Part shown: one piece after another, positions 1 to 64,000 of the stretch
Numbering within the stretch: the stretch's first letter is position 1
How the letters are laid out: every line of letters begins with the position of its first letter
Source: Microvirga arsenatis
Lineage (GTDB): Bacteria > Pseudomonadota > Alphaproteobacteria > Rhizobiales > Beijerinckiaceae
Assembly: GCF_009910705.1 (NCBI RefSeq)
Contig: NZ_JAAAXJ010000002.1
Coordinates: 248,001 to 312,000 of the forward strand
Direction: 5' to 3'
DNA length: 64,000 bases
The notes under the pieces: generated by a model
Database searches by the model: none
Seen by the model: the letters and a program-made list of their open reading frames with translations, nothing else
Told to the model about the DNA's origin: nothing
Position numbers and translations under genes: made by a program

Positions 1-140
1 CGCAGGAGGGTGGACTTGCCGCAGCCGGATGGCCCGACCAGGGTCACGAACTCCCCGTCCTGGATGTCGATGGACACGCCCTGGATCACCGACACGGGTC
101 CGAAGTTCTTGCGGATGTTGCGAATCTCGACCGAGGCCAC
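1..140 (-). CDS. ABC transporter ATP-binding protein, N-terminal fragment (sugar type)
   Basis: Only the first 46 or so codons lie in the window. The gene reads off the left edge. The translation has a typical ABC ATPase start: a beta-strand segment ([13 protein letters not shown]), then the Walker A motif GPSGCGKST about 40 residues in. The spacing and wording match the UgpC/MalK/MsmX class that energises carbohydrate importers, so a cytoplasmic ATPase of a sugar or polyol uptake system is likely; the substrate cannot be told. I chose the GTG start at 140 because a purine-rich GAGAGAGGG lies just upstream and the protein then begins like its relatives. An in-frame ATG at 164 would add eight residues. 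The partner permease and binding-protein genes, if present, lie outside the window. Confidence 0.85.
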
Positions 141-270
141 GGGGCGCCCTCTCTCACCTTGCATGTTCCGGCACGCCGACGTGCCCGGCTGGACCTTCGA
201 TCCGGCCGCGCCATGGTAGGCACCGGCAGGGGCGGGTCAAGGCGGAACGCCCCGTTTGCCCCAGGATGTC

Positions 271-1722
271 TCAGGCGCCGACGGGCAGGGACGGCGGAAG
301 GTCCGCCTCGAGGGCCAGCACCTTCCCGGGATTGAGGATGTTCTGGGGATCGAGCGCCATTTTCAGCGTGCGCATCAGGTCGAGGGCAACCGGGTCCTTG
401 TAGCGCGCGAGTTCGTCGCGCTTGATCAGGCCCACCCCGTGCTCGGCGGAGATGGAGCCGTTCATGGCGTGGACGATGTCATGGACGATCCGGTTGAAGC
501 GTTCCCACTGGGCGAGGAATGCCGCCTTCTCCATGCCGACGGGCTGGCTCAGGTTGAAATGGATGTTGCCGTCGCCGAAGTGACCGAAAGCGCAGACCCG
601 GACCCCGGGCAGCGCCTCCTCGCAGGCTCGTGTCGCCGTGACGATGAAGTCCGCCACATCGGAAACGGGTACGGCGACGTCATGCTTGATCGAGCCGCCT
701 TCGAGCCGCTGCACGTGGGAGAGGCTTTCCCTCAAGGACCAAAGCGCATCGTTCTGCGCCTCGCTCGCCGCAATGGCGGCATCCTCGACGATTCCGGCCT
801 CGAGCGCCGCTTCCAGCGCCCGTTCCAGGCGCGGGCGCAGGTCGAGCTCCGGATCGGGCGAGGAGACCTCGATCAGGGCATAGGCCTCATGCTCGCCGTT
901 CAGCGGGCGTACCGCGCCCGGCGTGTGCTTGAGCACGATCTGGAGCGCGAAGCGCGGCATGAACTCGAAAGCGGTGAGCTGGTCGCCGAGACGGCGGCGC
1001 AGGCCCTCGAACAGCTGGAGCGCCGCATGGGGCGAGGCGCAGCCCACGAAGGCCGCGACCTGGGATTTCGGCTGCGGAAAGAGCTTGAGCACCGCCGCGG
1101 AGACGATGCCGAGCGTTCCCTCCGACCCGATGAAGAGGTTTTTCAGGTCGTAGCCCGTGTTGTCCTTGCGCAGCGCCTTCAGGCCGTTCCAGATGCGCCC
1201 GTCGGCGAGCACCACCTCGAGTCCCAGCACGAGATCGCGGGTGTTGCCGTAGCGCAGCACGTTCACGCCGCCCGCATTGGTGGCGATATTGCCGCCGATC
1301 CGGCAGGAGCCCTCGGAGGCGAGCGACAGGGGAAAGAGGCAATCCGCCGCCTTCGCCGCCTCCTGGACGTCCCTGAGGATGCAGCCGGCCTCCGCGGTGA
1401 GGGTGGCGTTGAACGGGTTGACCTCGCGGATGCGGTCGAGCCGGGCGAGGGAGAGCACGATGCCCCCGTGCGGCACCCCTCCCCCGACGAGGCCCGTATT
1501 GCCGCCCTGGGGCACCACCGGGACTCCCGCCCCCGCGCATTCCCGGACGACGAAGGCCACCTCCTCCGTGCTGCCGGGGCGGATCACCGCCTGGGCCGCG
1601 CCGCGATAGAGCCTGCGCTCCTCTACGAGATAGCCCTCCATCCCGGCGGGGTCGCGGATGACGTTCGCTTCGCCCAGACGGGCGGAGAGAATGTTCAGGA
1701 TGTCGCTGGCGGGGTCGGGCAT
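271..1722 (-). CDS. FAD-binding oxidase, GlcD / D-2-hydroxyacid dehydrogenase family
   Basis: A 483-residue flavoprotein of the FAD_binding_4 / FAD-oxidase C fold. The FAD pyrophosphate loop is PQGGNTGLVGGG at residues 71-82. A long substrate-binding C-terminal domain follows, with the family motifs GHFGDGNIH and EHGVGLIK, and the protein ends in the usual DPQNILNPGKVL. Relatives oxidise D-lactate, glycolate or D-2-hydroxyglutarate and pass electrons to quinone or an electron-transfer protein. The sequence does not fix which substrate is used; the length and motifs are closest to the D-2-hydroxyglutarate/D-lactate group. It is complete. It lies 130 bp upstream of the ABC ATPase on the same strand and is divergent from galM across 161 bp. 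Confidence 0.88.
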   Translation of the reverse strand: MPDPASDILNILSARLGEANVIRDPAGMEGYLVEERRLYRGAAQAVIRPGSTEEVAFVVRECAGAGVPVVPQGGNTGLVGGGVPHGGIVLSLARLDRIREVNPFNATLTAEAGCILRDVQEAAKAADCLFPLSLASEGSCRIGGNIATNAGGVNVLRYGNTRDLVLGLEVVLADGRIWNGLKALRKDNTGYDLKNLFIGSEGTLGIVSAAVLKLFPQPKSQVAAFVGCASPHAALQLFEGLRRRLGDQLTAFEFMPRFALQIVLKHTPGAVRPLNGEHEAYALIEVSSPDPELDLRPRLERALEAALEAGIVEDAAIAASEAQNDALWSLRESLSHVQRLEGGSIKHDVAVPVSDVADFIVTATRACEEALPGVRVCAFGHFGDGNIHFNLSQPVGMEKAAFLAQWERFNRIVHDIVHAMNGSISAEHGVGLIKRDELARYKDPVALDLMRTLKMALDPQNILNPGKVLALEADLPPSLPVGA

Positions 1723-1883
1723 CGGGGTTACGGAGCGCCTGTTGAGGCCGGCGGCCTACGGTGCCGATTACATGACCCAGCCGCGGCCGGCTGTCGAGCG
1801 GGCACTTTAGCCCCGGTCCCCTGGGGCGGCGAAGCTGCTATACTGCCCTTCCCTTCCAGCCTGTCGTTCACGCCATCCCATCT

Positions 1884-2933
1884 ATGAGCATTCGGAAAAC
1901 CGCCTTCGGCGCCATCGACGGCAAGCCGGTCGAGGCCTACGAGATCGAGGCCGGTGCGATCCGCGCCACGATCATCACCTACGCGGCGGCCTTGAGCCGC
2001 CTGATCGTTCCCGACGCCGAGGGCCGCCCCGCCGACATCGTCCTCGGCTACGACGATCCGGCGGACTACGTGCACAACCGCGGCTCGGCCGGCGCCGTCT
2101 GCGGGCGCTATGCCAACCGGATCGCCGATGCGCGCTTCACCCTCGACGGCGAGACCTACACGCTTTCCGCCAACGAACCGCCCAACCACCTGCACGGCGG
2201 GTTTTCCGGCTTCAGCAAGAGGATCTGGCAGGCCGAGCCCGATTCGGCCCGCAAGGCTTTGCGCCTCACGCTCGCCAGCCCCCATGGCGACGAGGGCTAT
2301 CCGGGCGCGGTCGCCGCGTCCGTGACCTACAGGCTCGCCGAAGATCCGGCTCTCGAAATCGTCATGGAGGCCGCAACCGACCGGCCGACCGTGGTGAACA
2401 TGGCCTATCACGGCTATTGGAACCTTGCAGGCCACGGCTCGGGCTCGATCCGCGATCAGCATCTGTTGATCAATGCCGACCGCTACACGCCGGTCGGCCC
2501 CGGCAAGATCCCCACGGGGGAGCTTGCGGGCGTCGCCGGGACGGCGTTCGACTTCCGGCAGCTCAGGCCCATCGGGGCGACGATCGACGATGCCGGGCAG
2601 CTGCCCGAGACCGGCTACGATCACAATTTCTGCCTCAACGCAGGCGAAGGGGCGCTGCGACTGGCGGCGCGGGCTGTGGATCCGGCTTCCCGCCGGGGGC
2701 TGGAGATCTGGACGAACCAGCCGGGCGTTCAGTTCTACACCGCCAACCACTTCGCCACGGCGCCGGCCGCCGGCAAGGGCGGCGCGGTCTACCGCAAGCA
2801 TGCCGGCTTCGCGCTCGAGACGCAGAACTTCCCGAATGCGCCGAACGTGCCGCGCTTCCCCTCGGCGGTGCTGCGCCCCGGCGAGATCTACCGGCATGTG
2901 ATGCGCATCCCGTTCTTCATCGCCGGGGCATAG
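1884..2933 (+). CDS. galM: aldose 1-epimerase (mutarotase)
   Basis: A 349-residue galactose mutarotase that interconverts alpha and beta anomers of aldoses in the cytoplasm or periplasm. No signal peptide is visible, so it is probably cytoplasmic. The active-site residues are present: H102/H104 in NHLHGG, the catalytic acid H176 in YHGYWNL, and the catalytic base E312 in ETQNFPNAPN. The length is normal for the family. The start is the ATG at 1884. The gene stands alone between a divergent oxidase and a convergent pckA, and it ends just before a hairpin that serves both convergent genes. With the sugar ABC ATPase nearby, it probably supports sugar catabolism. Confidence 0.92.
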   Translation: MSIRKTAFGAIDGKPVEAYEIEAGAIRATIITYAAALSRLIVPDAEGRPADIVLGYDDPADYVHNRGSAGAVCGRYANRIADARFTLDGETYTLSANEPPNHLHGGFSGFSKRIWQAEPDSARKALRLTLASPHGDEGYPGAVAASVTYRLAEDPALEIVMEAATDRPTVVNMAYHGYWNLAGHGSGSIRDQHLLINADRYTPVGPGKIPTGELAGVAGTAFDFRQLRPIGATIDDAGQLPETGYDHNFCLNAGEGALRLAARAVDPASRRGLEIWTNQPGVQFYTANHFATAPAAGKGGAVYRKHAGFALETQNFPNAPNVPRFPSAVLRPGEIYRHVMRIPFFIAGA

Positions 2934-2959
2934 AAGCCGCTCCGGGCGCAGAAACATGA

Positions 2960-2981
2960 AAGGCGGCCCTGAGGCCGCCTT
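2960..2981. terminator. bidirectional hairpin terminator between galM and pckA
   Basis: A perfect 9-bp stem (AAGGCGGCC / GGCCGCCTT) with a CTGA loop sits in the 75-bp gap between the convergent galM and pckA genes. There are short A and T stretches at its flanks. It can end transcription from either side. Confidence 0.75.
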
Positions 2982-3008
2982 CCGGACATTCAGGATCCGC
3001 CGCTGCGA

Positions 3009-4619
<1,611 letters not shown>

Positions 4620-5135
4620 GGAAGACTTCTCCTGATTGCCGGTCCTCGCGCAGCCGGATGTGCCGCCGTCCGATGGCCGTCACATGGGTGAGATCAAACA
4701 ATGCGGCCGATGCTTTGCCGTCTCGCTTGAACATAGAACCTTCTTTAGGTCAGCCGACGGAACCGTCAACTCAAGCCGTTTCATCGCATTCTCTTTTCAC
4801 GGAAACCAGACCCCCAACGGGCTGATCCGCGCCGATCCGCCCGCATTTTCGGGGTTCTTTCGTATGATTGACAAGTTCCGCAACGGAATTTTGGTCGTGC
4901 ACGCGATGCCCGGCGGTCCTGCCCTGCCGGCCCCTGTCCTTTGCGGGCAATCCCGCCCCTTCGGTTGAACCGGCCGCTCCCGGACCCCACTATCAGGGCC
5001 GCCCCTGGTCCTTCTCAGGGGTGAAACCATATTTATGCCACGAGAAAGGCGCAGTTGGGGACGCTTTACGGCCTTCTGCGTTGTCCATCGTGACGGAAAG
5101 CCGGCATTCGTCCGTGCCAAGCTAAGGAAGAGTTC
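4620..5135. other. 516-bp divergent intergenic region, pckA / chvI
   Basis: This stretch carries the promoters of both divergent genes. AGGAGA for pckA (minus) and AAGGAAG for chvI (plus) lie at its ends. Parts are less GC-rich than the flanking genes, as expected for promoter DNA. I found no ORF with a credible start and coding character, no repeat copy and no clear hairpin. A TTGACA-like hexamer occurs near 4869, but no convincing -10 follows at the right distance. Confidence 0.5.
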
Positions 5136-5834
5136 ATGCCAACGATCGCCCTCGTCGACGACGATCGCAACATCCTGACCTCTGTTTCCATCGCCCTCGA
5201 GGCGGAGGGCTACCGCATCCAGACCTACACGGACGGTGCCTCGGCCCTGGACGGGCTCAAGCACGCACCGCCGGACCTGGCCATCTTCGACATCAAGATG
5301 CCCCGCATGGACGGCATGGAGCTCCTGCGCCGCCTCCGGCAGAAATCCGATCTGCCCGTGATCTTCCTGACCTCGAAGGACGAGGAGATCGACGAGCTGT
5401 TCGGCCTCAAGATGGGCGCGGACGACTTCATCCGGAAGCCGTTTTCCCAGCGGCTCCTGGTCGAGCGCGTGAAGGCGGTGCTGCGCCGCTTCGCCCCGAA
5501 GGACCAGAGCGCTCCCAAGGAGGCCGACCCGAAGGCCCTCGAGCGCGGCCAGCTGAAGATGGACCCGGAGCGCCATGCCTGCACCTGGAAGGGCGAGCCG
5601 GTCACCCTGACCGTGACGGAATTCCTGATCCTGCAGGCGCTCGCCACGCGCCCGGGTGTGGTGAAGAGCCGCAATGCGCTCATGGATGCGGCCTATGACG
5701 ATCAGGTCTATGTGGACGACCGGACCATCGACAGCCACATCAAGCGCCTGCGCAAGAAGTTCAAGGCGGTTGACCCCAGTTTCGAAATGATCGAGACCCT
5801 CTACGGCGTGGGCTACCGCTTCAAGGAAGCCTGA
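5136..5834 (+). CDS. chvI: two-component response regulator ChvI
   Basis: An OmpR-type regulator of 232 residues. The receiver domain (about 1-120) has the acidic pocket DDD at 8-10, the phospho-acceptor D52 in IFDIKMP, and the conserved lysine in IRKPFS. The C-terminal winged-helix DNA-binding domain (about 130-230) contains [15 protein letters not shown] and [12 protein letters not shown]. It is the partner of the sensor kinase encoded next, across a 76-bp gap. In rhizobia and Agrobacterium this pair responds to acid and envelope stress and controls exopolysaccharide, motility and virulence functions. The start is ATG 5136, with AAGGAAG upstream. The call rests on both sequence and synteny. 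Confidence 0.95.
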
Positions 5835-5910
5835 CGCCCTGAAGCGCAAGCAACCTGGACAGTCCGTCCCGGTCCGGTAAGGTCCACCGGATCGAGCGGC
5901 AGCGAGTGGC

Positions 5911-7758
5911 ATGAAGGTTGACCCCATCCACGCCGAGGCGGGTTTCGACGATCCGCCCGCTCCCCATGGGATCCTGGCCCGCCTGAGGCATGTGGGGCGC
6001 ATGCTCGTGCAGCGCGCCTCGTCGAGCCTGACGCGGCGGATCGTGGTGCTGAACCTCGCCGGGCTCGTGGCCCTGCTCGTGGGCTTCCTCTACCTCAACC
6101 AGTTCCGCGAGGGCCTCATCGAGGCCCGCGTGCAGAGCCTGCTCACCCAGGGCGAGATCATCGCCGGCGCCATCGCCAGTTCCGCGACGGTGGAAACCAA
6201 CACCATCACCATCGATCCGGACCAGCTGCTGCAGATGCAGGCCGGGGAAACCGAGCGCTTCAACGACGAATCCCTCTCCTCCCTCGAATTCTCCATCAAT
6301 CCGGAGCGCGTCGCGCCGCTCCTGCGCCGGCTGGTGACCCCCACCAAGACCCGCGCCCGGATCTTCGACCGGGAAGGAATGCTGCTTCTCGATTCCCGGT
6401 CGTTCTACTCCCGCGGCGACATCCTGCGCATGGACCTGCCTCCCGTGGCCAGCGTGGAGGACACCATGACGGCCATGGAGCGCACCTGGAACAGCATCCG
6501 CAAGATGTTCCGGCGCACCAAGCGCCCGGTTCAGGAGGAAGCCGGCCCGATCAACGGCAAGTCCCTGCCGGAGGTGCAGCAGGCCTATGGCGGCCAGCAG
6601 GCGAGCGAGGTGCGCGTCAACAGCCGCGGCGAGACCATCGTGTCGGTGGCCGTTCCGATCCAGCGCTTCCGCACCGTTCAGGGCGCGCTCCTGCTTTCCA
6701 CCCAGGAAGGGGACATCGACGCGATCATTGCCTCCGAGCGCTTCGCCCTGCTCCAGGTCTTCCTCGTGGCGGCCGTGGTGATGATCGTCCTCTCGCTCTT
6801 CCTCGCCGGCGCCATCGCCGGGCCGGTGCGACGCCTGGCGGAGGCGGCCGAGCGGGTGCGCTGGGGCACGAAATCGCGCCAGGAGATTCCCGACTTCACC
6901 GCCCGCGCCGACGAGATCGGCCACCTCTCCGGTGCCCTGCGCGACATGACGAGGGCGCTCTACAACCGCATCGACGCGATCGAGAGCTTCGCGGCGGACG
7001 TGGCGCACGAGCTGAAGAACCCGCTCACATCCCTGCGCAGCGCGGTGGAGACCCTGCCGCTCGCCCGCAGCGACGAATCCCGCCAGCGGCTCCTGTCGAT
7101 CATCCAGCACGACGTGAAGCGCCTCGATCGCCTGATCAGCGACATCTCGGACGCCTCGCGCCTCGATGCGGAGCTGGCCCGCGCCGATGCGGAGCCCGTG
7201 GACATGGTGCGCCTGCTGGAAGCGGTGACCTCCGTCGCCAACGAGCGTCGCCAGGCGAACGATCCGCTCATCACCCTCCAGATCGACCGGTCGGCGAAGA
7301 ACCGCGACGCCTACTTGGTGCTCGGCCACGACAGCCGCCTGGGCCAGGTCTTCAACAACCTCATCGACAATGCGCGCTCCTTCTCCCCGCCTGACGAGCC
7401 CGTCCGGATCGTCATGCGCCGGCGCCGGAACGAGGTGGAGATCCTGGTGGAGGACAGCGGCCCCGGCATCGAGCCCGATGCCCTCGACCGCATCTTCGAG
7501 CGCTTCTACACCGACCGGCCCGAGCAGGGCTTCGGCCAGAATTCCGGCCTCGGCCTCTCCATCTCCCGCCAGATCGTCGAGGCCCATCGCGGCACGATCC
7601 GGGCCGAGAACCGCCTCGGCCCGCCCGGCGAGGACGGCGAGCCGCGGCGGCTCGGCGCCCGCTTCATCATCCGCCTGCCCATCGAGGGGGCGAGAGCCAA
7701 GAAGGAGCAGGAGCGCAGGGACCGCGCCCGGCGGGAGCCTGGAAAGGCCGAGCCGTGA
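5911..7758 (+). CDS. chvG: sensor histidine kinase ChvG (ExoS type)
   Basis: A 615-residue membrane kinase. Its layout is a short cytoplasmic N-terminus, TM1 (about 43-63), a periplasmic sensor domain (about 64-279), TM2 (about 280-303), HAMP, a HisKA domain with phospho-accepting H366 in VAHELKNPLTSL, and an ATPase domain with N, G1 (EDSGPGIE) and G2 (GLGLSIS) boxes. In the family, the periplasmic protein ExoR binds this sensor domain and holds the kinase off; exoR is not in this window. The 3' end overlaps the hprK start by four bases (GTGA), so the two are translationally coupled. That ties envelope sensing to the PTS-type phosphorelay downstream. Confidence 0.95.
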   Translation: MKVDPIHAEAGFDDPPAPHGILARLRHVGRMLVQRASSSLTRRIVVLNLAGLVALLVGFLYLNQFREGLIEARVQSLLTQGEIIAGAIASSATVETNTITIDPDQLLQMQAGETERFNDESLSSLEFSINPERVAPLLRRLVTPTKTRARIFDREGMLLLDSRSFYSRGDILRMDLPPVASVEDTMTAMERTWNSIRKMFRRTKRPVQEEAGPINGKSLPEVQQAYGGQQASEVRVNSRGETIVSVAVPIQRFRTVQGALLLSTQEGDIDAIIASERFALLQVFLVAAVVMIVLSLFLAGAIAGPVRRLAEAAERVRWGTKSRQEIPDFTARADEIGHLSGALRDMTRALYNRIDAIESFAADVAHELKNPLTSLRSAVETLPLARSDESRQRLLSIIQHDVKRLDRLISDISDASRLDAELARADAEPVDMVRLLEAVTSVANERRQANDPLITLQIDRSAKNRDAYLVLGHDSRLGQVFNNLIDNARSFSPPDEPVRIVMRRRRNEVEILVEDSGPGIEPDALDRIFERFYTDRPEQGFGQNSGLGLSISRQIVEAHRGTIRAENRLGPPGEDGEPRRLGARFIIRLPIEGARAKKEQERRDRARREPGKAEP

Positions 7759-8210
7759 GCGCCGGCGAGACCCTCCATGCCGGCTGCGTGCTCATCGGGG
7801 AGGCCGGCCTCCTGATCCGGGGCGCCTCGGGCTCGGGCAAGTCGACCCTGGCCCGCGAGGCGGTGTCCCGCGCCCGCCAAGCCGGCCGCTTCGCCCGGCT
7901 CGTGAGCGACGACCGCACCCGGATCGAGGCCCGACACGGCCGGCTCGTCGCGCACCCGGTCGTTCCGCTCGACGGCTGCATCGAGGTGTTCGGCTTAGGC
8001 ATCGTGCGCCAGAGCTTCGAGCCGGCCGCCATCGTGCGCCTGGTGATCGACCTGTGCGAGGACTTGCCCCGCTACCCGGACGAGGAGGACAGGCGGGTTT
8101 CCCTCTGCGGCGTCATGGTGCCTCGCGTCCGGATGCAGGCCGGGGCAATCTCTACCGACATCGTCCTGGGCTGCCTGAGTGGTGTTTGCGACACGGTCGT
8201 GACGCTGTGA
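7755..8210 (+). CDS. hprK: HPr kinase/phosphorylase, short alphaproteobacterial form
   Basis: A 151-residue protein with Walker A GASGSGKST at residues 23-31, the SDDRTRIE strand, and the C-terminal segment VMVPRVRMQAGAI typical of HprK. Firmicute HprK is about 310 residues; this form is only the catalytic core, as usual in alphaproteobacteria. In this group HprK phosphorylates HPr on a serine as part of a regulatory PTS rather than for sugar uptake. The start is a GTG that overlaps the chvG stop. The genes for EIIA and HPr follow, so enzyme, partner and target are clustered. Confidence 0.93.
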   Translation: MSAGETLHAGCVLIGEAGLLIRGASGSGKSTLAREAVSRARQAGRFARLVSDDRTRIEARHGRLVAHPVVPLDGCIEVFGLGIVRQSFEPAAIVRLVIDLCEDLPRYPDEEDRRVSLCGVMVPRVRMQAGAISTDIVLGCLSGVCDTVVTL

Positions 8211-8298
8211 TGAACTTTTCGTCTCATTGCTCTTGCGCTCGGCTTCGCGGTGCACAAAATAGCGGCTCCGCTCTCGGAGCGTTCGGACCTGTAACATT

Positions 8299-8700
8299 AT
8301 GATTGGAATGGTGCTCGTCACCCACGGGCAGCTCGCGACGGAATTCAAGGCGGCGCTCGAGCATGTCGTGGGGCCTCAGGAGCAGCTTGAGACCATCACG
8401 ATCGGCCCCGACGACGATATGGAGACACGGCGCAAGGACATCATGGATGCCGTGTGCCGGGTCAATTCGGGCCAGGGCGTCGTGGTGCTGACGGACATGT
8501 TCGGCGGCACGCCCTCGAACCTGGCCCTCTCCTGCATGAACGGCGGCTCCGTCGAGGTGGTGGCCGGCATCAACCTGCCCATGCTCATCAAGCTCGCCTC
8601 CGTGCGCGACGAGGAACCCCTGGCCGATGCGGTGTCCCACGCCCAGGAGGCGGGACGCAAATACATCAACATCGCCTCGCGCGTGCTCTCGGGAAAGTGA
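8299..8700 (+). CDS. PTS EIIA component, mannose (EIIA-Man) family
   Basis: A 133-residue EIIA-Man-like protein. The phosphorylated histidine is H9 in LVTHGQLA, and the conserved TDMFGGTPSNLAL segment is in the middle. No EIIB, EIIC or EIID gene is next to it, so it is very unlikely to take part in mannose uptake. In alphaproteobacteria such stand-alone EIIA proteins belong to the regulatory PTS, receiving phosphate from HPr and influencing kinases or transporters. It lies 88 bp after hprK and five bases before the HPr gene. A 6-bp stem at 8265-8280 in the upstream gap lacks a T-run and is not called a terminator. It is often named manX or ptsM; I leave the symbol empty because mannose transport is not implied. 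Confidence 0.92.
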   Translation: MIGMVLVTHGQLATEFKAALEHVVGPQEQLETITIGPDDDMETRRKDIMDAVCRVNSGQGVVVLTDMFGGTPSNLALSCMNGGSVEVVAGINLPMLIKLASVRDEEPLADAVSHAQEAGRKYINIASRVLSGK

Positions 8701-8705
8701 CCCGC

Positions 8706-9026
8706 ATGGACCAGCCCTTCGATCAGGACTGCCCCCCTGCCCCGATTCCGGAGGGCGCCGAGGTCCGGGAGCTGCCCATCATCAACCGCCGCGGCCTGCA
8801 CGCCCGCGCCTCGGCCAAGTTCGTCCAGACCGTCGAGCGCTTCGATGCCGAGGTCACGGTGAGCCGCTGCGGCGAGACCGTCGGCGGCCGCTCCATCATG
8901 GGCCTCCTGACGCTTGCCGCCGCCCAGGGCACCACCATCACCGTCACCGCCAGGGGCGCCGATGCCGCTGCCTGCCTGCAGGCCATCGACGATCTGCTCG
9001 CCAACAAGTTCGGCGAGGACGAGTAA
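8706..9026 (+). CDS. ptsH: phosphocarrier protein HPr
   Basis: A 106-residue HPr. The catalytic histidine is H32 in RRGLHARAS. The regulatory serine that HprK would phosphorylate is S63 in GGRSIMGLLTL. A tail of about 20 residues precedes the core domain, longer than in enteric HPr. I chose the ATG at 8706 because it lies five bases after the EIIA stop and gives a complete domain. The protein carries phosphate from enzyme I (not in the window) to EIIA, with HprK controlling it through S63. Confidence 0.94.
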   Translation: MDQPFDQDCPPAPIPEGAEVRELPIINRRGLHARASAKFVQTVERFDAEVTVSRCGETVGGRSIMGLLTLAAAQGTTITVTARGADAAACLQAIDDLLANKFGEDE

Positions 9027-9048
9027 GGTTCGGAAGCCCCCTCCGCAC

Positions 9049-9135
9049 GTCGTCCCGGCCTTGTGCCGGTGATCCCGATTATCTTGAGTGCTGCGCCCTT
9101 CTGGTCGGGATGGCCGGGCAAGCCCGGCCATGACG
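9049..9135. repeat. intergenic repeat family C, copy 1
   Basis: Two short palindromic arms: a GTCGTCCCGGCC half, then a strong inverted repeat ATGGCCGGGC / GCCCGGCCAT (9110-9131, two-base spacer). The same element recurs at 31608-31697 in this window. It is a small repeat of the REP type, common between genes of alphaproteobacteria. It has no T-run, so it is not a clear terminator for ptsH. Confidence 0.7.
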
Positions 9136-9169
9136 TGGGAGGTGCCTGGCCCGTCTGCTGCCGCAAAAC

Positions 9170-9189
9170 ATATAAAGACATCTTTATAT
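9170..9189. promoter_or_regulatory. 20-bp palindromic operator upstream of ahcY (SahR-like)
   Basis: ATATAAAGACATCTTTATAT is a perfect 9-bp inverted repeat with a CA spacer. It lies 75 bp before the ahcY start in an otherwise GC-rich gap. Position and form fit a binding site for an ArsR-type regulator of methionine and S-adenosylhomocysteine metabolism (SahR). That assignment is from memory of the family and was not checked. The operator also overlaps AT-rich promoter DNA. Confidence 0.6.
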
Positions 9190-9264
9190 CTTGATTGCCT
9201 CTGCTCCGGCTCTCTGGTAGAGACGGCGCCAATCCACCCACAACTGGTACAGAGAGAGGCCATC

Positions 9265-10665
9265 ATGGCACAGGATTACATCGTCAAAGACATCGGCTTG
9301 GCCGATTTCGGCCGCAAGGAAATCTCCATTGCCGAGACCGAGATGCCGGGCCTCATGGCCATCCGCGAGGAATATGGCCCGAAGCAGCCCCTCAAGGGCG
9401 CCCGCATCGCCGGCTCGCTTCACATGACCATCCAGACCGCGGTGCTGATCGAGACCCTGAAGGCTCTCGGCGCCGATATCCGCTGGGTGTCCTGCAACAT
9501 CTATTCCACCCAGGACCACGCCGCCGCGGCCATCGCCGCCGCCGGCATCCCGGTCTTCGCCTACAAGGGCGAGACCCTGAAGGAGTACTGGGACTACACC
9601 GCCAAGCTGTTCGACTGGCACGACGGGGGCATGCCCAACATGATCCTCGACGACGGCGGCGACGCCACCATGCTGGTCCATCTCGGCCTGCGCGCCGAGC
9701 AGGGCGACACGGCCTTCCTCGACAAGCCGGGCTCCGAGGAAGAGGAGGTGTTCTTCGCCCTCATCAAGCGCCTGCTCAACGAGAAGCCGAAGGGCTGGTT
9801 CGAGAAGCTCGCCGCCTCGATCAAGGGGGTCTCGGAGGAGACCACCACCGGCGTGCACCGCCTCTACATCATGGAGAAGGAGGGCAAGCTCCTCTTCCCG
9901 GCGATCAACGTCAACGACTCGGTGACCAAGTCGAAGTTCGACAACCTCTATGGCTGCCGCGAGTCGCTGGTCGACGGCATTCGCCGCGGCACGGACGTGA
10001 TGATGGCCGGCAAGGTCGCCATGGTCGCGGGCTTCGGCGACGTGGGCAAGGGATCGGCCGCTTCGCTCCGCCAGGCCGGCTGCCGCGTGCTGGTGTCGGA
10101 GGTCGATCCGATCTGCGCCCTGCAGGCTGCCATGGAGGGCTATGAGGTCACGACCATGGAGGACGCGGCTCCCCGCGCCGACATCTTCGTCACCGCCACC
10201 GGCAACAAGGACGTGATCACCATCGACCATATGCGGGCGATGAAGGACCGGGCCATCGTCTGCAACATCGGCCACTTCGACAACGAGATCCAGGTCGGGG
10301 CGCTCAGGAACCTCAAATGGACCAACATCAAGCCGCAGGTGGACGAGATCGAGTTCCCCGACGGGCACCGGATCATCCTGCTGTCGGAAGGCCGCCTTGT
10401 GAACCTGGGCAACGCCATGGGTCACCCGTCCTTCGTGATGTCGGCCTCCTTCACCAACCAGACGCTCGCCCAGATCGAGCTCTTCACCAATCCGGGCAAG
10501 TACGAGCGCAAGGTCTATACCCTGCCCAAGCACCTGGACGAGAAGGTCGCGATGCTGCACCTGGAGAAGATCGGCGTGAAGCTCACGAAGTTGCGCCCCG
10601 ATCAGGCCGCCTATATCGGCGTGTCGGAGAAGGGCCCGTTCAAGCCGGACCACTACCGCTACTGA
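9265..10665 (+). CDS. ahcY: adenosylhomocysteinase (SAH hydrolase)
   Basis: This 466-residue enzyme reversibly splits S-adenosylhomocysteine into adenosine and homocysteine, removing the product inhibitor of methyltransferases. Motifs seen: the substrate segment [16 protein letters not shown] near the N-terminus, the NAD-binding loop [10 protein letters not shown] in the middle, and the C-terminal KPDHYRY tail that completes the neighbouring subunit's NAD site. The start is ATG 9265, with AGAGAGAGG upstream; the reading frame extends further 5' but has no support there. A palindromic operator lies upstream and a hairpin terminator directly downstream, so ahcY is probably its own transcription unit although it follows ptsH. 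Confidence 0.97.
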
Positions 10666-10690
10666 TCGGCTGCTCCGCCACATCACTGCA

Positions 10691-10714
10691 AAGCCCGGCT
10701 CCGCCGGGCTTTTT
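10691..10714 (+). terminator. rho-independent terminator of ahcY
   Basis: A 9-bp GC-rich stem (AAGCCCGGC / GCCGGGCTT) with a TCC loop, followed by T residues, 25 bases after the ahcY stop. Confidence 0.85.
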
Positions 10715-10818
10715 CTTGGGGCATCGCCTGAACGAATCGACAAGATGTCGCACCGGCATGTGTGTGACCCGATTGCAATATGGTTCGACGAATTGCGCAC
10801 AGGTTCTCCAAAGGAGAT

Positions 10819-10833
10819 TTAAGCCGGCTTTAA
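10819..10833. promoter_or_regulatory. CtrA-type box upstream of divL
   Basis: TTAAGCCGGCTTTAA matches the full consensus TTAA-N7-TTAA recognised by the cell-cycle regulator CtrA. It lies in the 305-bp gap between the ahcY terminator and the preferred divL start, about 190 bp upstream of that start (34 bp upstream of the longest possible start). Binding is inferred, not shown. Confidence 0.6.
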
Positions 10834-11019
10834 CCCTCTTCCTGGCGGAGTCAGGGGTGGTCTAGAGTGAACCCGAATCGACCGGCTGTGCTTCGGCTTC
10901 AAATTGCGCCGGCAGTTCCGTTCATGCGTAGACGGTTGACCTCTGTGGCGAAGGAGCCGCCGGGGATTGATCCGATTTGGCCTGTTCACCGGGCCGCCAA
11001 CGAGGAAGGGCAGCGCGGC

Positions 11020-13587
11020 ATGGCCGGGCACGGGGAGCATCGGGATGGCAGGACAGACGGGAGAAGCCCTCTCGCCCGCCCCGCTCGCATTCCCCTGTCC
11101 CTGATGCTGTTGGCCGGAACCTCGCAGGCCGCCCTTGCCAGCGACCTGATCGCGCCTCTCGCCGAGACGGCGTCGGACCTCCTCGGATTCCTGCACGGCT
11201 TCGACCTGCACAACGCCGTCTATTTCGGCCTCTTCATGGGCCTCGTGGCGTTCTCGACGACCACCTCCTTGCTCCTCATGCGCGAGCGCAAGCATGCGCT
11301 GCGCCTGGAGCGCTCCCTGCGCAACGAGCTGGCGGCGCTTCGCGGCGCCGATGATCTCGCCGCCCTGCTCATGGGATCGGAGCGCCAGTTCCTGGTGAGC
11401 TGGAACGGGCGCGATGGGGAGCCGCGCTTCCAGGGCGATCCCTCCATCATCGCCGAGAACGCGCCGGCCCAGCGGGCGCTCGCCTTCGGCACCTGGCTCG
11501 TGCCGGTCGATGCCGCGGCGGTGGAGAGCGCCCTGGAGCAGCTCAGGACGCGCGGCCATGCCTTCCGGCTGACCGCCCGCAGCCTCGGCGACCGCTTCAT
11601 CGACGTGGAGGGGCGCACCATCGGCGGACGGGCGATCCTGCGCCTGCGGGACGTGACGGGCGACCGTGCCGAGCTCCTGAAGGTCCAGGGCCAGCTTGCC
11701 ACGGCGCGCAGCGACCTGCATGCCATGACGATGCTCCTCGACGACGTGGCCTATCCTCTGTGGATCCGCGACGGGGAGGACCGGCTGCTCTGGGCGAACC
11801 AGGCCTATCTGCGCTCGGTGGAGGCCCGCGATCTCGACGATGCGATCGGCCGCTCCCTCGAACTCTTGAGCGCGCCGACCCGGGAGGAGGCGCGCCGCCA
11901 GCGCCGGACCGGCGCCACCTTCTCCGGCCGCGTCACGGCCGTGGTGGCCGGCCACCGGGCTGTGCTCGACGTGATCGAGCGCCCCACCGCTGGCGGCAGT
12001 GCGGGCATCGCGGTGGACGTGTCGGAACTGGAGGCGGTGCGCACCGACCTGCAGCGCCAGATGGACGCCCATGTGCGCACCCTCGACCAGCTGCCGACGG
12101 CGGTGGCGATCTTCGACGGCGCGCAGCGCCTCATCTTCAGCAACGCCGCCTACCAGCGGCTCTGGGGCCTGGACGCTGCCTTCCTCGCCTCGCGCCCTTC
12201 GGACGGCGAGGTGCTCGACCGCCTGCGGGCCGCCCGCAAGCTGCCGGAGCAGGCGGATTTCCGCGCCTGGAAGGCGGACTTCCTGCAGGGCTACCGCTCC
12301 GTCGAGCAGCAGGAAACCTGGTGGCACCTGCCCGACCGGCGGACGCTTCGCGTGGTGATCAACCCCAATCCGCAGGGCGGCGTCACCTACCTTTTCGACG
12401 ACGTGAGCGAGCGCTTCGAGTTGGCCTCCCAGGTCAACTCGCTCACCCAGGTTCAGGGCGAGACGCTCAACACCCTCAAGGAGGGCGTGGCGGTGTTCGG
12501 CTCGGACGGCCGCCTCAAGCTGCACAACCGCGCCTTTGCCGATATGTGGAACCTGGCCCCGGACGTGCTGGCGCAGAATCCGCATGTGGAAACGATCATC
12601 AAGGCCTGCCGCCTCCTCGCTCCCCAGGAGGAGCCGTGGATCGACATCCGCGGCGCGGTGGTGGGCCTTGCCGACATGCGCATGGGCCTCTCGTGCCGCA
12701 TCGAACGCCCCGACGGATCGGCCCTCGACTGCACGGCGCAGCCCCTCCCCGACGGCGCGACGCTTCTGAGCTTCACCGACGTGACGGCGAGCGTGAACGT
12801 GGAGCGCGCGCTCACCGAGCGCAACGATGCGCTGGAGCGCGCCTCGCGCCTGCGCGACGAGTTCGTGCATCACGTCTCCTACGAGCTGCGTTCGCCGCTC
12901 ACCAACATCATCGGCTTCACCCAGCTTCTCGGCGACGAGACGGTGGGCGCGCTCAACCCGCGCCAGCGCGACTATGCCGACCACATCATGCGCTCCTCCG
13001 CCGCGCTGCTGGCGATCCTCAACGACATTCTCGACCTTGCCTCCATCGACACCGGCTCCCTCGAGCTCACGCCCGAGATCGTCGACATCCGCTCGACCAT
13101 CGAGGCCGCCATGCGCGGGCTGGAGGACCGGCTTGCGGAATCCTCGCTCAACCTGGTCATCGACACGCCGGACGACATCGGCACCTTCGTGGCCGACGGC
13201 AAGCGCGTGCGGCAGATCCTGTTCAACCTCCTCTCGAACGCGGTCGGCTTCTCCTCGCCCGGCCAGACGATCTGGGTTTCGGCCCGCAAGCGCGGCGGCG
13301 AGGTGGTCTTCGAGGTGAAGGACCAGGGCCGCGGCATTCCGCCCGAGATCAAGGCCCGCATCTTCGACCGCTTCGAGAGCCATACATTGGGCACCCGCCA
13401 CCGTGGAGTGGGCCTGGGCCTGTCCATCGTGCGCTCCTTCGTGGAGCTGCACGGCGGGCGGATCGAGGTCGCCTCCGCTCCGGGGGCGGGCACGACGGTC
13501 ACCTGCATCTTCCCCCATGAGCGGCATGAGGCGCCCTCCGATGGCCGATCCGGCCCATCTGCGCTAACTCCGATCGCAGCCGAGTAG
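11020..13587 (+). CDS. divL: DivL-type tyrosine sensor kinase homologue, PAS domains
   Basis: About 855 residues. A signal-like or membrane segment (IPLSLMLLAG) and a second hydrophobic stretch lie at the N-terminus. Several PAS-type sensor segments follow, then a HisKA-like dimerisation domain and an ATPase domain with complete N, G1 (DQGRGIP) and G2 (GVGLGLSIV) boxes. The normal phospho-histidine is replaced by tyrosine: VSYELRSPL, Y621 with this start. That substitution is the hallmark of DivL, which in Caulobacter works with DivK and CckA to control CtrA. The neighbours (ahcY before, tsaE after) match divL loci in related genomes. The start is uncertain: ATG 11020 has AGGAAGGG nine bases upstream, while a GTG at 10867 gives a 906-residue form. 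Confidence 0.85.
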   Translation: MAGHGEHRDGRTDGRSPLARPARIPLSLMLLAGTSQAALASDLIAPLAETASDLLGFLHGFDLHNAVYFGLFMGLVAFSTTTSLLLMRERKHALRLERSLRNELAALRGADDLAALLMGSERQFLVSWNGRDGEPRFQGDPSIIAENAPAQRALAFGTWLVPVDAAAVESALEQLRTRGHAFRLTARSLGDRFIDVEGRTIGGRAILRLRDVTGDRAELLKVQGQLATARSDLHAMTMLLDDVAYPLWIRDGEDRLLWANQAYLRSVEARDLDDAIGRSLELLSAPTREEARRQRRTGATFSGRVTAVVAGHRAVLDVIERPTAGGSAGIAVDVSELEAVRTDLQRQMDAHVRTLDQLPTAVAIFDGAQRLIFSNAAYQRLWGLDAAFLASRPSDGEVLDRLRAARKLPEQADFRAWKADFLQGYRSVEQQETWWHLPDRRTLRVVINPNPQGGVTYLFDDVSERFELASQVNSLTQVQGETLNTLKEGVAVFGSDGRLKLHNRAFADMWNLAPDVLAQNPHVETIIKACRLLAPQEEPWIDIRGAVVGLADMRMGLSCRIERPDGSALDCTAQPLPDGATLLSFTDVTASVNVERALTERNDALERASRLRDEFVHHVSYELRSPLTNIIGFTQLLGDETVGALNPRQRDYADHIMRSSAALLAILNDILDLASIDTGSLELTPEIVDIRSTIEAAMRGLEDRLAESSLNLVIDTPDDIGTFVADGKRVRQILFNLLSNAVGFSSPGQTIWVSARKRGGEVVFEVKDQGRGIPPEIKARIFDRFESHTLGTRHRGVGLGLSIVRSFVELHGGRIEVASAPGAGTTVTCIFPHERHEAPSDGRSGPSALTPIAAE

Positions 13588-13595
13588 GAACGGCG

Positions 13596-15182
13596 ATGGT
13601 GAATGGACTGGCCCTCATGCCCGAACAGGATGTCTTGCAGGCCGCATGGCTCGTGACGCTGCCCGACCACGAGGCGACGGAGCGCTTCGCCAGGGTTCTG
13701 GCCGAGGAGCTGAGGGCGGGCGACCTCGTGACCCTCTCCGGAGGGCTCGGCGCCGGAAAGACCACCCTTGCCCGCGCCCTGGTGCGCACGCTGGCCGGGG
13801 ATCCCGAGCTCGAGGTCCCGAGCCCCACCTTCACCCTGATGCAGGTCTATGACGGGCCGCATTGCCCAATTGTCCATGCGGATTTCTACCGCCTCTCCGG
13901 CGGCTACGAACTGGCGGAGCTGGGCTGGGACGAGATGACGGAAAGCGCCGTCGCCCTGGTGGAATGGCCGGAGCGCGCGGAGGGTGCGCTGAAGCCCGAC
14001 CACCTCGACATCCGTCTCGACTTCGCCCCCGGCGGCGGAGGCAAGGGTCGGCTTGCGATGCTGACCGGAACCGGGGCCTTCGTCCCCCGGCTCCAGCGCA
14101 TGAAGGCCTACCGCAACCTGGTGGAGCGCTGCGGCTGGGGCGAGGCCAAGCGTCATGCGATGCCGAGCGATGCCTCCGTGATCCGCTCCTACGAACGGCT
14201 CGTGAAGCCGGACGGCTCGACCGCGCTCCTGATGGTCTCGCCGCCGCGCCCGGTCGGGCCGGCCGTGCGGCGCGGCAAGCCCTACACCACCATCGCCAAG
14301 CTCGCCGAGACCGTCCATGCCTTCGTCGCCATGGACAAGGGCCTGCGCGCTCTCGGCTTCAGCGCGCCCTACATCTACGGCGAGGATCTGGAGGCGGGCC
14401 TCCTCCTCATCGAGGATCTCGGCTCCGAGCCCTTCACCGATGAGAACGGCCCGATCCCGGACCGCTATGCGGAGGCCACCCGGCTTCTGGCCCAGCTCCA
14501 CGGCCAGACCCTGCCGCAGGTGCTGCCCGTCGCCGAGGGCATCGACCACGCCATCCCGCCCTATGACCTCGAGGCCCTCCTGATCGAGGTGGAGCTGCTC
14601 CTCGACTGGTACGTGCCCCACATCATCGGCACGCAGCTTTCGGGCTCGGCCCGGGCCGAGTTCGTCAACCTGTGGACCGAGACCCTCGGCGAGGTTCTCT
14701 CCGCCCCGGTCTCCTGGACCCTGCGCGACTATCACTCGCCCAACCTCATCTGGCTGCCCGAGCGCGAAGGGCTGCAGCGCGTCGGGCTCATCGATTTCCA
14801 GGATGCGGTGCTGGGCTCGCCGGCCTACGACGTCGCCTCCCTGCTGCAGGATGCGCGCGTGACCGTGCCGCCGGAGCTGGAGCTGAAGCTCATCGGCCTC
14901 TATGCCCGCGATCGCAAGGCCGCCGACCCGGCCTTCGACGTCTCCGCCTTCGCCCGCGCCTATGCCATCATGGCAGGCCAGCGCGCCACGAAGATCCTCG
15001 GCATCTTCGCCCGCCTCGACCGGCGGGACGGCAAGCCGCACTACCTCAAGCACCTGCCGCGGATCGAAGCCTATCTCGTCCGCAACCTCGCCCATCCGGC
15101 CTTGGGGAAGCTCAAGGGCTGGTATGAAACCTACCTGCCCCGGCTCATCCCGCCCGTGGACGAAGCCCCTCCCGAATCCTGA
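13596..15182 (+). CDS. tsaE: fusion: TsaE (t6A ATPase) + AmgK-like sugar kinase
   Basis: A 528-residue two-domain protein. Residues 1 to about 155 are TsaE, the ATPase that helps TsaBCD make t6A37 in tRNA, with Walker A GGLGAGKTT (49-57) and PSPTFTLMQ. From about 165 on it is a choline-kinase/APH-fold phosphotransferase, with catalytic D378 in LRDYHSPN, N383 and metal-binding D400 in IDFQDA. The second half resembles AmgK, an anomeric kinase for N-acetylmuramate and N-acetylglucosamine, and a MurU-like gene follows. The two functions are not metabolically linked. Fusions of this kind are known in Hyphomicrobiales annotations. No frame break is visible. The start is ATG 13596; ATG 13617 is also possible. 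Confidence 0.88.
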   Translation: MVNGLALMPEQDVLQAAWLVTLPDHEATERFARVLAEELRAGDLVTLSGGLGAGKTTLARALVRTLAGDPELEVPSPTFTLMQVYDGPHCPIVHADFYRLSGGYELAELGWDEMTESAVALVEWPERAEGALKPDHLDIRLDFAPGGGGKGRLAMLTGTGAFVPRLQRMKAYRNLVERCGWGEAKRHAMPSDASVIRSYERLVKPDGSTALLMVSPPRPVGPAVRRGKPYTTIAKLAETVHAFVAMDKGLRALGFSAPYIYGEDLEAGLLLIEDLGSEPFTDENGPIPDRYAEATRLLAQLHGQTLPQVLPVAEGIDHAIPPYDLEALLIEVELLLDWYVPHIIGTQLSGSARAEFVNLWTETLGEVLSAPVSWTLRDYHSPNLIWLPEREGLQRVGLIDFQDAVLGSPAYDVASLLQDARVTVPPELELKLIGLYARDRKAADPAFDVSAFARAYAIMAGQRATKILGIFARLDRRDGKPHYLKHLPRIEAYLVRNLAHPALGKLKGWYETYLPRLIPPVDEAPPES

Positions 15183-15191
15183 GTCAGATCC

Positions 15192-15926
15192 TTGTCCCAG
15201 ACCTCTCCGCGCGCGCCCCGCAAAGCCATCGTTCTCGCTGCAGGACTGGGCAAGCGCATGCTGCCGATCACGGCCACCATGCCGAAGCCGCTCGTGAAGG
15301 TGGGAGGCCGCAGCCTCATCGACTTCGCCCTCGACAAGCTGCACGAGGCCGGCATCGAGACGGTGGTGGTGAACGTGCACCACTTCGCCGACATGCTCGA
15401 GGCGCACTTGAGGACCCGCGAGACGCCGCGCATCGTCATCTCCGACGAACGCGCGGAGCTTCTCGAAACGGGCGGCGGCGTGAGGAAGGCGCTGCCGCTT
15501 CTGGGCGACGAGCCCTTCATCACCTTCAATTCCGATTCGCTCTGGATCGAGGGCAGCGAGCCCAATCTCAAGCGCCTGGTTCGGGCCTGGGACCCGGAAC
15601 GGATGGACATCCTGATGCTGGTGGCCCCGTTATCCACAAGCATCGGATTCGAGGGCCGCGGCGATTTCCACCGGCATGAGGACGGCCGCCTGCGCCGGCG
15701 CGGAAGCGACGACAGCGCTCCTTTCGCCTATGCGGGCGTAGCCATCGTGAAGCCGGAGCTCGTCCAGGGCACGCCTGACGGAGCCTTCTCCGCCAACGCC
15801 TTCTACGACCGCGCCATCGCCAGGGACCGCCTCTACGGCTTGTGCATGGAGGGCCAGTGGCTGCATGTTGGAGAGCCGCAGGCGATCGCCGAGGCCGAGA
15901 GATGCCTCGCCGCCAGCAAGCAGTGA
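15192..15926 (+). CDS. nucleotidyltransferase, MurU / GlmU-N type
   Basis: A 244-residue sugar-1-phosphate nucleotidyltransferase. The nucleotide-binding loop is LAAGLGKRMLPIT (15-27), PKPL follows (31-34), and FNSDSLW carries the metal-binding aspartate. Coming directly after an AmgK-like kinase, the best reading is N-acetylmuramate-1-phosphate uridylyltransferase (MurU). It would make UDP-MurNAc in a recycling route that bypasses fosfomycin-sensitive synthesis. A glucose- or mannose-1-phosphate enzyme is the alternative. The start is a TTG nine bases after the tsaE-amgK stop; no ATG or GTG would keep the nucleotide-binding loop. The ribosome-binding site is weak, so coupling to the upstream gene is likely. 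Confidence 0.85.
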   Translation: MSQTSPRAPRKAIVLAAGLGKRMLPITATMPKPLVKVGGRSLIDFALDKLHEAGIETVVVNVHHFADMLEAHLRTRETPRIVISDERAELLETGGGVRKALPLLGDEPFITFNSDSLWIEGSEPNLKRLVRAWDPERMDILMLVAPLSTSIGFEGRGDFHRHEDGRLRRRGSDDSAPFAYAGVAIVKPELVQGTPDGAFSANAFYDRAIARDRLYGLCMEGQWLHVGEPQAIAEAERCLAASKQ

Positions 15927-15945
15927 GAGTGTGAGGTGGCGAGCA

Positions 15946-15990
15946 GCATGACCCGGAAAAGTGGGAACCGGTTTTCCGATCAGGTCATGC
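15946..15990. repeat. intergenic repeat family A (short form), copy 1
   Basis: Outer arms GCATGACC / GGTCATGC enclose the core AAAAGTGGGAACCGGTTTTC, itself a near-palindrome. A close copy is at 24468-24512 and two longer, related copies are at 31321-31453 and 53851-53966. The right arm contains the ATG used as the addB start. Confidence 0.75.
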
Positions 15991-18900
15991 ATATTTCAAA
16001 GACTTCGCCGCGCGTGTTTTCCATTCCTCCGGGTTGCGCCTTCCTGCCGACCCTGGTGGACGCGCTGTTCGACGGCCGCCTCGTGGGCCCGCTGCCGGAT
16101 GACCCCGCGGCGCTTGCCGACACCACGATCTACGTTCCCAACCGCCGCGCCACCCGCGCCCTGATCGCGCTCCTCGCCGAGCGCGGCGACGGCCGGGCGC
16201 AGCTCCTGCCGCGCATTGTGCCTCTGGGAGAAACCGACGAGGCCGAGTTCGAGCTGACGGGGCTCGAAGGCACGCCGCTTCAGGAGGCCGCGAGCCTCAA
16301 GCCCCCGATCCCGCCCCTGGAGCGCCGGCTCATCCTCACCCGGCTCGTGCAGCGCTGGTCGGCGGAAGTGGACCGCGCGCTCCTGCAGCTCGGACCGGAG
16401 GTGCCCTTCATGGTGCCCGCCTCGCCGGCGGACGCGGTGAATCTCGCGGGCGATCTCGAAACCCTGATGGATGCCTTCACCACGGAGGGCATCGACTGGC
16501 ACGCCCTCGAGCTGGCGGTGGATTCCGACTACTCGACCTATTTCGAGATCACCCGCCACTTCGTGCAGATCGCGAGCGAGAACTGGCCGAAGATCCTCGC
16601 CGAGCGGCAGGCGAGCGACCCGGCGCAGCGGCGCAACGCCCTGCTCGAAGCGGAGGCGCGGCGGCTTGCCCGCGAGCGGCCGGAGCATCCGATCATCGTC
16701 GCAGGATCGACGGGCTCCGTGCCCGCCACCGCGAACCTCATGGGCGTGATCGCGCGTCTGCCGAGGGGCGCCATCGTGCTGCCCGGCCTCGACACGGATC
16801 TCGACGAGGAGAGCTGGCTTACCATCGGCGGCCACGGCGACGACGAGAGCGATCCGGTGCACAGCCACCCGCAGGCCTCGCTGCGGCGCCTCCTCGACCG
16901 GCACCTGCGCATCCCGCGCTCCGCCGTCACCGTGCTGGGCGATCTGCCGGAGGCGGCAAGAGCCCGCAATCGCCTTCTCTCCGAGGCCCTTCGCCCGGCG
17001 GACACCACCGATTGCTGGGCGCTGATCGCGCCGGAGGACCGCGCCGGCTTGAGCCGGGAGGGCTGCCAGGGCCTCGCCATCGTCGAGGCCATGGATGAGC
17101 GCGAGGAGGCCCTCGCCATCGCGATCGCGCTGCGCGAGACCATCGCTCGACCGGGAAGGACCGCAGCCCTCGTGACCCCCGATCGCGCGCTCGCTGCGCG
17201 CGTCACCGCGGAACTCGCCCGCTGGGGCCTTTCGATCGAGGATTCCGCCGGCATCCCGCTCTCCGACACCCCCGCCGGGCGCCTCGCAAGGCTCGCGGCG
17301 GAGGCTGCCGCCGACGACCTGCGGCCCGCGCGCCTGCTCGCGCTGCTCGCGCACCCGCTCGTGCGCCTCGGCCTTGCGCGGGAAACCGTCGAGCATGCGG
17401 CGAGCGTGCTCGAGATCGGCGTGCTGCGCGGGCCTGCACCCGCGCTCGGCATCGAGGGCATCCGCGCGGCGCTGGCGTGCCGCCGGGCCGAGAACAACAT
17501 GCGCGCGCCGCGCCCGCTCCGGCGCCTGACCGAAGCCGATTGGGACCTCGCGGACGATCTGCTCCGGCGTCTCGGCACCGTCTTCGAGACCTTCACGCCC
17601 GCCGTTCACGGCGAGGACAAGCTCGATCTCATGGCTCTGGTGGAGCACCACCGCCGGGCCGTCGAGGGGCTCTGGGCCGGTCCCGACGATGAGCAGGAGC
17701 AGGACGGCGAAGCCTCCAGGGAAGCGCTCGCCGCGCTCTTCGACGATCTGGAGCACTCGGACATCCGCGAAGAGGAAGGGCATCCCCTTGCGGGACGCTT
17801 CGTCGATTATCCCACCTTCTTCACCGCGCTCGCCAAGCAACGCTCCTTGAGCCCCTCGCCGCGCTCGACCCATCGGCGCCTGAAGATCCTCGGCCTGCTG
17901 GAGGCGCGCCTTCTCTCCGTCGACCGCGTGGTGCTCGGCGGGCTGGACGAGGGCACCTGGCCGCCGCGCACGGTGACGGATGCCTTCCTCAACCGGCCGA
18001 TGCGCGCGCGCGTCGGCCTGATGCCGCCGGAGCGGCGCATCGGCCAGACGGCGCACGATTTCGTGCAGGCGCTCGGCACCCCCGACGTGGTGATCACGCG
18101 CGCGCAAAAGCGGGACGGCTCGCCCATGGTGCCCTCGCGCTTCCTGCAGCGGCTCAAGGCCTTCACCGGCGAGGAGGTGTGGAAGCGGATGACGAAGGCC
18201 GGCGACATCTACCGCCGCCTTGCGCGCACCCTCGACACGCCGGAGCCTGCGCCGCCGCTGCCGCGCCCGCGGCCGCAGCCCGATCCATCCCTCTTCCCGC
18301 GTAGCTTGAGCGTCACGGAGATCGAGACGCTGGTGCGCGATCCCTACTCGATCTTCGCGCGCCACATCCTCAAGCTCGACGCGCTCGACGCAATCGCGGT
18401 CACGCCGAGCGCGGCGGAGCGCGGCACGATCATTCACAACGTGCTCGGCACGTTTGCAGAGCGGTATCCGAAGGCTCTTCCGGCTCACGCGCAGGAAATC
18501 CTGCTCGCGCTCGGCACCGAAGCCTTCGCGGACATCGCCGAAGCCTACCCTGAGCTTTATGCGGAATGGTGGCCGCGCTTCACGCGGCTCGCCACCGAAT
18601 TCGTGGTGTGGGAGCAGGCGCGGCGCCCCGGTCTGGTCGAGGTCCATGCGGAGCGCTACGGCCGGCTCGCGATCCCCCTGCCGGACGGCACGGTCTTCAC
18701 CTTGCGCGCCCGCGCCGACCGTATCGAGCAGCGCCGCGACGGCGGCTTCGCCATCATCGACTTCAAGACGGGCCAGCCGCCTGGCGTGAAAGAGGTCTAT
18801 GCCGGCTTCTCGCCGCAGCTGACGCTGGAGGCCGTGATGCTGATGAAGGGCGCGTTCGAGGGCTTGGCCGCGGCGAAGGAGACGCCGGACCTGATCTACG

Positions 18901-19160
18901 TGCACACCACCGGCGGGCGCACGCCGATCGATCCGCGCGAGATCAAGCCCGGACGGGGAGAGGAGCGCTCCGTTGCGGAGATCGTCGAGGAGCATCGCCG
19001 TCGCTTCGAGGGCCTGATCGCGCGCTTTGCCAAGGGCGAGGCGGCTTACGTGTCGCGTCCCTTCCCGAAATATGCACGCCGCTTCTCGGAATACGACCAT
19101 CTGGCCCGCGTGAAGGAATGGTCGCTGGCGAGCGCGGGCGGCGGCGAGGGCTTCGAATGA
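15987..19160 (+). CDS. addB: double-strand break repair protein AddB
   Basis: About 1057 residues. AddB is the second subunit of the AddAB helicase-nuclease that resects DNA ends for RecA-dependent recombination. The N-terminus has the family start RVFSIPPGCAFLPTLVDALFDG. A helicase-like body follows, and a C-terminal RecB-type nuclease domain carries IIDFKTGQPPG and the QLTLEAVML segment. The Fe-S cysteines known from Bacillus AddB were not found around the nuclease domain, as in other alphaproteobacterial AddB. The start is uncertain: ATG 15987 lies inside a repeat arm, GTG 16014 would also be in frame, and ATG 15936 would translate the whole repeat. It overlaps addA by four bases (ATGA). 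Confidence 0.92.
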   Translation: MHISKTSPRVFSIPPGCAFLPTLVDALFDGRLVGPLPDDPAALADTTIYVPNRRATRALIALLAERGDGRAQLLPRIVPLGETDEAEFELTGLEGTPLQEAASLKPPIPPLERRLILTRLVQRWSAEVDRALLQLGPEVPFMVPASPADAVNLAGDLETLMDAFTTEGIDWHALELAVDSDYSTYFEITRHFVQIASENWPKILAERQASDPAQRRNALLEAEARRLARERPEHPIIVAGSTGSVPATANLMGVIARLPRGAIVLPGLDTDLDEESWLTIGGHGDDESDPVHSHPQASLRRLLDRHLRIPRSAVTVLGDLPEAARARNRLLSEALRPADTTDCWALIAPEDRAGLSREGCQGLAIVEAMDEREEALAIAIALRETIARPGRTAALVTPDRALAARVTAELARWGLSIEDSAGIPLSDTPAGRLARLAAEAAADDLRPARLLALLAHPLVRLGLARETVEHAASVLEIGVLRGPAPALGIEGIRAALACRRAENNMRAPRPLRRLTEADWDLADDLLRRLGTVFETFTPAVHGEDKLDLMALVEHHRRAVEGLWAGPDDEQEQDGEASREALAALFDDLEHSDIREEEGHPLAGRFVDYPTFFTALAKQRSLSPSPRSTHRRLKILGLLEARLLSVDRVVLGGLDEGTWPPRTVTDAFLNRPMRARVGLMPPERRIGQTAHDFVQALGTPDVVITRAQKRDGSPMVPSRFLQRLKAFTGEEVWKRMTKAGDIYRRLARTLDTPEPAPPLPRPRPQPDPSLFPRSLSVTEIETLVRDPYSIFARHILKLDALDAIAVTPSAAERGTIIHNVLGTFAERYPKALPAHAQEILLALGTEAFADIAEAYPELYAEWWPRFTRLATEFVVWEQARRPGLVEVHAERYGRLAIPLPDGTVFTLRARADRIEQRRDGGFAIIDFKTGQPPGVKEVYAGFSPQLTLEAVMLMKGAFEGLAAAKETPDLIYVHTTGGRTPIDPREIKPGRGEERSVAEIVEEHRRRFEGLIARFAKGEAAYVSRPFPKYARRFSEYDHLARVKEWSLASAGGGEGFE

Positions 19161-22100
19161 GCACCGATCTCGTCATTCCGGACTACACGAGGCAGGCGCA
19201 GCGCCGCGCCGCGAATCCTCGTGCTTCCGCCTGGGTGTCGGCCAATGCGGGCGCCGGCAAGACCAAGGTGCTCACCGACCGCGTCGTGCGCCTGCTGCTG
19301 AGCGGTTCGCCGCCGGGGCGGATTCTATGCCTGACCTTCACCAAGGCCGCCGCCGCCAACATGGCGATCCGCGTCTTCGAGCGCCTGGGCCGCTGGGTGA
19401 CGATGGACGAGGAAAGCCTCGTCGCGGAGCTGACGGAGCTGGAGGGCGAGAAGCCGACGCGCAAGCAGGTGAAGCTCGCGCGCACGCTCTTCGCCCGCGC
19501 GGTGGAGACGCCGGGCGGGCTCAAGATCGACACCATCCATGCGTTCTGCGAGCGCCTCCTGCACCTCGTGCCCTTCGAGGCCAACGTGCCCGCGCGTTTC
19601 GCCGTGCTCGACGAGAGCCAGACGGAGGAGATGCTGGCGCAGGCCACCGCGAACGTCATGGCGGATGCGGCGAGCGGCGATTTTCCGGAACTCGCCGAAG
19701 CGCTCGACGTCATCAGCGTCGACGCGGTGGGCGATGCGCTCAGCGCAGCGATCAATGCAGCCTTGAAATGCAAAGCGTTCCTGCACGATCCCACCGGCCC
19801 GGCACGTCTGCGCCGGGAGCTTGGATTAGGGCCGCACGAGACGCTCGAGACCATCGAGCGCACGATGCTGGAAGGCGGCCTCAAGCCGGAGGAGTGGCCT
19901 GCCATCGCGCAGGAGTTGCTGCAGGGCAAGGCCACCGATCAGGAGCGTGCGGCATCCTTCATCGCCGCGGCCGAAGCCCAGGATCCGGATGAGAAGCTCA
20001 AACATTATCTGGCTGTCTTCCTGAAGGAATCGGATGGGACTCCGCGCGCGGAATCGCGCCTCGTCACCAAATCCGTCGATCCTGCCTTGAAGCAGCGTCT
20101 TCTCGACGAGCAGAGCCGGATCTGGAGTCTCATCGACAGGCGCAAGGCCGCCCGCGCCGCCGAGCGCACGACGGCGCTGTTCGCCCTCGCGGCCGAGATC
20201 CACACCCGCGTCGAGCAGGCGAAGATGCGCCTCGGCGCGCTCGACTTCCAGGACCTCATCGACAAGACGCTCGCGCTGCTCTCCCGCGGCGACACCGCCT
20301 GGGTGCTCTACAAGCTCGACCGCGGCATCGACCACGTGCTGATCGACGAGGCGCAGGACACGAACCCGGAACAATGGGAGATCCTGCGCCGGATCACGGA
20401 GGATTTCACGTCGGGCGCGGGATCCGCGGACCATCGCGTGCGCACGCTCTTTGCCGTGGGCGATCCCAAGCAGTCGATCTACGGCTTCCAAGGCGCCGCG
20501 CCGCACGAGTTCGAGAAAACCCGGCGCGACTGGTCGAGGAAGGTGCGCGAGGCGAAGCTCGCCTTCGAGGACGTATCGCTCACCATGTCGTTCCGCTCCG
20601 CCAAGGCCGTGCTCTCGGCGGTGGACGCCACCTTCGCCGTCGACCGGCACTTCAAGGGCCTCTCCTTCGAGGACAAGGCGGTGGGCACCGTGCACGAGAG
20701 CGCACGCCCCCATGCGCCGGGCCGGGTGGAATTATGGCCGGTGGAAACGCCCGCCGAAGAAGAGGAGCCGGAGGCCTGGGTGCTGCCGCTGGACGAGCCC
20801 GAGCGGCAATCCCCTCCTGTCGTGGTGGCGCGGCGCATCGCGCAGGCCGTGAAATGCTGGACCACCCGGGGCGACGAGACCGGCCGCGTGTGGAAGGCCG
20901 GCGACGTTCTCGTGCTGGTGCGCAAGCGCGGTGCGGCCTTTGAGGCGGTGATCCGCGCGCTGAAGGAGGCGGGCGTGCCGGTGGCGGGCGCGGACCGGCT
21001 CAATATCGGCGAGCACATTGCCGTGCTCGATCTCGTGGCGGCGGGCCGCGCGGCGCTGCTGCCGGACGACGACCTGACGCTCGCCACCGCATTGAAGTCC
21101 CCGCTCGTCGGCCTCACCGACGACGATCTCATCCGCATCGCGGCCGGCCGCGCCGACGAGGAATCGCTTCATGCGGCACTGACGCGTCATGCGGAGGCCG
21201 GCGACGCGAAGGCGAGACGCGGATGCGAGGCGCTCGCCGCCTGGCGCGAGCTCGCGCGCATCCACGGACCCTTCGGCTTCTTCGCCACCCTGCTTGGCCC
21301 CCGCGGCGGGCGCTCGCTGCTGGTGGCGCGGCTGGGGAGCGAGGCGGGCGACGCCATCGACGCCTTCCTGTGCTTCGCGCACCAGTCGGAGATGACGGAG
21401 ACGCCGTCTCTCAGCTATTTCCTCACCCGCTTCGAATCCGCCTCCCACACCATCAAGCGCGACCTCGATTCCGTGAACGACGAGGTGCGCGTGATGACCG
21501 TGCACGGAGCCAAGGGCCTGGAGGCGCCCGTGGTCGTGCTCATCGACGGCTGCGAGGTGCTGGGCAAGGATCCGCCGCTGCTGCAGCTGCAAGCGCAGTC
21601 GGGCGATGCGATCCCGGTCTGGGCTCCGGGCAAGAACTCCGATTCCAACATCATGGCGCAGGCCCGCGAGCTTCTGCACGCCAAGGGCCGCGAGGAGCAC
21701 AACCGCCTGCTCTACGTGGCCATGACCCGCGCCAAGGACCGGCTGGTGATCGCGCCCTATCTCACGGGCAAGAAGGAATCGCCCCAGGAGGCCTGGTGCG
21801 AGATGATCCGCCACGGCCTCGTCGAGAAGGCCGGCGGCCTGGAGCTGGACGAGGCTCCCTATGGGCAGATCGCAGTCTGGCGCGAAGGCTCGCCGCTCGC
21901 GCGCACGCTCGCTGCCGAATCGGACGTGGCCCCCCTCGATCCCATCGCCGTGCCGGACTGGCTGACGACGGCGGCCCCGCCGGAGCCGGAGCCCCTGCCT
22001 CCGATTCGACCCTCCAGCGCGCTCGGCGCCGCCGACCGTATGACGCGCCCCGGCGACGGCCCCTATGCGCCCGAGGCACGCTTACGCGGCACCCTGGTCC

Positions 22101-22594
22101 ACGCCCTGCTGGAGCGCCTGCCGGCACTGGCCCCGGAGCACCGGGAGAGCATGGCGCGGGCTTACGTGAAGGCCCGCGCCCCGCGTCTTGCGGGCGATCT
22201 GCGGGAATCGATCCTGGCCAATGCCTTGGGCGTCCTCGACCATCCGGACCTGAAACCCCTGTTCGGCAAGCATTCGCGGGCCGAGGCGCCGATTGCCGGG
22301 CGCGTGCGCACGGCCGAGGGCGAGATCATGGTCTCGGGTCAGATCGACCGTCTGGCGGTGCTCGACACCGAGGTGCTGGTGGCGGATTTCAAGACCACCG
22401 CCCGCCCGCCTCGCCCGGGCCAGCCGCCTCCCCGCTCCTACGTGGCGCAGCTCGCCCTCTACCGGACCCTGCTCGCCGAGATCTATCCGGGAAGGAGGAT
22501 CCGCACCTTCCTGGTCTGGACAGCGGGGCCGGTGATCCACGAGCTCATGGAACCGGAGCTGGAATCGGCACTTACCCTCATCAAAGCGGCGTGA
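19157..22594 (+). CDS. addA: ATP-dependent helicase/nuclease subunit AddA
   Basis: This 1145-residue UvrD-like helicase has a C-terminal nuclease domain. Motifs in order: Walker A NAGAGKTK (30-37), LTFTKAAA, Walker B region IDEAQDTNPEQW, motif III VGDPKQSIYGFQGA, motif V MTVHGAKGLEAP, motif VI LLYVAMTRAKDRLVIA, and the nuclease signature VLVADFKTTARPP near the end. With AddB it processes double-strand breaks at Chi-like sites. The start ATG 19157 overlaps the addB stop, so the two are coupled. trxA follows 102 bp later and is probably a separate unit. Confidence 0.96.
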   Translation: MSTDLVIPDYTRQAQRRAANPRASAWVSANAGAGKTKVLTDRVVRLLLSGSPPGRILCLTFTKAAAANMAIRVFERLGRWVTMDEESLVAELTELEGEKPTRKQVKLARTLFARAVETPGGLKIDTIHAFCERLLHLVPFEANVPARFAVLDESQTEEMLAQATANVMADAASGDFPELAEALDVISVDAVGDALSAAINAALKCKAFLHDPTGPARLRRELGLGPHETLETIERTMLEGGLKPEEWPAIAQELLQGKATDQERAASFIAAAEAQDPDEKLKHYLAVFLKESDGTPRAESRLVTKSVDPALKQRLLDEQSRIWSLIDRRKAARAAERTTALFALAAEIHTRVEQAKMRLGALDFQDLIDKTLALLSRGDTAWVLYKLDRGIDHVLIDEAQDTNPEQWEILRRITEDFTSGAGSADHRVRTLFAVGDPKQSIYGFQGAAPHEFEKTRRDWSRKVREAKLAFEDVSLTMSFRSAKAVLSAVDATFAVDRHFKGLSFEDKAVGTVHESARPHAPGRVELWPVETPAEEEEPEAWVLPLDEPERQSPPVVVARRIAQAVKCWTTRGDETGRVWKAGDVLVLVRKRGAAFEAVIRALKEAGVPVAGADRLNIGEHIAVLDLVAAGRAALLPDDDLTLATALKSPLVGLTDDDLIRIAAGRADEESLHAALTRHAEAGDAKARRGCEALAAWRELARIHGPFGFFATLLGPRGGRSLLVARLGSEAGDAIDAFLCFAHQSEMTETPSLSYFLTRFESASHTIKRDLDSVNDEVRVMTVHGAKGLEAPVVVLIDGCEVLGKDPPLLQLQAQSGDAIPVWAPGKNSDSNIMAQARELLHAKGREEHNRLLYVAMTRAKDRLVIAPYLTGKKESPQEAWCEMIRHGLVEKAGGLELDEAPYGQIAVWREGSPLARTLAAESDVAPLDPIAVPDWLTTAAPPEPEPLPPIRPSSALGAADRMTRPGDGPYAPEARLRGTLVHALLERLPALAPEHRESMARAYVKARAPRLAGDLRESILANALGVLDHPDLKPLFGKHSRAEAPIAGRVRTAEGEIMVSGQIDRLAVLDTEVLVADFKTTARPPRPGQPPPRSYVAQLALYRTLLAEIYPGRRIRTFLVWTAGPVIHELMEPELESALTLIKAA

Positions 22595-22696
22595 GGACGG
22601 GCGCCCTTGCTTGATTCCCCTCCCGCCGGTTCTTACCTTGGCCCTATCGTCGAGCGGCTCGCGACCCGAGTCGCGCTCAAAGTCAAAGGTGATGTG

Positions 22697-23017
22697 ATGG
22701 CGACCGTGAAGGTAACCGACGCGAGCTTCGCGCAGGACGTCCTGCAATCCTCCGAGCCCGTCGTGGTCGATTTCTGGGCCGAATGGTGCGGCCCCTGCCG
22801 CATGATCGGCCCGGCTCTGGAGGAGATTTCCGATGAGATGGCCGGCAAGGTGAAGATCGCCAAGCTCAACGTGGACGAGAACCCGCAGATCTCCTCCCAG
22901 CTCGGCATCCGCTCGATTCCGGCGCTCATGATGTTCAAGGGCGGCAAGGTCGTCGCCCAGAAGGTCGGCGCCGCCCCCAAGGGCGAGCTCTCCCGCTGGA
23001 TCCAGGCTTCGGCTTAA
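22697..23017 (+). CDS. trxA: thioredoxin
   Basis: A 106-residue thioredoxin with the redox motif WCGPC (C31, C34) and the cis-proline loop RSIPALMMF. It reduces protein disulfides in the cytoplasm, taking electrons from thioredoxin reductase (not in the window). ATG 22697 was chosen because AAAGGTGA lies just upstream and the protein then has normal length; a longer frame from 22607 has no support. An addA-trxA-folC neighbourhood is common in this group, though here folC is on the opposite strand. A strong terminator follows. Confidence 0.96.
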
Positions 23018-23042
23018 GTCCGTCCAGGTTTCGAAGAAATGC

Positions 23043-23065
23043 AAAGGGGCCGAAGGGCCCCTTTT
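23043..23065 (+). terminator. rho-independent terminator of trxA
   Basis: Stem AAAGGGGCC / GGCCCCTTT with a GAAG loop, followed by a run of T broken by a single C, 25 bases after the trxA stop. Because folC runs toward it from the other side, it may serve both. Confidence 0.85.
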
Positions 23066-23077
23066 CTTTTGAGCATC

Positions 23078-23115
23078 GTCATCCCGGACGGAGCGCAGCG
23101 GAGATCCGGGATGAC
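23078..23115. repeat. intergenic repeat family B, copy 1
   Basis: Inverted repeat GTCATCCCGGA / TCCGGGATGAC with an inner AGCG tandem. A longer copy is at 60571-60672. It lies between the convergent trxA and folC genes. Confidence 0.7.
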
Positions 23116-23128
23116 CACCATTGAAGCG

Positions 23129-24454
23129 TTACTCCGGCAGCGTTCCGTTCGCCGCCAGCACCTCGCCGGCCAGATAGAGCGAGCCGCAGATCAGCACGCG
23201 GGGCGGGCGGTCCCAGACGTAGTTGTGGAGCGAGGCGAGGGCCGTTTCGACGCTGGGCGCCGTCGAGGTGGTGAGCCCGACGCTGGCCGCGATGGAAGCG
23301 ACCTCCTCCGCCGGGCGCGCGGCGATCTGGCCCGAGATCGGCACGGCGATCACCTCGCGGGCCAGCCCCGAGAAATTCTTGAAGAAGGCCTGGGAATCCT
23401 TGGTGCCGAGCATGCCGGCGATCAGCACGAGGGGCGCATCCGCCCGCTCGCTCTGGTCCGCCATGGCGGCGGCGAGCACCCGGCCGCCATCGGGATTGTG
23501 ACCGCCGTCGAGCCAGATCTCGCAGCCGGCCGGCGCGACCTCCGGCAGGCGCCCGCGGTTGAGGCGCTGCAGGCGGCCCGGCCATTCGGCGCGGGTGAGC
23601 CCCGCCTCGAAGGCCGACGTCTCGAACCCTTCGAAGCCGGCGGCGCGAAGCGCCGCAATGGCCGTGCCGGCATTGGTGAACTGGTGGCGGCCGATGAGTT
23701 TCGGGCGCGGCAGGTCCAACAGGCCCCGCTCGTCCTGGTAGACGAGGCGCCCGCCCTCCTCGTGCACGGAGAAATCCTGCTGGCCGACGACGATGGGAGA
23801 TGCGCCGAGACGCTCCGCCTCCTCGCGCAGGGTCCGGTCGGCCTCCAGATAGTCCTGGGGCGCAATGACGGCCGGGCAGCCGCGCTTGAAGATCCCCGCC
23901 TTTTCCCTGGCGATCGCCTCAAGGGTCGTGCCGAGATATTCCGCGTGGTCGTGGCCGATGGAGGTGACCACGGCCGCGGCGGGCCTGTCGATCACGTTGG
24001 TGGCGTCGCAGCGTCCGCCCAGGCCCACCTCGAGCAGCAGCACGTCGGCGGGCTCCTCGGCGAAGATCAGCAGGGCGGCGGCGGTGGTGATCTCGAACAC
24101 CGTGATGGGCTCGCCCGCATTCACCGCCTCGCAGCGCCGGAAAGCCTCCACCAGCCGGTCCTCGGTCACGTAGTGCCCGCCGCCGAAGCGCCCGAGCCGG
24201 ATGCGCTCGTGGAAGCGCACGAGGTGGGGCGAGGTATAGACGTGGACGGCGAGCCCCGCGCTCTCCAGGATCGCCCGCATGAAGGCGATGGTCGAGCCCT
24301 TGCCGTTGGTGCCGGCCACATGGATCGTGGGCGGCAGGCGCCGCTCCGGGTGGCCGAGCCGGGCGAGCAGACGCTGGATGCGCCCGAGCGACAGGTCGAT
24401 GGTCTTGGGATGCAGGGCGAGAAAGCGCGCGATCAGCGCATCGGAGGAATCCAT
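23129..24454 (-). CDS. folC: bifunctional folylpolyglutamate / dihydrofolate synthase
   Basis: A 441-residue Mur-ligase-type enzyme that joins dihydropteroate to glutamate and extends folate polyglutamate tails. The ATP loop HVAGTNGKGST is near residue 50, followed by YTSPHLVRFHERI and the central VGLGGRCDATNVI. The C-terminal domain carries the substrate segment LDGGHNPDGGR. I placed the start at ATG 24454 because the upstream in-frame extension (to 24520) translates a family A repeat. It lies 72 bp downstream of accD on the same strand, the usual accD-folC order. Confidence 0.93.
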   Translation of the reverse strand: MDSSDALIARFLALHPKTIDLSLGRIQRLLARLGHPERRLPPTIHVAGTNGKGSTIAFMRAILESAGLAVHVYTSPHLVRFHERIRLGRFGGGHYVTEDRLVEAFRRCEAVNAGEPITVFEITTAAALLIFAEEPADVLLLEVGLGGRCDATNVIDRPAAAVVTSIGHDHAEYLGTTLEAIAREKAGIFKRGCPAVIAPQDYLEADRTLREEAERLGASPIVVGQQDFSVHEEGGRLVYQDERGLLDLPRPKLIGRHQFTNAGTAIAALRAAGFEGFETSAFEAGLTRAEWPGRLQRLNRGRLPEVAPAGCEIWLDGGHNPDGGRVLAAAMADQSERADAPLVLIAGMLGTKDSQAFFKNFSGLAREVIAVPISGQIAARPAEEVASIAASVGLTTSTAPSVETALASLHNYVWDRPPRVLICGSLYLAGEVLAANGTLPE

Positions 24455-24467
24455 CGCCCTGCTCCAG

Positions 24468-24512
24468 GCATGATCCGAAAAAGTGGGAACCGGCTTTTCG
24501 GCAAGATCATGC
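24468..24512. repeat. intergenic repeat family A (short form), copy 2
   Basis: Outer arms GCATGATC / GATCATGC around the core AAAAAGTGGGAACCGGCTTT. It fills most of the gap between accD and folC and is closely similar to the copy at 15946-15990. Confidence 0.75.
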
Positions 24513-24526
24513 GACGACAAAAATCG

Positions 24527-25426
24527 TTATTCGGCGGCCGCAGCCGTGATCCCGGCCGGGGCGGCGGCACCGCTCGATGCCGGCGCCTTGGTGAAGAGGC
24601 GCGACAGGCGGGCGATGGTCGCCTTCAGGTCGTGGCGGTGCACGACCGCGTCCACCATGCCGTGCTCCTTCAGGTACTCGGAGCGCTGGAAGCCGTCGGG
24701 CAGCTTCTCGCGGATGGTCTGCTCGATCACCCGCGGGCCGGCAAAGCCGATGAGCGCGCCGGGCTCGGCGAGATGCACGTCGCCGAGCATCGCGTAGGAA
24801 GCCGTCACGCCGCCCGTGGTCGGGTTCGTGAGCACGACGATGTAGGGAAGCTTCGCCTCGCGCAGGCGGCGCACCGCCACCGTGGTGCGGGGCATCTGCA
24901 TGAGGGAGAGGATGCCCTCCTGCATGCGCGCGCCGCCGGAGCCGGCGAAGAGCACGTAAGGAGTCCTCTTTTCGAGGGCCGTCTCGGCGCCCTTGATGAA
25001 GGCCTCGCCCGCCGCCATGCCGAGCGAGCCGCCCATGAAGCCGAAATCCTGCACGGCGATCGTCATCGGCAGGTCCTCGACCCGGCCGAAGCCCACCTTG
25101 AACGCGTCCTGCTGACCGGTCTTGGCGCGGGCGTCCTTCAGGCGGTCGATGTAGCGCTTCTCGTCACGGAACTTCAGCGGATCGACGGCCACCTCGGGCA
25201 GCGCCACGTCGAGCCAGGTTCCGTTGTCGAACATGAGCTGCAGGCGCTGGGTGGCGGAGATGCGCATGTGGTGGTTGGAGCCGGGGATCACCCACTGGTT
25301 CGCCTCCACGTCCTTGTGGAACACCACCTGCCCCGTCTCCGGGCACTTGATCCAGAGATTGTCCGGCGTCTCGCGCTTGAAGAGCGTCTTGATCTTCGGA
25401 CGGACGACTTCGGAAATCCAGTTCAT
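24527..25426 (-). CDS. accD: acetyl-CoA carboxylase carboxyltransferase subunit beta
   Basis: A 299-residue beta subunit of the carboxyltransferase that makes malonyl-CoA for fatty acid synthesis with AccA, AccB and AccC (not here). The crotonase-like core is complete, with [11 protein letters not shown] and the [16 protein letters not shown] region that binds the CoA ester. Odd point: the N-terminal zinc ribbon of the enteric enzyme (two C-x2-C pairs) is reduced to one cysteine, C28; the other three positions are T, I and S or similar. Related rhizobial AccD proteins appear to share this loss, so it is probably old rather than a defect. A C-terminal Ala-rich tail is present. Confidence 0.95.
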
Positions 25427-25458
25427 CGGTTTACCTTCCTGTCAGGAGCATCCCGGAA

Positions 25459-25568
25459 GCCCTCGTCCCGAGGAGGCCGTCAGGCCGTCTCGAAGGATCA
25501 GGGCGTCTCCCGTGCTCTCTCGACCCTCCTCCGAGAGGCCTGCTGCGCAGGCTCCCCGGGACAAGGGC
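25459..25568. repeat. intergenic repeat between accD and trpA (family F)
   Basis: The 156-bp gap holds an imperfect inverted repeat: a GCCCTCGTCCCGAGGAGGC arm and, in reverse, a GCCTGC..GGGACAAGGGC arm, with CTCGAAGGAT-type motifs between. Only one copy was seen in this window. It has no T-run. Confidence 0.5.
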
Positions 25569-25582
25569 TCATGGTCTATGTA

Positions 25583-26422
25583 TTAGGCCGCCGCGCGTTT
25601 TGCCACCGAGCGCACGCCCTCGCTCAATTCCTTCACCAGCTTCGTGACCGCCTCGACGGTGCCTGCCGTTGCGCGATCCTCCGCATCGAGGGTTCCTTTG
25701 AGCGCATCGATGAGGGCCGAGCCCACCACGACGCCGTCGGCGCCCTGCGCCACCGCAGCCGCATGCGCCCCGCTCTTCACGCCGAAGCCCACCACGACGG
25801 GAAGGGGCGTATGGCGCTTGATCCGCTCCACGGCGGTGGCGACCTTGCCGAAATCCGGGGTCGCCGCACCGGTGATGCCGGTGATCGAGACGTAATAGAC
25901 GAAGCCCGCCGTGTTCTCGAGCACCGCCGGCAGGCGCTTGTCGTCGGTGGTCGGGGTGGCAAGCCGGATGAAGGCCAGGCCGGCCTTCAGCGCCGGCAGG
26001 CAGAGCTCGTCGTCCTCTTCCGGCGGCAGGTCGACCACGATCAGGCCGTCGACGCCGGCTTCCCTGGCATCCGCGAGGAAGCGGTCGACGCCGTAGACGT
26101 AGATCGGATTGAAATAACCCATGAGGATCACGGGCGTCTCGGCGTCCTCGGCCCGGAAGCGGCGGATGAGATCGAGGGTCTTGACCGTATCCTGCCCCCC
26201 CTTCAGCGCCCGCAGGCCCGCCGCCTGGATCGCCGGGCCGTCGGCCATCGGGTCGGTGAAGGGCAGCCCGAACTCGACGATGTCGGCCCCGGCCTTCGGC
26301 AGGCTTTTGAGGATTTCCAGCGAAGTCTCGGGATCCGGGTCGCCCGCCATGATGTAGGTGACGAGGGCGGCACGGCCTTCGGCGCGGCATTTTTGGAAGC
26401 GGGCTTCGATGCGTTGGGTCAT
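25583..26422 (-). CDS. trpA: tryptophan synthase alpha chain
   Basis: A 279-residue TIM-barrel subunit that cleaves indole-3-glycerol phosphate to indole, which passes through a tunnel to TrpB. Catalytic E50 and D61 are present in [15 protein letters not shown]. The glycine-rich phosphate loop [10 protein letters not shown] and VVGSALID are at the C-terminal side. ATG 26422 was chosen because it gives the same 279-residue length and MTQRIEARF start as relatives; ATG 26440 is an alternative. It lies downstream of trpB across a 184-bp gap filled by a repeat, so it may be co-transcribed but not translationally coupled. Confidence 0.95.
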
Positions 26423-26479
26423 GGGCTGCGTCTTTAGCATGTGCCTAGGGAGTTCGGAACCTGCCAGCCGGCAGTCTGA

Positions 26480-26590
26480 TCCCCTCCCCCTTGTGGGGAG
26501 GGTCGGGGTGGGGGTGTGAGCGATAGCCTACCAAGGTCTGGCGCCAACACCCCCCTCCTCCAACTCCTCCCCACAAGGGGGAGGAGGGCT
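26480..26590. repeat. intergenic repeat family D between trpB and trpA
   Basis: Inverted arms CCCCTCCCCCTTGTGGGGAG and CCTCCCCACAAGGGGGAGG, about 70 bp apart, with matching G-rich and C-rich inner stretches (GGGTGGGGGTG / CACCCCCC). A related pair flanks 31608-31697. The RNA could form a long hairpin inside the trp operon transcript. Confidence 0.7.
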
Positions 26591-26606
26591 TGGGTTGCGC
26601 CTAGCC

Positions 26607-27827
26607 TCAAACGATCTGGCTGCCCAAATGCTCCGCGATCTGGAACAGGTCCTTGTCGCCGCGGCCTGAGATGTTGACCACCATCAGGTGATCCTTGGGC
26701 TTCTTGGGCGCGATCTCGATCACCTTGGCGAGCGCATGGCTGGGCTCGAGCGCAGGCAGGATGCCCTCGAGCCGCGAGCAGAGCTGGAAGGCGTCGAGCG
26801 CTTCCTGGTCGGTGGCGGAGATGTAGGTCACCCGGCCCATCTCGTGCAGCCAGGCATGTTCCGGCCCGATGCCGGGATAGTCGAGGCCGGCGGAGATCGA
26901 ATGGGCGTCGGCGATCTGCCCGTCCCGGTTCATGAGCAGGTAGGTGCGGTTGCCGTGGAGCACGCCGGGGCGGCCGCCCGTGAGGGAGGCGGCGTGGAGG
27001 CTGTGCAGCCCGTGGCCCGCCGCCTCGACGCCGTAGATCTCCACGCTCTTGTCGTCGAGGAAGGGGTGGAACAGGCCGATGGCGTTGGAGCCGCCGCCGA
27101 TGCAGGCGACGAGCGAGTCCGGCAGGCGGCCCTCCGCCTCCAGCATCTGCTCGCGGGTCTCGTTGCCGATGACGCACTGGAAGTCGCGCACCATGGCCGG
27201 ATAGGGGTGCGGGCCCGCCACGGTGCCGATGCAGTAGAAGGTGTCGGCGACATTCGTGACCCAGTCGCGCAGGGCCTCGTTCATGGCATCCTTGAGGGTC
27301 CGGGTGCCGGACTGCACCGGCACCACCTTGGCGCCGAGCATGTTCATGCGGAACACGTTGGGCTTCTGCCGCTCCACGTCGACCGCGCCCATGTAGACGA
27401 TGCATTCCAGCCCGAAGCGGGCGCAGAGCGTGGCCGTGGCGACCCCGTGCTGGCCCGCGCCGGTTTCGGCGATGATGCGCTTCTTGCCCATGCGGCGGGC
27501 CAGCAGGATCTGGCCCAGCACGTTGTTCACCTTGTGCGCGCCGGTATGGTTCAGCTCTTCGCGCTTGAAGTAGATTTTCGCGCCCCCGAGATGCTCGGTC
27601 ATGCGCTCGGCGAAGTAGAGGGGGCTCGGACGGCCGATGTAATGCGTGGAGAAATAGGCCATCTCCGCATGGAAGGCCGGATCGTTCCTCGCCTCCTCGT
27701 AGGCCTTTTCCAGCTCCAGGATGTTCGGCATCAGGGTCTCGGCGACGAAGCGGCCGCCGAAGGGGCCGAAATGTCCGCGCTCGTCGGGACCGGTGCGGAA
27801 GGAATTGGGTTGGGCTTGAGCTGACAC
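26607..27827 (-). CDS. trpB: tryptophan synthase beta chain
   Basis: A 406-residue PLP enzyme that condenses indole with serine to give tryptophan. The PLP lysine is K99 in HTGAHKVNN. The phosphate-binding loop [10 protein letters not shown] and the catalytic-glutamate segment GVEAAGHG are intact. The start is set at GTG 27827, preceded by AGGACAGG, giving the usual length; an ATG at 27857 would add ten residues. It follows trpF by 59 bp in the order trpF-trpB-trpA typical of alphaproteobacteria. Confidence 0.96.
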
Positions 27828-27886
27828 GGCCTGTCCTGCCTTCAGGATGCGCGGCACGCCCTGGAAGGAACCGTGCCGCCTTGACT

Positions 27887-28549
27887 CTAGTGACGGGCAG
27901 CAGCGAATGCTGTCCGGGCGGCCCTGATGAAGGCCTCGATCCGCGCCGGATCCTTGAGGCCCGGCCCGCTTTCCACCCCGGACGAGACGTCGACCGCCTT
28001 CGGCTTCGTGAGCCGGATGGCCTCCGCCACGTTGTCGGGGTTGAGGCCCCCTGACAGCATGAAGGAAAGCTTGCGGTCAAGCCCGTCGAGAAGACGCCAG
28101 TCGAAGGAGATCCCGTTGCCGCCGGGAAGCGCCTGGCCCGTGCGGGGCGGCTTGGCATCGAGCAGGATATGGTCGACGCCGTCGGCATAGGGGGTCAGCG
28201 CCTGGAGATCCGAGGGCTCGGCGATGCCGACCGCCTTCATCACCGGCCGCTTGACCATGGAGCGGATCTCGGCCACCCGCTGCGGGCTCTCGCTCCCATG
28301 CAGCTGGATCAGGTCCGGATTGATCGCCTCCACGGCCTGGGCGATGGCCTCGTCCGTCGGATCCACCAGGAGGACGACGCGCCGGGCGCGCCCCCTGGCC
28401 TGCAGGGAGAGCTTGTGGCCGAGATCCAGGCTCACGTGGCGGGGGCTCTTGGGATAGCGCACGAAGCCGACGAAATCCGCGCCGGCGCCGAGGGCGGCCT
28501 CAAGGGTTTCGGGCGTCGAGAGCCCGCAGATCTTCACCAGGATATCCAT
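27887..28549 (-). CDS. trpF: phosphoribosylanthranilate isomerase
   Basis: A 220-residue TIM-barrel enzyme catalysing the Amadori rearrangement of phosphoribosylanthranilate to CdRP. The N-terminus [16 protein letters not shown] carries the catalytic cysteine (C8). [10 protein letters not shown] near the C-terminus holds the phosphate loop and catalytic aspartate. ATG 28549 starts a normal-length protein; the upstream in-frame extension runs into the neighbouring gene. It begins ten bases after the preceding gene's stop, so the two are likely co-transcribed. Confidence 0.95.
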
Positions 28550-28559
28550 GAGAGGTAGT

Positions 28560-29507
28560 CTACACCGCTTTTTGCAGCGAGCGCCACACCAGCATCGCCG
28601 CAGCCAGATCCTCCAGCGCCGTGCCCACCGACTTGAAGGCCGTGATGGCGGAGGGGATGCGGTGGGGCGGAGTGCGGCACAGGTCCGCGAGGGTGCCGCG
28701 CACATGGCACTCTGCGATGGCGCCCCTTTGCAGGGCCACCGCCACGTCCCCGCCCTCGGTCCTGGCCGCCGGCGTGTCGATATAGACCTGCGCCCGGCGC
28801 AGGGCCTCGTCATCGGCCTCGCGCATCTTCAGGTTGAAGGCCCCCACCAGGTCGAGATGGGACCCCTCCTTCAGCCAAGCGCCCTTGACGATGGGAGCGG
28901 TCGAAAGCGTGGCGCAGGAGACGAGATCGGCGGCGCGCACGGCCGCCTCCAGATCCGTCACGCTCGTGACGGGCAGGCCCTCCGCCTGCAGCTCGGCGGC
29001 CAGGGCCTCGGCCTTCTCGGGGCGATGGTTCCAGAGCGCCACCTCGCGAATCGGCCGCTGGCTCATGTGAGCACGGATGAGGAAAGGCGCCAGCGCGCCG
29101 GCTCCCACCATCACCATGCGGCTTGCATCCGCGCGGGCGAGGGCGCGCGCCGCCAGCGCCGAGGCGGCGGCCGTGCGCCAGACCGTGAGGCGCGTGCCGT
29201 CGAGCACCGCCATGGGCGCGCCGGTGGCTCCGTCCATGAGCAGGTAGGAGCCCATGACGCTGGGCAGGCTCCTCGCCCCGTTCTCCGGAAAGACCGTGAC
29301 CACCTTCACGCCGAGGAAGCCGTCCCGCATCGCGGGTCCGGTCCAGGACGGCATGAGCAGGAGCGTGCCGTCGGCGCCCGGCCTCTCGATCTCATGGTGG
29401 TGGCGGACAGGCGTGACCATATCCCCGCAAAAGGCCTCGGCGAGCGCCTCGATCAGGGCGGGAAAGGCGAGAACCCGGTCGATCTCGGCGGAGGTCACGA
29501 CGCGCAT
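28560..29507 (-). CDS. ornithine cyclodeaminase / mu-crystallin family protein
   Basis: A 315-residue NAD(P)-dependent enzyme. It has the family's N-terminal substrate domain (HHHEIERPGADGTLLLMPSW, then GVKVVTVFPEN) and a Rossmann fold with VMVGAGALAPFLIRA. Members include ornithine cyclodeaminase, alanine dehydrogenase and pyrroline/piperideine-2-carboxylate reductases; the sequence alone does not choose between them. The closing GTALEDLAAAMLVW is typical. The start ATG 29507 has CAGGGA upstream. It sits directly before trpF without an obvious link to tryptophan synthesis. Confidence 0.85.
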   Translation of the reverse strand: MRVVTSAEIDRVLAFPALIEALAEAFCGDMVTPVRHHHEIERPGADGTLLLMPSWTGPAMRDGFLGVKVVTVFPENGARSLPSVMGSYLLMDGATGAPMAVLDGTRLTVWRTAAASALAARALARADASRMVMVGAGALAPFLIRAHMSQRPIREVALWNHRPEKAEALAAELQAEGLPVTSVTDLEAAVRAADLVSCATLSTAPIVKGAWLKEGSHLDLVGAFNLKMREADDEALRRAQVYIDTPAARTEGGDVAVALQRGAIAECHVRGTLADLCRTPPHRIPSAITAFKSVGTALEDLAAAMLVWRSLQKAV

Positions 29508-29568
29508 GGGAGGGTCCCTGGCTGGAGAGGCATCGGGCGGGCCGGAAGGCACCGGCCGGCACGTCCGG

Positions 29569-29922
29569 TTAGAGGCCGCGGGCCTGGGCGGAGGACACGG
29601 TCGCCGGCAGGGTGGTCGAGGAGGCGGTCTGCGCCTTGAGGCGCTCGGTCTCGTAGCGCAGCTGCCGGGTCTCGCGCTTCAGCTCCCGGCGCGTCCGGCG
29701 GTTCTTGCCCTGGGCAAGCCAGGTCGCGGTGCCGCCGATCACCACGCCCAGCATCACCGCCGCGAAGATCACGGCGAAGAGGGGGGCTTGGGTGGCGATT
29801 TCCGGCGTTCCTTCGGAGAACGGGTCGAGGGACAGGGTCACCGGAGCCCGGTTCGCCACCGCGAGCAGAACGACCAGGATGGCCACCGGCAGGAGAATCA
29901 GCGCCTTCAGGAAGCGAATCAC
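29569..29922 (-). CDS. LapA-domain (DUF1049) inner-membrane protein
   Basis: A 117-residue protein with two membrane segments (about 4-24 and 45-68) and a basic coiled-coil-like cytoplasmic tail (RRTRRELKRETRQLRYETERLKAQT). This is the lipopolysaccharide-assembly LapA layout. In E. coli LapA works with LapB in controlling LpxC and LPS assembly. Here no lapB-like gene is adjacent; the common position in this group is directly after ihfB, as found here. The GTG start at 29922 has GAGG seven bases upstream and gives the usual short N-terminus. Confidence 0.8.
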   Translation of the reverse strand: MIRFLKALILLPVAILVVLLAVANRAPVTLSLDPFSEGTPEIATQAPLFAVIFAAVMLGVVIGGTATWLAQGKNRRTRRELKRETRQLRYETERLKAQTASSTTLPATVSSAQARGL

Positions 29923-29952
29923 GAACACCTCGCAAGCGTTACTGGACAAGCG

Positions 29953-30267
29953 TTACTGGTTGGCTGCCGCCTTCAGCACCTTGGGGGCCGGCGCGTTGAG
30001 CCGCTGGCGCATTTCCTTGCCGGTCTTGAAGACGGGAACGACTTTTTCGGAGATGGAAACGGCTTCGCCCGTGCGCGGGTTGCGGCCGGTGCGGGCATCC
30101 CGCTTCTTCACCGAGAACGCGCCGAATCCGCGCAGCTCCACCCGGTCGCCGCGCGCCAGGGCGTCGGCGATGGTGTCGAGGATCGCATTCACGATCTTCT
30201 CCACGTCGCGCTGATAGAGATGCGGGTTCTGCTCAGCGATCTTGAGCACCAGTTCGGACTTGATCAT
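29953..30267 (-). CDS. ihfB: integration host factor subunit beta
   Basis: A 104-residue HU/IHF-family DNA-bending protein. It has the beta-arm motif RNPRTGEAV with the intercalating proline P64, and [15 protein letters not shown] before it. It pairs with IhfA to bend DNA sharply at promoters, origins and recombination sites. It starts 26 bases after the sppA stop and is likely in an sppA-ihfB-lapA transcript, a conserved order with rpsA upstream. Confidence 0.94.
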
Positions 30268-30293
30268 GGATGAGCTATATCTTTGACGTTGCT

Positions 30294-31259
30294 TTATTTT
30301 TCCAAAGGTTGCCAGACAGCCAGGAGGCCGTCAAGCTGTGCGATCTCGGCCTGGGCCGAGGTTCTGCGCAGCGCCTCGGCCGCCCTCTCGAAGCCGAAGA
30401 GGTCCGCCACGGCGGCGCTCATGGCGAAGACCGACAGATCCCGGTCGGAGCTCGGCTTCCAGTCGCGAACCGGCAGATCCCTGGGAACGCCCTTCTCCCG
30501 CTCGAGCCAGGCCACCGCATCGCGCTCGCTGCCGATCCGGTCCACGAGCTTGAGCGGCACGGCCTGGCGGCCGCTGAACACCTGACCCGTGGAGGCGGCG
30601 GCGAGCTCGCCCTCGTTGAGGCGCCGGCGCTCGCGCACCAGGTTCTTGAACCAGTCGTAGGTGTCGTTGACCACCGCCTGCATGGCCGCGCGGGCCTCGG
30701 GCGAGGTCGGGGTGAAGGGGTTCGGCTCGGCCTTCAGCGGCGCGGACTTCACCGCCTCCACCTTCACGCCGATCTGGCCCATGAGGCCGGTGAGGTCCGG
30801 ATACTGGAAGAGCACGCCGATGGAGCCCACGATGGAGGTCTCGCGGGCCACGATGTAGTCGGAGGCCAGCGCCGTGATGTAGCCGCCGGAGGCCGCCGTG
30901 CCGTCCACGAAGGTGACGACGGGCTTCTTCTCGGCGAGGCGACGGATGTTGCGGAAGAGCTCCTCCGAGCCCGTCGTGGTGCCGCCGGGGCTGTTGATGG
31001 AGATCACCACGCCCGAAACCGCGCTCGAATCGCCCACCCGGCGCATGAGGTCGGCGAGGCGCTGGTTGCCGGTGATCACCCCGTCGATGGAGATGCGCGC
31101 GATCTGGTTCTGGATCGTGCCGTAGCCCGCCCGGTCGGCGGCGGCATAGCCGATGGCGGCCACGGCGGCGATCAACCCTGAGAATCCCGCCACCCGCCAG
31201 AAGGACAGCTTGCGGCGCAGGCGGCGGCGGTCGGCAATGGCTTCGGCATCGATGGACAT
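30294..31259 (-). CDS. sppA: signal peptide peptidase SppA
   Basis: A 321-residue short-form SppA, a membrane-anchored protease of the ClpP/crotonase fold that degrades released signal peptides. It has a basic N-terminus, one membrane anchor (about 24-41), the oxyanion loop [10 protein letters not shown] (88-97), nucleophile S124 in [11 protein letters not shown] and general-base K176 in [12 protein letters not shown]. The start is ATG 31259 with GAGAGA upstream; a longer frame to 31361 translates a repeat. It is the next gene downstream of rpsA, separated by 584 bp of repeats. Confidence 0.93.
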
Positions 31260-31320
31260 CGGTTCGTCTCTCGAAATCGTCTCGGCTTGGTTCGCACCGG
31301 GTGCGAGGGGGAGCACCCTA

Positions 31321-31453
31321 GAGTATCGGGCCCAAAAGTGGAAACCACTTTTGGGATTCACCCGATGCTCAATTCCTTAGATAGCGCATCGCTTTATGCG
31401 GAAAACCGGGTCGACTTTTCGCTGACGCGGACCTCCGGTTCCGCACGATGCGC
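31321..31453. repeat. intergenic repeat family A (long form), copy 3
   Basis: Left half: a GAGTATCGG..CCGATGCTC hairpin whose inner part reads CCAAAAGTGG / CCACTTTTGG. Right half: GCGCATCG..CGATGCGC enclosing GCGGAAAACCGGG. The same two-part design is at 53851-53966. Confidence 0.75.
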
Positions 31454-31504
31454 TGCGAAGCCAGATAGGGCGGCAAGAGAGACGGCCAACAAAAAACCCG
31501 CGCG

Positions 31505-31566
31505 GGCGACAGGCGATCTTCCCTCCTCCGTGCGGGGAGGGATGGAGGGTGGGGGTCGGAGGGTCG
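31505..31566. repeat. family D repeat, left arm
   Basis: CCCTCCTCCGTGCGGGGAGG followed by GGAGGGTGGGGGTCGG. It pairs in inverted form with 31719-31760. Confidence 0.55.
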
Positions 31567-31607
31567 GAGCGCTGCGCTCGGTGGATATCGGCGAGGCCCT
31601 TCCCTCC

Positions 31608-31697
31608 ACGTCATCACCGGCCTCGCGCCGGCGATCCCGATCCGAGAAGAGCCGCACCTCACAGCATCGGGATGGCCGGGACAGGCCCGGCCATGAC
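31608..31697. repeat. family C repeat, copy 2
   Basis: ACGTCATCACCGGCC half, then GATGGCCGGG / CCCGGCCATGACG inverted arms. It matches 9049-9135. Confidence 0.7.
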
Positions 31698-31718
31698 GCA
31701 AACGTCTCACCCGGTCGC

Positions 31719-31760
31719 ACCACCCCCACCCCTAACCCCTCCCCGCAAGGGGGAGGGAAA
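31719..31760. repeat. family D repeat, right arm
   Basis: CACCACCCCCACCCC followed by CCTCCCCGCAAGGGGGAGGG, the inverted partner of 31505-31566. Confidence 0.55.
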
Positions 31761-31790
31761 AGAGGTCAGCTGCCTCCGAACGCTCAAACA

Positions 31791-31818
31791 AAAATCCCCG
31801 GGCTTTCGGCCCGGGGAT
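31791..31818 (-). terminator. rho-independent terminator of rpsA
   Basis: Read on the minus strand, a 10-bp perfect stem (ATCCCCGGGC / GCCCGGGGAT) with a five-base loop is followed by a T-run. It is 25 bases after the rpsA stop. Confidence 0.88.
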
Positions 31819-31843
31819 CCCATCCAAGCTCTTGCGAGCCCGA

Positions 31844-33544
31844 TTACTTCTTGTCGGTGCGGGCCTTCAGGGCCGCGCCGAGGATGTCGCCGAGCGACGC
31901 GCCGGAATCGGTCGAGCCGTACTGGGCCATGGCCTCCTTCTCCTCAGCGACCTCGAGGGCCTTGATGGAGACGGTGACGCGGCGGGCCTTGCGGTCGAAC
32001 TGCGTGACGCGGGCATCGAACTTCTCGCCGGCGGCGAAGCGCTCGGGGCGCTGGTCGGCGCGGTCGCGAGCAAGCTCGGAGCGCTTGATGAAGGTGGTGA
32101 GGTCGGTGTCGACGATCTTCACCTCCAGGCCGGAATCCTTCACCTCGAGAACCTCGCAGGTGACGATCTGGCCCTTCTTGAGCTCTCCGGCCTCGGCGAA
32201 GGGATCGCCCGCCAGCTGCTTGATGCCGAGCGAGATGCGCTCCTTCTCCACGTCCACGTCGAGAACCTGAGCGCGCACGACGTCGCCCTTCTTGAACTCG
32301 TCGATGACCTGCTCGCCCGGACGGTTCCAGTCGAGATCGGAGAGGTGAACCATGCCGTCCACGTCGTTCTCGAGGCCGATGAAGAGACCGAACTCGGTCT
32401 TGTTCTTCACCTCGCCCTCGACGACCGAGCCGACCGGGTGCTTCTCGGCGAAGGCCTCCCACGGGTTCTGGAGCGTCTGCTTCAGGCCGAGCGAGATGCG
32501 GCGCTTCACCTGATCGACCTCGAGGATCACGACCTCGACCTCCTGGGAGGTGGAGATGATCTTGCCGGGGTGGACGTTCTTCTTCGTCCAGGACATCTCG
32601 GAGACGTGGATCAGGCCTTCGATGCCGGGCTCGAGCTCGACGAACGCACCGTAATCGGTGATGTTCGTGACGCGGCCCTTCAGCTTGGCGTTCACCGGGT
32701 AGCGGGCGGCGATGCCCTCCCACGGATCGGCGAGCAGCTGCTTGATGCCCAGCGAGATGCGGTGCGTCTCGTGGTTGATCTTGATGATCTTCACCTTCAC
32801 CGTCTGGCCGATGGTGACGACCTCGGACGGATGGTTGACGCGGCGCCATGCCATGTCGGTGACGTGCAGCAGGCCGTCGATGCCGCCGAGGTCGACGAAC
32901 GCACCGTACTCGGTGATGTTCTTGACCACGCCGTCGATGACCTGACCCTCTTCGAGGTTCGCCACGAGCTCGGAACGCTGCTCGGCGCGGCTCTCCTCGA
33001 GGACCGTGCGGCGCGACACGACGATGTTGCCGCGGCGGCGGTCCATCTTGAGGATCTGGAACGGCTGGGACACGCCCATGAGCGGGGTGACGTCGCGCAC
33101 CGGGCGGATGTCGACCTGGGAGCGCGGCAGGAACGCCACGGCGCCGTCGAGGTCGACGGTGTAGCCGCCCTTCACCTGGTTGAAGATGGTGCCGTTGACG
33201 CGCTCGCCGGCCTCGAAGGCCTTCTCGAGCTTCACCCACGACTCTTCGCGGCGGGCCTTGTCACGGGAGATGACGGCCTCGCCCAGCGCATTCTCGATGC
33301 GCTCGACATAGACCTCGACCTCGTCACCGACATTGACCGTCTGGTCGCGGTTCGGGCCGGCAAATTCTTTCAGAGCGACGCGACCTTCAGTCTTGGCGCC
33401 GATATCGATGACCGCGACGTCCTTCTCGATCGCGACCACCTTGCCCTTCACGACCGAGCCTTCGCTGATCTCGGAGGTGCGGAAGGATTCTTCGAGCAGG
33501 GCCGCGAAATCTTCACGGCTCGGCTGTTGCAAAGCTGCAGACAT
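31844..33544 (-). CDS. rpsA: 30S ribosomal protein S1
   Basis: A 566-residue protein with six S1 RNA-binding domains, for example GSVVKGKVVAIEKDVAVIDIG, VDGVVKNITEYGAFVDLGGIDGLLH and GRVTNITDYGAFVELEPGIEGLIH. It docks structured mRNA on the 30S subunit for initiation. The start is ATG 33544 with AGGAGAA upstream; the longer frame to 33763 is unsupported. The usual upstream neighbour cmk is missing here. A DsbA-like isomerase lies upstream instead, 285 bp away. A TTGACG-type promoter may lie near 33740 on the minus strand. Confidence 0.97.
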   Translation of the reverse strand: MSAALQQPSREDFAALLEESFRTSEISEGSVVKGKVVAIEKDVAVIDIGAKTEGRVALKEFAGPNRDQTVNVGDEVEVYVERIENALGEAVISRDKARREESWVKLEKAFEAGERVNGTIFNQVKGGYTVDLDGAVAFLPRSQVDIRPVRDVTPLMGVSQPFQILKMDRRRGNIVVSRRTVLEESRAEQRSELVANLEEGQVIDGVVKNITEYGAFVDLGGIDGLLHVTDMAWRRVNHPSEVVTIGQTVKVKIIKINHETHRISLGIKQLLADPWEGIAARYPVNAKLKGRVTNITDYGAFVELEPGIEGLIHVSEMSWTKKNVHPGKIISTSQEVEVVILEVDQVKRRISLGLKQTLQNPWEAFAEKHPVGSVVEGEVKNKTEFGLFIGLENDVDGMVHLSDLDWNRPGEQVIDEFKKGDVVRAQVLDVDVEKERISLGIKQLAGDPFAEAGELKKGQIVTCEVLEVKDSGLEVKIVDTDLTTFIKRSELARDRADQRPERFAAGEKFDARVTQFDRKARRVTVSIKALEVAEEKEAMAQYGSTDSGASLGDILGAALKARTDKK

Positions 33545-33829
33545 AGGTTCTCCTGAATGGCCCTCGTTCATAGGGGCAACGCCGGCGGCTCGTGTTAACG
33601 GGCCGTTTCCAGCCGCCGCCGCCTTCAGACGCCCCTCCAGGGCCATGTCCAAGGCGTGCTGCTCCACGGAGCAGGCCGGCGTATCGTCGGCGGATGGAAA
33701 CGCTTGTATCGTCAAGACCTTAGCGGAACGCCTGTAGGGCGCGTCAACCGCACCCTCGAACACAGCACACCGTCAATGTCTGTCGGATGAGCGTTCCTTT
33801 ATCCCAAATGGCCTTGGATCACAAGGCTT

Positions 33830-34462
33830 TCAAGCCGTTGCCGCATCGGGGACGCCCTGCTCGGGCCGGGCCGCCCATTCCAGCGCCCGCTCCAGCCGGT
33901 CGTTGCCCCAGAACATCTCCCCGTCCGGCGCGATGAAGGTCGGGGCGCCGAAGATGCCGCGGGCCATGGCCTCCTCGGTCCGGGCCTTGAGGGCGGCCTT
34001 GTTGGCCTCCTCCCCCGCACGGAGCAGGATCGCCTCGGCGTCGAGGCCGAGATCGGCCAGGACCGTCCGGATCGTGGCCGGATCCGAGATCGGGCGCCCC
34101 TCGCCGAACTCGGCCCGGTAGACCGCCTTGGTGAAGGTGGGACCCCAGGGATGATCCGCCCCCAGGAGCGCGACGCGGGCGGCGAGCAGGCCGTTCTGCG
34201 GGAAGGGGTCGGGCTGCCGGCAGGGCAGCCCCAGGCGCGCGGCCTCGCGCTGCATGTCCCGCCACATGTAGCGCCCTTTGGCCGGGTAGAGGTTGAAGGG
34301 AGAGGTGGTCCAGCCCTGGGCGGCGAAGATGGGCCCCAGCAGGAAGGGCCGCCAGCGGATCTCCACCCCCGCCGCCTCGGCCAGCGCCTCGATCCGCATG
34401 GCGGAGAGGTAGGAATAGGTGGAGGCGAACTCGTACCAGAACTCGAGACTGGGGCGGGCCAT
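33830..34462 (-). CDS. 2-hydroxychromene-2-carboxylate isomerase / DsbA-family protein
   Basis: A 210-residue kappa-class GST-like protein of the thioredoxin fold with an inserted helical domain. The active site has serine in place of the DsbA CxxC: S14 in WYEFASTYSYLS. FGAPTFI near the C-terminus is the cis-proline loop. Characterised relatives isomerise hydroxychromene carboxylates in naphthalene degradation using glutathione, but most members in soil bacteria have no proven substrate. No aromatic-degradation genes lie nearby, so the role is open. The gene is divergent from argG. Confidence 0.85.
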   Translation of the reverse strand: MARPSLEFWYEFASTYSYLSAMRIEALAEAAGVEIRWRPFLLGPIFAAQGWTTSPFNLYPAKGRYMWRDMQREAARLGLPCRQPDPFPQNGLLAARVALLGADHPWGPTFTKAVYRAEFGEGRPISDPATIRTVLADLGLDAEAILLRAGEEANKAALKARTEEAMARGIFGAPTFIAPDGEMFWGNDRLERALEWAARPEQGVPDAATA

Positions 34463-34595
34463 GGCGATCTCCGGCCGGAGGAGCGGCCATTCTTGCCAAA
34501 ATTCGCCCCGCTGTCACCTGAACGGGCCTGCCCCCATTGCGCGGCCAAGGCTTCCGTTTTAAGTCGCTGGCATCCTTATCATCGGAACCCTTGCT

Positions 34596-35828
<1,233 letters not shown>

Positions 35829-35851
35829 GAGGCACCGGATCGTTTCGACCA

Positions 35852-35889
35852 GCAATGGCCATCCTCTCGACCGAGAGGATGGCCATTGC
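35852..35889. terminator. 18-bp perfect inverted repeat after argG
   Basis: GCAATGGCCATCCTCTCG is repeated in inverse with only two bases between the arms, 23 bases after the argG stop. A short T-rich stretch (TTTCTT) follows. It works as a plausible terminator, but the stem is about twice the usual length. Confidence 0.6.
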
Positions 35890-36082
35890 ATTTCTTCCAT
35901 GGCGCGCCGGACATAATGTCACATCAGAACCTGGAAAGCTCTGGAAACTCAACGTTGCGGCATAGCCCAGGACCGATACTGACGCGACGCATAGTCCGCT
36001 GACATAAATTCCCAATTTACAGACGTTTTATGAGTATCTTAGAACCTTCGCTCCGTCGGCAGATTGGGGGCAGAAGGGTACT

Positions 36083-38035
36083 ATGGCGCGCATTGAGGTT
36101 ACGGCTGCAAATTTTCCAGGCAAAGCTTTGCAGGGCTCAGGAGCGGATACCCTCGTGCTCGTAGGCGGCGGCACGTTCGACTTCGCCTATGTGACGCTGA
36201 ACGGATTTTCTGAGATCGTTGTCGAGGCGGAAGCTGCCAGATACACGACGGTGAAGATTGCGGGCGATCAACTCGATGGCATCACGTCGCTCAGCAGCGC
36301 GTATGAATACACAAACGTCTATTTGAGCGGCAGTACCATTGATCTGAGAGGCAAGACCTTCAGCAAGATCAGCGGCATTCACATCGATCAGGACAACGCC
36401 ACCGTTACCATCGACAACCTCGCTCTCGGCCTGAGGCTCAACGCGTTTGAGCGCCAAGGAGAGACGATCGTGCTCGACGGACCCATTGCAACGCCAACAG
36501 CCCGAGATGAGCTTCATCGCCATGGGTTCGACACCATTGTACAAGGCACGACCGTTTGGACGGACTTATCGCCAACCCTCTCCAATCTCAACGGCGCGCG
36601 TCTTTATGTAAAGGAAAGTGAGAGCGTCCGTTTAGATCCCGAGGGCGACGCCTTCGTATCGGACGACAAGAACTCGATAGCTTTTCTCGACATCAGTTTG
36701 TCGAACAAAGGCTACTACTTCACAATGAATCATTTTGAAATCGGAAGTGATTTCCTGATCGCTTCTGACTACTTCAGCCAATCCTTGTATTACAAGGGTT
36801 CTGCCATCGCTAGCATCAGATCAATCGGGCACCAGGGGACGACGGCGCGAATTTCGTTTAACGCCTCCTCGACGCCGGAGATCGTGTCTGAGTTCCTACA
36901 GAATCTCGCTTACACTCCGGGCAACTTCATTCACTATAGAAATGTCGATGTTGCAATCACAGCCTTCGATCAAGGAGGGCGCAGGTCGGGAACGGCGCTC
37001 TTCAACGTGACCGCCGAGGTGAATTGGGCGCCGACCGAGCCAACACTGACCGGGACTTCTATTGTCGAGAATGCGGTCGGTGGAACCGTCGTCGGAACTC
37101 TCAAGGCAACTGATGCCAACAATGATCCCGTGAGCTATCAGCTCCTGGACGACGCTGGAGGGCGCTTCATCGTTCAAGGCGACAAGATCGTCGCCTCCGG
37201 CAACGTTCCGTTGGATCACGAAGTCGCAACCGAGCATTTCATCACCGTCGTTGCATCTGACGGCAAGGTGAGCGGCCAATCGGAAACCTTTAAAATCGCC
37301 ATTCTCAATGTCAGGGACGAGCCGAACGTTGCTCCTTCGCAACCATCCCTTACCGGCGCTTCAATTGCAGAGAATGCGAGCTCCGGTGCCGTTGTCGGCA
37401 TCCTCAAGGCCACCGACGCCAATGGAGACTTGGTGACCTACAAGCTGACCAGTGACGCAGAAGGGCGCTTCAGCGTCGTAGGGAATCAGGTTGTGGTTTC
37501 TGGAACGACCCCACTCGATTTCGAGAAGGCCTCAACGCACACGATTAGCATCGTTGCCAGCGATGGGGATATGAACAGCCTGCCTGCTACTTTCGCCATT
37601 TCTGTTACCGATGTCATGGAGAAGCTCCCTGGCACGAAAGGCAAGGACATACTTGCCGGTACAGTGGGCCAGGATCTGATGAACGGCTATCTGGGTAACG
37701 ACACTCTGACCGGTGGCGGCGGCAAGGATGTTTTCGCGTTCACCACCAAGCTCGGCAAGAGCAACATCGATAGGCTCACGGATTTTCTGCCCAAGCAGGA
37801 CAAGATCCATCTTGATAATGCAATCTTCAAGAAGCTGCCCAAGGTCGGTGCCCTGAAGAAGGAAGTATTCTACCAAGGCAGCGCGGCTCATGATAAGGAT
37901 GACAAGATCATCTATAACCAGAAAACGGGTGCTCTCTATTACGACCTGGATGGGACCGGAGCTTCGAAAGCTGTGCATTTCGCGACGCTCTCGAACAAAG
38001 CCAATCTTAAATACTCGGACTTCTTGGTGATCTAA
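36083..38035 (+). CDS. cadherin-repeat protein with RTX-type C-terminus
   Basis: A 650-residue protein of unknown role. The N-terminal 300 residues are beta-rich with no known catalytic motif. Two cadherin-like repeats follow (about 313-413 and 414-512; each has a SIxEN start, ATDAN calcium motif and xxVASDG). A single degenerate RTX nonapeptide block comes next (LGNDTLTGGGGKDVF) and then a C-terminal domain of the kind used as a type I secretion signal. No Sec signal is present. It is probably exported by an ABC-type (type I) system encoded elsewhere and binds calcium at the cell surface. Codon use and base content are visibly less GC-rich than the neighbours, which suggests acquisition. The start has AAGGG five bases upstream. 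Confidence 0.82.
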   Translation: MARIEVTAANFPGKALQGSGADTLVLVGGGTFDFAYVTLNGFSEIVVEAEAARYTTVKIAGDQLDGITSLSSAYEYTNVYLSGSTIDLRGKTFSKISGIHIDQDNATVTIDNLALGLRLNAFERQGETIVLDGPIATPTARDELHRHGFDTIVQGTTVWTDLSPTLSNLNGARLYVKESESVRLDPEGDAFVSDDKNSIAFLDISLSNKGYYFTMNHFEIGSDFLIASDYFSQSLYYKGSAIASIRSIGHQGTTARISFNASSTPEIVSEFLQNLAYTPGNFIHYRNVDVAITAFDQGGRRSGTALFNVTAEVNWAPTEPTLTGTSIVENAVGGTVVGTLKATDANNDPVSYQLLDDAGGRFIVQGDKIVASGNVPLDHEVATEHFITVVASDGKVSGQSETFKIAILNVRDEPNVAPSQPSLTGASIAENASSGAVVGILKATDANGDLVTYKLTSDAEGRFSVVGNQVVVSGTTPLDFEKASTHTISIVASDGDMNSLPATFAISVTDVMEKLPGTKGKDILAGTVGQDLMNGYLGNDTLTGGGGKDVFAFTTKLGKSNIDRLTDFLPKQDKIHLDNAIFKKLPKVGALKKEVFYQGSAAHDKDDKIIYNQKTGALYYDLDGTGASKAVHFATLSNKANLKYSDFLVI

Positions 38036-38071
38036 GGGGGTGGTGCGCAGACTTAGATGAAGCATGCCCTG

Positions 38072-40339
38072 TCAATGGGACGACTGGTGCTCCAGCATCC
38101 CACCTTCATCGCTCAGCGGAACATCCATGACGCACACGACGCCGGCTAGGTCGTAAGTCAGGCGGACCTCGCCGCCGAGGTCCTGGGCCAGGCTGCGTTC
38201 GATCAGGCGGGTGCCGAAGCCCCTGCGGGTGGGGGGCGCCACGGGGGGGCCGTTCTGCTCCTGCCAGCGCAGGACGAGGCGCGGCGTGGCGTCGGGCACG
38301 AGCGTCCACGCGATGACGACGCATCCGGACGGAACGGAGAGGGCCCCGTACTTGGCGGCGTTCGTCGCCAGTTCGTGAATCGCCATGGCGATGGCGAGCG
38401 CCGTTCTCGGAATGAGGCGAAGGCGCGGCCCCTCGATCTCGAAATGCCTGGTGCTCTGCCGGAGATAGGGCTCGACGACCTCGTGAATGATCTCGCGAAG
38501 CTCCGCGCCCTCCCAGTTCTCGCGGGTGAGCACGTCATGGGCCCGGGCCAGGGCGAACAGCCGGTCCTGGAAGGCCTGAAGCTCGGGGCGGCTGCCGTCC
38601 CCCACCTGGCGCAGGCTCTGGGCGGCCATCGCCTGAACGATGGCCAGCGTGTTCTTCACCCGGTGGTTCAGCTCGTTGATGAGGAGGCGCTGATGCTCCT
38701 CCCAGCGCTTGCGCTCGTTGATGTCCACGCAGATCCCGAACCACCGCTCGATCGTGCCGTCCGACCCGGTCTGCGGCACGGCGCGGAAGGCATGCCAGCA
38801 ATACTCGCCGTCATGGCGGCGGTAGCGCGCTTCGCCCTCGTAGATCTCGCCCGTCTCCCGGCATCGCTGCCAATAGGGCAGGATGCGCCCCAGATCGTCC
38901 GGGTGGATCGCGGCGGTCCAGCCGGAGCCGACAGCCTCGTCCATGCGCTGGCCGGTGAACTCGTACCAGCGCTCGTTCAGGTAGACGATGTTGCCGTCGT
39001 TCGAGGAGACCCACACGAGAGCGGGGGTGGCGTTGGTGACCGTCCTGAACGCAGCCTCGCTTTCCCGCAGGCGCTCCTCGACCTCCTTGCGGTCGCCGAT
39101 ATCGAGCACCGAGCCGACGAAGCCGAGGAAGCTGCCGTCGCTGCCGAAGCGCGGCGCGGCGGCGTCGATGGCCCAGCGGTAGGTGCCATCGGCCCGGCGC
39201 AAGCGGTATTCGAGCCGGAACGGCTCCCGTTTGGCATTGGCGTCCCGGAACACCTCGGCCGACCAGGCGCGGTCATCGGGGTGAACGGCACCGAGCCAGC
39301 CGAAGCCGAGGCCCGTCTCCGGCGTCTGGCCCGTAAACTCGTACCAGGAACGCGACAGGTAGGTGCAGATGGCATCGGGCTCCGTCACCCAGACCATCAC
39401 CGGCGCATGGTCGGCGAGATTGCGGAACCGCGCCTCGCTTTCGCGCAGGCTCTTCTCGGCCTGGACCCGCTCGGTGACGTCGTAGCCTTCGGCGAAAATG
39501 CCTCTGACGTTGCCTTCCCGATCCGTGACCGGCTGGTAGACGAGGTCGACGACCCGCTCCTCGACGGGGCTTCCGGGCTTTCGCTGCAGCCCGACCCGCA
39601 CGCTGCTCCCGGTGAAGGGTTCGCCGGTTGCGTAGACGCGGTCGAGCAGCTCGAAGAATCCCTGTCCCTCGACCTCGGGCAAGGCCTCCCGCACAGGCTT
39701 GCCGATGATGTCGCGGCGATGGCCCACCAGCTGGAGATAGGCATCGTTCACCAGCTCGAAGACGTGATCGCGGCCGGAGAGCATGGCCATGAAGCTCGGC
39801 GCCTGCTTGAACAGCTCGCGCAAGCGGTCCTGCTCCTCCTTCAGGGCCGCGCGGGATCTGACCTCCTGGGTGGTCTCCGTGCAGGCGCAGAACATGCCGG
39901 CGATGCCGCCCGTCTCGTCCCGGACGGGCGAGTAGGAGAAGGTATACCAGGTATCCTCCGGATAGCCGTTGCGCTCCATCACCAGGTGCAGGTCCTCGTG
40001 ATAGGTCGCCTCCCCGGCAAGAGCCTTCTTCACCAGCGGCTCGATATCGGCCCAGATTTCCGACCACACCTGGCGGAAGGGCAGGCCGAGCGCGTGCGGG
40101 TGCTTGGCGCCGAAGATCGGCCGGTAGCCGTCATTGTACAGGAAGGCGAGCTCCGGGCCCCAGGCGATGAACATGGGGAACTTGGAGGTGAGCATCAGGC
40201 TCACCACGGTCCGCAGGCTCTGCGGCCAGCGCTCCGGGAGGCCGAGCGGCGAGGTGGACCAGTCGTGGGCGCGCATGAGCGCCCCCATCTCGCCGCCGTC
40301 GCTGAGGAAATCGAGGCCGGGGGTGAGCTTACCGTGCAT
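38072..40339 (-). CDS. PAS-domain HWE-family sensor histidine kinase
   Basis: A 755-residue cytoplasmic kinase without membrane segments. About four PAS/PAC modules occupy residues 30-540 (each ends in a GIxxDITERK-like segment, for example GICVDINERKRWEE). The catalytic part is of the HWE/HisKA_2 class, with the phospho-histidine H559 in NELNHRVKNTLAIVQAMA, an N-box MAIHELATNAAKYGAL and GFGTRLIERSLAQDL. Such kinases often act in light, oxygen or general stress signalling. No response regulator gene is adjacent, so its partner is elsewhere. It converges on the RTX gene with 36 bp between stops. Confidence 0.92.
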   Translation of the reverse strand: MHGKLTPGLDFLSDGGEMGALMRAHDWSTSPLGLPERWPQSLRTVVSLMLTSKFPMFIAWGPELAFLYNDGYRPIFGAKHPHALGLPFRQVWSEIWADIEPLVKKALAGEATYHEDLHLVMERNGYPEDTWYTFSYSPVRDETGGIAGMFCACTETTQEVRSRAALKEEQDRLRELFKQAPSFMAMLSGRDHVFELVNDAYLQLVGHRRDIIGKPVREALPEVEGQGFFELLDRVYATGEPFTGSSVRVGLQRKPGSPVEERVVDLVYQPVTDREGNVRGIFAEGYDVTERVQAEKSLRESEARFRNLADHAPVMVWVTEPDAICTYLSRSWYEFTGQTPETGLGFGWLGAVHPDDRAWSAEVFRDANAKREPFRLEYRLRRADGTYRWAIDAAAPRFGSDGSFLGFVGSVLDIGDRKEVEERLRESEAAFRTVTNATPALVWVSSNDGNIVYLNERWYEFTGQRMDEAVGSGWTAAIHPDDLGRILPYWQRCRETGEIYEGEARYRRHDGEYCWHAFRAVPQTGSDGTIERWFGICVDINERKRWEEHQRLLINELNHRVKNTLAIVQAMAAQSLRQVGDGSRPELQAFQDRLFALARAHDVLTRENWEGAELREIIHEVVEPYLRQSTRHFEIEGPRLRLIPRTALAIAMAIHELATNAAKYGALSVPSGCVVIAWTLVPDATPRLVLRWQEQNGPPVAPPTRRGFGTRLIERSLAQDLGGEVRLTYDLAGVVCVMDVPLSDEGGMLEHQSSH

Positions 40340-40644
40340 TGCACCTGCCTGCTGGGAACGTCCGGCCGTTCCGCCCAGCGGAACCCAGCCCTGCCTTGGC
40401 CGTCGCAGGGCCTCCAGGCTCGGGCATGCAGGCGGCGTTCAAGATTGTGCTGGTGAGCATGCAGAGCTTCGGAGCGGCAAGGGGAAATCAGTCATTTAAG
40501 GCCCCGCCACATGACTTCAATCGCTGCATGGACCATACCGTGATCCCGCTCCGTGTCCATTGCAAAAGCATGACCGCCCGCGATCCCACGCTCAGGAGCC
40601 ACATGCCGGCTTCGGGATACGGCATCACTCGCAGCCCTGCGCCG

Positions 40645-40789
40645 GCACGCTCACCTCTCCCTTCCCCATCCGGGTCGGGTGTTCCCGATCCGGACCTCCC
40701 CCGCACTCACGTCGGAAACATCCGGCGTGAGTGCGGGGGAGGGTGGCGAGCGGAGCGAGCCGGGAGAGGGCGAGGTGCGGGTGCAATGT
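40645..40789. repeat. intergenic inverted repeat (family E)
   Basis: Outer arms CTCTCCC..GGGAGAG with pyrimidine/purine-rich flanks. The inner perfect 16-bp arms are CTCCCCCGCACTCACG (40696-40711) and its complement (40726-40741) around a 14-base loop. Only one copy was seen here. The type resembles the other intergenic repeats. Confidence 0.7.
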
Positions 40790-40802
40790 TCTCACTTTGT
40801 TC

Positions 40803-40831
40803 TTGACAGTTCGCTTAAGCTGGGCTATATC
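40803..40831 (+). promoter_or_regulatory. orphan consensus sigma-70 promoter
   Basis: TTGACA, a 17-base spacer, then TATATC. This is the best sigma-70 match noted in the window, yet no plus-strand gene follows for 900 bp. Confidence 0.6.
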
Positions 40832-40833
40832 AT

Positions 40834-41084
40834 GGCTCATCCTCGTCCGATGAGGGGCGCGCTCGCGAGGCGTCGCAGATGCGGGACGGGGCGCGGTCCC
40901 GCCGCAGGCCTCGCACGCCTGTGGTCGCGGGAGGCCGATCCTGGCCTGTTCCAGGTCCGCCTGAAAAGAACCGCGCGTGACGAGCAGTCCGGCTCTCACA
41001 CTCACCACCATCCCCCATCGAGCCGGGCTGCCCCAAGCGCCACCCTCGAGCAACCCTGACGGCCCGCAGCTCACGCTGCGGGCC
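40834..41084 (+). ncRNA. candidate structured small RNA
   Basis: This region starts just after a consensus promoter. It can form several stems by eye: CTCGTC / GACGAG closing 40843-40984, AGGCGT / ACGCCT with an inner perfect GCGGGAC / GTCCCGC stem, CCTGG / CCAGG, and a final 10-bp hairpin GGCCCGCAGC / GCTGCGGGCC (41061-41084). I checked by eye for tmRNA, RNase P, SRP and 6S signatures and found none. The end is a guess set at the last hairpin, which lacks a T-run. No family is recognised. Confidence 0.35.
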
Positions 41085-41101
41085 CGAAGGCGCTGGATCT
41101 T

Positions 41102-41485
41102 TCAGGGAAGGGCTACAGGCGCCGGCGTCGTTCCGCCCCCGTCCAGAACGAACTTCCATGCCCCATCCGGCTGCCGCTTCCAGATGCTCACATAAACGCC
41201 GTATCCCTTGATCTCTCCGCCCTCGCTCAGCGTGTAGCGGCCGAAGGTATAGCCGAGGTCCTGGCTGGCGGCGATCTCCGCCTTGAGGGGCTCCCACGCA
41301 AGGGTCGAGCCGCTGGCCTTCGAAAAGGCCTCGATGAAGGCCGGCCGGCCGAGCAACGGCATGCTGCCCGGGCGGATCAGCACCGCGTCGGCGGCGGAAT
41401 AGGCGATGAAGGCTTTTCCCGTGCCTTCCGCTTGGGCCATGTCGTTGAAGGCCCTGTCGGTATCGATCAGCTGCTGAACTGACAT
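41102..41485 (-). CDS. SnoaL-like / DUF4440 domain protein
   Basis: A 127-residue single-domain protein of the NTF2-like fold: helix SVQQLIDTDRAFNDMAQAEG, then AFIAYSAADAVLIRPG, the AFIEAFSK segment, and a C-terminal beta sheet ending YVSIWKRQPDGAWKFVLDGG. The domain binds small ligands in varied enzymes and stress proteins; the function here is unknown. No signal peptide is seen from ATG 41485. A longer frame to 41566 lacks support. It is divergent from typA. Confidence 0.78.
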   Translation of the reverse strand: MSVQQLIDTDRAFNDMAQAEGTGKAFIAYSAADAVLIRPGSMPLLGRPAFIEAFSKASGSTLAWEPLKAEIAASQDLGYTFGRYTLSEGGEIKGYGVYVSIWKRQPDGAWKFVLDGGGTTPAPVALP

Positions 41486-41736
41486 TCGGTCCAAACACCA
41501 CGCGTTGCGCGCCGACGAAGAGGACCACGGGCCATCGCCGGCCGCGGCCTCATGTGATTTATGCAACTCTATAGCGTGAGCTTGCCGCCCTGCCCAGCTT
41601 GCAATCCTGTTCCCTGCCCTATTGCCGCCGCTCTCCGATCATTATATTGCAGCGCATCAGATTTTCCGCCCGGTACGAGCCAGGGGCGCGGCCGAGCTTG
41701 CCGCGGACCGGGCTGCTTTGCTTTGAAAGACCCCTT

Positions 41737-43563
<1,827 letters not shown>

Positions 43564-43588
43564 AATTCAGCGCCTGAGGCAATGGTTG

Positions 43589-43616
43589 AAAGGCCGCTCT
43601 CCGGAGCGGCCTTTTT
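43589..43616. terminator. terminator between typA and the convergent MFS gene
   Basis: An 11-bp stem (AAAGGCCGCTC / GAGCGGCCTTT) with a TCCG loop, then T's, 25 bases after typA. It touches the stop codon of the convergent MFS gene, so it also ends that transcript. Confidence 0.88.
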
Positions 43617-44860
43617 CATGAAGCGGCCGGAGCGGGCTCGGCGACCGGATCTGGCAGCCGCGTCAGCTTCGGGACGGCCGAGGTCAGGATGACGAGGAGC
43701 TGCACCACGAAGCCGAGGACCGCGATGACGATGCACGATTGCGGTCCGTAGGCGATCCCGACCGCCGCGCCGAGGGCGGCCCCGACGGGCCGCACGCCGG
43801 CCGTCGCCGTCATGACGAGCGCCGAGACCCGCCCCAGCAGGGCACCCGGCGTCACCGTTTGACGAAGGGTCGTCTGGCTGATGGTCCAAAGGATCGGACC
43901 GGCCCCGAACAGGAAGAAGGACAATCCGGCGAGGGTGCCGGACGGCAGCCAGAGGGTCGCGGCCATCGTCATGGCCGCCATGACGGACACCAAGGGCCCG
44001 ACGACGATGGCGACGCCGAAGGAGAGGCGGGCGATCAGGCGGGGGGCGAGGAGGGCGCCGACGACCATGCCGAGACCATAGGCGGCCAGGGACGTTCCGA
44101 TCCCCGACGCCGTCAGCCCGAGCACATGGGCGGCATAGGGCACATAGGCCGCCTGGAGCACGAACCAAGCGAGATTCCAGGCGATGGCCGTCAGCAGAAT
44201 GGGCCTGAGAAGGCGATGATTCCATGCAAAGGCCGCTCCCTCCTGCAGATCGCGCCAGAAATGCCGCTTCGGCAGGCTGGGGCGTGGGGCCTCCGGCACC
44301 TGGAGCAGGAACAGGGCCGCCAGGAGCGAGAGCATCGCCGCCAGCATGAAAGTCTGCGATCCGCCCACCCAGCCCACGAGAGCGCCTGCGAGGGCCGGTC
44401 CGGCCGCGAAGGCCAAACTGCGCGCCAGTTCGAGAGAGCCGTTGGCCCGCGCCAGCATCTCGCGGGGCACCAGGGTCGGGACGAGAGCGGGCGCAGCCAC
44501 GCTGAAGACCACGGTTCCCGTCGCCGCCGCAAAGCCCAGGATGGCCAGGGCCGGTACGGAGAGGAGCCCGAAAGCCGCCAGCACGGGGAGAGCCAGGAGA
44601 GCCAGAGCCCGGAGGACTTCCGCGGCCGTCATCAGCACACGGCGCGGCATGCGGTCGGCGAGCACGCCGGCAGGAAACGAGAGCAGCAGAAACGGCAGGG
44701 CCTGCACCGCGACGAGCAGCCCCGTCTCGCCCGTTCCTGCCCCGAGGGCCAGGACTGCGATCATCGGAGAGGCCGCAAGACCGATCTGTTCGGCGGACTG
44801 GGCGGCGATGTTCGACCAAGCGAGACGCCGGAACGAAACGGGGAGGGAAGAATGGGACAT
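43616..44860 (-). CDS. MFS transporter, EntS/MFS_3-like exporter
   Basis: A 414-residue membrane protein with twelve predicted hydrophobic segments in two halves. The MFS loop-2 motif appears as GVLADRMPRRVLM after TM2. The AARANGSLELARSLAFAAGPALAGALVGWVG-type region of the enterobactin-exporter (EntS) branch is present in the first half. Substrates in this branch include siderophores, macrolides and other drugs. No siderophore genes lie nearby, so the substrate is unknown. It is monocistronic. Confidence 0.88.
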   Translation of the reverse strand: MSHSSLPVSFRRLAWSNIAAQSAEQIGLAASPMIAVLALGAGTGETGLLVAVQALPFLLLSFPAGVLADRMPRRVLMTAAEVLRALALLALPVLAAFGLLSVPALAILGFAAATGTVVFSVAAPALVPTLVPREMLARANGSLELARSLAFAAGPALAGALVGWVGGSQTFMLAAMLSLLAALFLLQVPEAPRPSLPKRHFWRDLQEGAAFAWNHRLLRPILLTAIAWNLAWFVLQAAYVPYAAHVLGLTASGIGTSLAAYGLGMVVGALLAPRLIARLSFGVAIVVGPLVSVMAAMTMAATLWLPSGTLAGLSFFLFGAGPILWTISQTTLRQTVTPGALLGRVSALVMTATAGVRPVGAALGAAVGIAYGPQSCIVIAVLGFVVQLLVILTSAVPKLTRLPDPVAEPAPAAS

Positions 44861-44967
44861 GGGGCGGAAGGCCTTCGCAGGTTTTTTCCGCCCTAGGAGA
44901 TATTGTTTCGCAATCAGCGCCCACCCGATTCCTGTGGCGCGGAAGCGCGAGACCCTGATCGGCGGCC

Positions 44968-45132
44968 CTAGCCTTCGGCCTTGTCGCTCTGTCCCTTCTT
45001 GGCACCCTCGCCCATTGGATTCGTCGAATCCTCACCCGAGGCTTCGGGATTCTCGCGGCCCTGCGGAGTCAGCCGGGGGGCGCTGATGTCCTCTTCGGTT
45101 GCCGTGTTCGATTTCTTGTCGGGTGTCGTCAT
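44968..45132 (-). CDS. small hydrophilic protein C (54 aa), unknown
   Basis: The third of three tandem tiny genes. The 54-residue product is rich in T, E, D, G and K, lacks cysteine and aromatic residues, and has no predicted membrane segment: a disordered profile. ATG 45132 has GAGGGA upstream. It starts 13 bp after the stop of the preceding small gene. No function is recognised. Low-complexity hydrophilic proteins like this often appear under osmotic or desiccation stress; that is an inference only. Confidence 0.6.
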   Translation of the reverse strand: MTTPDKKSNTATEEDISAPRLTPQGRENPEASGEDSTNPMGEGAKKGQSDKAEG

Positions 45133-45145
45133 CGCTGATTGTCCC

Positions 45146-45382
45146 TCATGAACTTGTGGTATCGGTCGCATCCCGGTCGCCCGCCTCCGGCAGGGCTCCG
45201 GTGCCGGGAGTGGAATCCGGGTTCGTGAGCGACGGCTTGGCATGGGGGCCTGCCGCCGGCTGCTTTGCGCCGGACGACTGCTTGTCGGACGAGGCGTGCT
45301 GGCCGCCCTGCGGATCGAGCCGCTTCGACTCGACGTCCTGCTTCGTGTCTTCGGTGTGGTTGCCGTAGCCTGCATTGCCCAT
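45146..45382 (-). CDS. small hydrophilic protein B (78 aa), unknown
   Basis: A 78-residue product starting MGNAGYGNHTEDTKQDVES. It is rich in G, D, S, P and Q, without cysteine or hydrophobic stretches. It lies 12 bp after the 118-aa gene and 13 bp before the 54-aa gene, so the three are probably one operon. The start ATG 45382 is preceded by a purine-rich AGGAGAG. The function is unknown. Confidence 0.65.
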   Translation of the reverse strand: MGNAGYGNHTEDTKQDVESKRLDPQGGQHASSDKQSSGAKQPAAGPHAKPSLTNPDSTPGTGALPEAGDRDATDTTSS

Positions 45383-45394
45383 GGGGCTCTCCTG

Positions 45395-45751
45395 TCAGCC
45401 GTGCTGCTTGCCGTTCACGGCGGTGGCGCGCTCGATGGCCTCGGCGGTGGCGTCCTTGTCGTCGGGCGAGAGAGTGGCATCGCTCAGATGCCTGGTGGCC
45501 TCGGGCGTCTCGGCGGCGGTGAGCTCGTCATGGCCGTCATGACCGGCCTTGCTGGTCTGGCCCGTCTGGCCTTGGCGGTAGGCATAGGCCTCGCCGCCCG
45601 GCTGGCTCCAGACGCGGCGCAGGGTGGCGCTGCCTTCGATGCCGCCATCCCGGTTCGGGTCGATGGGGCTGTCGATGCCGCCGCGCTGCTCGTTGCGGAT
45701 CTGATCCGCGTCCTGATCCCGCAATGAATGGGGAGCCTTGCGTTCCGCCAT
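45395..45751 (-). CDS. small hydrophilic protein A (118 aa), unknown
   Basis: The first gene of the three-gene set. The 118-residue product is hydrophilic and acidic (many D, E, Q, G, T), has a single tryptophan (RRVWSQPGGEAYAY) and no membrane segment. ATG 45751 has a strong AAGGAG seven bases upstream, good evidence that it is translated. It lies after the cysK terminator, so it needs its own promoter; a weak EcfG-like pair (AGAAC, 16 bases, GGTT on the minus strand at 45821-45797) is possible. No family is recognised. Confidence 0.7.
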   Translation of the reverse strand: MAERKAPHSLRDQDADQIRNEQRGGIDSPIDPNRDGGIEGSATLRRVWSQPGGEAYAYRQGQTGQTSKAGHDGHDELTAAETPEATRHLSDATLSPDDKDATAEAIERATAVNGKQHG

Positions 45752-45844
45752 GATGAACTCCTTGAAACATCGTTTGAATTCGCATGCAGCAAGGAGAACC
45801 CGAGGGATGGGGGGAAGTTCTGGCCAAGGTTGGCGTTCAAGCCA

Positions 45845-45873
45845 ACAAAAAGGGCGGCCGTGAAGCCGCCCTT
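45845..45873 (-). terminator. rho-independent terminator of cysK
   Basis: On the minus strand, a 9-bp stem AAGGGCGGC / GCCGCCCTT with a six-base loop followed by T's, 23 bases after the cysK stop. Confidence 0.85.
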
Positions 45874-45896
45874 CGCAACGGATCTGAATGGATGGA

Positions 45897-46877
<981 letters not shown>

Positions 46878-46952
46878 GGGTGGTGCTCCTTCGATGGAAG
46901 CGACCTTATCCGTATTTGCAGCCTGTGTCGATATTTTACATATTTCACTTGC

Positions 46953-47402
46953 CTAAATCGTGAAATCTACGGTGGGGGTCGCCTGGACGGCCGCCTCGGC
47001 CTGCGCCTTCTGGCACAGGTCCTCCACCGTCACCTGGTCGAGTTCGCTTAGAAAAGCCTCGGTTCCGCGCTGGACCAGGGGGCCGACCACCGCCTCGGCC
47101 AGCCGGGATTCCGGCACGGGGGAGGAGCCGTCCTCCTCGAGCGCCGACATGGCGATGCGCACGATGTCCCCTGCCGTGATCCGCCGGCGCTCCCGGGCCA
47201 GTTCGTAGCCGCCGCGCGGGCCGCGAACCCCTTTCAGGATGCCCTGCCGCACCAGCGCCTGCAGGACCGGCTCGAGATAGCGGGGCGGCAGGTTGTGCCG
47301 GGCGGCGAGGGCCTTGGACGAAACCGGCATGGGCCGGGCGTGAAGTGCGATGTCGGTGACGGCGGCAATGGCGAGAAGCGAGCGGCGGGAGAGGAAGTTC
47401 AT
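46953..47402 (-). CDS. Rrf2-family transcriptional regulator without Fe-S cysteines
   Basis: A 149-residue winged-helix protein starting MNFLSRRSLLAIAAVTDIALHA, with the Rrf2 recognition region PPRYLEPVLQALVRQGILKGVRGPRGGYELA. The three closely spaced cysteines that hold the cluster in IscR, NsrR and RirA are absent; only one cysteine is seen, near the C-terminus (DLCQKAQ). This fits a CymR-like cysteine-metabolism regulator. The cysK gene directly downstream supports that. The start ATG 47402 is preferred; a GTG at 47414 would add four residues. Confidence 0.85.
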   Translation of the reverse strand: MNFLSRRSLLAIAAVTDIALHARPMPVSSKALAARHNLPPRYLEPVLQALVRQGILKGVRGPRGGYELARERRRITAGDIVRIAMSALEEDGSSPVPESRLAEAVVGPLVQRGTEAFLSELDQVTVEDLCQKAQAEAAVQATPTVDFTI

Positions 47403-47519
47403 GGGCTCAACCACAGGCGTCGCTGGCGGTCGCGCAGGACGCGACTCGGGTACGGATACTGACCATGCTCGTTTTCACCAGCCTCCTTGCTCTCGACAGC
47501 AGGCCCATCTTAGCGGCAC

Positions 47520-48023
47520 TCACTGCGGGTCGTCCATTTTCGCCGGGCCCGTGCCGGTCGAGCCGAAGCCGCCCTCGCCCCGTTCGCTGGTGCCGGAGAA
47601 GTCCTGAACCACGCTGAAATGGGGACGCAGGATCGGCACGAACATCATCTGCGCGATGCGCTCGCCGGGTTCGATCACGATCGGGCTTGTGCCCGGGCCG
47701 TTCCGGTTCCAGACGCTGACCATGATCGGTCCGAGATAATCCGCATCGATCACGCCCTGGAGGTTGCCCAGCACCAGCCCTTTCCTGTGACCGAGCCCGG
47801 ATCGCGGCGCGACGATCGCCGCCATGTGGGCATTGTCCATGTGAAGGGCGATTCCCGCCGGAACCAGGTGAGCGGGAGAGCCGGGGGGCAGGACGAGGGC
47901 CTCGTCGAGGCAGGCATGCAGGTCGATGGCGGCGGCCATGGCGCTCTGATAGCGGGGCAGGCCCCATTGCTCCAGGCGCGGATCGAGCACCTTGATCTCT
48001 ACGCGCGGATTCCATTCAACCAT
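47520..48023 (-). CDS. dut: deoxyuridine 5'-triphosphate nucleotidohydrolase
   Basis: A 167-residue trimeric dUTPase that hydrolyses dUTP to dUMP, keeping uracil out of DNA and feeding dTMP synthesis. All five motifs are present: AIDLHA (1), PRSGLG (2), GVIDADYLGPI (3), PGERIAQMMF (4) and RGEGGFGSTG (5). It is a little longer than the E. coli enzyme because of a short N-terminal and C-terminal tail. In many relatives dut directly follows coaBC; here nadE, on the opposite strand, lies in between. Confidence 0.95.
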   Translation of the reverse strand: MVEWNPRVEIKVLDPRLEQWGLPRYQSAMAAAIDLHACLDEALVLPPGSPAHLVPAGIALHMDNAHMAAIVAPRSGLGHRKGLVLGNLQGVIDADYLGPIMVSVWNRNGPGTSPIVIEPGERIAQMMFVPILRPHFSVVQDFSGTSERGEGGFGSTGTGPAKMDDPQ

Positions 48024-48226
48024 CGCCTGAGCCCCTGCTCCCCGTGTCCACGTTGCCGAGCACTAGAGCAGGATGGGCGATCCCACAATCGGCGATCCTC
48101 GAGGCTCATTGAGCTTCGACGCCCCGGCTTGCTAGGATCGCTGCCGGCTGCAGGGAGTTGACCTCGGCCCTGCGGGCGGTCAAGCCGTCCTTGCAGCAGC
48201 GAGAGCCACGTTCGATCGGATCTGGG

Positions 48227-50281
48227 ATGGTATCGTTCTTTTCGCCCTATCGTCACGACTTCGCCCGCATCGCAGCCTGCGTGCCCCGGATCGAGGTGGC
48301 GGATCCCGGCTTCAACGTGGAGCGCACCCTCGAACTCCTGCACCGGGGGCACGAGGAGCGGATCGCCCTGATGGTTTTTCCGGAGCTCGGCCTGTCGGCC
48401 TATGCCATCGACGATCTCCTGCACCAGGATGCCCTGCTCGAAGCCGTGGAGAAGGGCATCGCGCGCCTTGCGGAGGAGAGCGCCGATCTCTTCCCGGCCT
48501 TCGCGGTGGGAGCCCCGCTGCGTCTGGACGGGCGGCTCTACAATGCCGCCGTGGTCATCCATGCGGGCCGCATCCTGGGCGTGGTGCCGAAGGCCTACCT
48601 TCCCAACTACCGCGAGTTCTACGAGCGCCGTCATTTCGCGCCGGGCGCCGGGATCCGCGGGCAGATGATCGAAGTCGCCGGCATCCAGGCGCCCTTCGGC
48701 ACCGATCTCCTGTTCCGGTCCGCCGGCAGCTGCGCCTTCACCTTCCATGTGGAGATCTGCGAGGACATGTGGGTGCCCCAGCCGCCGAGCACCCGGGCAG
48801 CGCTCGCGGGAGCCGAGATCCTGCTCAACCTCTCCGCCAGCAACATCACCATCGGCAAGGCCGAGGACCGGCGCCTGCTGTGCGGCTCCCAGTCCATGCG
48901 CTGCGTCGCGGCCTATGCCTATTCGGCGGCGGGTCCGGGAGAGTCGACCACCGACCTCGCCTGGGACGGACATGGCGGCATCTTCGAGGACGGGCTACGT
49001 CTCGCCGAGACCGACCGCTTTCCCTCCGGCTCCACCATGGCGGTCGCCGACGTGGATCTCGGGCGCCTGCGCCAGGAGCGCATGCGGCGCGTCACCTTCC
49101 GCGATTGCGGCGACGAGCTCCAGGTGAGGCCGGGCGACTTCCGCATCGTTCCCCTCGCCCTCGATGCGCCGGAGGAGGCCCTGCCCCTGCGCCGGCCGGT
49201 GGAGCGCTTCCCTTACGTGCCGTCCGACCCCGCCAAGCTCGCGGAGAACTGCTACGAGGCCTACAACATCCAAGTGCAGGGCCTCGCCAAGCGCCTGCAG
49301 GCGACCCGCACCGGGAAGGTGGTGATCGGCGTCTCGGGCGGCCTCGATTCCACGCAGGCCCTTCTCGTCTGCTGCCGCGCCATGGACAGGCTCGGGCTGC
49401 CCCGCACCAGCATCCTCGCCTATACCCTGCCGGGCTTCGCCACGAGCGAGGGCACCAAGGGCAATGCCTGGGCGCTGATGCGGGCGCTCGGCGTCAGCGC
49501 TGCGGAGATCGACATCCGTCCGGCCGCGCGGCAGATGCTGGGCGATCTGGGGCATCCCTTCGCCGAGGGGCAGCCCGTCTACGACGTGACCTTCGAGAAC
49601 GTGCAGGCGGGCCTGCGCACCGATTACCTGTTCCGGCTCGCCAACCATCACCGCGGCATCGTCGTCGGCACGGGCGATCTTTCCGAGCTCGGGCTCGGCT
49701 GGTGCACCTACGGCGTGGGCGATCAGATGTCCCACTACAATGTCAACGCCTCGGTGTCGAAGACCCTGATCCAGCACCTCATCCGCTTCGTCGCCGCCTC
49801 CGGCGACGTGGACGAGGCGACGGCGAAGATCCTCCACGCGATCCTGGCCACCGAGATCTCGCCCGAGCTCGTGCCGCAGGATGCGTCGGGGCAGATCCAG
49901 TCGACGGAGGCCACCATCGGCCCCTATGCGCTGCAGGACTTCAACCTCTATTATCTCACCCGCTACGGCTTCCGGCCGTCCAAGATCGCCTTCCTCTCCT
50001 GGCACGCCTGGAAGGATGCCGAGGCCGGCACCTGGCCGCCGAACATCCCGGCCGGCGCGCGCCGCTCCTACGAGCTTCCCGAGATCAAGAAATGGCTGCG
50101 GGTTTTCCTAAGCCGCTTCTTCACCAGCCAGTTCAAGCGCACGGCGATGCCGAACGGGCCGAAGATCTCGTCCGGCGGCTCCCTTTCGCCGCGCGGCGAC
50201 TGGCGGGCGCCGTCCGATGCGGGGCCGGCGGTCTGGCTCGCGGAACTGGAGAGCGGCGTGCCGGACGGCGAAGCCGCCTGA
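48227..50281 (+). CDS. nadE: glutamine-dependent NAD+ synthetase
   Basis: A 684-residue two-domain enzyme of the Mycobacterium-type class. The N-terminal nitrilase-like glutaminase domain has the triad E53, K122 and C178 ([23 protein letters not shown]). The C-terminal synthetase domain has the pyrophosphatase loop [14 protein letters not shown]. Ammonia released from glutamine amidates nicotinate adenine dinucleotide to NAD+. ATG 48227 puts the triad at nearly the same positions as the studied mycobacterial enzyme. The gene is divergent from dut and converges on coaBC with four bases between stops. Confidence 0.95.
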
Positions 50282-50285
50282 GGCG

Positions 50286-51500
50286 CTAAGCCCGGCCGCC
50301 GGCGATCATCTCGCCCAGCCGCTCGACGAGCCTTTTCGCGACATCCGTCTTCGACAGGGTGGGCCAGGTTTCCACATGCGATGCGGTGACGAGGTGCACG
50401 GTATTGCTGTCGCCGCCCATCACACCCGTTGCCGCCGAGACGTCGTTGGCAAGGATGAGGTCGCAGCCCTTCTTCGCGAGCTTCTGCTGTGCGTGAGCGA
50501 TCACGTTCTCGGTTTCCGCCGCGAAGCCCACCATGAGCGGCGGGCGTCCGTCCTTGCGCCGGGAGATCGTGGCGAGGATGTCCGGGTTCTCGGCGAGCGC
50601 CAGGTTCGGCAGGGCACCGTTCACCTTCTTGATCTTCTGCGCGCCCGCATTGGCCACGCGCCAGTCGGCCACGGCGGCGGCGAAGATGCCGATATCGGCG
50701 GGCAGGGCCTGTTCCACGGCCTCCAGCATCTCGCGGGCGCTTTCCACAGGCACGACCGTCACGCCCGCCGGATGGGGCAGGGTGACAGGGCCGGAGATCA
50801 GCGTCACGCGCGCCCCGGCCTCGGCGGCGGCCTTTGCGATGGCGTGGCCCTGCTTGCCTGAGGAACGGTTGGCGATGTAGCGCACCGGATCGATGGGCTC
50901 GTGGGTCGGGCCGGAGGTGACGATGACGTGCCTGCCGGAGAGCGGCCCCGAAGGCGCCAGCAGCCGCTCGACGGCGGCTGCAATTTCGAGGGGCTCCGCC
51001 ATGCGGCCGGGACCGAATTCGGCCTCCGCCATGGCGCCCTCGTTCGGGCCGACGACGTGAATGCCGTCCGCCTGAAGCGCCTTCAGATTGCGCTGCGTCG
51101 CCGGATGCAGCCACATGCGCACGTTCATGGCAGGCGCGATCAGGATCGGCAGGGTGGTGGCGAGCAGGACCGTGGAAGCGAGATCGTCCGCATGCCCCCC
51201 GGCCATCTTCGCCATGAGGTTGGCGGTGGCGGGGGCAACGACGACGAGGTCGGCATCGCGGGCGAGCTTGATGTGCCCGATATCGGCCTCGTCCTCGCGG
51301 TTGAAGAGATCCGTGTGCGAGCGCTGGCCCGTGAGAGCAGAGGCGGCGAGCGGCGTGATGAACTGCTGCGCGCCGTTCGTCAGGATGCAGCGCACGGAGG
51401 CGCCGCGCTCGCGCAGGCGGCGGATGAGGTCGAGGGATTTATAGGCCGCGATACCGCCGCCGATGACGAGGAGGATACGTTTGCCGGAAAGCGCCGTCAT
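50286..51500 (-). CDS. coaBC: bifunctional phosphopantothenoylcysteine decarboxylase / synthase
   Basis: A 404-residue fusion in coenzyme A synthesis. The N-terminal flavin decarboxylase CoaC (about 1-185) has GGGIAAYKSLDLIRRL and PAMNVRMW. The C-terminal synthetase CoaB has SGPTHEPIDPVRYIANRSSGKQG and ILANDVS. The start ATG 51500 overlaps the ubiB stop by four bases (ATGA on the minus strand), so it is coupled to ubiB. Confidence 0.96.
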   Translation of the reverse strand: MTALSGKRILLVIGGGIAAYKSLDLIRRLRERGASVRCILTNGAQQFITPLAASALTGQRSHTDLFNREDEADIGHIKLARDADLVVVAPATANLMAKMAGGHADDLASTVLLATTLPILIAPAMNVRMWLHPATQRNLKALQADGIHVVGPNEGAMAEAEFGPGRMAEPLEIAAAVERLLAPSGPLSGRHVIVTSGPTHEPIDPVRYIANRSSGKQGHAIAKAAAEAGARVTLISGPVTLPHPAGVTVVPVESAREMLEAVEQALPADIGIFAAAVADWRVANAGAQKIKKVNGALPNLALAENPDILATISRRKDGRPPLMVGFAAETENVIAHAQQKLAKKGCDLILANDVSAATGVMGGDSNTVHLVTASHVETWPTLSKTDVAKRLVERLGEMIAGGRA

Positions 51501-53071
51501 GCGAAGCCCCTGAACAGCATGATCATCAGCGAAGCGGCGATGATCCACAAGGCCGCCACGCCCCAACGGTTGCCCCGCGCCTCGGCCCGGCCGATGGCGG
51601 CGACGCTGTCCTGGTTGAGCGCCACGCCGCGGGCTGTCACGTCCTCGAGCTGGTTGAGCACCCGCTCGGCGCGCAGGGCCAGCTCCGGCAGGTCGCCGAT
51701 GACTCCGGCCAGCGTCCACAGGCCGCGGCCCGCCTGCTCGGCGCGGCCGAGGGGGCCGAGGTTCCGCTCGATCCAGTCCCGCACCACCGGCTCCGACGTG
51801 GTCCACATGTCGAGCTTCGGATCGAGGTTGCGGGCGACGCCCTCCACCACGACCATGGTCTTTTGCAGCATGACGAGTTCGATGCGCGTCTGCATGTCGA
51901 AGAGCGCGGTGATCTCGAAGAGAAGCGTCAAGAGCTTCGCCATGGAGATCTCGTCGGCCCGCCGGTCGTGGATCGGCTCGCCGATCGCGCGGATGGCCTG
52001 CGCGAAATCCTCCACCGAATGGTGCGGCGGCACGTAGCCGGCCTCGAAATGCACCTGCGCCACGCGAAGATAATCGCGGCGGATGAAGCCTAGGAGAATT
52101 TCGGCGAGGAAGCGCCGCTCCTTCATGCCGAGCCGGCCCATGATGCCGAAGTCGACGGCGACGAGACGGCCTTCCGGGTCCACGAACAGGTTGCCGGGAT
52201 GCATGTCGGCGTGGAAGTAGCCGTCGCGGATCGCATGGCGCAGGAACGACTGGATCACGGTGCGCCCGAGCGCCACCCGGTCGAAGCCGGCAGCCTCGAT
52301 GGAGGCGAGATCGTTGAGACGGATGCCGTCGATCCAGGTGGTGGTGAGCACGTCGCGGGCGGTGAGGTCCCATTCGGGCTTCGGCACGCGGAAATCGGGA
52401 TCGTTCTTGGTGTTCTCCGCCAGCTCCGAGACGGCGGCGGCTTCGAGCCGCAGGTCCATCTCGACGGCCACGGAGCGGGCCAGCGCCTCCACCACCTCGA
52501 GCGGCTTGAGGCGCTTGGCATCGGGCACCACGCGCTCGAACAGGCGGGCTGCGGCGCGCATGGCCTGAAGGTCGCGGGCGAAGCCCTCGCGCACGCCGGG
52601 CCGCACCACCTTCACGGCGACGATCTCCTCGCCCTCCGGGGTGCGGATGCGGGCCTTGTGCACCTGTGCGATGGAGGCGGCGGCGATCGGTTCGCTGAAT
52701 TCCAGGAAGAGTTCGTCGATAGGGCGTCCCAGAGCGATCTCGACCATGCGCACGGCCTCCGCCCGGGGAAAGGGCGGCATGCGGTCCTGCAGGCGCTCCA
52801 GGTCGCGGGCGGCGGCCACGCCGACGATGTCGGGGCGCGTTGCCAGGAACTGGCCGAACTTCACGTATGAAGGACCTAGCCGCGTCAGCGCCTTGGAGAG
52901 CCGCGCCGCGCCGTCGCCGGCTTGCGGCCGCTCGATGAGGCGCGCGAGCTTCAAGGCAAGCCGCGCGGCGGGCGGCAGGGCGCTGGGATCGACGAGCGCC
53001 AGCGCGCCTTCGCGCGCCAGGACGAAGCCGGCGCGCAGGTTGCGGGCAAGGTGAAAGATGCTGCCGATCAC
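51497..53071 (-). CDS. ubiB: ubiquinone biosynthesis ATPase/kinase-like protein UbiB
   Basis: A 524-residue ABC1/ADCK-family atypical kinase needed for ubiquinone synthesis in aerobes. The KxGQ motif KFGQFLATRPD and the alanine-rich loop AAASIAQVHKA are present. The catalytic HADMHPGNL and metal-binding VDFGIMG motifs follow. A single membrane anchor lies at the extreme C-terminus (WGVAALWIIAASLMIMLF). It is encoded between ubiE (four bases upstream) and coaBC (overlapping), the standard operon in this group. Confidence 0.95.
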   Translation of the reverse strand: MIGSIFHLARNLRAGFVLAREGALALVDPSALPPAARLALKLARLIERPQAGDGAARLSKALTRLGPSYVKFGQFLATRPDIVGVAAARDLERLQDRMPPFPRAEAVRMVEIALGRPIDELFLEFSEPIAAASIAQVHKARIRTPEGEEIVAVKVVRPGVREGFARDLQAMRAAARLFERVVPDAKRLKPLEVVEALARSVAVEMDLRLEAAAVSELAENTKNDPDFRVPKPEWDLTARDVLTTTWIDGIRLNDLASIEAAGFDRVALGRTVIQSFLRHAIRDGYFHADMHPGNLFVDPEGRLVAVDFGIMGRLGMKERRFLAEILLGFIRRDYLRVAQVHFEAGYVPPHHSVEDFAQAIRAIGEPIHDRRADEISMAKLLTLLFEITALFDMQTRIELVMLQKTMVVVEGVARNLDPKLDMWTTSEPVVRDWIERNLGPLGRAEQAGRGLWTLAGVIGDLPELALRAERVLNQLEDVTARGVALNQDSVAAIGRAEARGNRWGVAALWIIAASLMIMLFRGFA

Positions 53072-53075
53072 GGGC

Positions 53076-53825
53076 TCAGATCTTCCAGCCGGAGTGAATG
53101 GCGACGACGCCCGCCGTCAGCGTGCGGTGCGTGACGCGCCGGAAGCCCGCCTCCTCGATCATCCGCGCGAAGGCGGCCGGAGGCGGGAAGCGCCGGATCG
53201 ACTCGACGAGGTACTGGTAGGATTCCGCATCCCCCGTCACCATCTGCCCGAGCCGCGGGATGACGTTGAAGGAATAGGCATCGTAGATCCTGTCGATGAC
53301 CGGCACGTCGACCTTGGAAAATTCCAGGCACAGGAAGCGCCCGCCCGGTTTCAGCACCCGGTGGGCTTCGCTCAAGGCGCGGTCGATGCGCGGCACGTTC
53401 CGGATGCCGAAGGCGATGGTGTAGGCATCGAAGGTCCTGGGCTCGAAGGGCAGCTCCTCCGCATTGGCTTCCACGAAGTCGATGCGACCCCCGTAGCGGC
53501 GCCCGGCGCGCTCGGCGCCCACCTTCAGCATCTCGCCGTTGATGTCGAGCACGGTCACGTGGGTCTGCGGCCCGCTCTCCTCCAGGATGCGGAACGCCAC
53601 GTCCCCGGTGCCGCCGGCGACGTCCAGATGGCGGAAAACCCGGTCGCGGGGCGGGCGCAGGGTGGCGACGAGATCGCCTTTCCAGAGCCGGTGGAGGCCT
53701 GCGGACATGAGGTCGTTCATCAGGTCGTAGCGGCCGGCTACGGAGCGGAAGACCTCGTTGACCTTGCCCTGCTTCTCGCCCAGGGGCACGGACTGGAACC
53801 CGAAATGGGTGTTCTCGTCGGTCAT
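53076..53825 (-). CDS. ubiE: demethylmenaquinone/ubiquinone C-methyltransferase
   Basis: A 249-residue class I SAM methyltransferase. The N-terminal [20 protein letters not shown] is typical of UbiE. The SAM loop is [12 protein letters not shown], and [12 protein letters not shown] and [11 protein letters not shown] follow. It methylates the quinone ring in ubiquinone synthesis. Two starts are close together: ATG 53825 (preferred by similarity, with GGAG upstream) and ATG 53834 with AAAGG upstream. It opens the ubiE-ubiB-coaBC operon and is divergent from mutM. Confidence 0.95.
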
Positions 53826-53850
53826 GGTCTCCATCCAACCTTTCGTACCT

Positions 53851-53966
53851 AGAGCATCGGACCCAAAAGTGGATTTGCACTTTTGGGATCGATCCGATGC
53901 TCCACCCTCCGAAATGCGCATCGTTGGGTGCGGAAAACCGGGGACCGCTTTTCCGCACGATGCGCC
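53851..53966. repeat. intergenic repeat family A (long form), copy 4
   Basis: Left hairpin GAGCATCGG..CCGATGCTC with inner CCAAAAGTGG..CACTTTTGG, then right hairpin GCGCATCG..CGATGCGC with GGAAAACCGG. It matches 31321-31453 and fills the divergent ubiE/mutM gap. Confidence 0.78.
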
Positions 53967-54038
53967 AGTGTCGCGATCCATAGCGGAAGCGGACCTCAAA
54001 GGCTATGTAAGAGCCCTCAAGAAGCCGAGAGATGGTTG

Positions 54039-54941
54039 ATGCCCGAACTGCCCGAAGTCGAGACCGTGCGCCGGGGCCTGGAGCCCGCCATGGTCGGAGC
54101 CCGCTTCACCAAGGTCGTCCAGCGCCGGCCCGACCTGCGCTTTCCCTTTCCGGAGCGGTTTTCGGAACGCCTGGAGGGGCAGGAGGTGCGGTCCCTCAGC
54201 CGGCGGGCCAAGTATCTGCTCGCCGATCTCTCCTCCGGCGAGGTGCTCGTCATGCACTTGGGCATGTCCGGCCGCTTTCTCGTCACCATGGACGGCGCCA
54301 CCCGGATGCCGGGCGAGTTCCATCACGAGCATGGCGGCGCAGGGGCCCACGACCATGTGGTGTTCGGGCTCTCCAACGGGGCGACCGTCACCTATAACGA
54401 CGCCCGCCGCTTCGGCTTCATGGACCTGGTGCCCCGGGCCGGGATCGAGAGCTCGAAGCATTTTGCCGGCATGGGGATCGAGCCCCTCGGCAACGAGCTC
54501 TCGGGCGAGGCCATCGCCCGATTGTTCATGGCTAAGCGCACGCCCCTGAAGGCCGCCCTCCTCGATCAGCGCCTGATCGCGGGCCTCGGCAACATCTATG
54601 TCTGCGAAGCCCTGTTCCGCACCGGCCTTCATCCGGAGGCTCCGGCCGGCTCGCTCGTGACCAAGACGGGGGAGCCGACGGAGAAGGCGCATCGGCTGGC
54701 GGACATCATCCGGGAGGTGCTTGCCGAGGCGGTGGAGGCCGGCGGCTCCACCTTGCGCGACCACGCCCAGGTGGACGGCTCGCTCGGCTACTTCCAGCAT
54801 TCCTTCCGGGTCTACGACCGGGAGGGGGAGCCCTGCGTGACGCCCGGCTGCGCCGGCACGGTGGCGCGGCTCGTGCAGTCGGGACGCTCCACCTTTTATT
54901 GCCCGGAATGCCAGCCGCACTCCCCGTCGAAGGCACGGTAG
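54039..54941 (+). CDS. mutM: formamidopyrimidine-DNA glycosylase
   Basis: A 300-residue DNA repair enzyme removing 8-oxoguanine and formamidopyrimidines. The N-terminus [14 protein letters not shown] exposes the catalytic proline (P2) after Met removal. The H2TH domain segment [20 protein letters not shown] and the C-terminal zinc finger (two C-x2-C pairs, CVTPGC and FYCPEC) are intact. The start is ATG 54039. A frame upstream runs through the repeat and is ignored. It leads toward the conserved ech-rpsT-dnaA set. Confidence 0.96.
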
Positions 54942-55013
54942 GCTTCGATTTTCTCTTGCCGCGGCCTGCGCCCTCGCCTACCGGTGTCCTGTCATCGATG
55001 AGGAGATGCCGGC

Positions 55014-55787
55014 ATGGCTTTTGAGACGATTCTCGTTGAGACCCGCGGCAAGGTGGGGCTGATCACCCTCAACCGGCCCCAGGCGCTGAACGCCCTCAAT
55101 TCCACCCTTCTCGGCGAGGTGAACCAGGCGCTCGACGCCTTCGAGGCGGACGCAAACATCGGCTGCATCGTCATCACCGGTTCGGAGAAGGCTTTTGCCG
55201 CCGGCGCCGACATCAAGGAGATGGCGGAACTCGCCTATCCTCATACCTACATGGCCGACTTCTTCTCCGGCTGGGAGAAGGTGTCGGGGCGGCGCAAGCC
55301 GATGATCGCGGCGGTGGCGGGCTTTGCGCTCGGGGGCGGCTGCGAATTCGCCATGATGTGCGACTTCATCATCGCGGCCGACAACGCCAAGTTCGGCCAG
55401 CCCGAGATCAAGCTCGGCGTGATGCCGGGCATGGGCGGCACCCAGCGCCTCACCCGCCTCATCGGCAAGGCCAAGGCCATGGAGATGTGCCTGACGGGCC
55501 GCATGATGGGCGCGGAGGAGGCCGAGCGCTCCGGGCTCGTCGCCCGCGTGGTGCCGCTGGCGGATCTTCTCCCCGAGGCGCTGAAGACGGCCGAGACCAT
55601 CGCCTCCATGTCGCTGCCCATCGCCATGATGACGAAGGAGACGATCAACCGGGCCGACGAGGTGTCGCTCTCCGAGGGCATCCGCTTCGAGCGGCGCCTG
55701 TTCCACGCCATGTTCGCCACCGCCGACCAGAAGGAAGGCATGGCCGCCTTCATCGGGAAGCGGCCCCCTGACTTCAAGAACACCTGA
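55014..55787 (+). CDS. enoyl-CoA hydratase
   Basis: A 257-residue crotonase that hydrates trans-2-enoyl-CoA in beta-oxidation. The oxyanion-hole segments [11 protein letters not shown] and [14 protein letters not shown] are present. Both catalytic glutamates are there, in GGGCEF and [12 protein letters not shown]. The length is normal. Its place between mutM and rpsT is conserved in relatives, where it is often called echA or fadB1. The TSUP gene begins three bases after it, so the two are probably co-transcribed. Confidence 0.93.
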
Positions 55788-55790
55788 ACC

Positions 55791-56582
55791 TTGGACGCCA
55801 TCGGCTTCGACATGATCGCGGCGCTCGCCGCGGTCTCCTTTTTGGCGGGCTTCGTCGACGCGATCGCCGGGGGCGGCGGGCTCCTGACCGTGCCCGCCCT
55901 GCTGCTTGCCGGCCTCGATCCGGCCCAGGCCATCGCCACCAACAAGGTGCAGGGCTCCGTGGCCGCGGCCTCCGCCACCTACACCTTCGGCCGGAGGGGC
56001 CTGATCGACTGGAGAAGGGCGTGGGGTTTCACCCTCGTGGCCTTTGCGAGCAGCGTGGCCGGGGCGCTCTGCGTGCAGTTCCTGCCGCGCGCGGTGCTCG
56101 AGGTGCTGATCCCGCTTCTCCTCATCGTCATCGCCCTCTACTTCGCTTTTTCGCGCAAGGTGAAGGACGAGGACGCCCAGGCCCGCATGACGGCTCTCGC
56201 CTTCGGGCTCACCGCCCCGGTGGCGGTGGGCTTCTACGACGGCATCTTCGGGCCGGGCGCCGGCTCCTTCTACATGCTCGCCTTCGTGACCCTTCTCGGC
56301 TACGGGGTGGTCCGGGCCACCGCCCACACCAAGCTCGTCAATTTCGCGAGCAATTTCGGCAGCCTCCTTCTTTATGCGGCGACAGGCGCGGTGGTCTGGC
56401 CGCTGGGCCTCGCCATGTCGGCGGCCTCCCTGCTCGGGGCCCAGATCGGATCGCGGCTGGCCCTTCGGCTCGGCTCCCGGCTCATCCGCCCCCTGCTGGT
56501 CCTGGTATCGAGCCTGATGGCCCTGAGGCTCCTGCTCGACCCTGCCAATCCGTGGCGGCAGGCCCTTCGGGGGCTTTTTTGA
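55791..56582 (+). CDS. TSUP-family (TauE/SafE, YfcA-like) membrane transporter
   Basis: A 263-residue inner-membrane protein with about eight hydrophobic segments and the repeated TSUP features FVDAIAGGGGLLTVPALLLAG in the first half and GFYDGIFGPGAGSF in the second. The family exports or imports sulfite, sulfonates or other organic anions; the substrate is unknown. The start is TTG 55791, three bases after the hydratase stop; ATG 55812 is possible. The last codons form a terminator hairpin with the stop codon just after the T-run. Confidence 0.85.
   Translation: MDAIGFDMIAALAAVSFLAGFVDAIAGGGGLLTVPALLLAGLDPAQAIATNKVQGSVAAASATYTFGRRGLIDWRRAWGFTLVAFASSVAGALCVQFLPRAVLEVLIPLLLIVIALYFAFSRKVKDEDAQARMTALAFGLTAPVAVGFYDGIFGPGAGSFYMLAFVTLLGYGVVRATAHTKLVNFASNFGSLLLYAATGAVVWPLGLAMSAASLLGAQIGSRLALRLGSRLIRPLLVLVSSLMALRLLLDPANPWRQALRGLF
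56562..56580 (+). terminator. terminator overlapping the 3' end of the TSUP gene
   Basis: GCCC, a TTCGG loop, GGGC, then six T's. The stem and T-run lie inside the last coding codons; the TGA stop follows the T-run. The stem is short, so efficiency is uncertain. Confidence 0.55.
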
Positions 56583-56602
56583 CGCGCAAAGGCCCATGGA
56601 CG

Positions 56603-56631
56603 TTGACGTTCACAGGGTTCGCGTCTATAAG
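56603..56631 (+). promoter_or_regulatory. sigma-70 promoter of rpsT
   Basis: TTGACG, a 17-base spacer, then TATAAG. This gives a leader of about 118 bases before the rpsT start. Confidence 0.7.
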
Positions 56632-56642
56632 CCGCCTCACAT

Positions 56643-56665
56643 GAGCCCGCGCGTCCCGCGGGCTC
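56643..56665 (+). promoter_or_regulatory. leader hairpin at the 5' end of the rpsT transcript
   Basis: Stem GAGCCCGCG / CGCGGGCTC with a CGTCC loop, starting within about ten bases of the likely transcription start. It has no T-run, so it is more likely an RNA-stability or S20 feedback element than a terminator. Confidence 0.45.
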
Positions 56666-56755
56666 TTCGGTTTCCATGCAATCAACCGATCGCTGCCGGA
56701 GCTCTCCAGGGCTTGAGCTTGGCCATCGGGATTTTGAAAAGAACGAGGATGGGCC

Positions 56756-57022
56756 ATGGCCAACACCGTGTCCGCCAAGAAGATGACCCGCAAGATCGCG
56801 AAGCGCACCGCGATCAACAAGTCGCGTCGCAGCCGGATGCGGACCTTCATCCGCAAGGTTGAGGAGGCGATCGCCTCCGGCAACCAGGCCGAGGCTGTGG
56901 CGGCTCTGCGCGCCGCCGAACCGGAGATGATGCGCGCGGCCCAGAAGGGCATCGTGCACAAGAACACCGCGTCGCGGAAGGTCTCGCGCCTCGCGCACCG
57001 CATCAAGACGCTGAGCGCTTAA
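56756..57022 (+). CDS. rpsT: 30S ribosomal protein S20
   Basis: An 88-residue basic, helical protein ([26 protein letters not shown] start) that binds 16S rRNA early in 30S assembly. The Ala/Lys/Arg-rich composition and ending [14 protein letters not shown] fit S20. ATG 56756 has AGGATGGG upstream. It has its own promoter and terminator. The position just before dnaA is a strong syntenic marker in alphaproteobacteria. Confidence 0.97.
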
Positions 57023-57059
57023 AAAGCAGCTTCGAAGCTGTCTTCTCATCACCGATCAG

Positions 57060-57084
57060 ACCCGGCCGAAAGGCCGGGTTTTTT
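57060..57084 (+). terminator. rho-independent terminator of rpsT
   Basis: Stem ACCCGGCC / GGCCGGGT with a GAAA tetraloop followed by a T-run, 38 bases after the rpsT stop. Confidence 0.92.
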
Positions 57085-57115
57085 CATGTCCGGCTTCAGG
57101 TTCTGCGTCTAAATT

Positions 57116-57124
57116 TTATCCACA
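57116..57124 (+). promoter_or_regulatory. DnaA box (perfect)
   Basis: TTATCCACA, an exact match to the consensus bound by DnaA domain IV. Confidence 0.8.
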
Positions 57125-57174
57125 TGAGAGCTTGACTTTATCCCCGTTCGACAGGGTGAAGGCTGCGCGGCTCA

Positions 57175-57433
57175 GATTCAAACTGCACACAAAAGATTCT
57201 TCATCCTCAACACTTTAGCAGGCAAAGCATTGCGAAGCATCAGAATCACCCTGCGATTCGACACGAATCGCGCGTGATTCAAGGTTGCGCGAAAACTCTT
57301 TTTTCGGATCCCGGGCCGACCCGCGCGACACAGTGAATCACCTGAAGAGTCAGGACTTTAAAGCCGAGTTTGAAAACCTGTGGACGAGGCCGTGGACACA
57401 ATCACGGGTTTGCCGGCGCCCGTGACTCGACTC
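57175..57433. promoter_or_regulatory. cluster of ten GANTC (CcrM-type) sites
   Basis: GANTC starts at 57175, 57195, 57243, 57255, 57265, 57276, 57335, 57347, 57424 and 57429. Four in a row (57243-57276) are 10-12 bp apart, that is, on one face of the helix. About one site would be expected by chance in this length. GANTC is methylated by CcrM in alphaproteobacteria and its methylation state times dnaA and ctrA expression in Caulobacter. Confidence 0.75.
57253..57271. promoter_or_regulatory. 8-bp inverted repeat within the GANTC cluster
   Basis: GCGATTCG, spacer ACA, CGAATCGC. Each arm contains a GANTC site. The form suits a dimeric regulator whose binding could be affected by adenine methylation. 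Confidence 0.5.
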
Positions 57434-57534
57434 GGCCGTATTGCACCCCCTCCTGCACCCTGTGTAAGGTCAACCTGCTTCAACGGCTCGCCGTTAAGTC
57501 ATTCACTCAACGATCGAACTAAACACACCATGCG

Positions 57535-57543
57535 TGGGGATAA
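57535..57543 (-). promoter_or_regulatory. DnaA box, one mismatch
   Basis: TGGGGATAA, reading TTATCCCCA on the minus strand; one base differs from the consensus. Confidence 0.55.
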
Positions 57544-57801
57544 GCTGTTGTTTCATTCCTTTAAGAAGCAGGCGAAGGCTGATCCTTTACCAAGGGGTAC
57601 ACTTGACAGACCTTGAGTGATCCAAAAGGGGGCGGCATCCGACGACCGTCTCCACTTAAAAACAGACGTATAATCTTTAGTACAATTTGGGGGCTCCACG
57701 TTCTGAACATCTTGTGAGGCAGCTGTGTCCGGGTGTTCAAAACGGGTCATGCGTGGGGGTTTCGGCCGTGTCAGGCATCGGAACCTCGTGGAGGGATGTT
57801 G

Positions 57802-59304
57802 ATGTATCGCAGCGACGATCACCGAACCTATGCCGCGTCCAGCGAGAACGGCATGGAGGTTCCGGGCGAGCAAACGGCAGCGGAGGTATGGGCGCGGGTG
57901 AAGCGCCGACTGCGGGCCGAGCTGGGCGAGGATATCTTCGCCAGCTGGTTCGGCCGCCTGGAGCTGGATTCGGTGATCGAGGGCTGCGCCTATCTCACGG
58001 TGCCCACCCGCTTCCTGAAGAGCTGGATCGAGTCCCACTATGCGGACCGCGTGCTGGCGGTCTACCGCTCCGAGGCCGGCAACGTGGAGCGCATCTCCAT
58101 CGGCGTGCGCAGCACCCTCGGCCGCGACCCGGCCGCTCAGCGCCGGGCGAGCGAGGCGCCGCGTCCTTCTCCCGCTCCCTCCATGGCCATGCCGACCAGC
58201 CCCGGCGAGATCAAGCTCCCTTCCTCGCCCGGTCCGCAAGAGGAGCGCGGCGAGTCCGGCGATCTCGGCGGAGCGCCGCTCGACCCGCGCCTCACCTTCG
58301 AAAGCTTCATCGTCGGACGCTCCAACGCGCTGGCCCACGCGGCCGCCGACCGGGTCGCCCATGCGCAGAACGGACAGGTGATCTACAACCCGCTCTACCT
58401 TCACGCGGGCGTCGGCCTCGGCAAGACGCACCTTCTTCATGCGATCGGCCATGCGGTGCGCGCGCAGGGACGCCGGGTGATCTATCTCACCGCCGACCGT
58501 TTCATGTACGGCTTCGTCGCTTCCCTGAAGGCCCAGACGTCGCTTGCCTTCAAGGAGCGCCTGCGCGGCATCGACCTGCTCATCATCGACGACGTGCAGT
58601 TCATCCAGGGCAAGCAGATCCAGCAGGAATTCGGCCATACCCTGAACGCGCTCATCGATGCGGGACGCCAGATCGTGATCGCCGCGGATCGTCCGCCGGC
58701 GGATCTCGAAAACCTCGACGAGCGGGTGCGCTCGCGCCTCGCCGGCGGGCTCGTGGTCGAGGTCAGCGCCCTGGACGAGGCGCTGCGCACCTCGATCCTC
58801 ACCACCCGCATCGAGGCGCTCAGGACCATTCATCCCAGCTTCGAGGTGGGGCCGAACGTGATCGCCTACGTGGCCCGCGCCATCACGGCCAACGGGCGCG
58901 ACCTGGAGGGTGCGGTGAACCGCCTGCTGGCGCATGCCACGCTCACCGGATCGGCCATCACCCTCGAGACCGCCGAGACCGCGATCCGCGATCTCGTGCG
59001 CAACCGGGAGCCGAAGCGGGTCAAGATCGAGGACATCCAGAAGCTGGTGGCCTCCCGCTACAACGTCTCCCGCTCCGACATCCTCTCGGAGCGCCGCACC
59101 GCCGCCGTGGTGCGCCCGCGCCAGATCGCCATGTACCTGTCGAAGGTGCTCACCCTGCGCTCCCTGCCGGAGATCGGCCGCCGCTTCGGCGGGCGCGACC
59201 ACACCACCGTGCTCCATGCGGTGCGCAAAATCGAGAAGGCCTTGGGCGAGGACAATGCGCTCTCCGACGAGGTCGAGCTCCTGAAAAGGATGCTGCAGGA
59301 GTAG
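57802..59304 (+). CDS. dnaA: chromosomal replication initiator DnaA
   Basis: A 500-residue AAA+ initiator. Domain I is about 25-110, a proline-rich linker follows (about 115-160), and the AAA+ core has Walker A GVGLGKTH (203-210), [11 protein letters not shown] and sensor motifs. The domain IV helix-turn-helix carries the DnaA signature [15 protein letters not shown]. The start ATG 57802 has GGAGGG about seven bases upstream; ATG 57796 is too close to that site, and GTG 57733 is unsupported. The upstream GANTC and DnaA sites suggest methylation and autoregulation. dnaN follows. Confidence 0.97.
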
Positions 59305-59443
59305 GCGCTTCAGGGCCGGGACAGCCCCCGGCCTTGCTTTCTCCTGAGACAAAAGCCAATCTTGCTGCCCTGCTTGCCCCGCCCGAGGCCCCCTCGAGGC
59401 GGATATGAGCCAAGAATTTCACCGAAACCGGGTGCATAAGGTT

Positions 59444-60562
59444 ATGAGAGTTACCGTTGAGCGCGCCGCTCTGCTGAAGGCGCTGGGGCACGTGCACCGC
59501 GTCGTCGAGCGCCGCAACACCATCCCGATCCTGTCCAACGTCCTGCTGCGGGCGGAGGAGGGGTCGCTGCGCCTCAAGGCCACCGATCTCGACATCGAGG
59601 TGACGGAGACGATCCCGGCCGACATCACGGAGGCCGGCTCCACCACCGTGCCGGCCTACATGATCTACGACATCGTGCGCAAACTGCCGGACGGCTCGCA
59701 GGTCTCCCTCGAGATGAGCCCCGACATGGGCCAGATGCAGATCCGCTCCGGCCGTTCGCGCTTCATGCTGCAGGCGCTGCCGGAGAGCGATTTTCCGGAT
59801 CTCGCCGCCGGCGACCTGCCGCACCGCTTCACGCTCCCCGCCTCGGACCTCAAGCGCCTGATCGAAAAGACCCAGTTCGCGATCTCGACGGAGGAAACGC
59901 GCTACTATCTCAACGGCATCTACCTCCACACCCTGGATGCCGGCGGCTCCGTGGTCATGCGCGCCGTCGCCACCGACGGCCACCGCCTGGCCCGCGTCGA
60001 GATCCCGGCGCCGGCCGGTTCCGAGGGCATGCCCGGCGTGATCGTGCCGCGCAAGGCCGTGGCCGAGATCGTCAAGCTCGTGGAGGACGGCTCGGAGAAC
60101 ATCACCATCGAACTCTCCTCCGCCAAGGTGCGGCTGACCTTCGATGGCGTGGTGCTGACCTCCAAGCTCATCGACGGCACCTTCCCCGATTACCAGCGGG
60201 TCATCCCGGCCGGGAACGACAAGGTGCTCGTGGTCGAGCGCGGCGACTTCTCCAAGGCCGTGGACCGCGTCTCCACCATCTCGTCCGAGCGCGGCCGTGC
60301 GGTGAAGCTGGCGCTCGCCGACGGGCGCCTGACGCTGACCGTCAACAACCCGGATTCGGGCAGCGCGACGGAGGAGCTCGAGGTCGACTACGATGCGGCG
60401 CCGATCGATATCGGCTTCAACGCCCGCTACCTCCTCGACATCGCAGGTCAGCTCGACGGCGACACCGCCCTGTTCAAGCTCGCCGATCCCGGCTCCCCCA
60501 CCATCATCCAGGACCGCGAAGGCGCCGCCGCGCTCTACGTCCTGATGCCGATGCGGGTGTAG
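59444..60562 (+). CDS. dnaN: DNA polymerase III subunit beta (sliding clamp)
   Basis: A 372-residue three-domain clamp that encircles DNA and tethers polymerase III. It starts MRVTVERAALLKALGHVHRVVERRNTIPI-like and ends in the usual YVLMPMRV; the ATDGHRLAR segment lies in domain 2. The start ATG 59444 has AAGG just upstream. It lies 139 bp after dnaA in the standard dnaA-dnaN-recF order. Confidence 0.97.
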   Translation: MRVTVERAALLKALGHVHRVVERRNTIPILSNVLLRAEEGSLRLKATDLDIEVTETIPADITEAGSTTVPAYMIYDIVRKLPDGSQVSLEMSPDMGQMQIRSGRSRFMLQALPESDFPDLAAGDLPHRFTLPASDLKRLIEKTQFAISTEETRYYLNGIYLHTLDAGGSVVMRAVATDGHRLARVEIPAPAGSEGMPGVIVPRKAVAEIVKLVEDGSENITIELSSAKVRLTFDGVVLTSKLIDGTFPDYQRVIPAGNDKVLVVERGDFSKAVDRVSTISSERGRAVKLALADGRLTLTVNNPDSGSATEELEVDYDAAPIDIGFNARYLLDIAGQLDGDTALFKLADPGSPTIIQDREGAAALYVLMPMRV

Positions 60563-60570
60563 CCCACGTG

Positions 60571-60672
60571 GTCATCCCGGACGGAGCGTAGCGACGATCC
60601 GGGATCGTCTTCAGAATAAGGCGCCATTCCTGTCGACCGATCCCGGGTTCCGCTGCGCGGCCCCGGGATGAC
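60571..60672. repeat. intergenic repeat family B, copy 2
   Basis: GTCATCCCGGACGGAGCG at the left and, after about 70 bp, CCCCGGGATGAC at the right, with GATCCGGGATCG and CGATCCCGGGTTCCGCTG inside. Related to 23078-23115. It separates dnaN from recF. Confidence 0.7.
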
Positions 60673-60729
60673 GCTTCTGTTGCCGTCAAAGCTTGATCTT
60701 TCGCCCCCGCTCCTGAAAGAAGGGGGCGC

Positions 60730-61878
60730 ATGTCCTCCGCCCCCGTTGCCGCGTCCCGAATCGTCCGCCTGATCCTTCAGGATTTCCGCACCTATGCGAG
60801 CCTGGACCTCTCCGTCTCGCGCCCGCTCGTGGCGCTCGTCGGCGAGAACGGCGCGGGCAAGACCAATGTGCTGGAGGCGATCTCCCTCTTCATGCCGGGA
60901 CGGGGCCTGAGGCGCGCGGAGCTCGCCGAGATGGCGCGCCACGAAGGGCCTGGCTCGTTTGCCGTATCCGTCGCGCTCGATGCACCTTACGGCGAGCATC
61001 GCCTCGGCACGGGAATCGAGAGCCCGAACGACGGCTCCCGGTCCTCGCGGGTCTGCCGCATCGACGGCATGTCGGCCCCCTCGCCCACGGCTTTCGCCGA
61101 GTACCTGCGCATCGTCTGGCTCACGCCGGATCTCGACGCCCTCTTCCGCGGCCCCGCCGGCGACCGAAGGCGGTTCCTCGACCGGCTCGTGCTGGCGGTG
61201 GATGCGGAGCATGGCGCCCGGGTGAATGCGCTCGAGCGGGCCCTGCGCTCGCGCAACCGGGTGCTGGAAGAAAACCCCGACGACCGCCTCTGGCTCGACG
61301 CGCTGGAGCGCGAGGTGGCGGAACTGGCGATCGCGGTCGCGGCCGCCCGCCGCGAGACGGTGGAGCGGCTGGCAAGCCTCATCCTCGAGACCCGCGAGGA
61401 CAACTCGCCCTTTCCCTTCGCCACGATGGGCCTGGAAGGCGAGATCGACACGCTGGTTGCCACTCTGCCTGCCGTCGATGCCGAGGACCGCTACCGCGCG
61501 ATCCTGCGGGAGCACCGCCCCCGCGACCGGGCGGCGGGCCGCACCCTCGTGGGCCCCCAGGCCTCGGACCTGCTGGTGCGCCATGGACCGAAGGATATCC
61601 CGGCCAGCACCGCCTCCACCGGCGAGCAGAAGGCGCTGCTCATCGGCCTGGTGCTCGCCCATGCCCGGCTGGTGGCCAGCATGAGCGGCATCGCCCCTTT
61701 CGTGCTTCTCGACGAGGTGGCGGCCCATCTGGACCCCCGCCGCCGGGCCGGCCTCTTCACGGCGCTGGAATCGCTGGGCGGTCAGGTCTGGATGACGGGA
61801 GCCGATCCGAGCCTGTTTGCCGAGCTTGAGGGACGGGCCGACATCGTGCGCGTATTCCCAGGTCGGGTCGAGGTCTGA
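60730..61878 (+). CDS. recF: DNA replication and repair protein RecF
   Basis: A 382-residue SMC-like ATPase that loads RecA at gaps. Walker A GENGAGKTN is at 38-46. The signature region STGEQKALLIGLVLAHARL and Walker B FVLLDEVAAHLDPRRR follow. The start is ATG 60730. A membrane protease gene begins one base after its stop, which suggests a shared transcript. Confidence 0.96.
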   Translation: MSSAPVAASRIVRLILQDFRTYASLDLSVSRPLVALVGENGAGKTNVLEAISLFMPGRGLRRAELAEMARHEGPGSFAVSVALDAPYGEHRLGTGIESPNDGSRSSRVCRIDGMSAPSPTAFAEYLRIVWLTPDLDALFRGPAGDRRRFLDRLVLAVDAEHGARVNALERALRSRNRVLEENPDDRLWLDALEREVAELAIAVAAARRETVERLASLILETREDNSPFPFATMGLEGEIDTLVATLPAVDAEDRYRAILREHRPRDRAAGRTLVGPQASDLLVRHGPKDIPASTASTGEQKALLIGLVLAHARLVASMSGIAPFVLLDEVAAHLDPRRRAGLFTALESLGGQVWMTGADPSLFAELEGRADIVRVFPGRVEV

Positions 61879-61879
61879 G

Positions 61880-62680
61880 ATGTGGTTCCTCGCTCCCTTC
61901 GCAGTTTTCGGAGCCATAGGCCTCATCGGCGTGGCTTCCCTCATCCCTACCCTCGGTCCTACCCTCGACAAGCTGCGATCGCTTCCCAAACCGCCTTCCC
62001 AGTCGGATGTGGGACTGGTTGCCCTTGTTCTGATTCAGCCGACGATGCTCGTCCTGCTGACGGTCGCCGCCGGCGTCCTTCTCGCAGACCGGGTCGGCCT
62101 GCGCTCCTACCTCCTCGCATGGTCGCGGGGGGTGTCCTTGCCTGGAAGCTTCGGCTCGGGAGTTCCGGCGGCTATCGGCCTGGCGCTTGCCACCGGGACG
62201 GCCATCATCGCTTTGGATCTCCTTTTCAAGGAGGTCATGGAGCCCGGGTCCATCGCAAAGCTTGCGGGGACGAGCCCTATGCCGAATTGGGCCGCCCGGG
62301 CGAGCGCCATCCTTTACGGAGGCATCACGGAGGAAGTGATGATGCGCTTCGGCCTCATGACACTCCTCATCTGGTTAGCGAGCCTTGTTCTTCCCGGCAC
62401 CTTCGCCAGCCGTCCCGGCATCCTGATCGGGACGGCGATCATCGTCTCGGCGCTCCTGTTCGGCCTTGGACATCTGCCCCGGCTTTTTGCCGCGACACAG
62501 CCCTCGACGGCGCTCGTCCTGCATATTGTCGTCCTCAACATGCTGGCGGGGCTCGCCTATGGCTGGCTTTACTGGCGGCACAGCCTGGAGCACGCCATGC
62601 TGGCCCATGCGCTTACGCACGTCACCTTCTGGATAATGACGCCGGGTCTCGTCCGTATTGGGCAAAGTCTCGCTAAGTGA
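61880..62680 (+). CDS. CPBP-family intramembrane glutamic endopeptidase
   Basis: A 266-residue membrane protein with about seven hydrophobic segments. The three CPBP (ABI) motifs are present: EEVMMR (E151, E152, R156), FGLGHL with H198, and the HALTH segment with H243 and H247. Relatives process prenylated or bacteriocin-related peptides; most bacterial members have no known substrate. It starts one base after the recF stop, an unusual spot inside the replication gene block. Start codon ATG 61880. Confidence 0.85.
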   Translation: MWFLAPFAVFGAIGLIGVASLIPTLGPTLDKLRSLPKPPSQSDVGLVALVLIQPTMLVLLTVAAGVLLADRVGLRSYLLAWSRGVSLPGSFGSGVPAAIGLALATGTAIIALDLLFKEVMEPGSIAKLAGTSPMPNWAARASAILYGGITEEVMMRFGLMTLLIWLASLVLPGTFASRPGILIGTAIIVSALLFGLGHLPRLFAATQPSTALVLHIVVLNMLAGLAYGWLYWRHSLEHAMLAHALTHVTFWIMTPGLVRIGQSLAK

Positions 62681-62835
62681 CGGCGGAGAACTCCCCGCAA
62701 CATTGAAGGCCGGCCGATATCTTGCAGGCCCCAGCCGGAATAATCGAACCCATCACAATTCCTTGATGGTCTACGGGGTCCACAGATTGTAGTCTGGCCC
62801 GCGACGCCGCTTCTCATCGTACCCGATTTCTAGCC

Positions 62836-63450
62836 ATGGATCCCGCAGGCCTTCTGCTCTTCTCCTCCGCCCTCTTCATCGCCGCGGCCTCGCCGGGGCC
62901 GGGGATTGCCGCCATCGTGGCGCGGGTGCTGGGGCGCGGTCCCAGGGGCGCCGTGGCGTTCAGCATGGGCGTGGCCCTGGGCGACGTGGTGTGGCTGTCC
63001 TTCGCAGTCCTGGGCCTTGCCGCCCTGGCGCAGACCTTCCACGGGATTTTCCTGGTCATCAAATATCTCGGCGCCGCCTATCTCCTGTACATTGCCTACA
63101 AGCTCTGGACGGCACCCGCGGCATCCCAGGAGGTGGAGGCGAATCGGGCGGCGGAGCACCCGGCCAAGCTCTTCCTCGCCGGGCTCGCCGTGACCATGGG
63201 GAATCCGAAGGTCATGGTGTTCTACCTGGCGCTCCTGCCCACCTTCCTCGACCTCACCCGGATCACGGTGCTCGGCTTTGCCGAGCTTGCCCTGGCGGCC
63301 TTGACGGTTCTGGGCGTGGTCTTCGCCGGCTACATCGTCCTCGCCGCCCGCGCCCGCCGGCTTTTCACCAGCCCGCGGGCGGTCCGCATCCTCAACCGGG
63401 CCACGGGCACGGTCATGGCGGGCGCAGCCGCTGCCGTTGCGGCCCGCTGA
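62836..63450 (+). CDS. LysE/RhtB-family amino acid exporter
   Basis: A 204-residue inner-membrane protein with about six hydrophobic segments and the family's ASPGPGIAAIVARVLGRGPRGA motif near the N-terminus, then KYLGAAYLLYIAYKLW and GNPKVMVFYLALLPTF. Members export lysine, threonine, homoserine or related compounds; the substrate is not predictable. It is preceded by a 155-bp gap without recognisable signals and followed by the gyrB leader. Confidence 0.9.
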   Translation: MDPAGLLLFSSALFIAAASPGPGIAAIVARVLGRGPRGAVAFSMGVALGDVVWLSFAVLGLAALAQTFHGIFLVIKYLGAAYLLYIAYKLWTAPAASQEVEANRAAEHPAKLFLAGLAVTMGNPKVMVFYLALLPTFLDLTRITVLGFAELALAALTVLGVVFAGYIVLAARARRLFTSPRAVRILNRATGTVMAGAAAAVAAR

Positions 63451-63528
63451 GGGCTCTTCCGGCCTGAGGCAACAAACCACCCCTGAAGGGCCTCGATTCG
63501 GCGGTTTTTGGTGGATTTTCCCGCCCCT

Positions 63529-63560
63529 TTTCACGCGCGCATATGCGCGCGGGGGTGAAA
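63529..63560. promoter_or_regulatory. palindrome upstream of gyrB
   Basis: GCGCGCATATGCGCGC (63535-63550) is a perfect 16-bp palindrome, framed by TTTCAC and, four bases further, GTGAAA. It lies 89 bp before the gyrB start. It could be an operator, a cruciform-forming site or a processed RNA hairpin. No T-run follows. Confidence 0.45.
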
Positions 63561-63648
63561 TTTCAACCATTCATCCCTAAATAACTGATCTGACGAATCA
63601 AAAGCCTGGCGCGCCCTTTTCCTTTCGCCGCGCCATGAAGGATCCCAA

Positions 63649-64000
<352 letters not shown>

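Follow-up and report, generated by a model that had tools for sequence, protein, structure and literature searches.

Why does the DNA between rpsT and dnaA of Microvirga arsenatis carry ten GANTC sites, the target of the methyltransferase CcrM, within 259 bp? The window, that is, the whole stretch of DNA analysed, is 64,000 nucleotides long and corresponds to positions 248001-312000 of contig C12; coordinates are those of the window unless a contig is named. The GANTC sites start at 57175, 57195, 57243, 57255, 57265, 57276, 57335, 57347, 57424 and 57429. These are the positions given by an earlier reading made from the sequence only (the sequence-only reading), and a direct check of the sequence found all ten to be correct. 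No other GANTC is present in the 710 bp between the rpsT stop (57022) and the GTG at 57733. The features of the region are listed in Table 1. The 13-mer TTAGCAGGCAAAG is very conserved across the aligned Microvirga and matches no recognised motif. Elsewhere, positions 36001-38000 have a GC content of 0.537, compared with 0.669 for the whole window, and are possibly foreign DNA.

Table 1. Features of the rpsT-dnaA intergenic region (window coordinates) and the likely chromosomal origin (contig coordinates).
Feature	Position	Strand	Remarks
rpsT	56756-57022	+	upstream neighbour; terminator-like stem at 57058-57081
Perfect DnaA box TTATCCACA	57116-57124	+	conserved in the alignment
Array of ten GANTC (CcrM target) sites	57175-57433	.	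upstream of dnaA
Conserved 13-mer TTAGCAGGCAAAG	57215-57227	.	one exact copy in contig C12
Four-site GANTC block	57243-57280	.	near-helical spacing of 12, 10 and 11 bp
Pair GAATC / GAGTC	57335-57351	.	12 bp apart; within longer conserved elements TGAATC and AGAGTCAG
DnaA-box-like TCGTCCACA	57379-57387	-	two mismatches; inside conserved CTGTGGACG
Tandem GACTCGACTC	57424-57433	.	7 bases upstream of the candidate -35 (putative promoter)
Candidate dnaA promoter TTGCAC-N16-TGTAAG	57441-57468	+	proposed from alignment conservation
Conserved inverted repeat in the dnaA leader	57478-57498	+	directly after the putative promoter
DnaA-box-like TTATCCCCA	57535-57543	-	one mismatch
dnaA	57733-59304	+	Pfam DnaA domains; start uncertain, either GTG 57733 or a later codon such as ATG 57853
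Likely oriC	C12:572263-572622 (L193 2263-2622)		between hemE and the PF03618 gene

The probability that chance or base composition produced the array is negligible. GANTC occurs at 1.54 per kb in the 1.62 Mb of the genome that was sampled, or 0.40 per 259 bp, and AT-rich 259-bp segments (GC ≤0.62) have a mean of 0.60 with the dnaA and hemE regions counted in; the earlier estimate of about one site by chance was fair. From the dinucleotides of the intergenic region itself, 3.4 sites are expected per 710 bp. At least ten over the full 710 bp turned up in 26 of 20,000 shuffles, but none of the 20,000 placed ten inside 259 bp. The array is also kept in 38 genomes, and this genus-wide conservation argues against chance. 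The array upstream of dnaA is real and conserved, and chance is not the cause.

The helical phasing that had been described applies to the single four-site block. The gaps before this block are 20 and 48 bp, and those after it 59, 12, 77 and 5 bp; the phasing therefore does not extend through the array. A near-palindrome spanning 57243-57280 was set aside, as GANTC is itself palindromic and, of the 37 genomes with the site at 57276, 31 have GAATC there.

The density of GANTC was compared across 1,623,585 bases, 32% of a 5.05-Mb draft genome in 73 contigs, comprising the whole of C12, sections of C1, C67 and C72, and the opening 20 kb of each of 19 other contigs. The densest 260-bp clusters were those at dnaA (ten sites), C12:572362 (nine) and C72:10799 (six), followed by six clusters with five. 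The second lies immediately before hemE and next to a COG1806-type gene, an arrangement usual for oriC in alphaproteobacteria, and the third (L160 10799-11054, contig C72) is directly upstream of gcrA. Inspection by eye of the longest reading frames near the six five-site clusters revealed no recognisable cell-cycle gene. The best cluster among seven control palindromes of like composition held eight sites (CANTG). The unusual density emphasised in the sequence-only reading thus withstood the comparison: nowhere else in the 1.62 Mb do 260 bp contain ten GANTC. The order was the same in a second genome, VF16 (460 kb read), with 11 GANTC at dnaA and seven upstream of hemE.

The dnaA region had also been proposed as a candidate origin, and this part of the earlier interpretation was not sustained: the origin features are found at hemE, 267 kb away. 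The hemE intergenic region contains a perfect TTATCCACA box, two TTAA-N7-TTAA boxes and 11 GANTC in 360 bp, a count that was seen in none of 20,000 shuffles. The flanking kinase/pyrophosphorylase gene (PF03618, E 6e-93) is presumably COG1806. Excerpts of a published study place the Caulobacter and Rickettsia origins between hemE and COG1806 (PMC1914354). The dnaA intergenic region has no TTAA-N7-TTAA CtrA box, and its neighbours are rpsT and dnaA, not hemE and COG1806. The chromosomal oriC is therefore probably at the hemE locus, about 267 kb from dnaA; the corresponding distance in VF16 is about 200 kb. The GC skew offers weak support and is not decisive alone; the placement of the origin rests on genes and boxes. 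The cumulative skew minimum within C12 is near 560 kb, and the change-point in VF16 is +180 kb from dnaA (p 0.04), while the contig itself has its change-point at C12:355 kb (p 0.26), closer to dnaA than to hemE. An origin in the rpsT-dnaA region itself is very improbable. Such a placement would suit the AT-richness, the perfect DnaA box, the other DnaA-like boxes and the change-point of this contig, but it is the hemE/COG1806 locus that has the conserved origin layout with CtrA boxes, of which dnaA has none, and the VF16 change-point is also against it.

The hemE locus of Microvirga resembles the Caulobacter Cori in its neighbours, perfect DnaA box, CtrA boxes and GANTC sites, and this likeness belongs to the hemE locus as the partner of the array, not to the dnaA region. 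Cori and other alphaproteobacterial origins of the hemE-COG1806 type are described in excerpts as carrying several GANTC (PMC1914354, PMC3973325). The Microvirga locus differs in its density: 25 genomes of the genus average 9.9 GANTC per 700 bp, and 14 others 4.8.

The two arrays are distributed differently within the order. In the 700 bp upstream of dnaA, the mean was 8.64 GANTC in the 25 same-genus genomes (M. arsenatis included), which overlap with the aligned Microvirga loci described below, and 1.44 in 16 genomes of the order's other families, two of which have five. Upstream of hemE (700 bp) the means were 9.88 in the 25 and 4.79 in 14 of the 16 (including one with only 27 bp), and control palindromes in the same comparison had means of 0.5-4.6. 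Of the sites upstream of hemE, two are present in every same-genus genome (25/25) and three in 22-23. The enrichment at hemE thus extends more widely, and the dense array at dnaA looks like a genus-level addition. Methylobacterium sp. Leaf118 has eight GANTC in 260 bp upstream of dnaA, and Methylorubrum-named loci have 2-6 (one locus, L068, has almost no upstream DNA). Eight Methylobacterium loci (L040-L046 and L056) have 1-2, with no rpsT found in the upstream DNA examined, and the rpsT-dnaA neighbourhood seems to be broken in them.

Conservation was assessed among the best 80 of 292 dnaA matches in named genomes, in which the top 38 loci (79-94% identity) and one further locus (72%) are all Microvirga. 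From these 39 Microvirga-named loci, L019 was dropped, as its contig begins within dnaA, and L039 was aligned and excluded from the counts as divergent (four GANTC), giving 38 counted genomes with M. arsenatis included. The sites at 57265 and 57335 are kept in all 38, those at 57276 and 57347 in 37, 57243 in 33, 57255 and 57429 in 27, 57175 in 24, 57424 in 17 and 57195 in M. arsenatis only, counts that are not independent because the genomes share ancestry. GANTC occurs at other alignment columns in some genomes, e.g. 57099 (15) and 57368 (17), and none of the 38 has fewer than five within the alignment. The idea that relatives would share the sites was borne out for nine of the ten and not for 57195. 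The spacing is also well kept: 57255-57265 is 10 bp in 27/27 genomes, 57265-57276 is 11 bp in 37/37, 57335-57347 is 12 bp in 36/37 and 57347-57429 is 82 bp in 23/27. The interval 57243-57255, where both sites are present, is 11 bp (six genomes) or 12 bp (18), and 57276-57335 is 59 bp (17) or 60 bp (20). An exact search for two core elements and the perfect DnaA box, in up to 1.7 kb upstream of dnaA at the 42 loci outside the 38 (L039 included) from the same best 80 of 292 matches, found none of these exact forms.

Substitutions at nine sites (57195 was left out) were scored by parsimony on a tree built from 2.8 kb covering dnaA and the DNA downstream of it. The fixed letters G, A, T and C required a mean of 2.5 steps, compared with 4.0 for N, 6.0 for the flanks and 5.6 for other columns. 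The expectation that sites would be kept while their flanks change was confirmed at 57265 and partly at 57255 and 57276, and it failed at 57335 and 57347, where several neighbours are conserved. The N at 57255 varies freely, with 15 steps against 3-7 at its other letters, while the N is invariant at 57265, 57335 and 57347, all of them among the four best-kept sites. This invariance suggests selection on more than methylation. The array thus seems to mix sites that serve as methylation targets with sites that belong to longer binding elements.

The conserved blocks might instead be bound by DnaA or some other protein with a recognition motif that includes GANTC by coincidence, methylation then being incidental. 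The fixed N letters and neighbours at several sites would fit such a motif, and GAWTCA (or its reverse) is present at 9/22 sites of both arrays against 20.4% in the AT-rich background (p 0.02, weak), with 4/10 at dnaA (p 0.13) and 5/12 at oriC (p 0.08). We consider this explanation unlikely: the freedom of the N at 57255 counts against it, and the two loci and the gcrA upstream region stand out for GANTC when the seven control palindromes do not.

A sigma-70 consensus scan of 57000-57900 returned no promoter and so did not recover the candidate dnaA promoter. If this candidate is right, the tandem is just 5' of the -35 and the other sites are 90-270 bp upstream. The inverted repeat that follows may fold into a leader hairpin or serve as an operator; it is 91.4% paired, its covariation was matched by 26 of 500 shuffles, and an Rfam search of 56500-58500 gave no match. 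An action of GcrA with sigma70 at the promoter-proximal sites, the distant sites being secondary, carries a small probability. GcrA is present in 41/41 genomes, and the site at 57429 fits the extended motif YGAKTCK at 7 bases from the candidate -35. However, this motif is present at 4/10 dnaA sites and 2/12 oriC sites compared with a background of 22.7%, which is no clear enrichment, and the tandem sites are less conserved (17 and 27/38) than the distant ones, next to a promoter that is itself putative. GcrA as reader of the entire array was rejected, as YGAKTCK is not clearly enriched.

The ccrM gene that the methylation interpretation calls for was found in the genome. A 398-aa protein with N6_N4_Mtase and RAMA domains matches Caulobacter CcrM (6pbd; E 2.2e-152), and the RAMA and GcrA (PF07750) families were both detected in the 41 genomes searched, namely M. 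arsenatis, 24 of the same genus and 16 of other families of the order. The SeqA family (PF03925) had no match in three genomes, and the E. coli control was detected. The DNA upstream of ccrM itself (L141, contig C67) contains no GANTC in about 330 bp, and a TTAA-N6-TTAA pair was noted there by eye; the Caulobacter ccrM promoter carries two GANTC according to excerpts of a review (PMC10073500).

The best explanation, which in our judgement stands about evenly between right and wrong, is that the array may be a methylation-sensed control region of dnaA, of the Caulobacter type but enlarged and paired with oriC. The observations behind it are the CcrM orthologue, the conserved and nearly fixed array, the adjacent conserved DnaA box and the second array at the likely oriC. 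In this scheme, CcrM would methylate the array sites late in the cell cycle, and the fork from oriC, about 267 kb away, would soon leave them hemimethylated. Transcription of dnaA would then change, by analogy with Caulobacter fall, until remethylation by CcrM. The methylation state would be read by at least one protein that recognises elements containing GANTC, and DnaA may feed back through its own boxes. Because oriC also carries an array, a joint reset of initiation and dnaA expression would be possible.

In favour of the control-region explanation, GANTC density ranks dnaA above hemE/oriC and gcrA in the 1.62 Mb, a CcrM orthologue is present in the genome, the RAMA and GcrA families occur in 41/41 genomes, and sites, spacing and DnaA box are conserved; the lower rate of change in the G, A, T and C letters than in N, flanks and other columns also points this way. 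Against it, the invariant N at 57265, 57335 and 57347 would not be required by methylation alone, the putative promoter fails the consensus scan and 57195 is not conserved. The region is similar to the Caulobacter crescentus dnaA promoter in having CcrM, GANTC upstream of dnaA, and GcrA and CtrA-type boxes in the genome, and may differ from that promoter in having ten sites in a conserved array. Methylation of GANTC reportedly affects transcription from the C. crescentus dnaA promoter (work attributed to Collier, 2007). Excerpts of a later paper state that the GANTC state directly affects dnaA transcription in Caulobacter (PMC3973325). Two findings from the literature count against the explanation: the steady-state level of DnaA is unchanged in Caulobacter without CcrM (PMC3667746), and CcrM is not needed there for the control of initiation (PMC3973325). 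An older model paper says the opposite for Cori in the excerpt consulted, methylation being needed for a new round (PMC2217572).

The layout also resembles that of E. coli Dam/SeqA, in which dense arrays of methylation sites, GATC there and GANTC here, are present at both the origin and dnaA. The methyltransferase and the motif are different, and because SeqA is absent from 3/3 genomes searched, the resemblance is one of layout only. A protein with a SeqA-like role could nevertheless bind hemimethylated GANTC arrays and hold oriC and dnaA off after initiation, a proposal we regard as quite unlikely. The twin arrays, with ten sites at dnaA and nine in 260 bp upstream of hemE, are reminiscent of E. 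coli, for which excerpts report eleven GATC at the origin and eight at dnaA (PMC10073500), and a SeqA counterpart has already been suggested for the GANTC-rich repABC origins (PMC6090056, PMC11514494, both in part). The proposal is weakened by the lack of SeqA family matches in the three genomes, by the lack of a candidate reader in this analysis, by the control of initiation without CcrM in Caulobacter (PMC3973325, in part), and by the lack of the dnaA array in most of the other families sampled. In excerpts of a review, the group is described as having no known SeqA homologue, with the possibility that another protein acts in this way (PMC6090056), and excerpts of another article draw the SeqA parallel for ori2 of Agrobacterium (PMC11514494). 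The repABC origins are likewise GANTC-rich replication-control DNA in alphaproteobacteria, but they belong to secondary replicons with RepC, unlike the Microvirga arrays at DnaA/oriC and dnaA (the same two sources, in part). It is similarly doubtful, though conceivable, that Microvirga has evolved an independent Dam/SeqA counterpart on CcrM and GANTC, with paired oriC and dnaA arrays, a hemimethylation reader and a once-per-cycle reset.

A survey of representative genomes gives averages of 0.4-1.5 GANTC per promoter upstream of cell-cycle genes (PMC2877005), and another paper counts as many as five or six for some promoters of ctrA (PMC8116508). None of the titles and abstracts listed by the literature searches dealt with GANTC arrays before dnaA in Microvirga or with paired oriC and dnaA arrays in alphaproteobacteria. 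The locus offers a natural case for asking whether alphaproteobacteria couple origin firing and dnaA expression through arrays of methylation sites, and since the dense dnaA array is Microvirga-wide and sparse or absent in most other sampled relatives, closely related strains provide natural comparisons.
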